Below are positions 1-64,000 of a stretch of 64,000 bases of DNA, piece after piece. The notes beneath the pieces are model-generated. The model saw only the letters and a list, made by a program, of their open reading frames with translations. It ran no database searches and was not told the origin of the DNA. Positions within the stretch are counted from its first letter, which is position 1, and each line of letters starts with the position of its first letter. The stretch is from Polaribacter sp. SA4-12. GTDB lineage: Bacteria; Bacteroidota; Bacteroidia; Flavobacteriales; Flavobacteriaceae. The translations under genes and the position numbers were made by a program. Location of the stretch: contig NZ_CP019334.1 of the NCBI RefSeq assembly GCF_002163675.1, forward strand, positions 3,143,501 to 3,207,500, written 5' to 3'.

Positions 1-528
1 TTCAAACTTATCAATACGTCTTATTAATAATATTAGTACTTGTTTTAATTCTTTTCTAAGATCCGAACTCAACAAACCTGTTGCTTCAAAGGATTCTAAT
101 TGTCTTTTTGTTTGATGTTTTTGTTTTTTTAGTAATTCTAAAGCTGTGTAAAGTTGTTTAATTTCTATACTAGGTTTACTCTCTGGACACCATCTTTTTA
201 ACTCATATTGAGCACCATATTCGGCAATTGTCTTTGCGTCTTTTTTATCTGTTTTTGCTCTATATAATCTTGTTTGACTATATCTTCTAATTATCAAAGG
301 ATTTAATACACATACATTAAAACTAGATGCATGTAAAAAAGTTGCTAACTGAACATAATAAGGACCACTAGCCTCCATTACAATCCAGTCTGATGCACTA
401 ATCAATTTAATAAATTGCTCAAAACCTGTATTTTGATTCTTAAAAATTTTGTGAATCCATTTATCTTTTTCTAAATAAGAAACATCAAAGGTTTGCTTAC
501 TAATATCAATTCCTATAATTTTACTCAT
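1..528 (-). CDS. IS110-family transposase (DEDD recombinase), N-terminal part
   Basis: This reads from an ATG at 526-528 down to the window edge, giving 176 codons. The product is the RuvC-like DEDD domain of IS110 transposases. I see Asp8 in a GIDIS motif, Glu52 in VMEASGPYY, and Asp94 and Asp97 in KTDKKDAK, the four expected metal-binding acids. The C-terminal domain with the catalytic serine is outside the window. The edge falls inside the homopolymer where the other copy carries its frameshift, so I cannot tell whether this copy is intact. Confidence 0.9.
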   Translation of the reverse strand, partial: MSKIIGIDISKQTFDVSYLEKDKWIHKIFKNQNTGFEQFIKLISASDWIVMEASGPYYVQLATFLHASSFNVCVLNPLIIRRYSQTRLYRAKTDKKDAKTIAEYGAQYELKRWCPESKPSIEIKQLYTALELLKKQKHQTKRQLESFEATGLLSSDLRKELKQVLILLIRRIDKFE

Positions 529-530
529 AT

Positions 531-768
531 CAAATGTTTTTATAGAAAAATTACTACATTTACTTATCAATCCTAAATACAGACTTGATGGTCTAATGAT
601 CTGTTCAAGTTTATGTAGTAAGGGGTAAAGTGATTAGCATTGCGAACGGTCTTTAATGACAAATGACGGACTATAATCTTTTCCTTTACCCTTACTTTTC
701 TTGTTAAATATTAAATCTAATTTAAGCTTTTTAAAAACAGATCCTTATTTTTACAAACATAGGATGAC
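531..768 (-). ncRNA. Probable bridge RNA of the IS110 element, left copy
   Basis: This noncoding region upstream of the transposase has the same sequence as 28741-28978. Transcribed on the minus strand it would form a stem (684-696 with 617-630) enclosing a target loop, then a 7-bp stem (613-619 with 553-559) enclosing a donor loop. The proposed left and right target guides are at 663-668 and 638-645. The left donor guide is at 596-604 and the right donor guide near 570-575. The detailed argument is given with the complete copy. No transcript has been observed here; this is inference from sequence. Confidence 0.65.
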
Positions 769-858
769 AGAAGTTTCCAAACAAGTTTAGCCCTGATTGA
801 AACGGCATCCTTTTTATTTTTCATAAAAAGATACAGTGGAAAGCAGGAAATAGCTTCT
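769..858 (-). repeat. Interspersed repeat, copy A (short form)
   Basis: Read on the minus strand this begins GAAGCTATTTCCTGCTTT (beginning at 857) and ends ATCAGGGCTAAACTTGTTTG (ending at 778). The same two ends occur in repeats B (27441-27590) and C (54792-54930). The middle holds a perfect 8-bp hairpin (810-817 with 823-830). It begins about 11 bases after the stop of mfd and runs in the same direction as that gene. The left IS110 copy is inserted at its far end. Confidence 0.8.
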
Positions 859-868
859 AAAAATTAAT

Positions 869-3800
869 TTAAATCTTCGTTAAAATATCTAAGGCAGTTT
901 TTACGCTATCAATTCGAATAAAAGTAACTAATAAACGCAAACCGTTTTTGCTTTCTTTCTCTTTCATAACACAGCTTTTTCCATTTTTCTGAACGTATTC
1001 TAACATTCTAGTAAACGCTTCTGTATGGTAAAAATCACTTTGTTGATTGGCAACAAAATAACCCATCATTCTTTTTTGCTTTAAAATAACTTTCTCTAAA
1101 CCGAGTTCTTTTGCCAACCATTTTATACGAACAGAATTTAATAAATCTTCTACTTGTGTAGGGATTTCGCCAAAACGATCTATAATTTCAGTTTCGAAAA
1201 CTAGTAATTCTTCTTCCGTTTTTAGCTCGCCTAATTTGTTGTATAGACTCAATCTTTCTGTAATTGAATTGATATAATCATCTGGAAATAAAATTTCGAA
1301 ATCAGTATCAATAGTTACGTCTTTTACATACTCTTTTGGCTTAGAATCGTCTGTAGGATATAATTCTTTAAATTCGTTTTCTTTAAGCTCGTCAATTGCT
1401 TCTTGTAGTATTTTTTGATATGTATCAAACCCAATATCATTGATAAATCCACTTTGTTCACCACCCAATAAATCTCCTGCTCCACGAATTTCTAAATCTT
1501 TCATGGCAATATTAATTCCGCTTCCTAAATCTGAAAATAAAACCAATGCTTCGATACGTTTTCTGGCATCATCGGTCATCATATGATAAGGAGGCGTTAT
1601 AAAATAACAGAACGCTTTTTTGTTAGAACGACCAACTCTACCACGCATTTGGTGTAAATCTGAAAGTCCGAAATTATTGGCGTTATTAATAAAAATAGTG
1701 TTGGCATTTGGTACATCTAAACCACTTTCTATAATTGTTGTAGAAACTAAAACATCGAATTCGCCACTCATAAAACTGAGCATTAATCCTTCTAACTTTT
1801 TACCTTCCATTTGTCCGTGACCAATGGCAACTTTAGCGGAAGGAACCAACCTCTGTATTAAACCAGCAACTTCTTTAATGTTTTCTATTCTATTATGAAT
1901 AAAGAAAACCTGACCTCCTCTGGAAATTTCGTAAGAAATAGCATCTCTTATTATTTCTTCAGAAAAACGAATTACATTACTATCTATTGGATGCCTGTTT
2001 GGTGGTGGCGTTTTTATAACAGATAAATCTCTTGCCGCCATTAAACTGAATTGTAACGTTCTTGGAATTGGAGTTGCAGTTAGCGTTAATGTATCTACAT
2101 TTTCTTTTAGTGTTTTTAACTTGTCTTTTACAGCAACACCAAATTTTTGCTCTTCATCAATAATTAATAAACCTAAATCTTTAAATTTTAAACGTTGATT
2201 AGTTAATTGATGTGTTCCAATAATAATATCTACAGAACCATCATTTACACCATTTATGGCTTCCGTTTTTTGTTTTGCAGTTCTAAAGCGATTTAAATAA
2301 TCGATTCTAACAGGAAAATCTTTTAATCTTTCTGTAAAGGTTTTGTAATGTTGAAAGGCAAGAATTGTTGTAGGTACTAAAATTGCGACTTGTTTTCCAT
2401 TATCTACTGCTTTAAAAGCAGCTCTTACAGCAACTTCTGTTTTACCAAAACCAACATCACCACAAACCAATCGATCCATTGGTTGTTCTTTTTCCATATC
2501 ATTTTTTACATCTTGAGTAGATGTAAATTGATCTGGCGTATCTTCATACATAAAACTACCTTCTAACTCATGTTGAATGTGAGTATCTGGACCAAAAGCG
2601 AATCCTTTTTGTAGTTTTCTTTTTGCATATAATTGAATTAAATTAAATGCAATATGTTTAACTCTGGCTTTTGTTTTTTGTTTGATTTTTTTCCAAGCTC
2701 CAGAACCTAATTTGTATATTTTAGGTGCTTTTCCGTCTTTTCCATTAAATTTAGAAATCTTGTGAAGCGAGTGAATGCTTACGTATAAAATATCTCTTTC
2801 TCCATAAACAAGTTTTATTGCTTCTTGCTTATTTCCTTGAACATCAATTTTCTGCAAACCACCAAACTTTCCAATTCCATGATCCATATGTGTTACATAA
2901 TCGCCAATTTCTAGTTTGGTTAATTCTTGAATTGTGATTGCTTGTTTTTTAGCGTACCCATTTTTTAATCTGAATTTATGGTAACGTTCAAAAATTTCAT
3001 GATCTGTATAACAAACTAATCGATTATCGACATCTACAAAACCTTTGTACAAAGAAAAAACAACAGTTTCATAATGAACTTCTTGTTCAGCATCATCGAA
3101 AATATCGTGAAAACGTTTTGCTTGTTGCTCATTTGCACAAAAAATATAATTGGTAAATCTTCCTTTATGATATTCTTCTAAGTTTTCAATTAATAAATTG
3201 AATTGCTTGTTAAAAGAAGGTTGTGCAATGGTATTGAATTCAATTTTTTGGTTTTCTGATTTTTGATTTCCAAAATTAACCAAGGTAAAATCTTGTAATT
3301 GTTTTTTAATAAAATCTCCATTACAAAATAATTCTTCTGGTTTTGCGTGTTTTATTTCTTTGGATAAATCTTTAAAAGCTTCTTTAGATTTCTCAAAGAA
3401 AGTATCTAAATTACCAACTAATAAATCGATATTCTTCGTAAAAATGACTGTTTTTGAAGAAATATATTTTAGAAAACTTTCTCTATTTTCTTCTAATGTT
3501 TTGTTTTCAACATTAGGCATTATAGAAACTTTCTTCAGTTTTTCTTTAGATAACTGTGTTTCTACATCAAAAGAACGAATACTATCTATTTCATCACCAA
3601 AAAATTCAATTCTGTAAGGTTCGTCATTAGAAAAAGAAAAAACATCTATAATTCCTCCACGTACAGAGAAATCTCCAGGCTCTGTAACAAAATCTACGCG
3701 TTTAAATTTGTATTCGAATAAAACTTCGTTTACAAAATCGAGCGATAAACTTTCGCCAACCGTAACTTTTAAGGTGTTCTTTTCTAATTCTTTTTTGGTA

Positions 3801-4198
3801 ACTACTTTTTCAAATAAAGCAGTTGGGTAAGTAACTATTACTGCAGGTTTTTTACGAGAGTTAATTCTATTTAAAACTTCAGAACGTAATAAAACATTTG
3901 CATTATCAGTTTCTTCAATTTGATAAGGTCTTCTGTATGAGCCAGGGTAAAATAGTACATTTTTTTCGCCTAATAATTGCTCTAAATCATTTAAGTAATA
4001 AGCAGCTTCTTCTTTATCATTAAAGATTAAAAGATAGGGTTTGTCTGCTTTTTTGAAACTTTCTGATATAACAAAAGACAACGAAGAGCCGACCAAATTC
4101 GATATTTGAAAATGGTTTTTGTCTTGTTGAAGTGCTTTAATTATCTGCGAAACATTCGCAGAATTTTGATATTGATTTACAATGTTCTGGGTACTCAA
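869..4198 (-). CDS. mfd: Transcription-repair coupling factor Mfd
   Basis: This 1109-residue protein is an ATP-dependent DNA translocase that removes RNA polymerase stalled at lesions and recruits UvrA. Visible in order are a UvrB-like N-terminal region, the CarD-like RNA-polymerase-interacting domain starting near residue 430 (GDYVTHMDHGIGKF), a superfamily 2 helicase with Walker A GDVGFGKTE near residue 580 and a DEEQ box near 680, and a C-terminal TRCF domain from about residue 975. Length is normal for the family. A TATCTTTG promoter box sits just upstream at 4215-4222. The gene ends beside repeat A with no obvious separate terminator. Confidence 0.98.
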   Translation of the reverse strand: MSTQNIVNQYQNSANVSQIIKALQQDKNHFQISNLVGSSLSFVISESFKKADKPYLLIFNDKEEAAYYLNDLEQLLGEKNVLFYPGSYRRPYQIEETDNANVLLRSEVLNRINSRKKPAVIVTYPTALFEKVVTKKELEKNTLKVTVGESLSLDFVNEVLFEYKFKRVDFVTEPGDFSVRGGIIDVFSFSNDEPYRIEFFGDEIDSIRSFDVETQLSKEKLKKVSIMPNVENKTLEENRESFLKYISSKTVIFTKNIDLLVGNLDTFFEKSKEAFKDLSKEIKHAKPEELFCNGDFIKKQLQDFTLVNFGNQKSENQKIEFNTIAQPSFNKQFNLLIENLEEYHKGRFTNYIFCANEQQAKRFHDIFDDAEQEVHYETVVFSLYKGFVDVDNRLVCYTDHEIFERYHKFRLKNGYAKKQAITIQELTKLEIGDYVTHMDHGIGKFGGLQKIDVQGNKQEAIKLVYGERDILYVSIHSLHKISKFNGKDGKAPKIYKLGSGAWKKIKQKTKARVKHIAFNLIQLYAKRKLQKGFAFGPDTHIQHELEGSFMYEDTPDQFTSTQDVKNDMEKEQPMDRLVCGDVGFGKTEVAVRAAFKAVDNGKQVAILVPTTILAFQHYKTFTERLKDFPVRIDYLNRFRTAKQKTEAINGVNDGSVDIIIGTHQLTNQRLKFKDLGLLIIDEEQKFGVAVKDKLKTLKENVDTLTLTATPIPRTLQFSLMAARDLSVIKTPPPNRHPIDSNVIRFSEEIIRDAISYEISRGGQVFFIHNRIENIKEVAGLIQRLVPSAKVAIGHGQMEGKKLEGLMLSFMSGEFDVLVSTTIIESGLDVPNANTIFINNANNFGLSDLHQMRGRVGRSNKKAFCYFITPPYHMMTDDARKRIEALVLFSDLGSGINIAMKDLEIRGAGDLLGGEQSGFINDIGFDTYQKILQEAIDELKENEFKELYPTDDSKPKEYVKDVTIDTDFEILFPDDYINSITERLSLYNKLGELKTEEELLVFETEIIDRFGEIPTQVEDLLNSVRIKWLAKELGLEKVILKQKRMMGYFVANQQSDFYHTEAFTRMLEYVQKNGKSCVMKEKESKNGLRLLVTFIRIDSVKTALDILTKI

Positions 4199-4214
4199 CC
4201 TGAAATATTTTGTT

Positions 4215-4222
4215 CAAAGATA
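4215..4222 (-). promoter_or_regulatory. Promoter -7 box for mfd
   Basis: The minus strand reads TATCTTTG, an exact match to the Bacteroidota TAnnTTTG box, 17 bases upstream of the mfd ATG. Confidence 0.6.
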
Positions 4223-4474
4223 TTAATTTGATTTTGTTATTTATAAAATGTTTGGAATAAGTACATAATCTATTTATAGATTTCCAAAAATAGATTTGAA
4301 AGTATACGTTCTTATTTTTAGTTTACAGTAGGGGTTGTATTTCGTTTTAATTTTAGCTTTTTATCATTTATAAGAAAAATACTTTACGGAGTTACTTATT
4401 AATAGCTTACTATTCAAAAGTATATCTATGTAAATAAAAAACCATTAACTATTATGTTTTCTCATATAATACAA

Positions 4475-4482
4475 TATATTTG
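4475..4482 (+). promoter_or_regulatory. Promoter -7 box for the outer-membrane barrel gene
   Basis: TATATTTG matches TAnnTTTG and lies 43 bases upstream of the ATG at 4526. Confidence 0.55.
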
Positions 4483-4525
4483 CGTTTAGGAAGTTTTAAT
4501 ATTGTTTACTAATCCCCTATATGCA

Positions 4526-5074
4526 ATGAAAATAAAATTTAATTACTTAAATATTCTCTTCTTATTTTTGACAATGTCACTTTATAGTCAAAGTGCAGAT
4601 AACAAGTGGACTTTCGGTTTAGATTTAGCTTCTGTTAAATACTCAGATGCTGATGGTGCAAATCTTGGAGGTTCCTTTATAAGTCAAACACCTAGATTTT
4701 CTTTGGCAAAGTATATGTTTTCTGGAATAACTTTTGTTGGGTCGGTTTCTACTGCAATAGGAGATAATCAAAAATATACAACTTTTGACGGAATTGCTCG
4801 TTATGATTTTGGAACATCTCAAAATAATGTAGTGCCTTATATCTTTATTGGAGGTAGTTTTATTAAAGCTGCGTCTTTAACACCTACTCTTGACTTTGGA
4901 GCTGGTAATACTTTTTGGTTTTCTGATAAATATGGATTAAATATTCAGATGATGTATAAATATTCTCAAGATAAATTTGCTAGTCAGAAGTCACATATAA
5001 TGCCTTCATTAGGACTGGTTTATAGTTTTAAAGGGCGCTCCCTTGTTCCAAGACTTTGGAATAGCAATCGTTAG
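4526..5074 (+). CDS. Small outer-membrane beta-barrel protein, function unknown
   Basis: The product has 182 residues. I choose the ATG at 4526 over an upstream TTG because it places a clean signal peptide at the N-terminus (hydrophobic run, then LYSQS). The mature part is made of alternating short amphipathic strands rich in aromatic and glycine residues, for example GLDLASVKYSD, YIFIGGSF and LGLVYSFKGRS, as in porin or OmpW-like barrels. It stands alone behind its own promoter. No specific function can be read. Confidence 0.8.
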   Translation: MKIKFNYLNILFLFLTMSLYSQSADNKWTFGLDLASVKYSDADGANLGGSFISQTPRFSLAKYMFSGITFVGSVSTAIGDNQKYTTFDGIARYDFGTSQNNVVPYIFIGGSFIKAASLTPTLDFGAGNTFWFSDKYGLNIQMMYKYSQDKFASQKSHIMPSLGLVYSFKGRSLVPRLWNSNR

Positions 5075-5182
5075 CCTAATCTTAGTTTATAATAATAAAA
5101 CTTTTTTATCTGTTGAATAATCATTTCTTTTAAATTTAATTAAAAGTTTGGATTTAAATCAACGCTTAAAACACCAATACTA

Positions 5183-7477
5183 TTAATTACCGAATTTTAA
5201 ACCAACAAATATTGTTCTTGGTGTTGCCGGACCGTAAATAAAGTTACTATCTCTTTCCTTACCAATATCAAAACTGGTTTGATAATCATCAAAAAGGTTT
5301 TTAGCTCCGGCAAATAATTCAATATTGGTATTCAATTTTTCAACATTAAATGTATAGCTAGATTTAAAACCAACTTCAGCAAAAGTAGGGGACGTGAAAT
5401 ATGCATCTGTAATTAAATTTTGAGGTGAAGCCAAATGAAGAATATCCATTTTACCTGTATAAACTAAGTTTACTGATGTCTTAAATTTTTGATTCGGTGT
5501 ATAAGTCAATGTTGCATAACCATATGTATTAGGTGTTCTTAAAAATTTCTTTTTAGGGTCTAAAATATCTGAGTTTTCTACAGCAGTATCAAATTCACTT
5601 GATTGAAGCGTAAAGCCTATATCTACTTGAAAAATTCCATCATAATTTAAACGAGCTTCTAGGGTAATCCCTTTTACTGTTGCTCCATCTCCGTTTTGTT
5701 TTTCAAATAATTCGCCAAATTTATCACTTCCAATATTTACTTGTGTAAATGCGTCGTTTAAATGTGTGTAAAAGCTTTCAATTGTAAATCCATAGATATA
5801 ATGTTCTGTAGGTCTGTCATAATTAAAAGAGATGTTATAACTTTTAGAACGCTCTTCTTTTAATTTATCCGATAAAGAAATTCTTGAAATTCCTCCACCT
5901 GCAAAAGCAATATGTAAATCGGTGTCAAAAGATTGAGGGGCTCTAAAACCTGTTCCGTATGTTGCTCTAATTTGAGCGTTTCCAAAAGGTTTTGCTAAAA
6001 AAGAAATTCTTGGACTCGCAATTACATTATCAACCAAATTATGTTTGTCTAATCTTACTCCTGTTAATAAATTTATTTTCTCTGTGATTTCCCAATCACT
6101 CTGAAAAAAGAATCCGTAGTTTTTAGTTAATTGGTCTACTTCGTAATTATAAGCAGGAATTTCATCAAAAACATCATCTTGTACAAATTCAGTTCCGATT
6201 GTAAAAAAGTTATTTCCTTTAAAAAAATCTTCAACTTTATGATTGTATTGAATTCCACCCTGATACGTTGTAGTCTCAGAATCTCCATAAGGAGGATTTG
6301 CTAAATGAGCTGTGTCTTCTGGCGTGCCAACATCTGGACGAATACCTGTGTAATGTTCTCTCCCTGTATATTGAGTAGCGAAATAAGTAATTAAAGAACT
6401 TTTATCATCATTAAAATTAATTTGATAATCTACATTACCAACATAAACATCGTGCGTACGTTCTTCCGATTGCAATGCAAAATGGGGAGCACCATCTACC
6501 ATTTCTCCACCATAACGATATTCATTCATTTTACTGAAGTTGATTTCCAGTTTTTGATCATCAGTAGGTAAAAAGAAAATATTTGTACCAAAAGAATTGT
6601 TCTTTAATTCTGGTAATTCCGAAAAGTTATCTCCATTTGCATCATACAAACCTCTAGTTCTGTTGTTGATAAAAAACGAAGCTCCAGCATTTCTATCTTC
6701 ATTTATAACAGTCGCATTTCCAGTAATAATGTTATCAGAAATTCCATCTATATTTTGATACGTATAGCCAATAGAATAGTTATTTTTTTTCGGTATTTTA
6801 GTAATTACATTTACAGTTCCACCAACAGCGCTAGATCCATACAAAGCAGAACCACCACCACGAATAACTTCAATTCTGTCAATCATATTTGTAGGTATTT
6901 GCTCTAAACCATATAAACCAGTTAATGGGCTAAAAATTGGGCGACCATTAATTAGAATTTGAGAATATCCACCAGCTAAACCATTCATTCTTAATTGTGT
7001 GTAATTGCAAGTTTGGCAATCGGTTTCTACACGTAAACCTGTTTGGAATTTTAAACCTTCAGATAAATTACATGCTTGTGCATTGTCTAAAGTAACACTA
7101 TTAATTACGTTTACAATTACTGGGCTATTGGTTCTTCTTTTATCAGTTCTCGTTCCTGTTACCGTAATTTGATCTAACATTTCAGAATGTTCTGTCAATC
7201 TAAAATTAACGCTACTTTCTTCTGATGAATTTATTGTAATTACTTTTCTTTGAGATACAAAACCAGTAAATGAAGCTATTAAAACAATTTTATTTTTATT
7301 GCTTTTAAGTTGATAAAATCCGTTTTCATCAGTAGTTGCTCCTATTTGTGTTCCTTTAATTGATACTGAAGCAAATGGAAGTATTTCTCCTTTTGTAGAA
7401 GTTACTTTCCCTGTTATTGTTTGACTATTTATTGTAATAGTTATCAATAAAATTACAAGTGTAATGTGCTTTATCAT
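5183..7477 (-). CDS. TonB-dependent outer-membrane receptor, probable metal uptake
   Basis: The 764-residue protein has a signal peptide (residues 1-19), a carboxypeptidase-regulatory-like domain (about 20-95), a TonB-dependent plug domain (about 115-225, with RGGGSALYGSSAVGG) and a C-terminal barrel ending in FVGLKFGN. Its plug contains Cys154 and Cys157 in DCQTCNYTQ, which could bind a metal. It is transcribed divergently from a DtxR/MntR-type repressor gene followed by a ZIP transporter, with an operator dyad between them. I therefore infer uptake of manganese, iron or another transition metal or its chelate. The actual ligand is not shown by the sequence. Confidence 0.93.
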   Translation of the reverse strand: MIKHITLVILLITITINSQTITGKVTSTKGEILPFASVSIKGTQIGATTDENGFYQLKSNKNKIVLIASFTGFVSQRKVITINSSEESSVNFRLTEHSEMLDQITVTGTRTDKRRTNSPVIVNVINSVTLDNAQACNLSEGLKFQTGLRVETDCQTCNYTQLRMNGLAGGYSQILINGRPIFSPLTGLYGLEQIPTNMIDRIEVIRGGGSALYGSSAVGGTVNVITKIPKKNNYSIGYTYQNIDGISDNIITGNATVINEDRNAGASFFINNRTRGLYDANGDNFSELPELKNNSFGTNIFFLPTDDQKLEINFSKMNEYRYGGEMVDGAPHFALQSEERTHDVYVGNVDYQINFNDDKSSLITYFATQYTGREHYTGIRPDVGTPEDTAHLANPPYGDSETTTYQGGIQYNHKVEDFFKGNNFFTIGTEFVQDDVFDEIPAYNYEVDQLTKNYGFFFQSDWEITEKINLLTGVRLDKHNLVDNVIASPRISFLAKPFGNAQIRATYGTGFRAPQSFDTDLHIAFAGGGISRISLSDKLKEERSKSYNISFNYDRPTEHYIYGFTIESFYTHLNDAFTQVNIGSDKFGELFEKQNGDGATVKGITLEARLNYDGIFQVDIGFTLQSSEFDTAVENSDILDPKKKFLRTPNTYGYATLTYTPNQKFKTSVNLVYTGKMDILHLASPQNLITDAYFTSPTFAEVGFKSSYTFNVEKLNTNIELFAGAKNLFDDYQTSFDIGKERDSNFIYGPATPRTIFVGLKFGN

Positions 7478-7512
7478 TTTAATGTTTGAATATGAAAAAA
7501 AATATTTTTCAG

Positions 7513-7520
7513 CAAATATA
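7513..7520 (-). promoter_or_regulatory. Promoter -7 box for the TonB receptor gene
   Basis: The minus strand reads TATATTTG, 35 bases upstream of the receptor ATG. The operator dyad at 7525-7548 covers the expected -33 region, which suits repression. Confidence 0.6.
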
Positions 7521-7524
7521 ATTT

Positions 7525-7548
7525 AATTTTTAGACTTGTCTAAAAATT
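7525..7548. promoter_or_regulatory. Operator dyad for a DtxR/MntR-family repressor
   Basis: A perfect inverted repeat with 11-base arms, AATTTTTAGAC and GTCTAAAAATT, is separated by two bases. It lies between the divergent -7 boxes at 7513-7520 and 7572-7579. A half site, GTCTAAAC, also lies just downstream of the plus-strand promoter box. Position next to a DtxR-family gene and dyad symmetry support an autoregulatory operator that also controls the TonB receptor. Binding is inferred. Confidence 0.75.
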
Positions 7549-7571
7549 TATTTTAATAAAAATAAAAAGTA

Positions 7572-7579
7572 TATATTTG
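7572..7579 (+). promoter_or_regulatory. Promoter -7 box for the repressor/ZIP operon
   Basis: TATATTTG matches TAnnTTTG, 17 bases upstream of the ATG at 7597 and 23 bases past the operator dyad. Confidence 0.6.
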
Positions 7580-7596
7580 TTGTCTAAACTTTATAG

Positions 7597-8262
7597 ATGT
7601 TTACACTTTCTGAAGAAAACTATTTAAAAGCAATTTATCATCTAGAATTAGATGCTGATAAAGGAATCAGTACAAATGCAATTGCTAAAAAAATAGAAAC
7701 GAAAGCTTCTTCTGTTACAGATATGATTAAGAAATTATCTGAAAAAGAAGTTGTGATTTATAAAAAGTATAAAGGTGTAACGTTAACGAATTTTGGGAAG
7801 AAAACGGCAGCTAATATTGTAAGAAAACATAGATTATGGGAAGTTTTTTTAGTTGAAAAATTAAATTTTTCTTGGGATGAAGTACATGATGTTGCTGAGC
7901 AATTAGAACATATTAAATCTCCAAAATTAGTAGATCAATTAGATGCTTTTTTAGGTTTTCCATCACATGATCCTCATGGAGACCCTATTCCTGATAAAGA
8001 TGGGAATTTAAAAACGATTGAAAAAAGTTTATTGTCAACTTTAGAGAAAAATGAAATCGGAATTTGTGTTGGTGTAAATGATTCTTCATCAGAATTTTTA
8101 AAATTCTTAGACAAAAAAGGAATCACTTTAGGAAAACAAATTATAGTATTAGAAAAAGAAGATTTTGATGATTCTTTATCAATTCAAATAGATAATAAGA
8201 GGCTTTCAATTTCAAATAAAATTGCTAACAATTTATATATACAAAAAGCCCATAATGGGTAA
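7597..8262 (+). CDS. DtxR/MntR-family metal-dependent transcriptional repressor
   Basis: The 221-residue protein has an N-terminal winged helix (about 1-65), the DtxR dimerization/metal domain (about 66-140) and a C-terminal FeoA/SH3-like domain. By alignment from memory to DtxR, His78, Glu82 and His97 match the ancillary metal site. Glu101, Glu104 and His105 match the primary site, with Glu where DtxR has Cys, as in manganese-responsive members. Asp8 and Glu11 of Bacillus MntR are replaced by Asn and Lys. A perfect operator dyad lies upstream. The ZIP gene follows after 26 bases and is probably co-transcribed. Metal preference (Fe or Mn) is uncertain. Confidence 0.92.
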   Translation: MFTLSEENYLKAIYHLELDADKGISTNAIAKKIETKASSVTDMIKKLSEKEVVIYKKYKGVTLTNFGKKTAANIVRKHRLWEVFLVEKLNFSWDEVHDVAEQLEHIKSPKLVDQLDAFLGFPSHDPHGDPIPDKDGNLKTIEKSLLSTLEKNEIGICVGVNDSSSEFLKFLDKKGITLGKQIIVLEKEDFDDSLSIQIDNKRLSISNKIANNLYIQKAHNG

Positions 8263-8288
8263 TAAATAAAATAAGTAGATTTAATATT

Positions 8289-9125
8289 ATGAGTACATTT
8301 GATCAATTAGTAGAGTACGCTAAAGAAAATCCAATTTGGGCTGCATTATATGCATCTCTTTTTACTTGGGGGTTAACAGCTGCAGGAGCAGCATTAGTAT
8401 TCTTTTTTAAAAAATTAAATCGAGCAGTTTTAGACGGAATGTTAGGTTTTACAGGTGGAGTTATGGTAGCTGCAAGTTTTTGGAGTTTATTAGCACCAGC
8501 AATAGATAACAGTCCTGGAGAAGGTTTTGTTAAAGTTTTACCCGCAGCAATTGGTTTTGGTTTAGGAGCTTTATCTCTTTTCGGAATGGATAAAATTTTA
8601 CCGCATTTACATATCAACTTTAAAGAAAATGAAGCAGAAGGTGTTAAAACAGAATTACATAGATCCACTTTACTGGTTTTAGCAATAACATTACATAATA
8701 TTCCAGAAGGTTTGGCAGTTGGAGTTTTGTTTGGAGCAGCATCAACCTTAGTAGGAGTGGAGCAAACAGAAATGGTAATTGCTGCAATTTCATTAGCAAT
8801 TGGTATCGGAATTCAGAATTTTCCAGAAGGTTTTGCAGTTGCAATGCCGTTAAGAAGACAAGGTGTTAGTAGGTTAAAAAGTTTTTGGTATGGACAATTA
8901 TCTGCAGTTGTAGAACCAGTTGCAGCTGTTTTAGGAGCATTAGCAGTATCATTTTTTACACCAATTTTACCTTATGCTTTAGCATTTGCAGCAGGAGCAA
9001 TGATTTTTGTAGTTGTTGAAGAAGTGATTCCAGAAACACAAAGAGATAAATATACAGATATTGCTACACTTGGTTTTATTGGTGGATTTATTGTGATGAT
9101 GTCTTTAGATGTAGGTTTAGGATAG
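8289..9125 (+). CDS. ZIP-family divalent metal transporter
   Basis: This 278-residue inner-membrane protein has about eight hydrophobic segments. The ZIP signatures are HNIPEGLAVGV near residue 136 and NFPEGFAVAMP near residue 177, which carry the metal-binding His and Glu residues of the transport path. It resembles ZupT/GufA-type transporters of Zn, Fe or Mn. It follows a metal-sensing repressor and ends at a strong terminator, so the two genes form a small metal-homeostasis operon. Confidence 0.94.
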   Translation: MSTFDQLVEYAKENPIWAALYASLFTWGLTAAGAALVFFFKKLNRAVLDGMLGFTGGVMVAASFWSLLAPAIDNSPGEGFVKVLPAAIGFGLGALSLFGMDKILPHLHINFKENEAEGVKTELHRSTLLVLAITLHNIPEGLAVGVLFGAASTLVGVEQTEMVIAAISLAIGIGIQNFPEGFAVAMPLRRQGVSRLKSFWYGQLSAVVEPVAAVLGALAVSFFTPILPYALAFAAGAMIFVVVEEVIPETQRDKYTDIATLGFIGGFIVMMSLDVGLG

Positions 9126-9150
9126 AGCTTAATTAAAAAATATAATTATA

Positions 9151-9179
9151 AAGCCAAACAATAACTGTTTGGCTTTTTG
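9151..9179 (+). terminator. Intrinsic terminator after the ZIP gene
   Basis: A 10-bp perfect stem (9151-9160 with 9166-9175) with a 5-base loop is followed by a T run. Confidence 0.9.
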
Positions 9180-9202
9180 TATTTTGCAGTAAAAATAGTT
9201 CT

Positions 9203-12200
9203 GTGCAAAATTCATCTACATTTCAAGTTTATAATGCTTCAGCAGGAAGTGGTAAAACGTTTACACTTGTAAAAGAGTACTTAAAAGTTTTATTAAATTC
9301 TGATGATATTTTTTCGTTTCAAAAAATATTAGCAATTACGTTTACCAACAAAGCTGCTGGTGAAATGAAAGAGCGTGTTTTGTCTAGCTTAGAAGATTTT
9401 GCTGATGGTAAAGAAAATGACTTATTTAATATCCTAATCAAGGAAATTTCTGTTGATAAATCATTAATTCAGGAAAGAAGTAAGAGAATACTAGACGCGA
9501 TTTTACAGAATTATTCTGCTTTTTCAATTACAACTATTGATAGTTTTACACATAAAATCATTAAAAGCTTTGCTTTCGATTTAGGTTTGTCGCTTAATTT
9601 TGAAGTAGAAATGGATGCAGTTTCTTTACTTAACGAAGCTGTAGATGTGTTAATTTCTAAAATTGGAACAGATAAAAAACTGACAAATCTATTGATTGAT
9701 TATTCTTTAGATAAAACTGATGATGATAAATCTTGGGATATTTCTAGAGATTTAAGTGAGTTTGCAAGAATTTTACTAAATGAAGATGACGTAAAACACT
9801 TTAGAAGTTTAGCAGATAAACAATTAGACGATTTTACAAATTTAAAGACGAAGCTCTATAATCAACAGAAAGAATTAAAAGAATCGATTAAAGAGATTGG
9901 TGCAGAATGTCTTCAAATTATTGAGAATAATGATTTAGAGCATAAAGATTTTATGCGAGGAACTATTCCTAAATTCTTTAACGACTTAAGTACAAAATCT
10001 GTCAATATTGATTTTATCAAACGAAGTGAAACAATCAAAAAGGCGATAGATAATAATCAATATTATTCAAAATCGACTTTAGATGCTGTTGCAGCTTCCA
10101 TAGAACAAATAATTCCTGATATTATCCGATTATTTAAAGAGTCTGAGTTAATTTTTCAGCAATTTTCAATGAATAAATTAGCGTTGAAAAGTATCATTCC
10201 TTTAGCTGTTTTAAATAATATCAATTCTGAATTAGAAACTATAAAAGAAGATAATAACATTCGATTGAACGCAGAGTTTAATCAGCTTATTTCTGATAAC
10301 ATAAAAGACCAACCAGCGCCATTTATTTATGAAAGGATTGGGCAGCGATTTCAACATTATTTTATTGATGAAATGCAGGATACTTCTGTGTTACAATGGC
10401 AAAATTTAGTTCCGTTAATTGATAATACTTTAGCGCAAGAAAATAGTAATTTATTGTTGGTTGGCGATGGTAAACAAGCAATTTACAGATGGCGAGGAGG
10501 AAAAGCAGAACAGTTTATTGAGTTAGGTTCAGATAGAGTAAATCCTTTTCATGTTTCAAAAGAAATTAAAAACTTAGAAACCAATTTCAGGAGTTATTCC
10601 GAAATCATCAATTTTAATAATACATTTTTTCAGCATACTGCTAATTTCCTTCAAAATGAATCGTATAAACATTTGTTTGTAGAAGGGAATAAGCAAATAG
10701 AAAATTCTAAAAAAGGTGGTTATGTTTCGTTAAGTTTTCTTGATAAAAATGAAGATAAAGACATTGAGAAAGTAAAATATCCACAGAAAGTTTTAGAAAA
10801 AATAAATCAATTAAAGGAGAGCTTTTCTTTAAATGAAATCTGTGTTTTAACAAGAACAAGAAAAGATGGAGTTGCTGTTGCAAATTATCTTTCAAAGCAA
10901 GGTGTGAATATTGTTTCTTCAGAAACATTGTTGCTTCAAAATAGTGGAAAGGTTTCTTTTATTATTGACATTCTAAAGGTTTTTCAAAACCCAAGTGATG
11001 AAGAGTCTCGTTTTGAAATGCTTTATTTTTTACATCAACATTTAGAAATAGCAGGTCCTAAAAATGATTTTTTTAAAGAATTTTCTAAAGCTGATAATCA
11101 AACTATTTTAGAGTATTTAAAAAGTTACGGAGTTTCGTTTGATGCTTCGTCTTTTCATCAATTACCATTTTACGAAAAAATAGAAGAGATAATTAGAGGT
11201 TTTAATTTGGTTAATTCTTCGGATGCTTATATTCAGTTTTTCTTAGATGTCGTTTTAGAACGACAAAGAAATGGAACTGATATTGGTGAGTTTTTAGAAT
11301 TTTGGGAACTCAAAAAAGATAGATTGAGTATTGTTGCGCCAGAAAGCGCAAGTGCTGTTCAGATAATGACGATTCATAAATCTAAAGGATTAGAGTTTCC
11401 TGTCGTTATTTTTCCTTGTGATGTTGATATTTATAGACAAATAAAACCAAAATCGTGGCTAAATGAATTGCCAGAATCTTATGATGGTTTTAGTGAACTT
11501 TTGGTAGATTATAGTAAGAGTTTAAGTATTGTGAGCGAAAGAGGTTTGGATATTTATAATCATCAAAGAGAAGAATTAGAACTAGATAATTTTAATTTAT
11601 TATATGTTACTTTAACTAGAGCTGTAGAGCAATTACACGTTATAACTGAGAAAAAACTATCTTCCAAAGGTGAAGAGAATGCAAATTTCTATTCAGGTGT
11701 TTTTATTAATTATTTAAAACAACAAGATCTTTGGAATGATGAGGTTTTAGAATATTCTTTTGGTGATGAAAAAAGAGTGAGTAAAAATGAAACAGAAACT
11801 TCTGTAGCTGAAATTCACGAGAAATTTATTTCAACACCTTGGCAAGAACATAATATCGTTTTATTAGCGAATTCTTCTAAATTATGGAATACAGAACAAG
11901 GTGAGGCTATTAATTTTGGAAATTTATTTCATGAAATATTTGCTAAAATTATCACTAAAAAAGATGTTGATAGTGTTGTTTCTCAATACAATCAGCAAGG
12001 TGTTTTAGATGATGATCAAACAGCGTTTATCAAAAAAAGTATTTATGATGTTGTAAATCACCCAGATTTAGCAATTTACTTCTCTGATAATGTTGTGGTT
12101 TTTAATGAAAGAGAAATTGTAGATATAGACAATTTAGTGATTATTCCTGATAGACTCGTTTTTACTGCAAAAAGGGAAGTTGTAATTATTGATTATAAGA

Positions 12201-12331
12201 CAGGAAATCCATCAACAGAACATCATCAACAGCTTTTAAAATATGAAAGAGTTTTAATGTCGATGAATTATAAAGTTGGAAAAAAAATACTAATATATAT
12301 TAATAATGAAATTGATGTAGTTGAAGTATAA
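9203..12331 (+). CDS. UvrD-family helicase/nuclease, AddA/RecB-like
   Basis: This 1042-residue protein starts with GTG; the Walker A motif NASAGSGKTF follows within 20 residues, so an upstream start is unlikely. Superfamily 1 motifs follow: FTNKAAGEMKER, DEMQDTS near residue 395, GDGKQAIYRWRGG, and MTIHKSKGLEFP near residue 725. The C-terminus has a PD-(D/E)XK nuclease signature (VIIDYKTG). It should act in double-strand break repair as one subunit of an AddAB/RecBCD-type exonuclease. The partner AddB-like gene is not adjacent here, which differs from the usual pairing. It begins 24 bases after the ZIP terminator. Confidence 0.92.
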   Translation: MQNSSTFQVYNASAGSGKTFTLVKEYLKVLLNSDDIFSFQKILAITFTNKAAGEMKERVLSSLEDFADGKENDLFNILIKEISVDKSLIQERSKRILDAILQNYSAFSITTIDSFTHKIIKSFAFDLGLSLNFEVEMDAVSLLNEAVDVLISKIGTDKKLTNLLIDYSLDKTDDDKSWDISRDLSEFARILLNEDDVKHFRSLADKQLDDFTNLKTKLYNQQKELKESIKEIGAECLQIIENNDLEHKDFMRGTIPKFFNDLSTKSVNIDFIKRSETIKKAIDNNQYYSKSTLDAVAASIEQIIPDIIRLFKESELIFQQFSMNKLALKSIIPLAVLNNINSELETIKEDNNIRLNAEFNQLISDNIKDQPAPFIYERIGQRFQHYFIDEMQDTSVLQWQNLVPLIDNTLAQENSNLLLVGDGKQAIYRWRGGKAEQFIELGSDRVNPFHVSKEIKNLETNFRSYSEIINFNNTFFQHTANFLQNESYKHLFVEGNKQIENSKKGGYVSLSFLDKNEDKDIEKVKYPQKVLEKINQLKESFSLNEICVLTRTRKDGVAVANYLSKQGVNIVSSETLLLQNSGKVSFIIDILKVFQNPSDEESRFEMLYFLHQHLEIAGPKNDFFKEFSKADNQTILEYLKSYGVSFDASSFHQLPFYEKIEEIIRGFNLVNSSDAYIQFFLDVVLERQRNGTDIGEFLEFWELKKDRLSIVAPESASAVQIMTIHKSKGLEFPVVIFPCDVDIYRQIKPKSWLNELPESYDGFSELLVDYSKSLSIVSERGLDIYNHQREELELDNFNLLYVTLTRAVEQLHVITEKKLSSKGEENANFYSGVFINYLKQQDLWNDEVLEYSFGDEKRVSKNETETSVAEIHEKFISTPWQEHNIVLLANSSKLWNTEQGEAINFGNLFHEIFAKIITKKDVDSVVSQYNQQGVLDDDQTAFIKKSIYDVVNHPDLAIYFSDNVVVFNEREIVDIDNLVIIPDRLVFTAKREVVIIDYKTGNPSTEHHQQLLKYERVLMSMNYKVGKKILIYINNEIDVVEV

Positions 12332-12379
12332 TCAAAAAAAATAAACTTTGTAACTTCGCATTTCTTAATTTGATAAAAA

Positions 12380-13573
12380 ATGTACGGTAAAATTAAAGAT
12401 ACTCTAAAGAAAGAGATTCAAGAAATAAAGGATGCTGGTTTATATAAGTCTGAAAGAATTATAACTTCATCACAAGATGCAGTTATAAAAATTTCTACTG
12501 GCGAAGAGGTAATTAACTTTTGTGCCAATAACTATTTAGGGTTGTCAAATCATCCAGAAGTAATTCAAGCAGCAAAAGATACTATGGATACGCATGGTTT
12601 CGGAATGTCGTCTGTAAGATTTATCTGCGGAACACAAGATATTCACAAGCAGCTAGAAAAAACAATTGCTAATTTCTACACAACAGAAGACACGATATTA
12701 TATGCAGCAGCTTTTGATGCAAATGGAGGTGTTTTTGAACCTTTGTTAACTAAAGAAGATGCAATTATTTCTGATAGTTTAAATCATGCTTCAATTATTG
12801 ACGGAGTTCGTTTGTGTAAAGCTGCACGTTATCGTTATAATAATAATGACATGACTTCTTTAGAAGAACAATTGATTGAAGCAAATAAACAAAATCACAG
12901 ATTTAAAATTATTGTTACTGACGGTGTTTTTTCAATGGATGGAATTGTCGCTAAGTTAGATGAGATTTGTGATTTAGCAGATAAATATGATGCTTTAGTT
13001 ATGGTTGATGAATGCCATGCAACTGGTTTTATAGGGAAAACAGGAAGAGGAACTGTTGAATTAAAGAATGTAATGGACAGGGTTGATATTGTAACTGGTA
13101 CTTTAGGGAAAGCTTTAGGAGGTGCAATGGGAGGTTATACAACTGGTAAAAAAGAAATTATTGAAATTTTACGTCAACGATCAAGACCTTATTTGTTTTC
13201 AAATTCTTTAGCACCTGGAATTGTAGGGGCAACTTTAAAAGTATTCGATTTAATTTCTGATGATACTTCACTTAGAGATAAATTAGAATGGAATACCAAT
13301 TACTTTAGAACAGAAATGGAAAAAGCAGGTTTCGATTTAGTTGGTGCAGACGCAGCAATTGTTCCTGTTATGTTATATGACGCTAAATTGTCTCAAGTAA
13401 TGGCAAATAAGTTATTAGAAAAAGGAATATATGTTATTGGTTTCTTTTTTCCTGTTGTTCCTAAAGAAAAAGCGAGGATAAGGGTGCAGTTATCAGCTGC
13501 TCATACCAAAGATCATCTAAATAAAGCTATTACTGCCTTTATTGAAGTGGGTAGGGAGTTGAAAATAATTTAG
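12380..13573 (+). CDS. kbl: Glycine C-acetyltransferase (2-amino-3-ketobutyrate CoA ligase)
   Basis: The 397-residue PLP enzyme belongs to the alpha-oxoamine synthase family and converts 2-amino-3-ketobutyrate plus CoA to glycine plus acetyl-CoA in threonine breakdown. The family pattern is clear: [40 protein letters not shown], and the PLP lysine in [13 protein letters not shown] near residue 244. Length is typical. Threonine dehydrogenase is not adjacent. Related enzymes (KBL, BioF, serine palmitoyltransferase) share the fold, but the SVRFICGTQ region fits KBL best. Confidence 0.95.
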
Positions 13574-13614
13574 AATAGATAAAAACTTGCGGTTTTAGTA
13601 ATATTTTATAGATT

Positions 13615-13622
13615 TATCTTTG
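13615..13622 (+). promoter_or_regulatory. Promoter -7 box for the OmpA-like gene
   Basis: TATCTTTG matches TAnnTTTG, 66 bases upstream of the ATG at 13689. Confidence 0.6.
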
Positions 13623-13688
13623 TAGATAAGTTTTAAGAACTTACTTTTGCTTATAATAATAACGAACTTTTAATTTAAAAATTTGATA

Positions 13689-15044
13689 ATGAAACAATTA
13701 AAATTAGCTGTGATAGCTTTGTTTACGTTGGTAACAGTTAGTAACGTAAACGCACAAGATGAAAACAACCCTTGGGCTGTAGGATTTGGTGTAAACATAG
13801 TAGATTTCTATAATGGAGATGATTTTACTAAACAACTTGAAGATTTAGTAGGGAATAAAGATTGGAATATCTTACCTTCTATATCTAGAATTTCTGGAGA
13901 AAAATATTTAGATAAAGGTTTTTCTTTACAATTAGCTGGGTCTATAAATAAAATAGAAACTGTAAGTATAGAAGATGATTCTGATTTTCTTTATTGGGCT
14001 TTTGATGCAATTGTTAAGTATGATTTAAATAACTTAGTAGGTGATACTTCTTGGTTTGATCCTTATGTATATTTAGGTGGAGGTTATACTTCTGTTGATT
14101 CTAATGGTGAAGGAATGGCTAACGTAGGTTTTGGTTTTAATACTTGGTTTAATGAAAACCTAGGGTTAAATTTTCAAACAGGAACAAAAGTAGGTTTTTC
14201 TGATAATGTTAGATCTCATTACCAAACTGCTTTAGGTTTAGTAATTAAATTTGGCGGAAAAGACACTGATTCTGATGGTGTATATGATAAAGATGATGCT
14301 TGTCCAGAGGTTGCAGGTTTAAAAGAATTTAACGGTTGTCCTGATGCTGATGGCGATGGAGTAAAAGATTCTGATGATGCTTGTCCTAATGTTGCAGGTT
14401 TAGCAGCTATGAATGGTTGTCCTGATTCTGACGGAGACGGTGTAGCTGATAAAGATGATATGTGTGCTAATTCTAAAGGAACTAAAGCTAACAAAGGTTG
14501 TCCTGATACTGACGGAGATGGTGTTGTTGATAAAGATGATAAATGTGCTTCTATAGCTGGACCAGCTGCTAATGCAGGTTGTCCTTGGCCAGATACTGAT
14601 GGAGATAGCATTTTAGATAAAGATGATAAATGTCCAAATGTTGCAGGTGTTGCTTCTGAGGGTGGTTGTCCAGAAAAAGTAATAACTAAAGAAGCTAGTG
14701 CAGCAATTGCATTTACAGCTAAATCTATATTATTTAATACTGGAAGATCTTCATTTAAATCTGGAGTTACTAAACAATTAGATGCTATTGTAGCTATTAT
14801 GAATAAAAACCCAAGAGCAACATTTGCTATTGGAGGTCATACAGATAGTTCTGGTTCTGCATCAGTTAACTTAAATATTTCTAATAAAAGAGCAATTGCT
14901 GTTAGAGATTACTTAGTTAGAAAAGGTGTAGATGCTACTAGATTAGAAGCAAAAGGATTCGGAGAAGGATTCCCAGTTGATTCTAATAAAACTAGAGCAG
15001 GTAGAGCTAACAACAGAAGAGTTGAGATTAAAGTTACTAACTAG
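13689..15044 (+). CDS. OmpA-family outer-membrane protein with thrombospondin type 3 repeats
   Basis: The 451-residue product starts at 13689, where the ATG gives a standard signal peptide ending VNAQ. Residues of about 25-190 form an N-terminal barrel. Five Asp-rich calcium-binding type 3 repeats follow (pattern DxDGDGVxDxDDxCP), then a C-terminal OmpA peptidoglycan-binding domain with GGHTDSSGS and NNRRVEIKV. Such proteins anchor the outer membrane to the cell wall and are usually abundant. A single promoter and a terminator flank the gene. Confidence 0.94.
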
Positions 15045-15065
15045 TATCTTTTTTAAATAAAATTT

Positions 15066-15098
15066 AAAAGCCTCATCAATTTGATGAGGCTTTTTTTT
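15066..15098 (+). terminator. Intrinsic terminator after the OmpA-like gene
   Basis: A 10-bp perfect stem (15069-15078 with 15082-15091) with a 3-base loop is followed by eight Ts. Confidence 0.92.
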
Positions 15099-15154
15099 AT
15101 ATTCATAATTTTCGTTTTAAAGTAAAAAAACTTTTTAGTTTCATTCTAAAAAAT

Positions 15155-15162
15155 TACCTTTG
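15155..15162 (+). promoter_or_regulatory. Promoter -7 box for atpD-atpC
   Basis: TACCTTTG matches TAnnTTTG and lies 59 bases upstream of atpD. Confidence 0.65.
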
Positions 15163-15176
15163 CATCCTGAAAATGA

Positions 15177-16730
<1,554 letters not shown>

Positions 16731-16751
16731 TAATCGTTTAAAATATACTAT

Positions 16752-17045
16752 ATGTATTTAGAGATTGTAACACCAGAAGCTATTTTATTTTCATCAGAAG
16801 TTGATTCTTTATCAGTTCCTGGAGTAGATGGAGAGTTTCAAATGCTAAATAATCACGCGCCAGTTGTTTCTAATTTAATAGAAGGAACAGTTAAAATTCA
16901 CGTTCATTCTCAAACTAATTTAAAATTAGATGAGTTGGATGGAAAGTTAATTCCTGATGGAGCTGATGATAAAATTTTAACACTACTTATTAATTCTGGA
17001 ACATTAGAATTAAATGATAATAAAGCAATTATTTTAGCAGATTAA
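16752..17045 (+). CDS. atpC: F1Fo ATP synthase subunit epsilon, short form
   Basis: The 97-residue protein has the N-terminal beta-sandwich of epsilon (IVTPEAILFSSEVDSL, VPGVDGEFQMLNNHAP). It lacks the C-terminal helical hairpin, which inhibits ATPase in many bacteria; the short form is common in this phylum. It is co-transcribed with atpD and ends at a strong terminator. Confidence 0.95.
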   Translation: MYLEIVTPEAILFSSEVDSLSVPGVDGEFQMLNNHAPVVSNLIEGTVKIHVHSQTNLKLDELDGKLIPDGADDKILTLLINSGTLELNDNKAIILAD

Positions 17046-17068
17046 ATTCTTAAAATAATTATAAATTA

Positions 17069-17104
17069 AAGGTCTCAAAACAATTATGTTTTGAGACCTT
17101 TTTT
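17069..17104 (+). terminator. Intrinsic terminator after atpC
   Basis: A 13-bp perfect stem (17069-17081 with 17088-17100) with a 6-base loop is followed by a T run. Confidence 0.93.
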
Positions 17105-17377
17105 AATTAAAACACTTTTATAGTAAGGTGTTTTTGCGCAATTTCCCCTGACTACTTTTTCTTAATTTCTATTACAAAATTGATTATTCTTCTTCAATAA
17201 TGCATCAGTGTAAACCATGATAATTAAACAGGTAAAACACCCTTTTTAAGAAAGTGTTAAGTTGGTTTTTTAGGGTTAAAGTGTAGGTATATAGTGTTTT
17301 ATGTGTGTTTTTATTTTTTATTTTTTGTAAGTTCTAATTATATTGTATTTTCATAGAAATTAATCTAATTTTTATTT
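17105..17377. other. Intergenic region before the lipoprotein/two-component operon
   Basis: After the atpC terminator there is a second, weaker hairpin (17109-17117 with 17125-17134) and then AT-rich sequence. I see no coding region, tRNA or exact TAnnTTTG box. A near match with one extra base (TA, TTT, TTTG) lies near 17320-17328 and may be the promoter of the next operon. Confidence 0.5.
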
Positions 17378-17992
17378 ATGAAAACATCTTATAATTTTTT
17401 TTCAATCTTATTTATCTCATTATTCATTTTTAGTTGTAAAACTGAATGCAATCATGAAGATCATAAAATTAATGATTCTAGACCTTCTAACGCAATCAGT
17501 TATCAAGAAATGGCAAGTATGTTTAATCAATACGATATTGGCCAGAAAAAGGTGTTAGATAAATATAGAGGAGAGTTTACAAAAGATCCTAAAGATGCAA
17601 TTGAAAGTATTTCTCACTTTTATGAACTAAATGATTTAAAGCAATACATTGCTTATTTAGAAAAATTATCAAAAGAAAAAGAAATAAAATTAACAGGAAT
17701 AAGAATTTTCTCAGCAGCATACCCAAGAGAGCATTCAGATAGATCTTTAAGAGGAAGACACACTTTAGTTTTTATGCCAACTGCAAAAATTGGTGATAAA
17801 TATGATGTTGCTTTTGAACCTTTATATTCTGAAAAAGGACAACCTATTCAGTTTACAGAATTTTTAGATAAATATAGTGGCAAAGAAACGAAACAAGTTA
17901 ATAGAGCTTCTTTTATTCCATTTATGAATACACAGGTTAAATTATTACTTAGTTCTGGAGCAAATAGATTAGATCCTACACCACCAATGTAA
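17378..17992 (+). CDS. Lipoprotein of unknown function in a two-component operon
   Basis: The 204-residue product has a lipoprotein signal (hydrophobic run, then LFIFSCKTE, lipidated Cys near residue 20) and a polar mature part with no domain I recognise. It includes an amphipathic helix region (about 75-110) and a C-terminus rich in Pro. It is the first gene of a tight cluster with a membrane protein one base downstream, then a histidine kinase and a response regulator. A sensory or signal-presenting role is possible but only inferred from position. Confidence 0.75.
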   Translation: MKTSYNFFSILFISLFIFSCKTECNHEDHKINDSRPSNAISYQEMASMFNQYDIGQKKVLDKYRGEFTKDPKDAIESISHFYELNDLKQYIAYLEKLSKEKEIKLTGIRIFSAAYPREHSDRSLRGRHTLVFMPTAKIGDKYDVAFEPLYSEKGQPIQFTEFLDKYSGKETKQVNRASFIPFMNTQVKLLLSSGANRLDPTPPM

Positions 17993-17993
17993 T

Positions 17994-18644
17994 ATGTTAA
18001 TCAATATTATCTATTTATTATCATTCATATCTACATTAATTTATGTCGTTTTCTATTTTAGAAAATCTTTCGATATAAATTTAAGATATTTTTCAGCATA
18101 TTTGTTTTTTATGTTTTTACTTGAGGTTATTGCGAAGTATGTTAAATATCTAGGATATGATAATTTGTGGGTTTATAACAGCCTTACCTTTATTGAGTTT
18201 AATTGTTTATTCTTTTTTTTAATAGGGGTTATTTTATCAATAAAAATTAAAAAAATAGTATTGTATATAGTGTACATCTTCAATACTATTTATATTCTAA
18301 CTAATATATATTATTTATGGTTAGAAGATTATTTTGTAACTTATAACTCTATTGCGTCAATTTCAGGAAGTTTTTTAATATCAATAGTTATATTTTTGTT
18401 TTTTAGAGATTTTTTAAATTCTGATAAAATTTTAAATTATAGGAAAACTCTTTCTTTTTGGATCTCTTTTGGTTTGTTGTTTTATTATTTAGGAACAATT
18501 CCTTTTACTAGCATAATTAATTTTTTGAATTATATTCCACAATCAAGTAAAATATATTTGATTAAAGTTCAATTTTTTTTAACAATATTTATGTATTGTT
18601 GTTTTATATTCGGAGCCTTATGGAGTCAAAAGCGAGTCAAATAA
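17994..18644 (+). CDS. Integral membrane protein of unknown function
   Basis: The 216-residue protein is almost entirely hydrophobic, with about seven predicted membrane helices separated by short Lys-rich loops (for example SIKIKKIVLYIVY). The start is one base after the stop of the lipoprotein gene. The end overlaps the start of the histidine kinase by 25 bases, implying translational coupling. It may be the membrane sensor for the short kinase that follows. No family was recognised. Confidence 0.75.
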   Translation: MLINIIYLLSFISTLIYVVFYFRKSFDINLRYFSAYLFFMFLLEVIAKYVKYLGYDNLWVYNSLTFIEFNCLFFFLIGVILSIKIKKIVLYIVYIFNTIYILTNIYYLWLEDYFVTYNSIASISGSFLISIVIFLFFRDFLNSDKILNYRKTLSFWISFGLLFYYLGTIPFTSIINFLNYIPQSSKIYLIKVQFFLTIFMYCCFIFGALWSQKRVK

Positions 18645-19372
18645 TACTTTATGCAACAACATTAATAATAGTATTGTTCGTTATTTTTATAGTTTTGTTA
18701 TTTGGGTTTTTTCAAAAAAGGAAAAATTTATTGCTACAACAACAAGCGGAAAATAAAAAACGTTTTGAAAGAGAAATTGCTGAAACTCAAATAGAGATTA
18801 GAGAAGAAACCCTAAGAAATATTAGTTGGGAGTTGCACGATAATATTGGTCAGTTATTAACGTTGGCAAAAATTCAATTGCAAAGTGCTACAGTTGATAA
18901 TTTGAATGATGTTTCTGAAACGATAACAAAAGGTTTAACAGAAGTAAGAGCTTTATCAAAATTGATAAATCCAGAAGCAATAAAAAATATAAACCTGAAG
19001 GACGCTGTTCAACTAGAAATTGACCGATTTAATAGATTAAATTTTATCAAATCAACTTTAATAGTAACTGGTAAAGAGCAAAAGATAAACGAAAAAGCGA
19101 GTATTATTATTTTTAGAATATTGCAGGAATTTTTTTCAAATACGATTAAACATTCGAAAGCTTCTAATTTATTTGTTGAAATATCATTTAATGAAGGTGT
19201 ATTATATATTTTAGTAAAAGATGATGGAGTTGGCTTTTCATCCGAAGAAAATAAACCTACCGGAATTGGATTAGAAAATATTAAAAATAGAGCAAAATTA
19301 ATCGGGGCTACTGCTGTTTTTATATCCGAAATAAATAAAGGAACATCCTTAAATATAGTATATAAGTTATGA
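18620..19372 (+). CDS. Sensor histidine kinase, HisKA_3 type
   Basis: The product has 250 residues when started at the ATG at 18620. There is one N-terminal membrane helix (about 10-32), a coiled-coil segment, the HisKA_3 phosphoacceptor motif LRNISWELHDNIGQLL near residue 70, and a HATPase domain (SNTIKHSKAS, KDDGVGF, GIGLENI). It has no periplasmic sensing domain of its own, so the preceding membrane protein and lipoprotein may supply the input. Its last four bases overlap the start of the response regulator gene (ATGA). Confidence 0.93.
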   Translation: MESKASQIILYATTLIIVLFVIFIVLLFGFFQKRKNLLLQQQAENKKRFEREIAETQIEIREETLRNISWELHDNIGQLLTLAKIQLQSATVDNLNDVSETITKGLTEVRALSKLINPEAIKNINLKDAVQLEIDRFNRLNFIKSTLIVTGKEQKINEKASIIIFRILQEFFSNTIKHSKASNLFVEISFNEGVLYILVKDDGVGFSSEENKPTGIGLENIKNRAKLIGATAVFISEINKGTSLNIVYKL

Positions 19373-20013
19373 TAAAATATTCAGTTGTTATTGTAGATGA
19401 TCATACATTGCTTTCCCAAGCAATAGCTGCAATGGTTAATACATTCAGTAAATTTAAAGTGTTATATACTTGTAAAAACGGACAAGAATTAATTGATAAA
19501 TTTTCATCATCTCCCAAATTTATTCCTGATGTAGTTTTAATGGATATTAATATGCCAATAATGAACGGAATTGAAACTACAGAATGGATTACTAAAAACC
19601 ACCAAGAAGTTAATGTAATGGCGCTTTCTGTTGAAGATGAAGAAGCAACGATTCTAAAAATGCTAAAAGTTGGCGCTATTGGGTATTTGTTAAAAGATAC
19701 AGAAAAAGCGGTTTTAGAAAGTGCGTTGGTAGAAATAGTTGAAAACGGATTTTATCACACAAAAAGTGTGACAAATTTATTAATGAAATCACTTTCTGGT
19801 AATGGAAAAGAAGAAATTCTATTAAATGATAGACAGGTTACTTTTATGAAACATGCTTGTTCTGAATTAACCTATAAAGAAATTGCAGATAGAATGTGTT
19901 TAAGTCCAAAAACGATAGACGGATATAGAGATGTTTTATTTACAAAACTGAATGTAAAAAATAGAGTAGGATTAGTCATGTATGCTATTAAAAATAAAAT
20001 TTACACTCCATAA
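19369..20013 (+). CDS. NarL/LuxR-family response regulator
   Basis: The 214-residue protein has a receiver domain with Asp10 and Asp11, the phosphoacceptor Asp59 (LMDINMP) and a conserved Lys in LLKDTEK. The C-terminal LuxR-type helix-turn-helix (about 150-214) contains LTYKEIADRMCLSPKTIDGY. It overlaps the kinase gene by four bases and is its obvious partner. Target genes are unknown. Confidence 0.95.
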   Translation: MIKYSVVIVDDHTLLSQAIAAMVNTFSKFKVLYTCKNGQELIDKFSSSPKFIPDVVLMDINMPIMNGIETTEWITKNHQEVNVMALSVEDEEATILKMLKVGAIGYLLKDTEKAVLESALVEIVENGFYHTKSVTNLLMKSLSGNGKEEILLNDRQVTFMKHACSELTYKEIADRMCLSPKTIDGYRDVLFTKLNVKNRVGLVMYAIKNKIYTP

Positions 20014-20021
20014 AAAAAGTG

Positions 20022-20029
20022 TAAATTTG
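20022..20029 (+). promoter_or_regulatory. Promoter -7 box very close to the rbfA start codon
   Basis: TAAATTTG matches TAnnTTTG and ends only four bases before the ATG at 20034. Transcription from it would begin at or next to the start codon, giving a leaderless or near-leaderless mRNA. Confidence 0.5.
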
Positions 20030-20033
20030 CAGC

Positions 20034-20429
20034 ATGGAAGAAACGAATAGACAGCGAAAGATTGCAGGGGTATTACAAAAAGATTTAGTAGACGTTCTGC
20101 AAAAGGCAGCACAAGATGGTATGAGAGGAGTAATTATTTCTGTATCTAAAGTTCATGTAACTTCAGATTTAGGAATCGCTAAAGTATATTTAAGTGTTTT
20201 TCCTTCAGATAAAAGAGAAGATATTATTAAAGGTGTGCAGTCTAATACTGCTACAATACGTTATGAAATGGCGTCTAGAACGAAACACCAACTACGTAGA
20301 ATGCCAGAGTTATTGTTTTATGGTGATGACACTTTAGATTATAATGAAGGTATTGATAAGTCTTTAAAAGGAGATGACGAGAATCCTATTAAAAACCCTA
20401 GTGTTTTACCTAGACGTAAAAAACAATAA
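20034..20429 (+). CDS. rbfA: 30S ribosome-binding factor RbfA
   Basis: The 131-residue KH-like protein binds the maturing 30S subunit and helps 16S rRNA 5' end processing. Family features include the N-terminal RQRKIAGVLQKDLVDVLQ, the segment SDLGIAKVYLSVFP, and MASRTKHQLRRMPELLFYGDDTLDY (given here only as landmarks near residues 83-107). Length is typical. A permease gene follows after 15 bases, an arrangement often seen in Flavobacteriia. Confidence 0.95.
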   Translation: MEETNRQRKIAGVLQKDLVDVLQKAAQDGMRGVIISVSKVHVTSDLGIAKVYLSVFPSDKREDIIKGVQSNTATIRYEMASRTKHQLRRMPELLFYGDDTLDYNEGIDKSLKGDDENPIKNPSVLPRRKKQ

Positions 20430-20444
20430 ATTCAGAGAACTTAT

Positions 20445-21647
20445 TTGAATTTTCCTTTATACATAGCCAAAAGATATTTATTTTCAAAAACGAGTAATAA
20501 TGCCATAAACATTATTACAATAATTGCTTCTTTTGGAGTAATTGTTGGCGCTTTAGCTTTGTTTATAATTCTTTCTGGTTTTTCTGGGTTGCGTACTTTT
20601 AGTTATAGTTTGTTAGATGTTTCAGATCCTGATATTAAAATTACAGCTAGTAAAGGAAAAACCTTTCTGTATACAAAAAATGTTCAGCAGAATTTAGAAA
20701 ATAATACTTCAATTGATGCTTTTTCTAAAATTGTTGAAGAACGTGTTTTTTTAGAGTATAATGACAAAAGTGAAATCGCTTTTATAAAAGGAGTAGAAGA
20801 GAATTATAATTCGATTACACATATAGATTCCGTTTTAAATTTAGGGAATTGGTTAGATAAAGAGTTGCCAAAAACAGCAGTTGTTGGTAACGGTATTTCT
20901 AGAAAACTGTCTTTAGGTATTTTGAATTTTGGAGCACCTTTATCTATTATGGTTCCGAAACCTGGAGTTGGTTTTATAAATCCAAATAATGCATTCTATA
21001 AAATGGATGTACAAATTGTTGGGTTATATTCAGGAACTGAAGATTTTGAAAATAAGTTTGTTTTTGTTTCAATAAATGACGCTAAGAATCTATTGAAGTA
21101 TAAAGAAAATCAATTTACAGGAATTGAAATTAAATTAAAAGATACCTCAGAAGCTGATTTGTTTGCAGAAGAACTTCAAGAACAATTAGGTAGTCAATTT
21201 AAAGTGCAAACCAAACAACAATTAAACGAAGTTTTCTATAAGGTGATAAATACAGAAAATTTTGTGTCTTATCTTATTTTTACATTGATTGTAATCATTG
21301 CTTTATTCAATGTAATTGGAGCGATAATTATGATGATTATCGATAAAAAATCAAACTTAAAAACCCTTTTTAGTCTGGGAGCAACCATTAAAGAAATTAA
21401 AAAAATCTTTGTAATGCAAGGTTTTTTGCTGACTTTTTTAGGAATGTTAATTGGTTTAACATTGGGCGTTTTATTAGTTATTATTCAAAAACAGTTTGGA
21501 TTATTTATGATAACTCAAAATTTACCTTATCCAGTAGAATTTAGATTTTCTAATCTTTTTATTGTGATTGCTACAATTACAGTTTTAGGTTTTATAGCAT
21601 CTAAAATTGCAAGTAGTAGAATTACGAAAGAGTTTATTGAAAGATAA
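20445..21647 (+). CDS. ABC transporter permease, LolC/LolE-like (FtsX family)
   Basis: The 400-residue inner-membrane protein starts with TTG. It has one N-terminal helix (about 20-45), a large periplasmic MacB-type domain (about 50-265) and three C-terminal helices with the FtsX fold. The N-terminus FPLYIAKRYLFSK is typical of LolC/E. It likely takes part in lipoprotein release from the inner membrane together with an ATPase encoded elsewhere. It follows rbfA by 15 bases. Confidence 0.9.
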   Translation: MNFPLYIAKRYLFSKTSNNAINIITIIASFGVIVGALALFIILSGFSGLRTFSYSLLDVSDPDIKITASKGKTFLYTKNVQQNLENNTSIDAFSKIVEERVFLEYNDKSEIAFIKGVEENYNSITHIDSVLNLGNWLDKELPKTAVVGNGISRKLSLGILNFGAPLSIMVPKPGVGFINPNNAFYKMDVQIVGLYSGTEDFENKFVFVSINDAKNLLKYKENQFTGIEIKLKDTSEADLFAEELQEQLGSQFKVQTKQQLNEVFYKVINTENFVSYLIFTLIVIIALFNVIGAIIMMIIDKKSNLKTLFSLGATIKEIKKIFVMQGFLLTFLGMLIGLTLGVLLVIIQKQFGLFMITQNLPYPVEFRFSNLFIVIATITVLGFIASKIASSRITKEFIER

Positions 21648-21651
21648 TTTC

Positions 21652-22245
21652 ATGAAAAATTATATACAGTTAATCATTCTTTTTTTCTGCTTACTATTGA
21701 TTTTTTCATGTGCTTCTATTAATCAAAATAGTATTAAAAAAGATGGAGCATTCGAAAAATTGGATAGTTTAAAAAAAACAAAAAGAATTATAAATTATTC
21801 TGTTAAAATAGACGGTAAAAACTGGTTGTCGCACAACAAAATTACACCTGAATTTGGAGCGCTTTACTATTATATAAAAGTTGCAGGAGATAGTGTTCCA
21901 TCAAATTATTCTACAGTTTCAATTAATATACATAGCAATCGAGTAAATAAAGGTTGGCAGAAACCAATTAGTATTGAAGATTATTTAGAGCGATTTGTAA
22001 AACTTAAAGGGAAATATAAAGATTTTAAAAATAATATAATTGATATAAAGCATACTAGATATGGTAAATCTTATTTGGTGAAATTTAAAGATATTAGAAC
22101 TTATAATTATACAAATGCATCTTTCTTGTTTTTTTACAAAAACTATGGATACGCAATCGAATATTCAGCTTTAGATAATTATTATGATGTTTTTTTATCC
22201 GAAGTAGAAAAAATAGTGCAATCGTTTAAAGTAGAGGAAAAGTAA
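21652..22245 (+). CDS. Lipoprotein of unknown function
   Basis: The 197-residue product starts at the ATG at 21652. A longer reading would overlap the preceding permease gene and lose the signal peptide. The lipobox LLLIFSCAS puts the lipidated Cys near residue 20. The rest looks like a compact alpha/beta domain with a C-terminal segment (ASFLFFYKNYGYAIEYSAL) reminiscent of PsbP/DUF1795-type folds, but I cannot assign a family. It is probably co-transcribed with the permease, five bases apart. Confidence 0.75.
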   Translation: MKNYIQLIILFFCLLLIFSCASINQNSIKKDGAFEKLDSLKKTKRIINYSVKIDGKNWLSHNKITPEFGALYYYIKVAGDSVPSNYSTVSINIHSNRVNKGWQKPISIEDYLERFVKLKGKYKDFKNNIIDIKHTRYGKSYLVKFKDIRTYNYTNASFLFFYKNYGYAIEYSALDNYYDVFLSEVEKIVQSFKVEEK

Positions 22246-22250
22246 AATAT

Positions 22251-23249
22251 TTAAAATTGTGGAATAATAGTATTCCCAAACTTAGCTTCAACTTCATCAA
22301 ACGTAGCAAAAACATCTTTTGCATCATCAGAAGTTACCATTTTCATTCTATATTCTTTAAAATGCGGAATTCCTTTAAAGTAATTCGTGTAATGTCTTCT
22401 TGTTTCAAAAACACCTAAAACAGGTCCTTTCCAATCAATAGCCATTTGTAAATGCCTTCTTGCCATTTCTACACGTTGTGCAATTGTTGGTTTTGCTAAA
22501 TAGGTTCCCGTTTTAAAATAATGCTTTATTTCATTAAAAAACCAAGGGTAACCAATAGCAGCTCTACCAATCATACAACCATCTAATCCATAAGAATCTC
22601 TCATCTCCATAGCTTTTTCAGGAGAAGTTACATCTCCATTTCCAAAAACAGGAATGTGCATTCTTTGGTTGTTTTTTACTTCAGCAATTGGTTTCCAATC
22701 TGCTTCACCTTTATACATTTGTGCACGCGTTCTACCATGAATAGAGATTGCCGCACAACCAACATCTTGCAAGCGTTCTGCTACTTCTACAATTCTAATA
22801 GAATCATGATCCCAACCTAAGCGAGTTTTTACAGTAACAGGTAAATTGGTGTGTTTTACCATGGCTTCTGTAAGTGAAACCATTAAATCTATGTCTTTTA
22901 AAATTCCTGCCCCAGCACCTTTAGAAACTACTTTTTTTACAGGACATCCAAAATTAATATCAATAATATCTGGATTCGATTTTTCAACAATCTCAACTGT
23001 TTTTAACATCGATTCTAAATTGGCGCCAAAAATCTGAATTCCTACAGGACGTTCTTTTTCGTAAATATCTAACTTCATAATGCTTTTTGCAGCATCGCGA
23101 ATCAATCCTTCAGAAGAAATAAATTCTGTATACACAACATCTGCACCATGTTCTTTACACAATGCTCTAAAAGGTGGGTCAGATACGTCTTCCATTGGTG
23201 CTAATAATAATGGAAAGTCCGGAAGTTCTATGTTGCCTATTTTTACCAA
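22251..23249 (-). CDS. dusB: tRNA-dihydrouridine synthase, DusB type
   Basis: The 332-residue FMN enzyme reduces uridines in the tRNA D-loop. Visible are the N-terminal LLAPMEDVSDPPFR, the catalytic Cys in DINFGCPVKKVVSKGAGAG near residue 100, and the FMN phosphate-binding GNGDVTSPE and GCMIGRAAIGYPWFF. Length fits DusB. It converges with the upstream plus-strand lipoprotein gene. Confidence 0.95.
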   Translation of the reverse strand: MVKIGNIELPDFPLLLAPMEDVSDPPFRALCKEHGADVVYTEFISSEGLIRDAAKSIMKLDIYEKERPVGIQIFGANLESMLKTVEIVEKSNPDIIDINFGCPVKKVVSKGAGAGILKDIDLMVSLTEAMVKHTNLPVTVKTRLGWDHDSIRIVEVAERLQDVGCAAISIHGRTRAQMYKGEADWKPIAEVKNNQRMHIPVFGNGDVTSPEKAMEMRDSYGLDGCMIGRAAIGYPWFFNEIKHYFKTGTYLAKPTIAQRVEMARRHLQMAIDWKGPVLGVFETRRHYTNYFKGIPHFKEYRMKMVTSDDAKDVFATFDEVEAKFGNTIIPQF

Positions 23250-23255
23250 AACTGT

Positions 23256-23657
23256 TTAATTTTTTGCGAAATTAGTGTTTTTATTTGTCAGAAGCCAAAA
23301 ACTATAGAAACCTAAAAATAATTCTGCAAAAGTTCCAAAGATATAGCCAAAAGTTGGGGTTCCGTCTAAAAACAGACTTATCACTCTTCCAGAACCTAAA
23401 CCTAGCATAAAAATCATATTTGTTAAGATTGCAGTTTTTAAGTAAGTAGGTTTAAAGATTCCTAAAATCCATAAAGTTGAAAACCCTATATATAATCCCA
23501 TAATTGCTTTAAAAAAATTATGCTCATCTATTGTATTTAAATGAATGTCGAATTGAGAACTTGGATCAAATCCGTAAAATATTGAAACAGGAACTACAAT
23601 TAGAACAGAAATTATTAAATGAATTTTATGAATGAAGTCTTGCTTTGTATTTATCAT
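23256..23657 (-). CDS. DUF4345-type small membrane protein
   Basis: The 133-residue protein has four hydrophobic segments and the typical DUF4345 pattern FFKAIMGLYIGFSTLWILG and LGLGSGRVISLFLDG. Function is unknown. It lies 6 bases upstream of dusB and 6 bases downstream of the M28 peptidase gene on the same strand. Confidence 0.85.
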   Translation of the reverse strand: MINTKQDFIHKIHLIISVLIVVPVSIFYGFDPSSQFDIHLNTIDEHNFFKAIMGLYIGFSTLWILGIFKPTYLKTAILTNMIFMLGLGSGRVISLFLDGTPTFGYIFGTFAELFLGFYSFWLLTNKNTNFAKN

Positions 23658-23663
23658 TTTAAA

Positions 23664-24886
23664 TTAAAAGTTGATTTCCTTTTCCACTTCTTTTTCGCCT
23701 CTTTTTACAATAACCTTACTTTTGTCTCCTTTTTCAAAAACAGATAAAGCTCTCATATAACTCATCATATTAGTTACCAAACTATCACCTAGTTTAATAA
23801 CAATATCACCTTTTTGTAAACCAGCTTTTTGTGCTGGCTTATCTTCAGAGATACCATCAATTCGCATTCCTTTTCCATCAAACATATAATCGGGAATTAC
23901 ACCCAAGCCAACTTTAAAACGTGGGGAGTTTTTACCTTCATTTTTTGTTTTTTTGAAAACTAATTTTCCATTATCATTTAAATCAGAAATAATATTAAAG
24001 ATGTAATTACTGATGGTTTCCATCCCTTCGTAATTCAACTTTTCAGCATCGTCTCCAGGTTTATGATAATCTTCATGCTGACCCGTAAAAAAGTGTAAAA
24101 CAGGAATATCAGCTAAATAAAAACTAGTATGATCACTTGGTCCAACACCAGATTCTTGCTGAATTAGTTTAAAACTGTCGTTATGAGATTTTAAAGTTTG
24201 TTTAAAAATAGGTGAAGTACCAGTTCCATAAACAGCTAAAGCAGTATCTTTTTTTAATCTTCCAACCATATCCATATTAATCATGTAAGAAACTTTCTTA
24301 GTATCAATAGTTGGGTTCTTTACAAAATAATTAGAACCAAGAAGTCCCATTTCTTCACCAGAAAAAGTAATAAATAGATAATTATTCTTTGTATTTTTCT
24401 TTTTCAGTTTTGCAACTAAATTTAATAAAATAGCCACTCCGGAAGCATTATCATCTGCACCATTATGAATTGCTTTTATAGAATCTCTGTATAAAGAACC
24501 TTCGCCTCCAAAACCTAAGTGATCAAAATGGGCTCCAATTATTACAGTGTTTTTTGCCTTATTATCTACAAAACCGATAACGTTATTTCCAGTAATTGTT
24601 CCATCACCATTACATCAAACTTCACTTCATCATGTGGGTTTGTTTTAGGTTTAAAAGTAAAAGGTTGTAAGAAACCTTTCGTTCCTTTTGCTTGTAAGTT
24701 TAACTCTTTAAATCTTTTTTGAATATAATCGGCAGCAGCTTTTTCGCCCTTTGTACCGGTTTGTCTTCCTTCTAATTTATCCGAAGCTAAAAATAATACA
24801 TCTTCTTTAATTCTAGTTTCTTGATTAATTATTGGTTTACAAGAAACTATAAAAGAGAAAAAGATTAAAAATAGGATATTTTTCAT
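23664..24886 (-). pseudogene. M28-family zinc aminopeptidase with PDZ domain, broken by a frameshift
   Basis: Two reading frames together encode one secreted lipoprotein peptidase. The first (24886-24566) gives the lipoprotein signal (FSFIVSCKP) and the start of the protease-associated region. The rest, in another frame from about 24610 down to 23664, gives all five zinc-site motifs: GAHFDHLG, GADDNASG, FSGEEMGLLGS, MDMVGR and QHEDYHKPGDD. A C-terminal PDZ domain follows. Loss of one base in the GATGTAATGG region (24607-24616) explains the break; one more T would restore DVNGDGTI. It may be a recent mutation or a sequencing error. Confidence 0.85.
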
Positions 24887-25167
24887 AATGTTATTTTTTA
24901 CAAAATTAGAGAATTATTATAACTTATTGAATTCTATGAGAATATAGATAAAATGGTTTTAAAGTTTAACCTTAAGTTGGTTTATTATTTATAGAATTAT
25001 TGGTTTTGGTTTAAATGATGAGTTAGAACGTCAAATTAATGTTTTATAAGCTATACAAGTCTCTTTGTTTCTTTTTGTAATATAAAATGTTCAAAATAGT
25101 TTATTTTTATTATGTAAATCAACTTTATTTATTATCTTAATACCCTACTTATTTAAAAAGAAAAAAT

Positions 25168-25443
25168 ATGGGGGCAAAAGAAAATATTTTAAGAAAAATT
25201 AGAATTTTAATTACCAATCAATTCGATTCACCAGAAGAAGCTTTTAGTTTTTTTGACTCAGACAAAGATGGAAGGTTAAAGAAATCTGAGATAAAAAAAT
25301 TACTAAAAAGTGCTGCAGTAAATGGTTTTATAAGAGGTGTTGTTGCTAAAGAACTATTAAAAGGCTACGATAAATCTAGTGATGATACTATAAACTGGGA
25401 AGAGTTTAAAGTCGCAATTGAAGAATTAGAACGAGATTTATAA
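25168..25443 (+). CDS. Small EF-hand calcium-binding protein
   Basis: The 91-residue cytoplasmic-type protein has no signal peptide. A canonical EF-hand loop has Asp30, Asp32, Asp34, Gly35 and Glu41 (FDSDKDGRLKKSEI). A second, weaker loop lies near residues 70-81 (YDKSSDDTINWEEF). The rest is helical. The partner is unknown. It stands alone and ends at a strong terminator. Confidence 0.85.
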   Translation: MGAKENILRKIRILITNQFDSPEEAFSFFDSDKDGRLKKSEIKKLLKSAAVNGFIRGVVAKELLKGYDKSSDDTINWEEFKVAIEELERDL

Positions 25444-25463
25444 AAGAATATATTTCCAAAAAA

Positions 25464-25495
25464 AAAGTACAATGAATCTCATTGTACTTTTTTTA
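25464..25495 (+). terminator. Intrinsic terminator after the EF-hand gene
   Basis: A 12-bp perfect stem (25464-25475 with 25479-25490) with a 3-base loop is followed by Ts. Confidence 0.92.
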
Positions 25496-25518
25496 TTTGA
25501 GAAGGTCTGTAAATAGCA

Positions 25519-25526
25519 TATCTTTG
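25519..25526 (+). promoter_or_regulatory. Promoter -7 box for lepA
   Basis: TATCTTTG matches TAnnTTTG, 28 bases upstream of the lepA ATG at 25555. Confidence 0.6.
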
Positions 25527-25554
25527 TAAGTTGAACGCAGTTAGAAAACGAAGT

Positions 25555-27351
25555 ATGAAGAACATTAGAAACTTTTGCATTATCGCACATATTGATCATG
25601 GTAAAAGTACGTTGGCAGATAGATTATTAGAATATACAGGCTCTGTAACAGATCGTGAAAAGAAAGATCAGTTATTAGATAATATGGATTTAGAACGCGA
25701 ACGCGGAATTACCATAAAATCGCATGCTATTCAAATGGATTTTGAGCATAAAGGAGAACAATATGTTTTAAATTTAATTGATACTCCAGGTCACGTAGAT
25801 TTTTCTTACGAAGTTTCTCGTTCAATTGCTGCCTGTGAAGGTGCTTTACTAATTGTAGATGCAGCGCAAAGTATACAGGCACAAACAATTTCTAACTTAT
25901 ATCTAGCTTTAGAGAACGATTTAGAGATTATTCCTATCTTAAATAAAGTAGATTTACCTTCTGCAAACCCAGAAGAAGTAACAGACGATATTGTAGATTT
26001 ATTAGGTTGTGCCCCAGAAGATGTTATTCACGCAAGTGGAAAAACTGGTTTTGGTGTAGAGAACATTTTAGAAGCAATTATAGATAGAGTTCCTGCTCCA
26101 AAAGGAAACGTTGATGCACCATTACAAGCTTTAATTTTCGATTCAGTTTACAATTCTTACAGAGGAATTGAAACGTATTTCCGTGTTTTAAATGGAGAAA
26201 TCAAAAAAGGACAACGTATTAAATTTATGGCAACTGGCAATGAGTATTTTGCTGATGAAGTTGGTACTTTAAAATTAGAGCAAGTTGTTAGAAAATCTGT
26301 AAAAGCAGGTGATGTTGGTTATTTAATTACAGGAATTAAAACAGCAAAAGAAGTAAAAGTAGGAGATACTATTACAGATGCAGTGAATCCTACAACAGAA
26401 ATTATTGATGGTTTCGAAGATGTAAAACCAATGGTTTTTGCAGGTATTTATCCAGTTGATACAGAAGATTTTGAAGAATTGCGTTATTCAATGGAAAAGC
26501 TGCAATTAAACGATGCTTCTTTAGTATTTGTACCAGAAAGTTCTGCAGCTTTAGGTTTTGGTTTTCGTTGTGGATTCTTAGGAATGTTACACATGGAAAT
26601 TATTCAAGAACGTTTAGAGCGTGAGTTTAATATGACTGTTATTACAACGGTTCCCAATGTATCTTACCACGCCTACACTAAGAAAAATCCAAATGAATTA
26701 CTTTTATTAAATAATCCTACAGATTTACCAGATCCATCAAGATTAGATAGAGTAGAAGAGCCTTTTATTAAAGCTTCTATCATTACAAAATCAGATTTTG
26801 TTGGTCAAGTAATGAGTTTGTGTATCGAAAAACGTGGAGAAATTACAAATCAAACCTACTTAACAACAGAAAGAGTAGAATTAACTTTTGATATGCCTTT
26901 GGCAGAAATTGTTTTCGATTTTTACGATCGTTTAAAAACAGTTTCTAAAGGATATGCTTCTTTCGATTATTCTCCGATTGGTATGAGAGAATCTAAATTG
27001 GTTAGAGTAGATATTTTATTAAACGGTTCTGGAGTAGATGCACTTTCTGCACTTTTACATGCAGATAATGCGTATACAATTGGTAAAAAGATAGTTGAAA
27101 AACTAAAAGAATTAATACCAAGACAACAGTTTGATATTCCTATTCAGGCAGCAATTGGAGCAAAAATTATTGCACGTGAAACTACAAAAGCGTTGCGTAA
27201 AGATGTTACTGCAAAATGTTATGGTGGAGATATTTCACGTAAACGTAAGTTATTAGAAAAGCAGAAAAAAGGTAAGAAAAGAATGCGTCAGGTTGGTAAT
27301 GTAGAAATTCCACAAGAAGCATTTATGGCAGTTTTAAAGTTGAATGATTAA
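25555..27351 (+). CDS. lepA: Elongation factor 4 (LepA)
   Basis: The 598-residue translational GTPase is started at the ATG at 25555, which gives the conserved N-terminus [20 protein letters not shown] motifs are the P-loop [14 protein letters not shown] and NKVD. The LepA-specific C-terminal domain ends with [18 protein letters not shown]. LepA acts on ribosomes during initiation or back-translocation. A weak hairpin terminator follows. Confidence 0.98.
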
Positions 27352-27405
27352 ATTAGATAATTCGATTTTTAGACGTTTAGATTTTTAGAATCAAGATACA
27401 AGACA

Positions 27406-27437
27406 GAACCTTTTTGAGAAATCAAGAAGGTTTTTTA
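27406..27437 (+). terminator. Probable terminator after lepA
   Basis: A stem of 11 pairs with one U-G wobble (27407-27417 with 27422-27432) is followed by T6. Confidence 0.75.
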
Positions 27438-27440
27438 TTT

Positions 27441-27590
27441 GAAGCTATTTCCAGCTTTCACTACTCGCTTTTTTTATTTTAAAAAGAAATAAAAAAGAGC
27501 TCAAACAAACCGTTTCAAATGCGGAGCATTCAACGACTCAAAAGAAATATTAAAGCGGAGTTACTCTGGGCTAGACTAGTTTGCTAACAA
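27441..27590 (+). repeat. Interspersed repeat, copy B (long form)
   Basis: It begins GAAGCTATTTCC and ends near GGGCTAGACTAGTTTGC. It shares both ends with copies A and C, and most of its middle (AAAAAAGAGCTCAAAC, CAAATGCG, AGCATTCAACGA) with copy C. It follows lepA in the same orientation, just after the terminator hairpin. No reading frame is evident. Confidence 0.85.
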
Positions 27591-27649
27591 ATAGTTATTC
27601 CTTTAAAATCAAGATAATTTTTTATTTGCAGCTGTTTCTTTTTATCGCT

Positions 27650-27726
27650 GTCATTGCGAAGTTTACTTTTTTGTAAACTGTGGCAATCTCATAATTAGAA
27701 ACAGATTGTTTCGTTCCTCGCAATGA
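27650..27726. repeat. Palindromic interspersed repeat, interrupted by the IS110 element
   Basis: The terminal inverted repeat GTCATTGCGA (27650-27659) pairs with TCGCAATGA at 27718-27726; the missing final C lies on the far side of the IS at 28978. Inside is a 7-bp hairpin (27660-27666 with 27673-27679). The TCATTGCGA/TCGCAATGA ends and internal GGCAATCTC resemble a repeat I know from many Bacteroidota genomes. The IS is inserted in its right terminal arm. Confidence 0.75.
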
Positions 27727-28977
27727 TCTGTGTTAAAAAACTATTATTTATTGTTAAAATTTCTTTTATTTCAGAAAATATAAGTTTTGATGATTTTCAT
27801 TGTAAATTTGTTTGTTAGTCGCAATAGAAAAAATTTGCTTTATTAATTTATTAGCTATTGCAATTTTAATTACTCTCTCGGGTTTTCCTTTTTCTTTAAG
27901 TCGTTCATACATTTCGATACAATTTTTATTTACTCTTTTTGCAGACCAACTACATAAATACAAAAGTTTTCTAATTTGAGGTTTGCCCATTTTACAAATA
28001 TGTCCTTTACCTTTTACACTTGTTCCTGATTGATATAGCCTTGGACTAAATCCTACAAAAGCTGTCAGTTGTTTATAGTTATCAAATTTTGTGAAATTAT
28101 CTGTAATAACACTCATCATAATAGCCGTTTTTAGCCCGATTCCTGGTATCGTTTTTATTCTTTCAACCGTGTCTTTATAAGCTAATCTTCCTATTTGCTC
28201 TATCCTTTTTTTCAAACTTATCAATACGTCTTATTAATAATATTAGTACTTGTTTTAATTCTTTTCTAAGATCCGAACTCAACAAACCTGTTGCTTCAAA
28301 GGATTCTAATTGTCTTTTTGTTTGATGTTTTTGTTTTTTTAGTAATTCTAAAGCTGTGTAAAGTTGTTTAATTTCTATACTAGGTTTACTCTCTGGACAC
28401 CATCTTTTTAACTCATATTGAGCACCATATTCGGCAATTGTCTTTGCGTCTTTTTTATCTGTTTTTGCTCTATATAATCTTGTTTGACTATATCTTCTAA
28501 TTATCAAAGGATTTAATACACATACATTAAAACTAGATGCATGTAAAAAAGTTGCTAACTGAACATAATAAGGACCACTAGCCTCCATTACAATCCAGTC
28601 TGATGCACTAATCAATTTAATAAATTGCTCAAAACCTGTATTTTGATTCTTAAAAATTTTGTGAATCCATTTATCTTTTTCTAAATAAGAAACATCAAAG
28701 GTTTGCTTACTAATATCAATTCCTATAATTTTACTCATATCAAATGTTTTTATAGAAAAATTACTACATTTACTTATCAATCCTAAATACAGACTTGATG
28801 GTCTAATGATCTGTTCAAGTTTATGTAGTAAGGGGTAAAGTGATTAGCATTGCGAACGGTCTTTAATGACAAATGACGGACTATAATCTTTTCCTTTACC
28901 CTTACTTTTCTTGTTAAATATTAAATCTAATTTAAGCTTTTTAAAAACAGATCCTTATTTTTACAAACATAGGATGA
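27727..28977 (-). mobile_element. IS110-family insertion sequence, complete copy, about 1.25 kb
   Basis: The right limit is set by loss of identity with the left copy after 28978. The left limit is inferred from an ATGA shared by both junctions (27723-27726 and 28974-28977) and from restoration of the palindromic repeat when the element is removed. The uninterrupted site would read CCTCGCAATGACGCATATT. There are no terminal inverted repeats and no target duplication beyond the shared ATGA, as expected for IS110. The contents are a frameshifted DEDD transposase gene and a 5' noncoding region of about 240 bases. Confidence 0.88.
27766..28738 (-). pseudogene. IS110-family transposase, split by a frameshift at an A7 run
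   Basis: The first frame (ATG at 28736-28738) encodes the DEDD domain with Asp8, Glu52, Asp94 and Asp97. The second (28224 to 27766) encodes the C-terminal Transposase_20 domain with the helix-hairpin-helix KTIPGIGLKTA, and YQSGTSVKGKG, which should contain the catalytic serine. The total of 973 bases is one more than 324 codons. With six instead of seven As at the run (plus-strand T7 at 28206-28212) the two would join as one protein of normal length. It may be inactivated, or rely on slippage at the run. Confidence 0.85.
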
Positions 28978-28978
28978 C
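28741..28978 (-). ncRNA. Probable bridge RNA with target and donor guides
   Basis: Read on the minus strand, the first stem (28906-28894 with 28840-28827, 13 pairs and one bulge) encloses a loop whose inner part is closed by GATTA/TAATC. That loop holds CGTCAT (28878-28873) and TCGCAATG (28855-28848). The first equals the left side of the target (28979-28974). The second is complementary to the right side and equals 27718-27725. The second stem (28829-28823 with 28769-28763) encloses ACAGATCAT (28814-28806), equal to the element's 3' end (27731-27723). It also holds TAGGAT (28785-28780), matching its 5' end (28970-28975). The order target loop then donor loop, and left guide then right guide, matches the published IS621 bridge RNA. 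Expression is inferred. Confidence 0.72.
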
Positions 28979-29090
28979 GCATATTAAAAAGCAATAATAA
29001 GGTTAATAGTATCAACAGTTATTCGAACGATTTCAATCAGGTTTATATTTATTTCCCAGTCTGTTTGTTTATCCTGCGAAAGCAGTAATC
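28979..29090. other. Spacer between the IS element and a barrel-protein gene
   Basis: Together with the noncoding part of the IS this completes a 350-base gap. I see no gene or strong hairpin in this AT-rich flank. Its first base (G at 28979) continues the palindromic repeat that the IS interrupts. Confidence 0.5.
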
Positions 29091-31466
29091 TTAATTACCA
29101 TCTCTAATTCTATCTTCTTCATCATTATTAGAGTTTCTTCCAGATTTCTTTTTTCCAAATTTAGAACCAAAACTATAAACGAATTTCAACTGAATATTTT
29201 GTCTAGAATCATTGCTTTCAACAGCGGCAATTCCGTTTCCGTAATCAATATTACCAACAAAACCTCTGTTTAGCATTTTGTTAAAACCAAGATTTACCTT
29301 TAGTTTATCATCTAAAAACTTTTTACCAAAAGAAAAATCTAAGCCAGCTAGCCAATCTACTTCAATTTGACCTTCTAAAGCTCCTGTTCCGTAGTTTCCA
29401 CTCAATTCAAAATTGATGTCCCAAGGTAATTCGTAACTCGCCTGAACAAACCAAATTAAGTTCCATTTATTTAAATCTACATTAAAAGTAGAAGATCTGT
29501 AATCTGTATTCGTAACAATAACGCCAGTATAACCTTCCAACCCTTTTGTGAAACTTAAAGGCGCGAATAATCTAAAATTCCAATTTGCATTATTTTCTAC
29601 ATTTACTTCTTGCTGTCTAATTTGTGCTGTAGCATTATCTTGTCTTATTAGATCAAAAATAACATCATCAGTTTCACTATAACCAATTGTAAAAAAGGGT
29701 TGACCATCATATGTTAAATTAAACTGATAATTATTAGTGTAAGAAGGTGTTAAGTTCGGATTTCCTTCACCGGCAGAATAAGGATCTAAATACGTTTCAA
29801 AAGAATTTAAAGTATTATAAGAAGGTCTCTGAATTCTATAACTGTAAGATAAACTTGCACCTAATTCTTCAGTCAATTTTCTACTAATTGATGCACTTGG
29901 AAAAACTTTTTTAATGGGTCTTTTCTTAACTTCAATTTTTTCTGAACCATTTAACATATAAATAGAAGTACCATCTGTATTACTGTTTTCGTAACGTAAA
30001 CCTCCAGAAAAAGACCATTTTCCTGAAGTTGCATTTATTTTAGAATATAAGGCGAAAATATTTTCACTAATTAAAAACTGACTACTTTCATCTTCATTAA
30101 ACTCAAAAACACCACTGTTATTATGACTAAAAGATTGTAAATCGTTATCAGTTTCTACATTTGCTAATCTTGTTCCTGCACTTAATTTAAAATTATCTGA
30201 AAACGTTTTTGTATAATCTGCTTTGTAGGTTTTTATAGAATATTTTCCATCTTGAATGTATTTTCTGTCATCATAGTCAATTGTACTACCAGCAACATCA
30301 GCTAATATATTAGTGTTATCATTTGTAAAATCTACATAATTAAAATCGATAACTAATTTATCTGTGTCAGTTTTGTATTCGTAATAAGGATTGATATTAA
30401 AGTTCTTTCTATCTCTATCAAATCTATTTTCAGAGAACAATGTATTTGTATTGTTTACATCAGAAATAATGGTTTTACTACTTGTAATTCTATCCGAAGT
30501 TCTTGTACTAATACGTCCACCAATTCCAAAAGAATGTTTATCGTTGATATAATAATCTATACTACCGCCAATTCTAAAATTTGTTGGGTTATAAGGTTCT
30601 ATCGTTTCTTGATCGTACGTTTCATTACCTACAGTTCTGTCTAAAAATAAATCTTCTCTCCAAGTTGGTTGCGAAAAATTTACACTCGATTGCCAATTCA
30701 ATTTGTTCTTGTAACTAGCAATAGAAAAACCTGTTCCGTATTCAAAACCTTCATCTTCACCAACCCAAGCATTTGTGCTACCGTGAGTTCCTAAACGAAC
30801 ATTTTTCTTTAAAATAATGTTGATAATTGCACCAGAACCAGAAGCTTCATATTCTGCACCAGGTTGTTCTACAACTTCAATTTTAGAAATATTATCCGCA
30901 GGAAAATCGCGTAATAAAGTTTCTACATCCATATATTCTGTAGTTTTTCCATTAATCAAAATACGAACGCCTCTGTTTCCCGCAATTGAAATTCCATTAT
31001 TAGTAACCAATACTCCAGGTATTTTACGCATTACATCTTGCAAACTGGTATTTGTCATTTCAGATTTTTCTAAATCTACAATCAGTTTTTCTGCTGTTTG
31101 TTTAATAACTGGGCGTTTACTTTTTACAACAACTTCATTTAAAAGCTGACTTTCTTCTTTTAAAGTGAAGTTAAATATTTTGTTGGTGTTTAATTCAAAC
31201 TCTTTTATGTTTTGAGTTTCAAAACCCAACATTGAAATTTCAATTTTATATTTTCCTGAAGAAATATTTTCAATTTTATATTCACCTTTATCATCAGAAA
31301 TAACTCCTTTAGGAATTTCTTCACTTCCTATTTTATGTAAAATAATGTTTGCAAAAGGTAATGATTGGTTTTGTTCATCAACAATTTTTCCACTAATTGT
31401 GTTTTGTGCTGCTGCTGAAAATAGACCTAAGAATAATAGTAAGACAGTTGTAATGGTTGGTTTCAT
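29091..31466 (-). CDS. TonB-receptor-like outer-membrane beta-barrel protein
   Basis: The 791-residue product starts at 31466, where the ATG gives the signal peptide ending FSAAAQ. A carboxypeptidase-regulatory-like domain (about 20-105) is followed by a plug domain (MTNTSLQDVMRKIPGV, GVRILINGK, EVVEQPGAEYEASG) and a large barrel of the OMP_b-brl_3 type. The C-terminus ends in a charged Asn/Arg/Asp tail (KKSGRNSNNDEED) after the last strand, unusual for classical receptors but common in this subfamily. The substrate is unknown. No SusD partner is adjacent. Confidence 0.9.
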   Translation of the reverse strand: MKPTITTVLLLFLGLFSAAAQNTISGKIVDEQNQSLPFANIILHKIGSEEIPKGVISDDKGEYKIENISSGKYKIEISMLGFETQNIKEFELNTNKIFNFTLKEESQLLNEVVVKSKRPVIKQTAEKLIVDLEKSEMTNTSLQDVMRKIPGVLVTNNGISIAGNRGVRILINGKTTEYMDVETLLRDFPADNISKIEVVEQPGAEYEASGSGAIINIILKKNVRLGTHGSTNAWVGEDEGFEYGTGFSIASYKNKLNWQSSVNFSQPTWREDLFLDRTVGNETYDQETIEPYNPTNFRIGGSIDYYINDKHSFGIGGRISTRTSDRITSSKTIISDVNNTNTLFSENRFDRDRKNFNINPYYEYKTDTDKLVIDFNYVDFTNDNTNILADVAGSTIDYDDRKYIQDGKYSIKTYKADYTKTFSDNFKLSAGTRLANVETDNDLQSFSHNNSGVFEFNEDESSQFLISENIFALYSKINATSGKWSFSGGLRYENSNTDGTSIYMLNGSEKIEVKKRPIKKVFPSASISRKLTEELGASLSYSYRIQRPSYNTLNSFETYLDPYSAGEGNPNLTPSYTNNYQFNLTYDGQPFFTIGYSETDDVIFDLIRQDNATAQIRQQEVNVENNANWNFRLFAPLSFTKGLEGYTGVIVTNTDYRSSTFNVDLNKWNLIWFVQASYELPWDINFELSGNYGTGALEGQIEVDWLAGLDFSFGKKFLDDKLKVNLGFNKMLNRGFVGNIDYGNGIAAVESNDSRQNIQLKFVYSFGSKFGKKKSGRNSNNDEEDRIRDGN

Positions 31467-31572
31467 CTTTATATTTTTTATCAGGATAAATGAGTTGGTT
31501 AGCAATAAAATTTTGGTTAAATTTTTATCCTATAAATATAAAGACGCACTAAAACGGCAAAACGTTACAAAA

Positions 31573-31606
31573 AAAACACTCTCGATAAATAATCAAGAGT
31601 GTTTTA
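31573..31606 (-). terminator. Bidirectional terminator hairpin
   Basis: A 10-bp perfect outer stem (31573-31582 with 31596-31605) has A and T runs on both sides. It should end the zinc metallopeptidase transcript from the right. Confidence 0.8.
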
Positions 31607-31647
31607 TAAATTTTTACAAGCGTAAAAGACTAAAAGTATCTGCGATG

Positions 31648-32346
31648 TTAATCTCTTCCACCTAAAATCTGTAAGCCCCAATATAATAACATTGCTAAAG
31701 AACCTAAGGCAGCAACTAAATACGTTCTTGCAGCCCATTTAAGTGCGTCTGTTGCACCTGTTAATTCTTCTTGAGAAACCATGTTTTTTCCTTTTAACCA
31801 AGCCAATGCTCTGTTACTAGCATCATATTCTACGGGTAAAGTAATAAAACTAAAAAGTGTAGCAAAACCCATAAAAATTAAACCAGCTATAGCAATGTAA
31901 AAACCAATTCCAGCAGTTCCAGAGGCAGCTCCTAATATTAAACCACCAATCACTAACCATTGAGAGAATTTAGAAGTAACACTAACAATTGGCACTAATT
32001 GAGATCGCATTGTTAAATAACTATATGCTTTTGCATGTTGAACTGCGTGACCAACTTCATGCGCAGCAACAGCAGCTGAGGCAGCATTTCTTTGGTTGTA
32101 AACAGATTCACTTAAGTTAACAGTTTTGTCTTTTGGATTGTAATGATCTGTTAATCTACCAGGAGTCGAAATTACTTTTACATCAAAAATACCATTATCA
32201 GCAAGCATTTTTTCTGCAATTTCTGCTCCACTCATTCCGTTTCTTAACTGAACTTTCGAGTATTTTTTAAATTTACTTTTTAATTTATTACTAATTAACC
32301 AACTCACTAAAGATATTGCGCCAATTAAAATATAGAATCCTATCAT
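31648..32346 (-). CDS. Membrane zinc metallopeptidase, YugP-like (Zn_peptidase_2)
   Basis: The 232-residue protein has an N-terminal membrane helix, the zinc-binding motif AAHEVGHAVQH near residue 95, and two to three further helices in the C-terminal half. The PVEYDASNRALAWL segment provides a conserved acidic residue. The biological substrate is unknown. It is divergent from ansA with about 95 bases between them. Confidence 0.92.
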   Translation of the reverse strand: MIGFYILIGAISLVSWLISNKLKSKFKKYSKVQLRNGMSGAEIAEKMLADNGIFDVKVISTPGRLTDHYNPKDKTVNLSESVYNQRNAASAAVAAHEVGHAVQHAKAYSYLTMRSQLVPIVSVTSKFSQWLVIGGLILGAASGTAGIGFYIAIAGLIFMGFATLFSFITLPVEYDASNRALAWLKGKNMVSQEELTGATDALKWAARTYLVAALGSLAMLLYWGLQILGGRD

Positions 32347-32440
32347 AATTTATATTGTTTTAAAATTGTATTTCATTTTTGTTTGATAAATTTACAACAT
32401 AAACTATTCCAATTTTTGTTTTGGAATAAAAAAAGACAAA

Positions 32441-33487
32441 ATGACAAACAAACCAAATATATTACTTGTTTATACTGGTGGAACTATTGGTATGATTAAA
32501 GACTATAAGACGAATGCTTTAAAGGCGTTTGATTTTAGTCAGATTGTAGAGAAAATTCCAGAATTGCAACAGTTAAACTGTAATATAACAAGTATTTCTT
32601 TTGATGAACCTATTGATTCATCAAATATGAATACAAAGTATTATGTAGACATTGTTGAGATCATTGAAGGAAATTATAAGGATTTTGATGGTTTTGTCGT
32701 CTTAACAGGTTCAGATACTATGTCTTACACATCTTCAGCAATTAGTTTTATGTTAGAGAATTTGAGAAAACCTATTATTTTTACAGGTTCTCAACTGCCA
32801 ATTGGCGATTTAAGAACAGATGCTAAAGAGAATTTAATTACTTCTATAGAAGTTGCAAGTGCTAACAAAAAAGGAATACCAGTAATTTCTGAGGTTTGTT
32901 TATATTTTGAATATAAATTATACAGAGCTAATAGAACAACCAAAATAAGTTCAGAACAGTTTGAAGCGTTTACATCACTAAACTTTTCTCCACTTGCAGA
33001 AAGTGGTGTGCATCTTAAATTTAATGAACATTTAATTTATCAACCAAAAAACAGAGAAAAGAATCTAATTGTTCGAAAGAATTTAATAGATGAAGTTGTT
33101 ATTTTAAAATTGTTTCCAGGTATTTCGAAATTGGTTGTTGAAAGTATTTTGAATATTCGAAATTTAAAAGGAGTCGTGTTAGAAACCTATGGATCTGGTA
33201 ATGCACCAAATTCAGAGAATTTTATATTTTTATTGAAAAAAGCAATTGAAAAAGGAATTAAAATTATAAATGTTACACAATGCAAAAGTGGAAGTGTTAT
33301 GATGGGGCATTATGATACAAGTTTGCTGCTCAGGGAAATAGGTGTTATTAATGGTAAAGACATTACTACAGAATCTGCAATTGCAAAGTTGATGTATCTT
33401 TTAAATGAAGATTTATCAAATGAAGATTTTAAAATATTTTTCGAAAATTCATTAAGAGGTGAATTAACTGATAAATATCATTTTTAG
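32441..33487 (+). CDS. ansA: Type I (cytoplasmic) L-asparaginase
   Basis: The 348-residue enzyme hydrolyses asparagine to aspartate and ammonia. The N-terminal catalytic Thr lies in LLVYTGGTIGM. The second active-site stretch is GFVVLTGSDTMSYTSSA near residue 88, with RTDAKENL after it. There is no signal peptide, which fits the cytoplasmic type I enzyme. Length is normal. Confidence 0.95.
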   Translation: MTNKPNILLVYTGGTIGMIKDYKTNALKAFDFSQIVEKIPELQQLNCNITSISFDEPIDSSNMNTKYYVDIVEIIEGNYKDFDGFVVLTGSDTMSYTSSAISFMLENLRKPIIFTGSQLPIGDLRTDAKENLITSIEVASANKKGIPVISEVCLYFEYKLYRANRTTKISSEQFEAFTSLNFSPLAESGVHLKFNEHLIYQPKNREKNLIVRKNLIDEVVILKLFPGISKLVVESILNIRNLKGVVLETYGSGNAPNSENFIFLLKKAIEKGIKIINVTQCKSGSVMMGHYDTSLLLREIGVINGKDITTESAIAKLMYLLNEDLSNEDFKIFFENSLRGELTDKYHF

Positions 33488-33572
33488 TTGTATAATTGAA
33501 GAAAATCAACGTTTAATGCATAAATAGATTGATTTTTTTTTTAAATCCTCAATATTTTTTTGTTACTTGGCA

Positions 33573-33646
33573 GTCTCAAAAGTACAAAAGAGGTTGAATC
33601 TTTCTATAATTATAGGGAAATTGGCTTTTCTGCTGTTCTTTGAGAT
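33573..33646 (+). other. Possible structured leader of the exbB operon
   Basis: TCTCAAA at 33574-33580 pairs with TTTGAGA at 33639-33645, with CTATAATTATAG (33604-33615) as an inner palindrome. It lies 53-126 bases upstream of exbB. It may be a structured 5' UTR. The evidence is weak. Confidence 0.3.
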
Positions 33647-33698
33647 TAAAAAATTTATATCTATAATCCGTTAACTATTAAAATTAATTATAACAAAG

Positions 33699-34424
33699 AT
33701 GAAAAAAGTAGTAAATGTCCTATCCGTTACAGGATTTATGTTTTTTGGAGCTATTCAATCAACTTTCGCACAAGAAGCAGGAACTGAGGAAGCAAGAACT
33801 TTTCACCAAGAATTAAAACTTCGTTTTATTGAAGGTGGCCCAGAATTTATGGGAATTGTATTGGTAGCCTTAATATTAGGTTTAGCAATTGCAATTGAAA
33901 GAATTATTTATTTAAATATGGCAACAACTAATACTAAGAAATTAGTAGCAAATGTTGATGATGCTTTAAGTTCAGGTGGTATTGAAGCTGCAAAAGAAGT
34001 TTGTAGAAATTCTAAAGGACCAGTAGCATCTATCTTTTACCAAGGTTTAGATAGAGTAGATGAAGGAGTTGAAGCAGCAGAAAAAGCAGTTGTTTCTTAT
34101 GGAGGAGTTCAAATGGGACTTTTAGAGAAAAATATTTCTTGGTTGTCTTTATTTATTGCATTAGCACCAATGCTTGGGTTTATGGGTACTGTAATTGGTA
34201 TGATTAAAGCCTTTGATATGATTGCTGTAGCAAATGATATCTCTCCAGGAGTTGTAGCAGTAGGTATTAAAGTTGCCTTATTAACAACTGTATTTGGTTT
34301 AATTGTAGCTATTATTTTACAAATTTTTTATAATTTTATCGTTTCTAAAATCGATAGTATTGTAAATAATATGGAAGATGCATCTATTCAATTAATAGAC
34401 TTATTAGTAAAATATAAAAAATAA
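33699..34424 (+). CDS. exbB: MotA/TolQ/ExbB-family proton channel protein
   Basis: The 241-residue protein has a leading hydrophobic segment ending STFAQ, then three membrane helices (about 50-70, 150-172, 188-215) and the ExbB signature LAPMLGFMGTVIGMI. It forms the proton channel that powers TonB with ExbD. It is the first gene of a four-gene operon with two ExbD proteins. Confidence 0.93.
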   Translation: MKKVVNVLSVTGFMFFGAIQSTFAQEAGTEEARTFHQELKLRFIEGGPEFMGIVLVALILGLAIAIERIIYLNMATTNTKKLVANVDDALSSGGIEAAKEVCRNSKGPVASIFYQGLDRVDEGVEAAEKAVVSYGGVQMGLLEKNISWLSLFIALAPMLGFMGTVIGMIKAFDMIAVANDISPGVVAVGIKVALLTTVFGLIVAIILQIFYNFIVSKIDSIVNNMEDASIQLIDLLVKYKK

Positions 34425-34432
34425 GATATATT

Positions 34433-34888
34433 ATGAAAAATAATTTATCAAAAATTTTAAATATCTTCATTGCACTAGTTGCTTTGATTGGTGCTTTTCT
34501 CTTTGTCAGAATTTTTATGACTGATGGAGATGATGTAGAAGCATTGAATGGTTCTGTAGGAAACATCGTTTCGTTTTCTACGATACTGCTTTATTTTGCA
34601 GTAGGAGCAACAGTAATTTTGTCTTTAATTGGGCTTTTTAGAAATCCTGAAAATTTAAAAAAGACTTTATTAGGACTTGCCGTTTTAGGTGTAGTATTAG
34701 TATTTGCTTATTTCTTAGCAGATAGTAATGCTGTTTTAGATACAGCTGGTAAAATTCTTGAAGGAGGAGAAGCGGGTTCAACTACAAACCAATGGGTTGG
34801 TACTGGAATCTGGTATAGTATTGCTTTAGGATTAGTTGCAAGTTTATTCTTTGTATACGATTTATTAAAAGGACTAGTAAAATCATAA
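34433..34888 (+). CDS. Membrane protein of unknown function within the exbB-exbD operon
   Basis: The 151-residue protein has four hydrophobic segments (about 8-27, 48-66, 77-95, 124-145). Short polar loops include TDGDDVEALNGS and EGGEAGSTTNQW. It sits 9 bases after exbB and 5 bases before the first exbD, so it is probably an accessory part of the same energy-transducing complex. I recognise no named family. Confidence 0.85.
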   Translation: MKNNLSKILNIFIALVALIGAFLFVRIFMTDGDDVEALNGSVGNIVSFSTILLYFAVGATVILSLIGLFRNPENLKKTLLGLAVLGVVLVFAYFLADSNAVLDTAGKILEGGEAGSTTNQWVGTGIWYSIALGLVASLFFVYDLLKGLVKS

Positions 34889-34892
34889 AAAT

Positions 34893-35513
34893 ATGGCAAG
34901 AAGAGAGAATCCCGAAATTAATGCAGGTTCTATGGCAGATATTGCATTCTTGCTGTTAATCTTTTTCTTAGTAACAACAACAATGAATGTTGATTCAGGA
35001 GTTTCAAAAAAACTGTCTGAAAAACCACCGGCAGATTATGTGCCACCTGTTATTAAAGAAAAAAACATTTTTGAGGTTGGTATTAATAGAAATAATGAGC
35101 TTTTAGTTGAAGGCGAAAGAATGGATATTAAAAACCTAAAAGAAGCTGCTATTGCATTTATAGACAATGGTGGAGGTGAAGGTAAAGTTGAAAATGGTGT
35201 TGCAACTGGGCCATGTAATTATTGTAAAGGTGAAAGAAGTGAATCTTCTTCGGATCACCCAAACAAAGCAATTATATCGGTACAGAGTGACAGATTAACA
35301 GAATATGGAACGTATCTAGCAGTTCAAGATCAATTGTTAAGAGCTTATTCTGCTTTGAGGAATAGGTTAAGTATGGCTAAGTATAAAATACCTTTTACTG
35401 AACTTGAAGATGCTTACAAAGATGATAAGAGCAATGAAAGTTTGAAGAAAAAGGTTGAGTTTATCAAAACTAGTTATCCTCAAATTATTTCAGATGCAGA
35501 ACCAACAAATTAA
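34893..35513 (+). CDS. exbD: ExbD/TolR-family protein, first copy
   Basis: The 206-residue protein has a short cytoplasmic N-terminus (ARRENPEINAGSMADIAFLL), one membrane helix with the conserved Asp of the proton path (MADIAFLLLIFF), and a periplasmic domain. The periplasmic part carries an insertion with GPCNYCKGERS, including two Cys residues. The second exbD follows after 19 bases. Confidence 0.92.
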   Translation: MARRENPEINAGSMADIAFLLLIFFLVTTTMNVDSGVSKKLSEKPPADYVPPVIKEKNIFEVGINRNNELLVEGERMDIKNLKEAAIAFIDNGGGEGKVENGVATGPCNYCKGERSESSSDHPNKAIISVQSDRLTEYGTYLAVQDQLLRAYSALRNRLSMAKYKIPFTELEDAYKDDKSNESLKKKVEFIKTSYPQIISDAEPTN

Positions 35514-35531
35514 TTTTTAAAATTTAACAAT

Positions 35532-35993
35532 ATGTCTAAGTTTAGAAAAAAGAAAAAAGGAATGCCAGCAGTGAATACTGCTGCCTTACCAGACATTGTT
35601 TTTATGTTGTTATTTTTCTTCATGGTAACTACTACTATGAGAGAAACTTCTTTACAAATTGATGCACCAAGGTTACCTTCTGCATTAGAAGTAAAAAAGT
35701 TAGAACATAAAAGTTTGGTAACTACTATTTACGTTGGTAAAGCAAAAGATACTAAATACGGAACTAGTTTTAATAGAATCCAGTTGAATGATAAAATAGC
35801 ATCTGCAGATGATGTTCCTGCCTTTATTATAAATGCAAGATCTAAAGTTTCTGATGCAGAAGTACCATTTATGACAACTTCTATTAAAGCTGATAAAGAA
35901 TCTAGTGTAGGTACTATAGTTGATATTAGATTAAAACTAAGAGATGTAAATGCTCTTAAAATTAGTTACTCTGCATCTAAAACGGCAGATTAA
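35532..35993 (+). CDS. exbD: ExbD/TolR-family protein, second copy
   Basis: The 153-residue protein has a Lys-rich cytoplasmic start (KFRKKKKGMPAVNTAALPDI), a membrane helix with the conserved Asp (LPDIVFMLLFFFMV) and a compact periplasmic domain. It has no Cys insertion, unlike the first copy. The pair probably forms a mixed ExbD partner for the ExbB channel. A strong terminator follows. Confidence 0.92.
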   Translation: MSKFRKKKKGMPAVNTAALPDIVFMLLFFFMVTTTMRETSLQIDAPRLPSALEVKKLEHKSLVTTIYVGKAKDTKYGTSFNRIQLNDKIASADDVPAFIINARSKVSDAEVPFMTTSIKADKESSVGTIVDIRLKLRDVNALKISYSASKTAD

Positions 35994-36009
35994 TTAGTAT
36001 ATTATAATA

Positions 36010-36046
36010 AAAAAAAAGGATAACTCTTTGAGTTATCCTTTTTTTT
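36010..36046 (+). terminator. Intrinsic terminator after the exbB-exbD operon
   Basis: An 11-bp perfect stem (36016-36026 with 36030-36040) with a 3-base loop is followed by a T run. Confidence 0.93.
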
Positions 36047-36113
36047 ATGTTTTATTTTGAATTATTAACTATAAAATGAAATATTGTATCTTTATGATAC
36101 GTTTAACTTTATC

Positions 36114-36791
36114 ATGAAAATAATAGCCACTTTCTTTTCCTTTATGTTTTTAGTAGGTGTTTCTTTTGCTCAAAAAGATTCACTAAATATTGGAGATAGA
36201 TATGCAGATGATCAGGTTTATATAGCTGTTTCTTATGGTCAGTTTTTTGATCAACCAACACCAATTTCTAAAAGTAACTTCTCTTATTCCCTATCTGCTG
36301 GTTTTATAAAAGATTTAATTTTAAATAAACAAGGAAATATTTCTATAGCAGCTGGTATTGGTTATGGGGTCGATTTTTTTAATCATAAATTAAAAGTTGA
36401 AGAAAGTAACAATACAACTGTTTTTAGTAGTGATGATACAATAAGTGGTAATTTATTTAAATCACATAATTTAGAATTCCCTCTAGAGTTAAGATGGAGA
36501 ACTTCTAATGCTAATAAATATGATTTTTGGAGAGTATATACAGGGATTAAATTCTTCTATAATATCTCTAATAATTTTCAGTTTGAAGACGCAAGTAATA
36601 CTACTTTTAAGTATTCGGATATTTCTAATTACAATAAATTTCAATATGGTTTAACTCTTTCTGCGGGTTATGATGAATTCAATATTAATCTGTTTTATGG
36701 TCTAACGCCTGTTTTTAAAAACAGTATGATAGATGGGGAAGAAATTAATACTAAAATTTTAAAATTTGGACTTATTTTCTATATTCTATAA
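36114..36791 (+). CDS. PorT-like outer-membrane beta-barrel protein
   Basis: The 225-residue product starts at the ATG at 36114, which gives a clean signal peptide ending GVSFAQ. The mature protein is a series of amphipathic strands (VYIAVSYGQFF, IAAGIGYGVDFF, LEFPLELRWR, GLTLSAGYDEFNI) in the manner of PorT/outer-membrane_beta-barrel proteins. PorT takes part in type IX secretion, but without alignment I cannot say this is the true PorT. It converges with the next gene, overlapping by 6 bases. Confidence 0.75.
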   Translation: MKIIATFFSFMFLVGVSFAQKDSLNIGDRYADDQVYIAVSYGQFFDQPTPISKSNFSYSLSAGFIKDLILNKQGNISIAAGIGYGVDFFNHKLKVEESNNTTVFSSDDTISGNLFKSHNLEFPLELRWRTSNANKYDFWRVYTGIKFFYNISNNFQFEDASNTTFKYSDISNYNKFQYGLTLSAGYDEFNINLFYGLTPVFKNSMIDGEEINTKILKFGLIFYIL

Positions 36792-37385
36792 AAAATAGAA
36801 AACAATAATTGGAGATAGAAACCCTAAAATAAACCCTAAATAGACTTCAGTCTGTGTGTGTGCTTTTAAATATAATCTTGCGCTTGCTAGAATACCAGAA
36901 AGTAGCAATGAACATATAATTACAGCAATCAAATTTTTATTATATATAGCGTTTAATACAAAAAAGAATCCTGTAGTAATACCTAATGAAAGTAAATGAA
37001 TACTTGTCTTTAATTTAAATGAGAATAGTATATATACACATACTAAACCTAAAGTCGTTGCGTAAAATAGTAAGCCAATGTCTGTAAGATTAGGAATTCC
37101 TTTTATTGTATTACCTAACAAATAGAATAACACAATCATCATTGCAATAGGAACTTTCCTTTCTCCAATAGTATCTGCTTTAAAAGATTTTATTAGTTTA
37201 AGTCTCTTAAAAAGAATTAAAACTGCTAAAGGTACAATGTAAGTAGTTGCAAATATTAAGCCCAAAACAGCTAATCGTTGATCGCTATTAAAGACATTAG
37301 GTATTAATATAAAGTACAATAGTACACCAATTGTAGGAATTACAATTGGATGTAACATTATTGATATGAATTTATAAAACTTCAC
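36786..37385 (-). CDS. Polytopic membrane protein, PAP2-like
   Basis: The 199-residue protein has six hydrophobic segments. The segment ASARLYLKAHTQTEVYLGFILG near residues 166-187 resembles the second half of the PAP2 phosphatase signature (SR-xx-H), but the catalytic residues are not all clear. It may be a degenerate PAP2 relative. The start codon overlaps the rpoN stop by one base, so it is probably translated with rpoN. Confidence 0.7.
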   Translation of the reverse strand: MKFYKFISIMLHPIVIPTIGVLLYFILIPNVFNSDQRLAVLGLIFATTYIVPLAVLILFKRLKLIKSFKADTIGERKVPIAMMIVLFYLLGNTIKGIPNLTDIGLLFYATTLGLVCVYILFSFKLKTSIHLLSLGITTGFFFVLNAIYNKNLIAVIICSLLLSGILASARLYLKAHTQTEVYLGFILGFLSPIIVFYFL

Positions 37386-38842
37386 TAAATTTCTTTTCGT
37401 AAACGTGCTACTGGTAAATCTAATTGCTCTCTATATTTAGCAACTGTTCTTCTTGCAATTGGATATCCTTTATCTTTTAAAATGGCTGCCAATTTTTCGT
37501 CTGTTAATGGTTTTTTCTTGTTTTCTTCAAGGACTACTGTTTCTAAAATTTTCTTTATCTCTTTTGTAGAAACATCTTCTCCTTGATCATTTTTCATTGA
37601 TTCAGAAAAGAATTCTTTAATCAATTTTGTACCATAAGGTGTAGAAACAAACTTGCTATTTGCTACCCTAGAAACGGTAGAAACATCCATGTTTATTTTA
37701 TCCGCAATATCTTTTAGAATCATAGGCCTTAACTTGCGTTCATCACCAGTTAAAAAATATTCATATTGATAATGCATGATCGTATTCATGGTTACCAATA
37801 ATGTTTGTTGACGTTGTTTTATTGCGTCAATAAACCATTTTGCAGAATCTAATTTCTGCTTGATAAAAAATACGGCATCTTTTTGAGATTTACTTTTTAC
37901 AGTAGACTCTTGATATCCTTTTAACATATTATTATACTCTCTAGATATATGCAATTCAGGTGCATTTCTGGAGTTTAAAATCAAATCTAATTCTCCATCC
38001 ACAAGTTTGATAGAAAAATCAGGTACTATTTGTTCTGCAATCTTATTATTTCCTGCATAAGAACTTCCTGGTTTAGGATTTAGTTTAGATATCTCAGTAT
38101 TTACTTCCTTTAATTCTTCTGTAGAAATATTAAATTTTTCTTGTAACTTTTTGTAATGTTTCTTCACAAAATGATCAAAAGCTAATTCTAAAACATCAAT
38201 TGCTAAAGCTCTTATTTTTGTACTCTCTTTTCTTTTGAGTTGAATAATAAGACATTCCTTCAAATCTCTAGCTCCAACACCAATTGGATCTAAAGTGTGA
38301 ATCACTTTTTTTAGAATGCCAATAACTTTTTCTTCTGTAGTAAAAACATTAGCAGTAAAAGCTAAGTCATCCACTAAATCTAAAATATCTCTTCGAATGT
38401 AACCACTATCATCAATGCTACCTACTAAAAACTCAGCAATTGAACGCTCTTCATCATCAAAACTATAGGTGTTCAGTTGATTTTTTAATGATTGATGAAA
38501 GCTTGTTCCTGCTGCATAAGGTACATTTTTCTCTTCATCATCTGCTGAATAGTTATTTGCTTGAGTTTTGTAATTAGGTATTTCATCATCACTCAAATAC
38601 TCATCAATATTTATGTCTTCGGCTTCAATTTTTTCTGTACCCGCATCATCAAATTCGTTAGATAAATCATCATCTATCGAATCCGAATCTTCTTTACCAG
38701 TATCTAGTGCTGGGTTTTCCTCAATTTCTTGTTTTAGGCGTTCTTCAAAAGCTTGTGTAGGCAATTGAATTAACTTCATCAACTGAATTTGTTGAGGAGA
38801 TAATTTTTGTAAGAGTTTATAATGTAAACTTTGTTTTAGCAT
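37385..38842 (-). CDS. rpoN: RNA polymerase sigma-54 factor RpoN
   Basis: The 485-residue protein has the Gln-rich activator-interacting region I at the N-terminus (LQKLSPQQIQLMKLIQLP), an acidic region II (about 45-105), and a core-binding domain. The helix-turn-helix is near KDIADKINMDVSTVSRVAN, and the RpoN box is ARRTVAKYRE near residue 463. It directs transcription from -24/-12 promoters with AAA+ activators, none of which are encoded nearby. It lies 24 bases downstream of asnS. Confidence 0.97.
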   Translation of the reverse strand: MLKQSLHYKLLQKLSPQQIQLMKLIQLPTQAFEERLKQEIEENPALDTGKEDSDSIDDDLSNEFDDAGTEKIEAEDINIDEYLSDDEIPNYKTQANNYSADDEEKNVPYAAGTSFHQSLKNQLNTYSFDDEERSIAEFLVGSIDDSGYIRRDILDLVDDLAFTANVFTTEEKVIGILKKVIHTLDPIGVGARDLKECLIIQLKRKESTKIRALAIDVLELAFDHFVKKHYKKLQEKFNISTEELKEVNTEISKLNPKPGSSYAGNNKIAEQIVPDFSIKLVDGELDLILNSRNAPELHISREYNNMLKGYQESTVKSKSQKDAVFFIKQKLDSAKWFIDAIKQRQQTLLVTMNTIMHYQYEYFLTGDERKLRPMILKDIADKINMDVSTVSRVANSKFVSTPYGTKLIKEFFSESMKNDQGEDVSTKEIKKILETVVLEENKKKPLTDEKLAAILKDKGYPIARRTVAKYREQLDLPVARLRKEI

Positions 38843-38866
38843 AGACTTAAATATACAAAATACTTA

Positions 38867-40303
38867 TTAAAATTCAGCGTTTTGTGGAGTTCTTGGAAAA
38901 GGAATTACATCTCTAATGTTATTCATCCCTGTTGTAAATTGTACTAATCTTTCGAAACCTAATCCGAAACCAGAGTGAACTGCAGTTCCAAATTTTCTTA
39001 AATCCAAATACCACCATAATTCTTTTTCATCGATATTCATGGCTTTCATTTTCTCTAATAAGACATCGTATCGTTCTTCACGTTGAGCACCACCAACCAT
39101 TTCTCCAATTCCTGGAAAAAGAACATCCATAGCTCTAACTGTTTTTCCATCATCATTTAAACGCATATAAAATGCTTTTATATTTGCTGGATAATCAAAT
39201 AAAATAACCGGACATTTAAAGTGTTTTTCAACTAAATAACGCTCGTGTTCAGATTGTAAATCTGCTCCCCATTCATTAATTGGAAATTGAAATTTCTTCT
39301 TTTTGTTTGGTTTCGAATTACGTAGAATATCAATTGCTTCAGTATATGAAACTCTTTTGAAATTATTATCAGCCACAAAACGAAGTTTTTCTAACAAACT
39401 CATTTCGCTTCTTTCAGCTTGTGGTTTACTTTTTTCTTCTTGTGTTAAACGTTGATCTAAAAAGGCTAAATCGTCTTTGCAACTTTCTAAAATCGAATTT
39501 AAAACTGTTTTTATAAAATCTTCAGCTAAATCCATATTGCCATCTAAATCCATGAAGGCAACTTCTGGTTCAATCATCCAGAATTCTGCTAAATGACGTG
39601 TTGTATTTGAGTTTTCTGCTCTAAAAGTAGGTCCAAAAGTATATGCTTTCCCTAAAGCCATCGCATAAGTTTCAGCTTCTAATTGTCCAGAAACAGTTAA
39701 GTTCGTTTCTTTTCCAAAGAAATCTTTAGAATAGTCAATCTTTCCATCTTCTGTAAGCGGTGCTTCATTGTCTTTAAAATTTGTAACTCTAAACATTTCT
39801 CCTGCTCCTTCTGCATCAGAACCAGTAACAATAGGCGTGTTAACGTAGTTAAAGTCTCTTTCTTGAAAATATTGATGAACAGCAAAAGATAATTTAGAAC
39901 GCACACGCATTACTGCGCTAAAAGTGTTTGTTCTTACACGTAAATGTGCATTTTCTCTTAAAAACTCGAAACTATGTTTTTTAGGTTGAATAGGATATTC
40001 ATCTGGATTTGAATCTCCTAAAATTTCAATTTCTGAAACTTGAATCTCTACAGATTGCCCTCTACCTTGACTTGCAGCTAAAGTTCCTTTTATAGAAATT
40101 GCGGCTCCCGTATTAATTCTTTTTAATGTTTCTTCTGATGTGTTTTCAAAATCGATAACACATTGAATATTATTAATGGTAGAACCATCATTTAAAGCAA
40201 TAAAACGATTGCTTCTAAATGTTCTAACCCATCCTTTTAGTTGTACTTCTTGTAGTAATAATCCTTCCGACTTTATAAGTTCGGCAACGCTTTTGTTTAT
40301 CAT
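38867..40303 (-). CDS. asnS: Asparaginyl-tRNA synthetase
   Basis: The 478-residue class II enzyme has an N-terminal OB-fold anticodon-binding domain (about 15-110), motif 2 (FRAENSNTTRHLAEFWMIEPE, residues about 230-250) and motif 3 (GFGLGFERLVQFTTG) near the C-terminus. The sequence fits AsnS rather than AspS (KHSFEFLRENAHLRVRTNTF near residue 108). A plausible promoter variant TATCTTTA lies upstream on the minus strand. Confidence 0.96.
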   Translation of the reverse strand: MINKSVAELIKSEGLLLQEVQLKGWVRTFRSNRFIALNDGSTINNIQCVIDFENTSEETLKRINTGAAISIKGTLAASQGRGQSVEIQVSEIEILGDSNPDEYPIQPKKHSFEFLRENAHLRVRTNTFSAVMRVRSKLSFAVHQYFQERDFNYVNTPIVTGSDAEGAGEMFRVTNFKDNEAPLTEDGKIDYSKDFFGKETNLTVSGQLEAETYAMALGKAYTFGPTFRAENSNTTRHLAEFWMIEPEVAFMDLDGNMDLAEDFIKTVLNSILESCKDDLAFLDQRLTQEEKSKPQAERSEMSLLEKLRFVADNNFKRVSYTEAIDILRNSKPNKKKKFQFPINEWGADLQSEHERYLVEKHFKCPVILFDYPANIKAFYMRLNDDGKTVRAMDVLFPGIGEMVGGAQREERYDVLLEKMKAMNIDEKELWWYLDLRKFGTAVHSGFGLGFERLVQFTTGMNNIRDVIPFPRTPQNAEF

Positions 40304-40445
40304 ATTCTTATAATATTGATATAAATATATGTTATTAATAAAAAGTAAAGATACTTTTTTGGGTTAAGATGAGCAATGATATTTTTAAGTAGTTTATTAT
40401 TGAATTTAGGGTTAAAATACCTGTAAAATTTATTGCATTATTTTA

Positions 40446-40453
40446 TACTTTTG
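40446..40453 (+). promoter_or_regulatory. Candidate orphan promoter box
   Basis: TACTTTTG matches TAnnTTTG on the plus strand, with no annotated plus-strand gene downstream before the terminator at 40536-40569. Confidence 0.4.
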
Positions 40454-40535
40454 TGCAATTAAAGATAATAGTTTATTATATGAATCTTTTTCACATAATT
40501 TATTTAATCCAATTTTTTTGATTTTTTGTTAGACT

Positions 40536-40573
40536 AAAAACCGGATGTTTTAATAAACATCCGGTTTTTATTA
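40536..40573. terminator. Strong bidirectional terminator
   Basis: A 15-bp perfect stem (40536-40550 with 40555-40569) with loop TAAT has A5 and T5 as the ends of the stem. It serves the RND transporter gene on the minus strand and could end a plus-strand transcript. Confidence 0.93.
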
Positions 40574-40616
40574 TTTGATACTATTTTTTCTAAAAACTAA
40601 AAATAGAAATTCAATT

Positions 40617-42992
40617 TTACTTTTCTGTATTTTCTTCCTTTGGAGGGAAAATTTTTATTGCAGGTTCTTTAAAAACTTTCTTATTTGCGATTTTCTTTTC
40701 AAAAGTTAATAATAAAGAGGGTAATAATAACAAGTTAGAAACCATTGCTAATAATAAAGTAATTGAAACTAATCCACCTAAAGCAATAGTACCTCCAAAA
40801 CTTGATAAAGTGAATACTAAGAACCCAAAAAACAATACAATAGAAGTATAAAACATACTTACCCCGGTTTCACGAAGAGCAGCATAAACGGAAGGTTTTA
40901 TACGCCATTTATTAGCAATTAATTCTTGCCTATATTTTGCTAAAAAGTGAATAGTATCATCCACAGAAATACCAAAGGCGATACTAAATACTAATATTGT
41001 TGATGGTTTTATAGGGATGTCTAAGAAGCCCATTAATCCTGCCGTAATCAATAATGGTAATATATTTGGTATTAAAGAAATGAAAATCATTTGTGGTGAT
41101 CTAAACATCCACGCCATAAAAATGGCAATTAAAAAGATAGCTAATGATAAAGAAATCACTAGGTTTTTAATTAAATAGTTAGTTCCTTTTATAAAAACTA
41201 ATGCTTTTCCTGTTAGAGAAACATCGTATTTTTCTGAAGGAAATTCTTTTGCGATAACTGCTTTTAATCGTTCCTGAATTACATTCATTTTTTCAGTACC
41301 AATGTCTTTCATAAAAGTGGTTATTCTGGCATAACGACCTGTAGAATCTACAAAGTTTTTAAGCATACCAGCTTCACTGTTCGAATTCTTCGTGTATGCA
41401 AAAATATAACTTTGCTCTTGGCTTGTAGGTAATTGATAATATCTTGGATTTCCTTTGTAATATGCTTGTTTAGAGTATTTTACTAGATTGGTTACAGATA
41501 TTGGTTTAGATAATTCTGGAAAAGTTTCTATAGCTTCATTAATCTTCTCCATCCTTTTTAAAGTGGATAGTTTCATGACACCTTTGTCTTTCTTTGTGTC
41601 AATCAAAATTTCAAGAGGCATGATTCCTCCAAACTCACTTTCAAAGAATTTAATATCTTGATAAAATTCTAAGCTTTTTGGCATGTCTTCTATTAAACTA
41701 CCCGATACTTTAATTTTATAAACGCCAATAATAGCTGCAATTATAACAATTACAGTTGTAAAATATATTGTAATTCTTCGGTTTCTTACCATTTTTTCCA
41801 TCCAGTCAACAACATTTTCAATCCATCTTCTTTCAAGATGATTTAAATGTTTCTTCTTTGGAAGCGGCATAAAACTATATAGAATAGGAATAATTAATAA
41901 AGCTAAAATAAAGATACTTATGATGTTTACAGAAGCTAAAATTCCGAATTCACGTAGTAAACTACTTTTTACAAAAACAAAGGTTGCAAAACCAGATGCA
42001 GTTGTAATATTTGTCATTAAAGTAGCGTTTCCTATTTTAGAAATTACACGTTGTAAAGCTTTTGCTTGTTGTCCGTGTTTTTTTATTTCTTGTTGATATT
42101 TATTAATAAGGAAAACTGCATTTGGCACCCCAATAACAATAATTAAAGGAGGTATTAATGCTGATAAAACAGTAATTTCATAACCAAACCATCCTATAAA
42201 ACCAAAAGCCCAAGTAACACCAATCATTACTACTAATAGAGTGATAAATGTTGCTCTGAAAGAGCGGAAGAAAAAGAAGAATATTACAGCCGTAATAGCT
42301 AATGCACCACCTACAAAAAGTATAATTTCATCTTGTATATTTTGAGCATTTAGTGTTCTAATATACGGCATTCCAGAAACTCGAACATCTACATTATTCT
42401 CTTTTTCAAACTCTTTTATTGTTGGTATTAAAATATTAAAAATGAAATCTCTACGTTTAGGCGTATTAATAATTTCTTTCTTTATATAGATAGCAGTTTG
42501 TAGCGTTCCTGTTTCTTTATTAAATAGTAAGTTATCGTAGAAAGGAAGTTTCTCAAAAAGTTGTTTTTTTATTTCTAAAACTTCGTCTGTTGTAGTTGGA
42601 TTTTTTTCATATAAAGGTTCTAATACAAACTTTCTGTTCTTTCTATCTGCTTTTAATTCCTGAACATCAGCAATAGAAAGTGTAAAATCTATTTCCTCTA
42701 AACTATCAAATTTTTTAACTAAATTATTCCATGCATTAAACTTTTTTGGTGTAAAAACTGTTGAGTCTTTTATTCCAAGAATAACTAAATTCCCTTCTTC
42801 ACCAAAAATCTTTAAAAATTGATTGTATTGTAAATTTGCCTCATGATCTTCTGGCAATAAATTAGCCTCTGTATATGAAAACTTCATATACTTCATTTGT
42901 GATGCTAATAGCCCTGTAACGATAGCAATACCTAGTAAAACCAAATATCGGTTTCTTAAGATAGTACCAGCAACTTTTGTCCAGAAATTCAT
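40617..42992 (-). CDS. RND-superfamily (MMPL) transporter
   Basis: The 791-residue inner-membrane protein has the twofold RND layout: a first membrane helix (about 15-32), a periplasmic domain, five helices (about 225-380), then a second half with the same pattern (helix at 405, periplasmic domain, helices from 630). The second half contains FSIAFGISVDDTIHFLAKY, with Asp residues typical of the proton-relay helix. Single-gene MMPL members of Bacteroidota are thought to move lipids or hydrophobic compounds. The substrate is unknown. Confidence 0.92.
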   Translation of the reverse strand: MNFWTKVAGTILRNRYLVLLGIAIVTGLLASQMKYMKFSYTEANLLPEDHEANLQYNQFLKIFGEEGNLVILGIKDSTVFTPKKFNAWNNLVKKFDSLEEIDFTLSIADVQELKADRKNRKFVLEPLYEKNPTTTDEVLEIKKQLFEKLPFYDNLLFNKETGTLQTAIYIKKEIINTPKRRDFIFNILIPTIKEFEKENNVDVRVSGMPYIRTLNAQNIQDEIILFVGGALAITAVIFFFFFRSFRATFITLLVVMIGVTWAFGFIGWFGYEITVLSALIPPLIIVIGVPNAVFLINKYQQEIKKHGQQAKALQRVISKIGNATLMTNITTASGFATFVFVKSSLLREFGILASVNIISIFILALLIIPILYSFMPLPKKKHLNHLERRWIENVVDWMEKMVRNRRITIYFTTVIVIIAAIIGVYKIKVSGSLIEDMPKSLEFYQDIKFFESEFGGIMPLEILIDTKKDKGVMKLSTLKRMEKINEAIETFPELSKPISVTNLVKYSKQAYYKGNPRYYQLPTSQEQSYIFAYTKNSNSEAGMLKNFVDSTGRYARITTFMKDIGTEKMNVIQERLKAVIAKEFPSEKYDVSLTGKALVFIKGTNYLIKNLVISLSLAIFLIAIFMAWMFRSPQMIFISLIPNILPLLITAGLMGFLDIPIKPSTILVFSIAFGISVDDTIHFLAKYRQELIANKWRIKPSVYAALRETGVSMFYTSIVLFFGFLVFTLSSFGGTIALGGLVSITLLLAMVSNLLLLPSLLLTFEKKIANKKVFKEPAIKIFPPKEENTEK

Positions 42993-43040
42993 TTTTATAA
43001 ATTTACGAAAATGTAATTAAATTATATATTGTTTGTAAAT

Positions 43041-43074
43041 AAAAAGAGAGTGCTAATAAACACTCTCTTTTTAT
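43041..43074 (-). terminator. Intrinsic terminator after frr
   Basis: A 12-bp perfect stem (43041-43052 with 43061-43072) with an 8-base loop ends the pyrH-frr transcript. Confidence 0.9.
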
Positions 43075-43087
43075 TATTTAGGTTTTT

Positions 43088-43642
43088 TTAAACCTTCATT
43101 ATTTCCACTTCTTTTACAGCTAGTTTATCTTCTATCTGTTTTACATAAGTGTTTGTTAATGTTTGAATATCGTCTTCTGCGATTTTCTTCATATCGTCAG
43201 AAATATCTGTTTTTTTGATATCATTGTTTGCATCTTTACGTGCATTTCTAATACCAACTTTAGCATGTTCTGCTTCAGATTTTGATTGCTTAGCTAATCC
43301 AATTCTTCTTTCTTCTGTTAATGGTGGTACATTAATCATAATAATATCACCATTATTCATAGGATTAAATCCTAAGTTTGCTACTTGAATTGCTTTTTCA
43401 ATTGGCTGTAACATGTTTTTTTCCCAAGGTTGAACACTAATAGTTCTTGGGTCTGGAGTAGTAACATTTGCTATCTGACTTAATGGAGTTAAAGATCCAT
43501 AATAATCTACCATAACATTTGCTAACATTGCTGGAGTTGCTTTACCTGCTCTAATAGTTCGTAATTCTTTAATTAAATGCTCTATAGCATTATTCATTGC
43601 TTCTTTAGCTGAATCAAGAATAAATTCAATTTCTTCGTTCAT
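43088..43642 (-). CDS. frr: Ribosome recycling factor
   Basis: The 184-residue protein has the three-helix bundle and hinge domain of RRF, with the conserved ELRTIRAGKATPAML and the C-terminal helix. It splits post-termination ribosomes with EF-G. It follows pyrH by 27 bases in the conserved order tsf-pyrH-frr. Confidence 0.97.
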   Translation of the reverse strand: MNEEIEFILDSAKEAMNNAIEHLIKELRTIRAGKATPAMLANVMVDYYGSLTPLSQIANVTTPDPRTISVQPWEKNMLQPIEKAIQVANLGFNPMNNGDIIMINVPPLTEERRIGLAKQSKSEAEHAKVGIRNARKDANNDIKKTDISDDMKKIAEDDIQTLTNTYVKQIEDKLAVKEVEIMKV

Positions 43643-43669
43643 CTTTAGTGTTTTTTTAAAAGATTATGA

Positions 43670-44484
<815 letters not shown>

Positions 44485-44526
44485 AAATATTTAGATTCCT
44501 GTATTTACAGGAATAATAGATAAATG

Positions 44527-45498
44527 TTATCCTAAAGTAACTCTTTTAAAAGTACTTACAGAAACGTCACCATATGTTTTAACATATTGGTCAACATTTT
44601 TCTTTTCATCTTTAATAAAAGCTTGGTCTAAAAGACATTGCTCCATATCTAAAGTTGTGTTGTCAGAAACGAATCTTTCCATTTTTCCTGGTAAAATTCT
44701 TTCCCAGATTTTTTCTGGTTTTCCTTCAGCAGCTAATTCTGCTTTTGCAGCTTCTTCAGCTTTTGCTAATACTCCTTCAGATAATTGAGACATAGAAATA
44801 AATTGAGGAACATTTTTCAATGTTTTACCTAATCTTCCTAATTCAATATTATCTTTTTCGATTACCGCAATTCTAGCTTCTGTTTCAGCGGCTACAAATG
44901 TAGGATCAAAATCTTTATAAGACAAAGTTGTTGCACCCATAGAAGCTACTTGCATAGCTACATCTTTAGATAAAACATCAGCATTATCTACAGCAGCAGA
45001 TAAACCAACTAAAGCAGCAATTTTACCAATGTGAGTATAAGCACCAACATAAGCAGCTTCGATTTTCTCAAAAGCAGTTATATCTAACTTTTCTCCAATA
45101 ACACCAGTTTGCTCAATTAATTTTTCAGCAACAGTCATACCTCCAAAATCTGCAGCTAAGAAAGATTCTTTGTCAGCACAATTTAAAGCTATTTCAGCGA
45201 ATTGACCACCTAATGCAACAAATGCATCGTTTTTACCAACAAAATCAGTCTCACAAGCTAAAACGATAGCAACACCAACAGTGCTGTCTGCGTTAATTTT
45301 TGTTACTGCAACACCTTCTGAAGAATCTCTATCAGCTCTTTTTGCAGCAATTTTTTGACCTTTTTTACGTAAAATATCAATTGCTTTATCAAAATCACCA
45401 ACTGCCTCAACTAATGCCTTTTTACAGTCCATCATTCCAGCTCCAGTTGCTTCTCTTAATTTTTTAACATCAGCAGCACTAATCTTTACTGTTTCCAT
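44527..45498 (-). CDS. tsf: Elongation factor Ts
   Basis: The 323-residue nucleotide exchange factor for EF-Tu has the N-terminal UBA-like domain (KLREATGAGMMDCKKAL) and the core TDFVGKND motif near residue 83. It carries the extended dimerization region usual in Bacteroidota. It lies 24 bases after rpsB. Confidence 0.97.
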   Translation of the reverse strand: METVKISAADVKKLREATGAGMMDCKKALVEAVGDFDKAIDILRKKGQKIAAKRADRDSSEGVAVTKINADSTVGVAIVLACETDFVGKNDAFVALGGQFAEIALNCADKESFLAADFGGMTVAEKLIEQTGVIGEKLDITAFEKIEAAYVGAYTHIGKIAALVGLSAAVDNADVLSKDVAMQVASMGATTLSYKDFDPTFVAAETEARIAVIEKDNIELGRLGKTLKNVPQFISMSQLSEGVLAKAEEAAKAELAAEGKPEKIWERILPGKMERFVSDNTTLDMEQCLLDQAFIKDEKKNVDQYVKTYGDVSVSTFKRVTLG

Positions 45499-45522
45499 GC
45501 TATTTATATTTTTTAATTATAA

Positions 45523-46347
45523 TTATTTTTTTTCTTCAGAAGGAGTTTCAGTAACTTCAGCTTTAGTTTCTTCAACTTTTGCTTCTTCAACTTCAGGAGC
45601 TACTTTTACTGCCTTTGGAGCTGCAACTTCTTTAGTTTCTTTTACTTTTTCTTTGTCTGATTTTCTTTCTGATAAACCTTCAGCAACTGCATCAATAACA
45701 AAAGATAAAACTTTGTCAATAGATTTAGATGCGTCATCATTAGCAGGAATGATAAAATCTACTAATCTAGGATCAGAGTTTGTATCAACCATTGCAAAAA
45801 TAGGAATGCTTAATTTTCTAGCTTCTGCTACTGCAATGTGCTCTTTCTTAATATCTACAATAAACAATGCTCCAGGTAAACGAGTCATATCAGAAATAGA
45901 ACCTAAATTCTTTTCTAATTTTTCTCTCTGACGATTGATTTGTAATTTTTCTCTTTTAGATAATGCATCAAAAGATCCATCTAACTTCATTCTATCAATA
46001 TGAGCCATTTTCTTAACAGCTTTTCTAATAGTTACAAAGTTAGTTAACATACCACCAGGCCATCTTTCAGTAATGAAAGGCATGTTTACAGATTTTGCTT
46101 TTTCAGCAACAATATCTTTTGCTTGTTTTTTTGTAGCAACAAATAAAATTTTACGTCCAGAGTTAGCAATCTTTTTTAAAGCTTCTGAAGTTTCTTCTAT
46201 TTTTGCTGCTGTTTTATACAAGTCAATGATGTGTACACCATTACGTTCTGTATAAATGTATGGAGCCATGTTTGGGTTCCATTTTCTAGTAAGGTGTCCA
46301 AAGTGTACACCGTTATCTAATAATTCTTGAATGTTTACGTTTGCCAT
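45523..46347 (-). CDS. rpsB: 30S ribosomal protein S2
   Basis: The 274-residue protein has the S2 core (LLDNGVHFGHLTRKWNPNMAP, ERWPGGMLTNF, PGALFIVDIKKEHIAV). It also has a long acidic C-terminal tail rich in Glu, Val and Ala (about 235-274), which is longer than in E. coli. A hairpin with a GNRA-type loop lies upstream at 46383-46415 and may be a leader element. Confidence 0.97.
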   Translation of the reverse strand: MANVNIQELLDNGVHFGHLTRKWNPNMAPYIYTERNGVHIIDLYKTAAKIEETSEALKKIANSGRKILFVATKKQAKDIVAEKAKSVNMPFITERWPGGMLTNFVTIRKAVKKMAHIDRMKLDGSFDALSKREKLQINRQREKLEKNLGSISDMTRLPGALFIVDIKKEHIAVAEARKLSIPIFAMVDTNSDPRLVDFIIPANDDASKSIDKVLSFVIDAVAEGLSERKSDKEKVKETKEVAAPKAVKVAPEVEEAKVEETKAEVTETPSEEKK

Positions 46348-46382
46348 TTTTTCTAAATGTGTTTACTTTCTGTTTTGAAATC

Positions 46383-46415
46383 AATAGTTAGGTAGTCTTT
46401 CGAGTCCTAACTATT
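46383..46415 (-). promoter_or_regulatory. Conserved-looking hairpin between rpsI and rpsB
   Basis: A 10-bp perfect stem (AATAGTTAGG at 46383-46392 with CCTAACTATT at 46406-46415) carries a 13-base loop. On the minus strand the loop contains UCGAAAGA, which can fold as a GAAA tetraloop with two closing pairs. There is no T run, so it is a poor terminator. It may be an rpsB leader involved in autoregulation, or an mRNA processing site. Confidence 0.45.
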
Positions 46416-46493
46416 TAGATGCTAAACTGTTTAATATTAAAATATAATAACAGTTCTCGATATAATGTATTACAGAATAAATTCTGATTACTA

Positions 46494-46880
46494 TTAACGT
46501 TTCGAGAATTGGAATTTTTTACGTGCTTTTTTCTGACCGAATTTCTTACGTTCAACCATTCTTGGATCACGAGTTAATAAACCTTCTGGTTTCAATACTA
46601 ATCTGTGCTCTTCGTTAATAGAAACTAAAGCTCTAGTAATTGCCAAACGAATTGCTTCTGCTTGACCAGTTACACCACCTCCGTATACATTAACTTTGAT
46701 ATCATAAGATTCTAAGTTTTCTGTTAACATTAAAGGTTGTTGTACTTTATACTGTAAAGTTCCAGTAGTAAAGTAGTTCTTATAGTCTTTTTTGTTTACT
46801 GTAATGTTCCCACTTCCTTCAGAAAGATAAATACGAGCAACAGCTGTTTTTCTTCTACCGATTTTATGTACTATATCCAT
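46494..46880 (-). CDS. rpsI: 30S ribosomal protein S9
   Basis: The 128-residue protein shows the S9 pattern: IGRRKTAVARIYL at the start, GGGVTGQAEAIRLAI, and the basic C-terminus KKFGQKKARKKFQFSKR reaching the P site. It overlaps rplM by one base. Confidence 0.98.
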   Translation of the reverse strand: MDIVHKIGRRKTAVARIYLSEGSGNITVNKKDYKNYFTTGTLQYKVQQPLMLTENLESYDIKVNVYGGGVTGQAEAIRLAITRALVSINEEHRLVLKPEGLLTRDPRMVERKKFGQKKARKKFQFSKR

Positions 46881-47335
46881 TATTTAAGATCGTTAAGGTT
46901 AATAGCTTTAGGTTCTTGACCTGCTTGTTTGTGCTCTCCACCTGCATATACATACAAGTTTCTGTATAGAGCTGCTCCTAAAATATTTTTAGGTAACATT
47001 CCTTTTACTGCTTTTTCGATTAATCTTGTAGGATCTTTCTCAAACATTTCTGTTGCAGTTAACGATCTTTGTCCTCCTGGGTAACCCGTGTGACGGATGT
47101 AAGACTTCTCAGTCCATTTCTTACCAGTTAAAACAATTTTTTCTGCGTTGATGATAACCACGTTATCTCCACAATCTACGTGAGGAGTAAAATTTGGTTT
47201 GTATTTACCTCTAATTAGCTTTGCTACTTTAGAAGCTAGACGACCCAACGTTTGCCCGTCTGCATCAACTAAAACCCACTCCTTGTTTACGGTAGCTTTG
47301 TTTGCTGATACTGTTTTGTAACTTAATGTGTTCAT
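46880..47335 (-). CDS. rplM: 50S ribosomal protein L13
   Basis: The 151-residue protein shows L13 motifs: WVLVDADGQTLGRLAS, VVIINAEKIVLTGKKW, HTGYPGG and AVKGMLPKN. It is the first gene of the L13-S9-S2-EF-Ts cluster and is preceded by a good promoter at 47392-47399. Confidence 0.98.
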   Translation of the reverse strand: MNTLSYKTVSANKATVNKEWVLVDADGQTLGRLASKVAKLIRGKYKPNFTPHVDCGDNVVIINAEKIVLTGKKWTEKSYIRHTGYPGGQRSLTATEMFEKDPTRLIEKAVKGMLPKNILGAALYRNLYVYAGGEHKQAGQEPKAINLNDLK

Positions 47336-47391
47336 AATTACACTATTAGTTTTTGTTTATTAATAAATTATTTTTCCTTAAAAAAGGAGTG

Positions 47392-47399
47392 CAAATGTA
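47392..47399 (-). promoter_or_regulatory. Promoter for the rplM-rpsI cluster
   Basis: The minus strand reads TACATTTG, with TTTG about 19 bases further upstream as a -33 element. It lies 57 bases upstream of rplM. Confidence 0.72.
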
Positions 47400-47506
47400 C
47401 CGTTTTTTATTTGATTGACAAATAGTGTTTTATATTTATTTTACACTTAACGTGTTAATGATTTTTACATTATATAAATTAACATTTTCTTAAGAAACTA
47501 GAAAGT

Positions 47507-47514
47507 TATTTTTG
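47507..47514 (+). promoter_or_regulatory. Promoter -7 box for the DUF5916 gene
   Basis: TATTTTTG matches TAnnTTTG, 54 bases upstream of the ATG at 47569. Confidence 0.6.
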
Positions 47515-47568
47515 CAGAACTTAAGGGGTGTTTTAAAGTGCTCTTTTTTACAACAATCAACCAACAAT

Positions 47569-50193
47569 ATGAAGCTTTATTTATCTAGTTTATTATTAAT
47601 AATTAGTATTTCTTTTTGCGCTTCTTCTCAAGAATTACCTGAAGAAGAGTTAACTAAAAGAATATATACAACTAAGAAATTAAAAAAAGTACCAGTAATT
47701 GATGGAGATATTTCTGATGAAGCTTGGGATGTTGTAGAATGGTCATCAGACTTTGTGCAGAAAACACCAAATGAAGGAAAAGCACCAAGTCATCAAACGA
47801 AGTTTAAAGTAATCTATGATGAAAAGTACCTATATATTGCTATTGTTGCCTTTGATGAAGAGCCAGAATTAATTCAACAAAGATTAACAAGAAGAGATGG
47901 TTTTGCAGGCGATAGGGTAAATGTAATTATAGATAGTTACCACGATAAAAGAACTGCGTTTGTTTTTACCACAACTGCTGCAGGTGTAAAAGGAGAAGAA
48001 ATTACAACTCAAAATGGAGATAATTGGGATGATAGTTGGAACCCGATTTGGTATACAGATGCTAAAGTAAATAATGATGGTTGGTCTACAGAAATGAAAA
48101 TTCCTTTTAGTCAATTACGTTTTGGTAAAGCAAAAGAACAAATTTGGGGTTTTAATATAAACCGAACTATTTTCAGAAAACAAGAAAGATCTTTGTGGCA
48201 AAGAATTCCGAATTCTCAATCGGGGTTTATTAGTGAAGCAGGAGAATTACATGGATTGATTAATTTAGTTCCTCAAAAGCAATTAGAAATTCAGCCTTTT
48301 ACAGTTTTACAATATGATTCTTATCCTAAAGAAGGTAATAATCCTTATAGAGATGGAAGCGATTTTAAAATTAATGGAGGTTTAGATGCTAAAATCGGGA
48401 TTACAAACGATTTAACTTTAGACTTAACAATAAATCCAGATTTTGGTCAAGTAGAAGCAGATCCTGGAGCAATTGCTTTGGATGGTTTTCAAATTTTCTT
48501 CGAAGAACAGCGTCCGTTTTTTGTAGAGAATAAAAATATTTTTGATTATAAATTTGCTAACGGAAGAGACAATCTATTCTACAGTAGAAGGATTGGAGGT
48601 AGCCCTCATAGAAGTGCCGATTTAGAAAATGGTGAATATGCTAAAGAACCTATAAACTCAACTATTCTAGGAGCCGCAAAGTTTTCGGGGAAAACCAAAA
48701 GTGGTTGGTCAATTGGTGTTTTAGAAAGTATTACCTCTAATGAATATGCAAAAATTAAACAAGTAGATGGTGAAACAAGAAAACAAATTGTTGAACCTCT
48801 AACCAATTATTTTGTTACTAGAGTTCAAAAAGATTTTAATGAAAGAAATTCTTATTTAGGAGGGATTTTTACTGCAACTAACAGAAATCTAGATGGCGAT
48901 TTTTCAGAATTACACAAAGCAGCTTACACAGGGGGAATAGATTTTAGGCATACTTGGCACAAAAGAGATTTTTATTTAGAAGGAAATACAATAATGAGTC
49001 ATGTTGTAGGAAGTGAGGAGGCGATTGAAAACACTCAACTTTCTATTGCTAGATTATTTCAAAGAGTAGATGCAACCCATGTAGAATTAGATCCTACAAG
49101 AACTTCGCTTACAGGAACAGGTGGAAGAATTGAAGTAGGGAAACAAGGTGGAGGAAATTGGAGATATAATGCTGGTTTTGTATGGCGTTCTCCAGAATTA
49201 GAATTAAACGATGTTGGGTTTTTGCGTCAAACAGATGAAATGATTCAGTTTTCAAATGTTAGATATTTATGGCAAGTTCCTACAAAAACGTATAGAGATA
49301 TTAGGTTTCGATTAGAGCAATTTTCAACGTTTGATTTTCAAGGGAATCAAAATAAGATGCAATATGAAACTCAAGTAAATGTTAATTGGATAAATAATTG
49401 GTGGACAGAATTGGGTTTAGGTCATAAACCTTTAGTTTATGGAAACGCCTATTTAAGAGGTGGTCCTCGTTGGCGTTTTGCGGATGAAAACTTTGTTTTC
49501 TTATTTTTTGGATCTGATAGAAGTAAAAAAATGAATTTTACTTTAGGATATGTAACGAGTAAAGCAGAAGAAAATGCCAATAGTTTTGCGCGATATGTTT
49601 TTAGAATGAATTATCAGCCTTTTGATGCTTTTAGTATGTCTTTAAATACAGAATTCGAAAAAACTACAGATAAAACTCAGTATGTTACAACTTCAGATTT
49701 AGGAAATCAAAAAAGATATATTTTAGGAAAGATTGATAATCAAAATTGGTCTACAACTTTACGTTTAAATTATAGCATCAATCCAAATATGTCTATTCAA
49801 TTTTATGGACAACCTTATGTTGCAAGAGGAAGATATTCTGATTTTAATTACGTAACAAATTCAACAGCAGCAAGTATTAATGATCGAGTAAGGATGTATG
49901 ATGTAAATCAAATTTCTGAAAACAATGATACTTTTTCTGTTGATGAAAATTTAGATGCAATTACAGATTATACATTTGATAAACCAGACTTTTCTTACGT
50001 ACAATTTAGAACAAACTTAGTTGCAAGATGGGAATATATACCAGGATCAGAATTATTTTTTGTTTGGGCTAGAGGTGGTGTTGGTTATGATAATCCCAAA
50101 AATTCACTTTCAAAAAGTTTACGAAATCAGATTGTAGATAGACCTTTAGAAGATACTTTTTTAATAAAAGCAACCTATAGATTTGTAAGGTAA
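47569..50193 (+). CDS. DUF5916 protein with N-terminal carbohydrate-binding-like domain
   Basis: The 874-residue product starts at the ATG at 47569, giving a signal peptide ending CASSQ. An N-terminal CBM9-like domain (about 30-210: VPVIDGDISDEAWD, YLYIAIVAFDE, GWSTEMKIPFSQLRFG) is followed by a DUF5916 region that looks like an outer-membrane barrel (DLTLDLTINPDFGQVEADPG, RPFFVENKNIF) and ends in RFVR. The barrel may sit in the outer membrane with the sugar-binding-like domain attached. The function is not established. Confidence 0.9.
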   Translation: MKLYLSSLLLIISISFCASSQELPEEELTKRIYTTKKLKKVPVIDGDISDEAWDVVEWSSDFVQKTPNEGKAPSHQTKFKVIYDEKYLYIAIVAFDEEPELIQQRLTRRDGFAGDRVNVIIDSYHDKRTAFVFTTTAAGVKGEEITTQNGDNWDDSWNPIWYTDAKVNNDGWSTEMKIPFSQLRFGKAKEQIWGFNINRTIFRKQERSLWQRIPNSQSGFISEAGELHGLINLVPQKQLEIQPFTVLQYDSYPKEGNNPYRDGSDFKINGGLDAKIGITNDLTLDLTINPDFGQVEADPGAIALDGFQIFFEEQRPFFVENKNIFDYKFANGRDNLFYSRRIGGSPHRSADLENGEYAKEPINSTILGAAKFSGKTKSGWSIGVLESITSNEYAKIKQVDGETRKQIVEPLTNYFVTRVQKDFNERNSYLGGIFTATNRNLDGDFSELHKAAYTGGIDFRHTWHKRDFYLEGNTIMSHVVGSEEAIENTQLSIARLFQRVDATHVELDPTRTSLTGTGGRIEVGKQGGGNWRYNAGFVWRSPELELNDVGFLRQTDEMIQFSNVRYLWQVPTKTYRDIRFRLEQFSTFDFQGNQNKMQYETQVNVNWINNWWTELGLGHKPLVYGNAYLRGGPRWRFADENFVFLFFGSDRSKKMNFTLGYVTSKAEENANSFARYVFRMNYQPFDAFSMSLNTEFEKTTDKTQYVTTSDLGNQKRYILGKIDNQNWSTTLRLNYSINPNMSIQFYGQPYVARGRYSDFNYVTNSTAASINDRVRMYDVNQISENNDTFSVDENLDAITDYTFDKPDFSYVQFRTNLVARWEYIPGSELFFVWARGGVGYDNPKNSLSKSLRNQIVDRPLEDTFLIKATYRFVR

Positions 50194-50202
50194 AATGATC
50201 GT

Positions 50203-51153
50203 TTATAATTGATAATTATCACCCTCACTCGCAAATTGAAAACCTAACTTTTCAATTTCTTTTCGTTCCTTACTGTCTTTTTGAAGTGTAGGATTTGTGT
50301 GATTAAAGTGGATGAAAATTACTTTATTTTTGGTTGATAAAGATTCATTCTTAAATAAATTGATTGTTTCTTGTATAAATGGATGAGGAACTTCTGTCAT
50401 CGCTCTTTTAACTTCTTTCTGATTCAAAAAAGTAGCATCAATAAAAGCATAATCAACTTTTTTTACTTCTTCAATAATACTGCGTTTCCATTTATGCCAT
50501 TTATCAATATCCGGAATGAATAATGCAGTTTTTTTAGTTCCTTCAATTTTGTAGCCAACCGTTTCAGAAAATTCATCTCTGTGAGGTACTAAAAAGGGAG
50601 TTACTTTTAATTTGTTATTCAACACCATTGTAGAATCGTGTTGTAAATTTTTAAGCTGAATATTTTGTAAAGAAACCAATTGACTCCAAGGTCCATTAGC
50701 TTTTAAAAAGCTTTTCATTTTTGGCATTGCATAGACTTTGGTGTCTTTTTTACCAAAAGCTTCTCTTCCAAAATACATTAAACCTGTATAATGCCCAATA
50801 TGCGCATGTGTTAAGAAAACTCCATCAATAATGGAGGGTGTTTTTAAATGATTTTGTTCTAATGCTGCTAATTGTGTATGCATATCTGGAGTTGCATCAA
50901 ACAACCATTTTTGTTGATTTTCTACATCAACCAAACCTAAAGAAACGACACTTTTTTTACTGTTTTTTCCATTGTAAAAATTAGCACAACATTCTTTTTG
51001 GCAACCAATATGAGGATAACCTCCATCTTGAGCGATTCCTAAAACAGTAATATATTGTTTGTTGTTTAGTTGTTTTTTTTCTAGCGTCTTTTCATCACAA
51101 GAAAATAAAAAAGCAAAAACTAGAATACATAGAATAAAGGATTTTATTTTCAT
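50203..51153 (-). CDS. PqqB-like metallo-beta-lactamase-fold lipoprotein
   Basis: The 316-residue product has a lipoprotein signal (FAFLFSCDE, Cys near residue 19). The MBL fold shows FLTHAHIGHYTGL near residue 115, in which the usual HxHxDH motif has Gly in place of Asp. A Cys-rich N-terminal stretch (GGYPHIGCQKECC) is as in PqqB. No other PQQ synthesis gene is near, so a hydrolase role on the cell surface or in the periplasm is more likely than PQQ synthesis. It abuts the marC gene: its start codon lies immediately before, or one base into, the marC stop, depending on which of two adjacent ATGs is used. Confidence 0.85.
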   Translation of the reverse strand: MKIKSFILCILVFAFLFSCDEKTLEKKQLNNKQYITVLGIAQDGGYPHIGCQKECCANFYNGKNSKKSVVSLGLVDVENQQKWLFDATPDMHTQLAALEQNHLKTPSIIDGVFLTHAHIGHYTGLMYFGREAFGKKDTKVYAMPKMKSFLKANGPWSQLVSLQNIQLKNLQHDSTMVLNNKLKVTPFLVPHRDEFSETVGYKIEGTKKTALFIPDIDKWHKWKRSIIEEVKKVDYAFIDATFLNQKEVKRAMTEVPHPFIQETINLFKNESLSTKNKVIFIHFNHTNPTLQKDSKERKEIEKLGFQFASEGDNYQL

Positions 51154-51155
51154 CA

Positions 51156-51767
51156 TTATTTTAAAAAGTATCCACTAATTCCGCTTAAAATACTTTGTAC
51201 TGCATAAGAAGCTAAAATAAGTCCCATTATCTTACTAATTACAGTAATTCCATAAGTTCCAATTTTTTCTTGAACACTATTTGCTATCAATAATAACAGC
51301 GCTGTTAAAGCAATAACAAACAACACTAATAGTGTAGTAATTGTTTGCTCTTGAATTGAATATAAATGATTATCAGTAAGTAAAACTACAGCCATTATTG
51401 CTCCAGGAGAAGCAATAGAAGGGATTGCTACAGGAAAAATAGTAACATGTCTATAATCTGTAATTTGATTTTTTTCTCGAGTTGGTTTTCCATCTCCAAA
51501 AATCATAGTAATGGCAAATAGGAATAAAATAACTCCACCAGAAATCTGAAAAGCATCTAAAGTAACGGACATTCCTTCTAAAATAAGTTGTCCGATTACT
51601 ATAAAAAACAACAAAATAAAGAAAGCTACTACAGAAGCTCTTACAGCTACTTTCTTTTTTTCAGATTTTGTAAGTTCTTTGGTTGCTTCTAAATATACAG
51701 GTACAGAACCTATAGGATCTAAAACTGCAATTAAAAAGAATATTTTGGTAAGGATTGTAATTATCAC
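51156..51767 (-). CDS. MarC-family integral membrane protein
   Basis: The 203-residue protein has six membrane helices and the MarC pattern FFLIAVLDPIGSVPVYL near the N-terminus and AIPSIASPGAIMAVVLL near residue 115. The transport function is not established in the family. It lies between ilvE and the PqqB-like gene on the same strand, after the ilvE terminator. Confidence 0.9.
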   Translation of the reverse strand: MIITILTKIFFLIAVLDPIGSVPVYLEATKELTKSEKKKVAVRASVVAFFILLFFIVIGQLILEGMSVTLDAFQISGGVILFLFAITMIFGDGKPTREKNQITDYRHVTIFPVAIPSIASPGAIMAVVLLTDNHLYSIQEQTITTLLVLFVIALTALLLLIANSVQEKIGTYGITVISKIMGLILASYAVQSILSGISGYFLK

Positions 51768-51810
51768 TGTAAGAAATTAGAAATTAATATTTGTTGTTAG
51801 AAATATATAT

Positions 51811-51850
51811 AAAAAAAGCATCAAAGTGGTAACCTTGATGCTTTTTTTAA
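51811..51850 (-). terminator. Intrinsic terminator after ilvE
   Basis: A 14-bp perfect stem (51811-51824 with 51835-51848) ends the minus-strand ilvE transcript in a T run. Confidence 0.92.
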
Positions 51851-51865
51851 AATATTTTTGTTATT

Positions 51866-52921
51866 TTATAACATCACTCTCCATCCATAAGGATCTTCAG
51901 CTTTATTTGTTTGAATGTCTGTAATTGCTTTCTTTAAAATTCCAGAAAAAGGAGTTTCTAATTCAGGTAAATCATAATCTGTATCTTGATATCCAAAACC
52001 AGCAATTGGCGAAATTACTGCAGCAGTTCCTGCTCCAAACATTTCTTTTAAACTACCACTTTGTGCCGCGGCAATAACTTCAGAAACAGAAATTTTTCTA
52101 ACTTCTACATCAATATTTAAATCTTTAGCAATTTGAATAACACTTTTACGTGTAATTCCGTCTAAAATACGATCACTAGTAGGACTTGTAATTAACGTAT
52201 CATTTATTCTGATAAAGATATTCATCGCGCCAGCTTCTTCAATATATTCGTGCGAATTATCATCCGTCCAAATAACTTGATTATACCCTTTTTCTATAGC
52301 TAATTGTGTAGGGTAAAACTGAGCAGCATAATTACCACCAGCTTTAGCAAAACCAACACCACCATTTGCAGCACGTGCATATTTTTCTTCAATTAAAACT
52401 TTTACTTTTCCAGCAAAATAAGCGCCAGAAGGAGCTGTACAAATTATAAATTTATACGCATCTGCAGGAGAAGCATGAAACCCTATTCCAGAAGCAAACA
52501 TAAAAGGTCTTATGTATAAAGAACTTCCTTCGTTTGTAGGAATCCAGTTATTATCAACTTCTAATAATTTCTTTAAACCATCCATGAATATATCTTCAGG
52601 AATTTGAGGTATTACCAAACGTTCTGCAGATTTATTTAAACGCTTCCAGTTTTCTAAAGGTCTAAATAACATTGTATTTCCTTCTGCATCTTTGTAGGCT
52701 TTCATTCCTTCAAAAATTGATTGTCCGTAATGGAAAATCTTTGCAGCAGGATCTAAAGAGATTGGTGCATAAGGTTTAATAACAGATGTTTGCCATTCGC
52801 CATTTACAAAATCACACTCTAACATATGGTCAGAATATACACTACCAAAAGGTAAATTGTCAAAATCTACAGTATCTATTTTCGACTTTTCTATATGTTG
52901 AATTTCTATATTAGATTTCAT
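51866..52921 (-). CDS. ilvE: Branched-chain amino acid aminotransferase
   Basis: The 351-residue fold-type IV PLP enzyme catalyses the last step of Val, Leu and Ile synthesis. Family motifs include YGQSIFEGMKAY, YIRPFMFASG, the PLP lysine in GVGFAKAGGNYA near residue 195, and EEAGAMNIF. The length and motifs fit the longer BCAT group. A promoter box lies at 52945-52952. Confidence 0.96.
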   Translation of the reverse strand: MKSNIEIQHIEKSKIDTVDFDNLPFGSVYSDHMLECDFVNGEWQTSVIKPYAPISLDPAAKIFHYGQSIFEGMKAYKDAEGNTMLFRPLENWKRLNKSAERLVIPQIPEDIFMDGLKKLLEVDNNWIPTNEGSSLYIRPFMFASGIGFHASPADAYKFIICTAPSGAYFAGKVKVLIEEKYARAANGGVGFAKAGGNYAAQFYPTQLAIEKGYNQVIWTDDNSHEYIEEAGAMNIFIRINDTLITSPTSDRILDGITRKSVIQIAKDLNIDVEVRKISVSEVIAAAQSGSLKEMFGAGTAAVISPIAGFGYQDTDYDLPELETPFSGILKKAITDIQTNKAEDPYGWRVML

Positions 52922-52944
52922 TCTATTTGATTGAGATTATCCCA

Positions 52945-52952
52945 CAAATGTA
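52945..52952 (-). promoter_or_regulatory. Promoter -7 box for ilvE
   Basis: The minus strand reads TACATTTG, 24 bases upstream of the ilvE ATG. Confidence 0.6.
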
Positions 52953-53008
52953 CATAAATTATTCATCTGACAAAATAACAAATCATTGCTATTATTCTTT
53001 AAAAGATG

Positions 53009-53016
53009 TACTTTTG
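53009..53016 (+). promoter_or_regulatory. Promoter -7 box for the DUF4920 operon
   Basis: TACTTTTG matches TAnnTTTG, 27 bases upstream of the ATG at 53043. This also argues against the longer reading of that gene from 52986. Confidence 0.6.
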
Positions 53017-53042
53017 TTGGATATCCAATAAATTTATTAGTT

Positions 53043-53549
53043 ATGAAATATTTATTACAATTTTGTTTAATAGTTTTATTCGCTTTTACAGCCTGTAAAG
53101 AAGGAAAGAAAACAGCTAAAGAAGTTGAGCAACCAAAACAAGAAGTTGTTTATGATTCTTTTGGTGAAAAAATATCTTTAGATAAAGCAATTACTTCAGA
53201 AGAGTTGTTAGCTAAATTTAAAACAATGAAAGCTGGTGATACAATTAACGTAAAATTTGCTTCTAGTATTAAGGAAGTTTGTTCTAAAAAAGGATGTTGG
53301 ATGAAGCTTCCTTTAGGCGATGATGCAGAAACAATGGTTCGTTTTAAAGATTACGGTTTCTTTATGCCTTTAGATTCTAAAGGAAGAGAAGTTGTTTTAA
53401 ACGGTAAAGCTTTTATAAATGAAACATCTGTAAAAGAATTACAACATTATGCTGAAGATGCAGGAAAAACGAAAGAAGAAATAGCAAAAATAACAGCATC
53501 TAAAATTGAGTATACTTTTGAAGCTGATGGAGTTTTAATGAAACAATAA
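53043..53549 (+). CDS. DUF4920 lipoprotein
   Basis: The 168-residue product has a lipobox (LFAFTACKE, Cys near residue 18) followed by a DUF4920 domain: SFGEKISLDKAI, a Cys pair in VCSKKGCWMKLPLG, and FKDYGFFMPLDSKG. The Cys pair may bind metal or form a disulfide. It overlaps the start of the next gene by one base (TAATG), so translation is coupled. The function is unknown. Confidence 0.88.
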   Translation: MKYLLQFCLIVLFAFTACKEGKKTAKEVEQPKQEVVYDSFGEKISLDKAITSEELLAKFKTMKAGDTINVKFASSIKEVCSKKGCWMKLPLGDDAETMVRFKDYGFFMPLDSKGREVVLNGKAFINETSVKELQHYAEDAGKTKEEIAKITASKIEYTFEADGVLMKQ

Positions 53550-53971
53550 TGAGAAAACTAGCATTAGTATTTTTATTAATTTCAATTTTTTCTTGTAAAA
53601 AAGAAATACCTAAGAAAATAATTATTGTAGAAAGAAAAAGAGTCAATCAGTCAGAAATGGCGGCTTTAATGCTTAAAATGTATGATAAAAACTTAGAAAA
53701 CAAAACACTTGTTTTACAAGGGAAAGAGCCAAAAGATTTTCCAAAAGAGTTTTTAAATATTCATACAGCTCAATTAACAGATCCTTCAAATAGAAATCCC
53801 GCATTTAAAATGTTCTCAAATTTCTATTTAAACAGTTTTAAAAAGGTTTTTACAACCTCAAAAGATTCACTTATTTTGAAGCACAATAATGCAGTTAATA
53901 GTTGTATTGCTTGTCATGAAACTACATGTGTAGGACCAATACCTAGAATTAAAAAGTTATTAATAAAATAA
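53549..53971 (+). CDS. Lipoprotein with a single c-type haem-binding motif
   Basis: The 140-residue product has a lipobox (ISIFSCKKE) and one CxxCH motif in NSCIACHETTCVGP near residue 121. No other cytochrome fold feature is clear. The mature part is mostly helical and Lys-rich. Coupled to the DUF4920 gene, it may act with it in an envelope redox function. This is an inference from position. Confidence 0.8.
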   Translation: MRKLALVFLLISIFSCKKEIPKKIIIVERKRVNQSEMAALMLKMYDKNLENKTLVLQGKEPKDFPKEFLNIHTAQLTDPSNRNPAFKMFSNFYLNSFKKVFTTSKDSLILKHNNAVNSCIACHETTCVGPIPRIKKLLIK

Positions 53972-53973
53972 TT

Positions 53974-54639
53974 ATGAAAAGAGAAATTCTAATAACTTCA
54001 GATGGTTCTACAACCATTAATTTGCCTGATTTAAATGAGCAATATCATTCTAAAAACGGTTCAATTAACGAGTCATATCACGTTTTTATAAACAGTGGAT
54101 TAAGGCAGGTTTCTTCTGATACCGTTTCAATCTTAGAAATCGGTTTTGGTACCGGTTTAAATTGTTTTATAACATATTTAGAAGCTAAAAAAGAAATTCA
54201 TTATGTAGGCGTAGAAGCATATCCTGTTACTTCAGAAGAAGTAGAGAGTATGAACTTTATTTCTATATTAAATGCGGAAAAAGATAAAGCTACTTTTGAT
54301 AAAATTCATGACGTTTCTTGGGAAGAAAAACATCAAATTTCTGATAAATTTGCACTCACAAAAAGAAAGCAGTTTTTTGAAGATATTGATGATAAAGATG
54401 CGTTTAATTTAATTTATTTCGATGCCTTTGGTGCACGTGTTCAACCTCAATTGTGGACTGTAGAAATCTTCCGAAAAATGTTTGAATCATTAAAAGAAAA
54501 CGGAATTTTAGTAACCTATTCTGCAAAAGGAAGTGTTAGAAGAGCAATGCAAGAAGTTGGTTTTACAGTAGAGCGTTTGCCTGGACCTCCAGGAAAAAGA
54601 GAAATGTTACGAGCTACAAAACTAATTACTAAAAACTAA
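53974..54639 (+). CDS. mnmD: tRNA 5-methylaminomethyl-2-thiouridine methyltransferase MnmD
   Basis: The 221-residue SAM-dependent enzyme matches the MnmC N-terminal (methyltransferase) domain without the FAD oxidase half. Motifs are SAM motif I ILEIGFGTGLNCF near residue 51, YFDAFGARVQPQLWT near residue 150, and YSAKGSVRRAMQEVGF. It completes mnm5s2U34 in tRNA. It follows the haem lipoprotein gene after 2 bases and is likely co-transcribed. Confidence 0.92.
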   Translation: MKREILITSDGSTTINLPDLNEQYHSKNGSINESYHVFINSGLRQVSSDTVSILEIGFGTGLNCFITYLEAKKEIHYVGVEAYPVTSEEVESMNFISILNAEKDKATFDKIHDVSWEEKHQISDKFALTKRKQFFEDIDDKDAFNLIYFDAFGARVQPQLWTVEIFRKMFESLKENGILVTYSAKGSVRRAMQEVGFTVERLPGPPGKREMLRATKLITKN

Positions 54640-54647
54640 TTATTTAT

Positions 54648-54779
54648 ATGGAATTTAAAAGAAAATTTGGGAGAAAAAAAGAGACAAAACCTACAAAAGG
54701 AATTTTTTTAATCTTGCTTTTAGCATTAGCGATATTTCTTTGGTTTAAAGCTGAAGATATTATGAATGCATTATTATAA
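54648..54779 (+). CDS. Small single-span membrane protein, 43 residues
   Basis: This short frame has an ATG 8 bases after the mnmD stop. The product has a basic N-terminus (MEFKRKFGRKKETKPTKG), one hydrophobic helix (IFLILLLALAIFLWF) and a short tail. The basic residues before the helix suggest an inside N-terminus. Position in the operon and composition support a real gene, but the family is unknown. Interspersed repeat C starts 13 bases after its stop. Confidence 0.6.
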   Translation: MEFKRKFGRKKETKPTKGIFLILLLALAIFLWFKAEDIMNALL

Positions 54780-54791
54780 AAATATTTTTTT

Positions 54792-54930
54792 GAAGCTATT
54801 TCCTGCTTTACGCACTCGCTTTTTTTACGAAAAGTAAAAAAGAGCTCAAACAATTGCTTCAAATGCGAAGCATTCAACGATTCAAAGAAAATATTAAAGC
54901 AGAGTTAATCAGGGCTAGACTTGTTTGCAA
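54792..54930 (+). repeat. Interspersed repeat, copy C (long form)
   Basis: It begins GAAGCTATTTCCTGCTTT and ends near ATCAGGGCTAGACTTGTTTG, like copy A, with the same middle as copy B. A small hairpin TGCTTC-AAATGC-GAAGCA lies in the middle. It is co-oriented with the gene that ends just before it. Confidence 0.85.
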
Positions 54931-54955
54931 GCTATTGTAAATTAGTATATGAAAG

Positions 54956-56098
54956 TTACTTTTTAAAGCGTCTTCCTTTCCAATTATATTTGAAGAATAG
55001 TGAGTTAAAGATAACGAAAATACTGAAAAAAGGATATAGCAAACTTGCAAAAATATACCATTTATAAAAAGAAGATTTGTGCTCAAAAAACTGAATTGTG
55101 GGCAGAAATAAAAACAAATCAATTACCATTTTTATTACAAAAGGAATCAATAGAACTTCTATAGATTGAGTAAATAAGTAATAAATAACTAAGAAGTTTG
55201 TAAGTAATACCAATAAGCCAATCAACTTTACTTTTATAGAACTAAAACTACTTGTTTTAGCTGCCCATCTTGTTCTTTGATTGATTAAATCTCTCCAACT
55301 TTTTACAGGAAATGTAGTTACAATTGCTTCTTTCGATTTTAAATAATGAACACTTCTTTTATCAGCTTTTATAAATTTTTCAAATAGGAAGATATCATCG
55401 CCACTTGCAATATTATTGTTTCCTTCAAAACCATTTAGTTTTAAGAACTCATCTTTCCTGTAAGCAAAGTTTGCGCCATTACATAAAAAAGGAAATTCAA
55501 TTCCGAAACCACCAATCGTAGTTCCTTGCATGCTCATGAAATCTAATAATTGAAACTGCTCTAAAAAGTTGTTTTCAACTTTATAATTAACAGGTGCAAC
55601 CACCATTTTAGAATTCTTTTCTTGAATAAAAGTATCTAAATTTTTTAACCAGTTTTCAGTAACAATGCAATCTGCATCTGTAGTAACAATCCAATTATTA
55701 TTTGCAATAGAAATAGCAGTTGTAATCGCATCTTTCTTTGGCGAATTTGATGTTCTTATATTTTTTATAACACGAATATCTACTCGGTCGCAGTCGAGAG
55801 GTTTGAGGTTTCGACTGCGCTCAACCTGACATTTTTTAATAATTTCAACAGAATTATCAGAAGAGTCATCATCAACCAAAATAAACTCAACCAATTCTTT
55901 TGGGTAGTTTAATTCCGTAATTGATTCTAATAAAAGAGGTAGGTTTTTAGCTTCATTCCGAAAAGGAATTACCACAGAAAAAGAAGTTGAATTATTTTCT
56001 AAGATTTCATTAAATTCATCAACTTTTTTAAAACCAATTGTTAAAGAAACAATCAGAATTGCATAAAAAGTAAATATGAAAACTAGAAACCAAATCAT
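54956..56098 (-). CDS. Family 2 glycosyltransferase carrying an in-frame palindromic insert
   Basis: The 380-residue membrane-anchored enzyme has an N-terminal helix, then the GT-A fold (FSVVIPFRNEAKNLP, FILVDDDSSDNS, the DxD-type VTTDADCIV and the QRTRWAAK motif near residue 277) and two to three C-terminal helices. At 55789-55819 the gene carries a perfect 9-bp inverted repeat that reads through as VERSRNLKPLDCDRV (about residues 91-105), just before the conserved KDAITTAI segment. The enzyme is probably still made. It overlaps the next upstream gene by four bases. Confidence 0.92.
   Translation of the reverse strand: MIWFLVFIFTFYAILIVSLTIGFKKVDEFNEILENNSTSFSVVIPFRNEAKNLPLLLESITELNYPKELVEFILVDDDSSDNSVEIIKKCQVERSRNLKPLDCDRVDIRVIKNIRTSNSPKKDAITTAISIANNNWIVTTDADCIVTENWLKNLDTFIQEKNSKMVVAPVNYKVENNFLEQFQLLDFMSMQGTTIGGFGIEFPFLCNGANFAYRKDEFLKLNGFEGNNNIASGDDIFLFEKFIKADKRSVHYLKSKEAIVTTFPVKSWRDLINQRTRWAAKTSSFSSIKVKLIGLLVLLTNFLVIYYLFTQSIEVLLIPFVIKMVIDLFLFLPTIQFFEHKSSFYKWYIFASLLYPFFSIFVIFNSLFFKYNWKGRRFKK
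55789..55819. repeat. Palindromic repeat inside a coding region
   Basis: CGCAGTCGA (55789-55797) and TCGACTGCG (55811-55819) form a 9-bp perfect stem around a 13-base loop. Its base composition is richer in G and C than the surrounding gene. The outer sequence (GCTCAACCTGACA on one side) resembles palindromic repeats found between genes in other Flavobacteriia. Confidence 0.8.
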
Positions 56099-57054
56099 TT
56101 TACAAAATTAGGTTTAAAAGTTAACACAAAATAGCTTCCAATAAATGCAGGTAAAACAAAATTAAGAATCCACATAATAGATGTAATTGATAAAATTGTA
56201 AGTGGTTCTATATTATAAAATGAAAACACCCAAATTGCAACTGTTCCTTTTAGAACGACATCAAATAAAGACAACATTGGTATTATTGAAGCAATTAAAT
56301 AAACAGATGTAATTGCTGAAATTGCGTCAAAATAAGAAACATCAACCTTAAATATCAACAATAAAAAGTAAAACTGATGAGAGAAAATTACGAATCGTAA
56401 AAACGAAAAAAGACCTACTTTGATGTTAATGTTCTGCGGAATTTCCTTTATAAATACTCTTGTCTTTTCAAAATATGAATTGCTGAAATTAAAGTATTTC
56501 ATAGCAAAAAAAAAGGCTATAATTACAAATGTTCCAATAAGTAAAACACTCAGTATTTGCTGAAAATCTATTTCAATTTTATGCTGAAAAACAAAATAGC
56601 TAAAACCACTAACTCCGAAAATTAGCGTCATCAATAGCTGATAAAAATTACCAACTAAGTTCAATCCCAAAATTTGCTTCCGCTGTTTTTTTTCAAAATA
56701 CAATGCTTTTGCGCCATATTCTCCAATTCTGTTTGGTGTAATTAAAGAAGTAGTTAAAGAAGCGAAACTTTGAATTGAAGCTTTTTTAAATGAATAATTG
56801 CCAATAGAAGAAATTAACGAATGCCATTTACTGATTTCGAAAAACCAGTTAAAAAAGGTGAAAAGTAAAAGAATAACGCTGTTTTTGAGTGTAAAAACAT
56901 TGTTTTCTATCAAATTTTGATAAAAAAAAGCAAACTGTAATTGTTCGTTTTCTATCAATTTCTGGTAAATAAAATACCCACAACCAATTACAATCGATAG
57001 TTTTATTATCAACGAAAAGAATTGCTTAGTTTTGTGTGAAAGCGAATTATACAT
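56095..57054 (-). CDS. Lysylphosphatidylglycerol-synthase-like membrane protein
   Basis: The 319-residue protein has about seven to eight membrane helices and the pattern of the UPF0104/LPG synthase transmembrane family (SFASLTTSLITPNRIGEYGAKAL near residue 88). I choose the ATG at 57054. It overlaps the glycosyltransferase by four bases, so the two probably work together in making or flipping a glycolipid. No synthase domain is present. Confidence 0.85.
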   Translation of the reverse strand: MYNSLSHKTKQFFSLIIKLSIVIGCGYFIYQKLIENEQLQFAFFYQNLIENNVFTLKNSVILLLFTFFNWFFEISKWHSLISSIGNYSFKKASIQSFASLTTSLITPNRIGEYGAKALYFEKKQRKQILGLNLVGNFYQLLMTLIFGVSGFSYFVFQHKIEIDFQQILSVLLIGTFVIIAFFFAMKYFNFSNSYFEKTRVFIKEIPQNINIKVGLFSFLRFVIFSHQFYFLLLIFKVDVSYFDAISAITSVYLIASIIPMLSLFDVVLKGTVAIWVFSFYNIEPLTILSITSIMWILNFVLPAFIGSYFVLTFKPNFVK

Positions 57055-57118
57055 TGTTTGCAAAGTAATAAATAATCATCAGTATGTTTGATGATAAATA
57101 CAAAAACAATCTGCGAGT

Positions 57119-57673
57119 TTGGCGATAGAAAAAATCATTTTAGGAATTGACCCAGGAACAACAATTATGGGTTTTGGAATCATAAAAGTTGTTGGTAAAA
57201 AGATGGAATTTATTCAAATGAATGAATTGATGTTGAAAAAATACGACGATCATTACCTAAAACTAAAACTCATTTTTGAGCGTACCATAGAATTAATTGA
57301 CACTTATAATCCTGATGAAATTGCTATTGAAGCACCTTTTTTTGGTAAGAATGTGCAATCGATGTTAAAGTTAGGTAGAGCACAAGGAGTTGCAATGGCT
57401 GCAGGTTTATCAAGAGAAATTCCGATTACAGAATATTTGCCAAAGAAGATAAAAATGGCAGTTACGGGAAATGGAAATGCGAGTAAAGAACAAGTTGCGT
57501 TGATGCTAAAATCATTATTGAATTTAAAAACACTTCCTAAAAATTTAGATGCAACTGATGGATTAGCAGCTGCAGTTTGTCATTTTTACAATTCAGGAAG
57601 AGTTGTTGGTGGAAAAAACTATACAGGTTGGGCGAGTTTTGTGAAGCAGAATGAAAAACGAGTTAAAAAATAA
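57119..57673 (+). CDS. ruvC: Crossover junction endodeoxyribonuclease RuvC
   Basis: The 184-residue Holliday-junction resolvase starts with TTG, the codon closest to the conserved N-terminus. Catalytic acids are seen in [18 protein letters not shown] and [13 protein letters not shown]. Length is typical. Its 3' end is followed directly by a CAGTAG hexamer array. Confidence 0.95.
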
Positions 57674-57678
57674 AATTT

Positions 57679-57689
57679 AGTTTTCAGTA
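57679..57689 (+). repeat. Left arm of an inverted repeat around the four-helix-bundle gene
   Basis: AGTTTTCAGTA here is the exact reverse complement of TACTGAAAACT at 58140-58150. A second, 8-base pair (GTATTCAG at 57738-57745 with CTGAATAC at 58149-58156) lies alongside. Confidence 0.7.
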
Positions 57690-57732
57690 GCAGTAGCAGT
57701 AGCAGTAGCAGTAGCAGTAGCAGTAGCAGTAG
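57685..57732 (+). repeat. CAGTAG hexamer tandem repeat, eight copies
   Basis: There are eight perfect copies of CAGTAG, followed by CAGCAGTATTCAG. The array overlaps the left inverted-repeat arm. It lies between ruvC and the four-helix-bundle gene, outside both coding regions. Confidence 0.97.
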
Positions 57733-57760
57733 CAGCAGTATTCAGTAAAAAATAAAATAT

Positions 57761-58126
57761 ATGAGTTTTACAGATTTATTTTTTTTTAAAAAATCATTTT
57801 CTTTATCAATGAAGATATTTGAAGTTTCAAAATCTTTTCCAAAAGAAGAAAAATATTCTCTTACAGATCAAATAAGAAGGTCGTCGAGAAGTGTATCTGC
57901 AAATATTTCTGAGGCGTATAGAAAAAGACAATATCCTAAACATTTTGCTAGTAAATTAAGTGATTCAGATGCCGAAAATTCTGAAACTTTAACTTGGTTA
58001 ATGTTTGCCCTAAAATGTAATTATTTAGATAAATGTTTGTTTGATAATTTATCCGCAGAAAATCTAGAAGTAGGAAAATTAATAAATTATATGATTAATA
58101 ATCCTGGTAAGTTTGGAGTCAAATAA
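57761..58126 (+). CDS. Four-helix-bundle protein (S23 / 23S rRNA intervening-sequence family)
   Basis: The 121-residue protein has the family pattern FPKEEKYSLTDQIRRSSRSVSANISEAY near residues 25-52 and DAENSETLTWLMFALKC. These proteins form pentameric helical bundles and are found in rRNA intervening sequences, in diversity-generating retroelements (Avd) and as scattered single genes. Here it is a free-standing gene between inverted repeats, with no rRNA gene or reverse transcriptase nearby. Confidence 0.9.
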   Translation: MSFTDLFFFKKSFSLSMKIFEVSKSFPKEEKYSLTDQIRRSSRSVSANISEAYRKRQYPKHFASKLSDSDAENSETLTWLMFALKCNYLDKCLFDNLSAENLEVGKLINYMINNPGKFGVK

Positions 58127-58139
58127 GCCTGCTAACTGA

Positions 58140-58150
58140 TACTGAAAACT
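58140..58150 (-). repeat. Right arm of the inverted repeat around the four-helix-bundle gene
   Basis: TACTGAAAACT is an exact 11-base reverse complement of 57679-57689. It lies between the four-helix-bundle gene and hemW. Confidence 0.7.
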
Positions 58151-58162
58151 GAATACTAATTT

Positions 58163-59290
58163 ATGTCCGGAATTTATATACACATACCGTTTTGTAAACA
58201 AGCATGTTTTTATTGCGATTTTCATTTTTCAACTTCTTTAAAAAAGAAAGATGAAATGATTTCATCACTTGTAAAAGAGATTGAAATTAGAAAAGATGAA
58301 TTAAATAATTCGATTGTAGAAACCATTTATTTTGGAGGAGGAACACCAAGTGTTTTATCTGTTGATGAAATTCAAACTATAATTGATGCTGTTTATAAAA
58401 ATCATACAGTTGTTGCAGCACCAGAAATTACGCTAGAAGCAAATCCTGATGATTTATCAGAAGAAAAAATTATAGAACTTTCAAAATCACCAATAAATAG
58501 ATTAAGTATTGGCGTTCAATCTTTTTATCAAAAGGATTTAAAATTGATGAATCGTGCGCATAATTCTGAAGAAGCAAAAAATTGTTTGTCTTTTGCAACT
58601 CGCTATTTTGATAATATTTCTGTCGATTTAATTTACGGAATTCCAGATTGTACCAATGAGGAATGGAGAGAAAATATACAAACAGCATTGAGCTTCGGAA
58701 TTCCTCATATATCGAGTTATGCATTAACTGTAGAACCAAAAACGGCTTTAGAAACTTTAATTGCAAAAGGAAAAATTAAAAATGTTGATGAAGAAAAAGC
58801 ACAAGAGCAGTTTTATATTCTAATTGAAGAATTAGCGAAAGCAAACTTTGTGCATTACGAACTTTCTAACTTTGGTAAAGAAGGTTTTTTTAGTCAAAAT
58901 AATTCATCTTATTGGTTAGGTAAACCTTATTTAGGTATTGGTCCTTCTGCTCATTCTTTTAACGGGAAAGAAAGAAGTTGGAATGTAAAAAATAATACGA
59001 AGTATATTAAAGCGATTCAAGAAAATACACTTCCTTTAGAAAGAGAAGTCTTAACAGAAATGGATGGTTATAATGAATATATTATGACGGGTTTACGAAC
59101 CATTTGGGGAGTTTCTTTTGATAAAATAAAAAGTGATTTTGGAGAAAAATATATTAAATATTTAGAAAATCAATCAGAGAAATTTATTGAACAAGAATTA
59201 TTGTATATTGAAGACGAAATACTAAAAACGACTCAAAAAGGGAAGTTTTTATCAGACGGAATAGCATCAGATTTATTTATGATAAACTAG
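58163..59290 (+). CDS. hemW: Radical SAM protein HemW (coproporphyrinogen III oxidase-like)
   Basis: The 375-residue protein has the radical SAM CxxxCxxC motif in PFCKQACFYCDFHF near residue 9, then YFGGGTPSVLS and LSIGVQSF. It has the C-terminal HemN-like domain. The short N-terminus and CDF cluster fit HemW, a haem chaperone, rather than true HemN. Confidence 0.92.
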   Translation: MSGIYIHIPFCKQACFYCDFHFSTSLKKKDEMISSLVKEIEIRKDELNNSIVETIYFGGGTPSVLSVDEIQTIIDAVYKNHTVVAAPEITLEANPDDLSEEKIIELSKSPINRLSIGVQSFYQKDLKLMNRAHNSEEAKNCLSFATRYFDNISVDLIYGIPDCTNEEWRENIQTALSFGIPHISSYALTVEPKTALETLIAKGKIKNVDEEKAQEQFYILIEELAKANFVHYELSNFGKEGFFSQNNSSYWLGKPYLGIGPSAHSFNGKERSWNVKNNTKYIKAIQENTLPLEREVLTEMDGYNEYIMTGLRTIWGVSFDKIKSDFGEKYIKYLENQSEKFIEQELLYIEDEILKTTQKGKFLSDGIASDLFMIN

Positions 59291-59331
59291 GTTATTCAAA
59301 GTAATTAATAAAGAAAAAAAGTACAGCATAA

Positions 59332-60081
59332 ATGAAAGCAGTTATAGAATACAATTCTAGAAAAATCACCATAAATGTTTCAGAACCAATTGATATTTCA
59401 ATTCCAATTGATATGACAAAAGAGAACGTTAATGCTTGGGGAATTGATGATCCTAAAATTGAAGTAGAAAAATTTGATGATTATGAAGTTAGTGTTGCAA
59501 ACGGCGCAGTTGTTAACTTTAACAGCATCAGTTTTAATCCACATTCTCATATTACACATACAGAATGTGTGGGGCATATTACCAAAGAAGTACATTCTAT
59601 AAATAAAAATTTAAAGCATTATTTCTTCGTTGCAGAAGTTGTAACAGTTGCTCCAGAACAAATAGGAAAGGATTTTGTTATTTCTGAAAAACAGCTAAAA
59701 ACGGCATTAAGAAATAAAAAAAGAGATGCTATTATTATTAGAACACTTCCAAATTTATCTGATAAAAAATCAACGAGATATTTTAATACAAATCCAGCTT
59801 ATTTATCTGAAACAGCAGCTATTTATTTAGTTGAAAAAGGAATAAAACATTTGCTAGTAGATTTACCATCTGTTGATAAAGAAAAAGATGGCGGTAAATT
59901 AGTTGTTCATAACACTTTTTGGAATACTAAAGGAGCGCTAAGAATGGATGCTACAATCACTGAGTTTATATTTGTACCAAATGACGTTGAAGATGGTGAG
60001 TATTTGTTAAACTTAATGATTGCTCCTTTCGAAAATGATGCAACGCCAAGTAAACCTATTTTATATAAAATTATAAAGTAA
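59332..60081 (+). CDS. Cyclase family protein (kynurenine-formamidase-like)
   Basis: The 249-residue protein has the metal-binding stretch FNPHSHITHTECVGHI near residue 64, a variant of the HxGTHxDxPxH motif of the cyclase family. Later comes YLSETAAIYLVEKGIKHLLVDLPSVD. Members hydrolyse amide or lactone bonds. The substrate is unknown. It stands between hemW and a convergent corA-like gene. Confidence 0.85.
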   Translation: MKAVIEYNSRKITINVSEPIDISIPIDMTKENVNAWGIDDPKIEVEKFDDYEVSVANGAVVNFNSISFNPHSHITHTECVGHITKEVHSINKNLKHYFFVAEVVTVAPEQIGKDFVISEKQLKTALRNKKRDAIIIRTLPNLSDKKSTRYFNTNPAYLSETAAIYLVEKGIKHLLVDLPSVDKEKDGGKLVVHNTFWNTKGALRMDATITEFIFVPNDVEDGEYLLNLMIAPFENDATPSKPILYKIIK

Positions 60082-60090
60082 TTTTTGATA

Positions 60091-61071
60091 TTAAAACCAC
60101 TTTTTACGTTTAAAATACCAAACAGAGATTAAGGTAATAATAACCATTACACCTAATAAAATAAAATAACTATACTTAAATTTTAATTCAGGAATGTTCT
60201 CGAAATTCATTCCGTAAATTCCTGCTAAAAAAGTTAATGGAATAAAAACTACAGACAGAATTGTAAGTGTTTTCATCACTTCATTTAAACGATGTCCTTG
60301 AATACTGAATATTAAATTTATCTTACTTTCTAACTCTTGTAATTCAAAATCTATGTTAGAAATTAGATTATTGGTTTGTTCTTTTAATTCACTAAAATAT
60401 TTATTGTCTAAATCTTTAATTTCTGTTTTTTCTAACTTTATAATTACATCTTTTAAACCAATTGTTGCTTTTTTAAAGTTGAATAATTCTTGCTTTCTTT
60501 TTTCAACCAAAGAAGTAAATTCAGGTGTTGGTTTTATATTGGTAGAACGCAACCTGTCTGAACTTAATTCAGCATTTTCCTGATACGTATCTTGGTAATT
60601 ATCAATAATAGATTCAAGGACTAAAAACAATAAATAATCGGCACTTTTTTTTCTAACAAGACCTTTATTTCCTTCTAAACGTTCGCGAATCCAACTAAAA
60701 TAATCTCCAGATTTTTCTTGAATTGACCATAAAAAATCAGAAGAAACAATAAAAAACATTTGTTCAGAATCGAATGTTTGGTTTTCAGTTTTTAGAACAC
60801 GAATTGTTATAAATAACAAATCTTCTAATAAAATAACTTTGTTAGGATGATCTTCATCCATCAACAATTTAATTAAAAAATCGTCTAATTTATTTTGATT
60901 AACAACCGCTTTAAACTCTTCATTATAATTAATTCCATAAGTGTTTAACCATTTTATTAAACCATTATTCTTTGTCAATTCAATTTCTGAAATTGTAGAA
61001 AAATTTGTCTTTTCATAATTCTTATCAGAATAACTTATAATAGATGTATTGTCTAAAAATTGATTTTTCAT
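60091..61071 (-). CDS. CorA-family magnesium/divalent cation transporter
   Basis: The 326-residue protein has a long cytoplasmic N-terminal domain, a coiled stalk helix, and two C-terminal membrane helices. The first ends in the selectivity motif YGMNFENIPEL. This is the CorA/MgtE-independent Mg or Co/Ni channel type. The C-terminus KRKKWF is basic, as usual. Confidence 0.93.
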   Translation of the reverse strand: MKNQFLDNTSIISYSDKNYEKTNFSTISEIELTKNNGLIKWLNTYGINYNEEFKAVVNQNKLDDFLIKLLMDEDHPNKVILLEDLLFITIRVLKTENQTFDSEQMFFIVSSDFLWSIQEKSGDYFSWIRERLEGNKGLVRKKSADYLLFLVLESIIDNYQDTYQENAELSSDRLRSTNIKPTPEFTSLVEKRKQELFNFKKATIGLKDVIIKLEKTEIKDLDNKYFSELKEQTNNLISNIDFELQELESKINLIFSIQGHRLNEVMKTLTILSVVFIPLTFLAGIYGMNFENIPELKFKYSYFILLGVMVIITLISVWYFKRKKWF

Positions 61072-61085
61072 TTTGAAAATAATTG

Positions 61086-61093
61086 TAAATTTG
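61086..61093 (+). promoter_or_regulatory. Promoter -7 box for the MmcQ/YjbR operon
   Basis: TAAATTTG matches TAnnTTTG, 64 bases upstream of the ATG at 61158. Confidence 0.5.
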
Positions 61094-61157
61094 ATAGATA
61101 AAGATACTTTTTATATTGATAAAAAAATATTTTTTTCTCAATTCAAAACAGGATACT

Positions 61158-61526
61158 ATGCACATAGAACAATTAAGAGATTTTTGCATTGCCAAAAAAG
61201 GAGTAACAGAACATTTTCCTTTTGATGAAACTACACTTGTTTTTAAAGTGATGTCTAAAATGTTTGCACTTACTGGTTTAAATAATTGGGAAAAAGGCGA
61301 GGCGAAAATCAATTTAAAATGTGATCCTGATAAAGCAGAAGAATTACGAGGAGAATACGAAGGTGTAAATCCTGGTTTTCATATGAACAAGAGACTTTGG
61401 AACACTGTTACCATAAATTCTAGCGATGTTTCAGACGATTTGGTAAGAGAACTTATCAATCATTCTTATGATTTAGTTGTAAAAGGTTTGACCAAAAAAC
61501 TACAAAAGGAATTAGAAGAATTATAA
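61158..61526 (+). CDS. MmcQ/YjbR-family protein
   Basis: The 122-residue product starts at the ATG at 61158; the longer frame upstream has no family similarity. It shows the CyaY-like fold pattern of YjbR: IEQLRDFCIAKKGVTEHFPF, LKCDPDKAEELRGEY, HMNKRLWNTV. Annotated as DNA-binding in some databases; a precise role is not known. The next gene begins 2 bases after it. Confidence 0.9.
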   Translation: MHIEQLRDFCIAKKGVTEHFPFDETTLVFKVMSKMFALTGLNNWEKGEAKINLKCDPDKAEELRGEYEGVNPGFHMNKRLWNTVTINSSDVSDDLVRELINHSYDLVVKGLTKKLQKELEEL

Positions 61527-61528
61527 AA

Positions 61529-61786
61529 ATGAATAAGAATGAAATTTTAAAGAATCATTGTTATACAAAACTTGTTTATGAAAGGATAAACAAGAAATTA
61601 AAAACCAATTTTTCTAATGATGAAAGTGAAATTCTTATCAAAAAAGTATTAGAAGAAACAGTCATAGAAAACTATATAAAAAAAGGAAAGAATTTTTATA
61701 TTTCGAACAATCAATATAATATTAGAATTACGATTAATTCTAATACTTTTAGAGTGATAACTGTAGATAGAATTCTTAATTTATAA
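61529..61786 (+). CDS. DUF3781 protein
   Basis: The 85-residue protein has the DUF3781 pattern: HCYTKLVYERINKKL at the start, EETVIENYIKKGKNFYI, and TINSNTFRVITVDRI at the end. Function unknown. It is the middle gene of a tight trio with MmcQ/YjbR and the cyclo-ligase. Confidence 0.82.
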   Translation: MNKNEILKNHCYTKLVYERINKKLKTNFSNDESEILIKKVLEETVIENYIKKGKNFYISNNQYNIRITINSNTFRVITVDRILNL

Positions 61787-61787
61787 A

Positions 61788-62336
61788 ATGAAAAAGAAAG
61801 AACTTAGAAAAATATACAAACAAAAACGTAAAGATTTATCTGCTGTTGAGGTTGAAAATCTTCAAGAAAATATATATCAACAAGTTTTTGAATTCGATTT
61901 TTCTAAAATAAATACAATTCATATTTTTCTATCAATAGAAAGATTGTTAGAGATAAATACAAACCCAATCATCGATTTTTTATTATTAAAAAACAAAACG
62001 ATTGTTGTTAGTGTCAGTGATTTTTCTACAAATACATTAACCCATTTTTTGTTTGATAGAAAGACAAAATTAAAAGTAAGTTCGTTCGGTATTCCAGAAC
62101 CCATAAACGGAATAGAAATCGATCCTAAAAAAATAGATTTAGTATTTGTTCCTTTATTAATTTCTGATGAAAAAAAATATAGAGTTGGTTACGGAAAAGG
62201 TTTTTATGACCGATTTCTTGCGGAATGCAAACCGGATGTTAAAACCATTGGTTTAAACTTTTTTCAGCCAATTGATAGGATTGAAGATACTAACGAATTT
62301 GATATTCCTTTACATCAAGTAATCTATCCGAAGTAA
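61788..62336 (+). CDS. 5-formyltetrahydrofolate cyclo-ligase
   Basis: The 182-residue enzyme converts 5-formyl-THF to methenyl-THF with ATP. Motifs are KKELRKIYKQKRKDL at the start and RVGYGKGFYDRFLAE near residue 128. It starts one base after the DUF3781 stop. Confidence 0.94.
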   Translation: MKKKELRKIYKQKRKDLSAVEVENLQENIYQQVFEFDFSKINTIHIFLSIERLLEINTNPIIDFLLLKNKTIVVSVSDFSTNTLTHFLFDRKTKLKVSSFGIPEPINGIEIDPKKIDLVFVPLLISDEKKYRVGYGKGFYDRFLAECKPDVKTIGLNFFQPIDRIEDTNEFDIPLHQVIYPK

Positions 62337-62362
62337 AATTTAAAAACCGTGTTTATTCTTTG

Positions 62363-62370
62363 TAAATTTG
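62363..62370 (+). promoter_or_regulatory. Promoter -7 box for adenine deaminase
   Basis: TAAATTTG matches TAnnTTTG, 18 bases upstream of the ATG at 62389. Confidence 0.55.
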
Positions 62371-62388
62371 TTGTAGAAATAGAAAGCA

Positions 62389-64000
62389 ATGATTGTACAA
62401 GGAAATATAGTAGACATACAGAACAAACGAATTTACAAAGGAGAAATTGAAGTTGTAAACGGAAAAATAGCTTCTTTAAAAGAAGTGAATCACAACCAAG
62501 AAAATTACATTTTACCAGGTTTTGTAGATGCACATATTCACATAGAAAGTTCTATGTTAGTTCCTTCAGAATTTGCAAAAATTGCTGTAAAACACGGTAC
62601 AGTTGCAACCGTTTCTGATCCACATGAAATTGCCAATGTTTTAGGAGTAAAAGGAGTAGAGTTTATGATTGAAAACGGAAAGAAAGTTCCGTTGAAATTC
62701 AATTTTGGCGCTCCAAGTTGTGTGCCTGCAACTTCTTTTGAAAGTGCTGGCGCAATTATAGATGCTGATGACATTAAATTGATGATGGAAAATCCTGATA
62801 TCAAGTATTTAGCAGAAATGATGAATTATCCAGGTGTTTTATTTGATGATGCTGAGGTTTTAGCTAAAATTCAACATTCAAAAAATAATAACAAACCCAT
62901 TGATGGTCATGCGCCTGGTTTAAGAGGAGATGATGTTACTAAATATATTTCTGCAGGAATTTCTACAGATCATGAGTGTTTTTCTTATGATGAAGCTTTA
63001 GAAAAGTTACAGAAAGGAATGAAGGTTATTATTAGAGAAGGTTCTGCAGCAAAAAACTTTGAAGCTTTAATAGCTTTATTACCAGAACATTTTGAAAATA
63101 TGATGTTTTGTTCTGATGATAAACATCCAGATGATTTATTATTAGGTCATATAAATCAATTGTGTGAAAGAGCACTCGCCAAAGGAATTGATGTTTATAA
63201 AGTATTACAAGCAGCTTGTGTAAACCCTGTTAAACATTATAATTTAGATGTTGGTTTGTTACAAAAAGGAGATGATGCAGATTTTATTGTAGTTGATAGT
63301 TTAGAGAAATTTAATGTTTTAGAAACGTATATAAATGGTGATTTAGTTGCCAAAGACGGAGAGAGTTTTGTAAAATCTGTTCCTTTTGAAGTTTTAAATA
63401 ACTTTGATACTGATAAAAAGAACGTAACCGATTTTAGATTTGATTCTAATGTTGAAAAAATTAGAGTTATTGAAGCTTTAGATGGAGAATTAGTAACGAA
63501 TCAGATTGAAGAAGATTCTTTAATTGTTGATGGAAATTTAGTTTCTAATACAGCCACAGATATTTTAAAAATGACAGTTGTAAATCGTTATAAAAACGAT
63601 GAGCCAGCAATCGCATTTATAAAGAATTTCGGATTAAAAGAAGGCGCAATTGCAAGTTCTGTTGGTCACGATTCTCATAATATTATTGCCGTTGGTGTTT
63701 CTGATGAAGATATTTGTAGAGCCGTAAATTTAATTATAGAAAATAGAGGTGGAGTTTGTGCTGTAAATGCAAAAGAAGAAAAAATAGTTTCATTACCAGT
63801 TGCAGGAATTATGTCTGATTTATCTGCAGAGGAAATTGGTAAATCATATGCTGAGTTAGATAAAATGGCAAAACAAATGGGAAGTAAATTACGTGCTCCT
63901 TATATGAGTTTGTCTTTTATGGCTTTATTGGTAATTCCGTCTTTAAAATTATCGGACAAAGGTTTGTTCGATGGAACTTCTTTTAAATTTACTTCTTTAG
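62389..64000 (+). CDS. ade: Adenine deaminase, C-terminus beyond the window
   Basis: The open frame runs from the ATG at 62389 to the window edge, 537 codons, close to full length. It is an amidohydrolase-family metal enzyme that deaminates adenine to hypoxanthine. Motifs are [13 protein letters not shown] (metal-binding His pair), [31 protein letters not shown], and [12 protein letters not shown], all typical of Ade. The C-terminal domain shows [16 protein letters not shown]. Only the last residues should be missing. Confidence 0.95.

Follow-up and report, generated by a model that had tools for sequence, protein, structure and literature searches.

The window analysed here, a stretch of 64,000 nucleotides of the genome of Polaribacter sp. 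SA4-12, contains an insertion sequence of the IS110 group whose leader almost certainly encodes a bridge RNA: one loop of the predicted RNA matches the insertion site, and the other matches the ends of the element. An earlier note on this DNA had suggested that the element is guided in the manner of IS621, and this suggestion is supported by the guides, by the flanks of the copies, by the covariation seen among relatives, and by a transposase of the IS110 family. In the proposed mechanism, the first loop would read both strands of the target (the bottom strand as GTCAT, the top strand as CATTGCGA), while the second would read the joined ends of an excised circle, ACAGATCAT followed by ATCCTAT. 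A DEDD/serine recombinase would then swap strands at the core common to target and donor, probably AT, and the circle would be inserted without duplication. The sequences show the guides, the ends and the targets, the covariation of the stems and of the guides with targets and donors, the precise insertion and the conservation of the catalytic residues; that the RNA is transcribed, that a circle forms, where cleavage falls and that catalysis takes place are inferred.

The mechanism itself has been known since 2024; what is new here is a well-documented element of that mechanism. Passages of PMC11208160 already describe the IS110 bridge RNAs, their loops, REP targets, the junction promoter, and covariation over thousands of elements. 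Among the papers listed in searches on IS110 bridge RNAs, on bridge recombinases, and on IS110 in Polaribacter and in Bacteroidetes, none deals with this particular element.

The element and its copies

In the window copy, read on the minus strand, the element starts with CCTATGTTTG at 28973 and ends with ACAGATCAT at 27723; its features are collected in Table 1. The genome (G000; 3.99 Mb in one contig) holds 14 near-identical IS110 copies, the window copy included, and these ends are common to all of them except L019, in which three left-end bases are absent. This loss damages the right donor as well as the -7 box, and L019 is predicted to be unable to act as a donor.

Table 1. Features of the element and of its insertion site, in window coordinates.
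Feature	Position	Strand	Remarks
IS110 element	27723..28973	minus	1251 bp in the window copy, one core copy counted; CCTATG...ACAGATCAT
Transposase 5' part (DEDD domain)	28175..28738	minus	cut by the 1-nt insertion in the window copy
Transposase 3' part (serine-bearing domain)	27766..28224	minus	shifted frame
Predicted bridge RNA	28755..28959	minus	start placed by the -7 box, end by the T-run that follows stem II
Stem I, around the target-binding loop	28832..28901	minus	helices 1-3
Stem II, around the donor-binding loop	28762..28830	minus	helices 4-6
Left target guide CGTCAT	28873..28878	minus	positions 5-9 invariant in the rows compared; position 4 covaries
Right target guide TTCGCAATG	28848..28856	minus	covaries with the right target
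Left donor guide ACAGATCAT, same as the element 3' end	28806..28814	minus	fifth base, A/T, covaries between guide and end
Right donor guide ATTTAGGAT	28780..28788	minus	pairs with ATCCTAT, two bases skipped; 7/7
Left target GTCAT with left copy of the probable core (AT at 28974-28975)	28974..28978	minus	GTCAT in 14/14 copies
Right target TGCGAGGAAC, positions 10 onward	27713..27722	minus	TNCGA 14/14, TGCGA 12/14
Rest of the repeat pair forming the insertion site	27650..27722		facing GTCATTGCGA at 27650
-7 box fit (TAnnTTTG) at the left end, TATGTTTG	28964..28971	minus	overlaps the right donor; consensus from a passage of PMC9723704

The transposase frame, 323 amino acids long, is intact in 12 of the 14 copies: that of the window copy is split by a 1-nt insertion, and that of L021 is broken early. 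The window copy is probably not able to make a recombinase of its own and, because its transposase is frameshifted, it would have to borrow one from an intact sister copy if it is mobile. A second genome, that of Polaribacter sp. Hel1_85 (G060), carries seven copies with 83-95% protein identity, two of them with stops.

Another copy of the same element (L018, genome positions 3143009-3144268) is cut by the start of the window, where it occupies positions 1-768, and is adjoined by a Flavo-1 RNA (RF01705) at 785-854. Flavo-1 lies near 2 of the 20 copies that were scanned with their flanks, out of 21 copies in the two genomes.

The transposase matches PF01548 (DEDD) and PF02371 (Transposase_20), as well as the NCBIfam equivalog 'IS110 family RNA-guided transposase'. 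Residues 5-307 of 324 can be aligned with the recombinases of IS621 (E 1.6e-25) and ISCro4 (E 1.3e-26), and the catalytic D, E, D, D and S are kept: residues D11, E60, D102, D105 and S241 of IS621 correspond, counted by hand, to D8, E52, D94, D97 and S237. Of the solved recombinases, that of ISCro4 (PDB 9t56), likened on the protein alone, is the closest in sequence. Homologues at E 1e-40 or better number 1,701; where those among the 120 listed have a functional name, it is transposase or IS110 family transposase.

The insertion site

All 14 copies of the genome lie within a dispersed repeat, GTCAT/TNCGA, and each of them is preceded by GTCAT and followed by CATTNCGA. On the minus strand, the flanks of the window copy read CGTCAT at 28979-28974 and CATTGCGA at 27725-27718. 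The dispersed repeat GTCATTNCGA has 144 free sites in this genome, 110 in Hel1_85, 116 in G085 and 47 in G036; the reversed pattern has no more than 17. When the flanks are joined, 173 bases can be aligned at 82% with a free copy of the repeat (L153, in G063), and the alignment is unbroken at the junction: since an unoccupied repeat aligns in this way, the insertion is precise and without duplication.

Because the targets belong to one repeat family, free sites can be counted and compared with occupied ones, here with one-sided Fisher tests. In the genome of the window, the base that pairs with the guide, G, is present at 12 of 14 occupied sites versus 63 of 144 free sites (p=0.0026). In Hel1_85, G sites account for 3 of 7 occupied versus 11 of 110 free sites (p=0.036). 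Insertions there avoid T, the commonest type (1/7 versus 78/110, p=0.0047); the avoidance of T is not significant in the genome of the window (1/14 versus 35/144, p=0.13). The guide of G085 matches T, and both its copies are in T sites (2/2, p=0.20), which is little proof alone. A mismatch with the guide at position 11 occurs in 4 of the 7 copies of Hel1_85 and in 2 of the 14 copies of the first genome, which argues against a strict rule.

The flank of the window copy is built, at 27431-27514 and 27637-27722, of two repeats present in many genomes of the genus. The joined flanks are matched in 67 of 162 genomes (E 1e-15), mostly over those two stretches among the matches listed. The idea that the target repeat is a REP driven by a RAYT is unsupported: the Y1 transposase (PF01797) is absent in G000 and in Hel1_85, and the one match found, in G085 (L149), lies without GTCATTNCGA in the stretch examined, with a model that may miss other RAYTs. 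Judged by title among the matches listed, no paper related to the repeat sequence was found.

Folding of the leader

The two stem-enclosed loops that the earlier note had described upstream of the transposase are borne out by RNAalifold applied to 13 leaders. It yields two long stems with inner helices within each, for a total of 32 pairs, 18 of which have double changes; 96.9% of the cells are paired, versus 29-44% when partners are slid, and the covariation score is reached by none of 500 shuffles. Both stems covary, which answers a check that the note had proposed. The folding energy of the single leader is modestly below that of shuffles (z -1.74), a weak signal, and covariation was therefore used instead. 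At gathering scores, Rfam has no match over the leader; Flavo-1 is all that it finds in the rest of the window.

In 20,000 dinucleotide shuffles of nucleotides 31-235 of the leader, the guide words CGTCAT, TCGCAATG, ACAGATCAT and TAGGAT were found in 308, 13, 24 and 1,343 shuffles, respectively, and all four together in none. By eye, the target loop of one relative (L171, in G625) seems interrupted by a short palindrome, TCCCGATAACTATCGGGA, and that of L165 reads straight on.

Target guides

According to the earlier note, CGTCAT in loop 1 equals the left side of the target. This is true of the window copy, and GTCAT holds generally; the sixth base, at position 4, does not, being C in only 5 of the 21 copies of the two Polaribacter genomes. 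Because position 4 is so rarely C, CGTCAT is better taken as GTCAT preceded by a weak sixth base. Positions 5-9 of the left guide match in all 21 copies, and they are unvarying in both guide and target across the 20 rows compared, with the consequence that covariation cannot be probed there. At position 4, the guide equals the target in 14 of 20 rows, against a permuted mean of 7.4 (p=0.0011); at positions 1-3, the 20 rows give no covariation signal. These rows represent one flank per lineage, with G000 entered by its commonest position-4 base and G718 entered twice; G036 (AGACAT), G060, G821 and G1002 (GTCAC) are left out.

The left-side misfits are G1002, with GTCAC, and L075 of G036, with AGACAT. 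The latter copy, on contig C2, appears to be inserted within the donor loop of another copy, at AGACAT instead of GTCAT; since its right end is at the edge of the contig, the nesting is possibly an assembly artefact.

The second claim on loop 1, that it contains the complement of the right target side, is confirmed by the reading of the window, by the 14 copies, two of which mismatch at position 11, and by covariation in relatives. Orthologues that are from about 95% to 37% identical have other right target guides and other targets: CTCACCATG with target CATGGTGAG in Mucilaginibacter, TTCAGAATG with CATTCTGA in a genome of the Ignavibacteriota, TTCTGGATG with CATCCAGA in G615 and G821, and TTCGAAATG with CATTTCGA in G085 and in a Bacteroidales genome. 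Pairs with one mismatch are found in G718 (TTCGGGATG with CATCCCTA), in G894 (TTCGAAATG with CATTTTGA, possibly a G:T pair), and in a Sphingobacteriaceae genome (TTCGAAATG with CATTCCGA); a one-base guide mismatch is also present in one of the two copies of G1228.

For positions 10-14 in 13 lineages, the lineage of the window included, 60 of 63 bases agree with the right guide, versus a permuted mean of 40.8, and none of 20,000 permutations reaches this value; each lineage contributes one flank, that of G060 being the commonest of its seven. With the 9 distinct guides, 42 of 43 bases match, and the true pairing is the sole best of 362,880. The 18 later copies identified with the RNA model, which belong to 7 element types, fit at 89 of 90 guide positions; when the 7 types are permuted, 4 of 5,040 orders score equally high, because two guides are shared among types. 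At least 13 changes of the right target guide are counted on a quick protein tree, in which 4 of 18 inner branches are well supported and the row of L128 covers 218 residues. Comparing guides with the flanks of other copies and of orthologues, a check also proposed in the note, thus gives flanks that follow the guides with few mismatches.

The clearest single case is that of G1028. In two of its copies the left guide is TTCGTCAT, the right guide TCCGGGATG and the targets CCGTCAT/CCCGGA; in a third the left guide is TCGGTCAT, the right guide TTCGGGATG and the target CGGTCAT/CCCGAA. Within one genome, the guides thus differ at positions 4 and 14 jointly with the target bases that they match, and the three loci, L188, L192 and L193, constitute a natural retargeting pair.

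Donor guides and core

The word of loop 2 that had been equated with the 3' end of the element, ACAGATCAT, is indeed present both at 27731-27723 and in the loop. The match of TAGGAT to the 5' end is better than was claimed: ATTTAGGAT pairs with seven donor bases if two Us are skipped. In IS621, nine RNA bases likewise pair with seven donor bases, according to a passage of PMC11208160.

Among relatives, a loop 2 with ACAGATCAT goes with an end ACAGATCAT, and a loop 2 with ACAGTTCAT goes with an end ACAGTTCAT; one-base differences between left donor guide and element end are seen in G615, G636, G762 and G880. The right donor pairing is 7/7 in each of the 6 rows typed, which represent 3 donor types: the same skipped pairing joins TTTTACGAT to ATCGTAA in G599 and ATAAATGAT to ATCATAT in G1028. 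The left end of G1002, ACCCTAT, has one mismatch, by eye.

The core had been placed inside TCAT, and TCAT is precisely the tract common to target and donor. Core positions were numbered by aligning the donor ACAG to the IS621 donor and its base numbers. The CT core is absent in the window element: within the TCAT tract, the alignment gives AT, and the core is probably AT at positions 8-9, with T at position 9. Passages of PMC11208158 report that the T at position 9 is almost invariant and that the first core base is less conserved, and that AT, GT and TT cores also support recombination.

In the same genus and family, a group of elements about 40% identical (L068-L074, L076-L081, L166, L176, L181, L185, L196 and L199) has, by eye, a core of type CTT or TT and right targets starting with TGTT. 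Their left target guide seems matched up to the core, where the loop has AG, not CT.

A possible promoter at the joined ends

The scan for sigma-70 promoters gave 1 promoter-like site versus 3.1 expected and the scan for terminators gave 0; because neither was helpful, we turned to the Bacteroidota consensus. In flavobacteria the -7 box, TAnnTTTG, spans -12 to -5, according to a passage of PMC9723704. In 14 of 17 lineages surveyed, a set that does not include G060, joining the ends places TTG exactly 20 nt before TAnnTTTG (11 exact, 3 with one mismatch), the TTG being supplied by the right end and the -7 box by the left end. The TTG is absent in the three Polaribacter lineages checked, the focal one included, and the -7 box is kept. 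Beyond the donor pairing, GTTTG is kept in 12 of 13 leaders, and not in G762, G880 and G1028; since it is kept outside the donor pairing, a promoter role fits.

Searches and samples

A protein search at E 1e-80 in 397 genomes of the family returned the genome of the window only; in 395 genomes of the class, 5 match, this genome included. A search of plasmids returned 19 records, all below 60% identity. Run on two sets of 395 genomes, one from the class and one from the phylum, the covariance model of the 13 leaders matches 16 and 9 genomes, respectively, with the genome of the window in both sets. Its loci were retrieved only in part in G599 (7 of 8) and in G880 (4 of 8).

Of 34 loci from genomes outside the model, 18 were scored, having the same type of ends and a readable right flank. 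The unscored loci are 7 with a core of type CTT or TT (six in G749, one in G755); L165 and L171, with CAT and a differently arranged loop; L169, L170 and L190, whose ends were not identified; and L168, L177, L187 and L189, with no readable right end. The ends of L021 and L025, the right flank of L128 and the right guide of L147 were taken from separate readings; for L148, the stretch of contig contains no right end.

Alternative explanations

The targets read in Polaribacter form one repeat family, and GTCAT is invariant in guide and target in the rows compared; both facts would suit an element that prefers this repeat through recognition by its protein, or through DNA hairpins, with loop matches due to chance or to a past insertion. 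We consider this explanation very unlikely. When the guide base changes, the target base changes with it in lineages that are from about 37% to 100% identical, and it does so at targets other than GTCATTNCGA, such as GGTGAG in Mucilaginibacter and CCCCG in G762. Moreover, occupied sites are enriched, relative to free sites, for the subfamily that matches the guide.

The leader could also be an attenuator or some other regulator of the translation of the transposase, and not a guide: it folds and immediately precedes the start codon, and a regulatory role might exist alongside guiding. As a replacement for guiding it is extremely unlikely, since regulation leaves unexplained why the loops covary with the flanking DNA and with the ends of the element. 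Finally, the transposase superfamily is the same in elements of the IS1111 type, whose seekRNA lies downstream of the transposase. Here, however, the gene is preceded by the long noncoding region (235 nt) and followed by no more than about 43 nt, and the order of the guides is the IS110 order as given in a passage of PMC11187229; the chance that the element is of this type is extremely small. We thus retain the reading of an IS110 element with a bridge RNA encoded in its leader.

Relation to known systems

The likeness to IS621, as described in passages of PMC11208160 and PMC11208158, extends to many details: a DEDD and serine recombinase; a leader RNA with a target loop and then a donor loop; left guides that read the bottom strand and right guides that read the top strand, with the core within the pairings; a right donor pairing of nine bases on seven, with skips; targets that are repeats (REP in IS621); and possibly a promoter at the joined ends, whose TTG is absent in Polaribacter. 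Unlike IS621, the element has a target repeat GTCATTNCGA, a recombinase that is only distantly similar, a core that is probably AT and not CT, and promoter parts that follow the Bacteroidota consensus (TTG, 20 nt, TAnnTTTG) and not sigma-70.

With ISEc21 and the seekRNA elements, as presented in passages of PMC11187229, it shares the choice of targets by a noncoding RNA of the IS110 family; natural re-direction is described there for ISEc11/ISXne4. The difference is that retargeting here involves one to few guide bases, in Polaribacter among the subfamilies of one repeat, and that two variants exist side by side in one genome (G1028).

It is tempting to go further, and we lean slightly toward the conjecture that these elements form a Bacteroidota-wide lineage with an AT core, in which swaps of one or two guide bases follow the subfamilies of dispersed repeats and a promoter of the Bacteroidota type is split across the two ends. 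If this is true, two guide variants would sometimes live in one genome; the conserved left end would double as right donor and -7 box, and the RNA would best be made from the circle.

The element and its relatives amount to a natural test of how bridge RNAs guide, repeated many times and remote from the E. coli elements of published assays; donor and target guides both covary in it. They offer a flavobacterial lineage of recombinases with a probable AT core, and the genome with 14 copies, together with the genome with two variants, makes mismatch tolerance readable from sequence. They also suggest a possible natural route to new targets for elements of this kind, through single guide bases and, in Polaribacter, along the subfamilies of a repeat.
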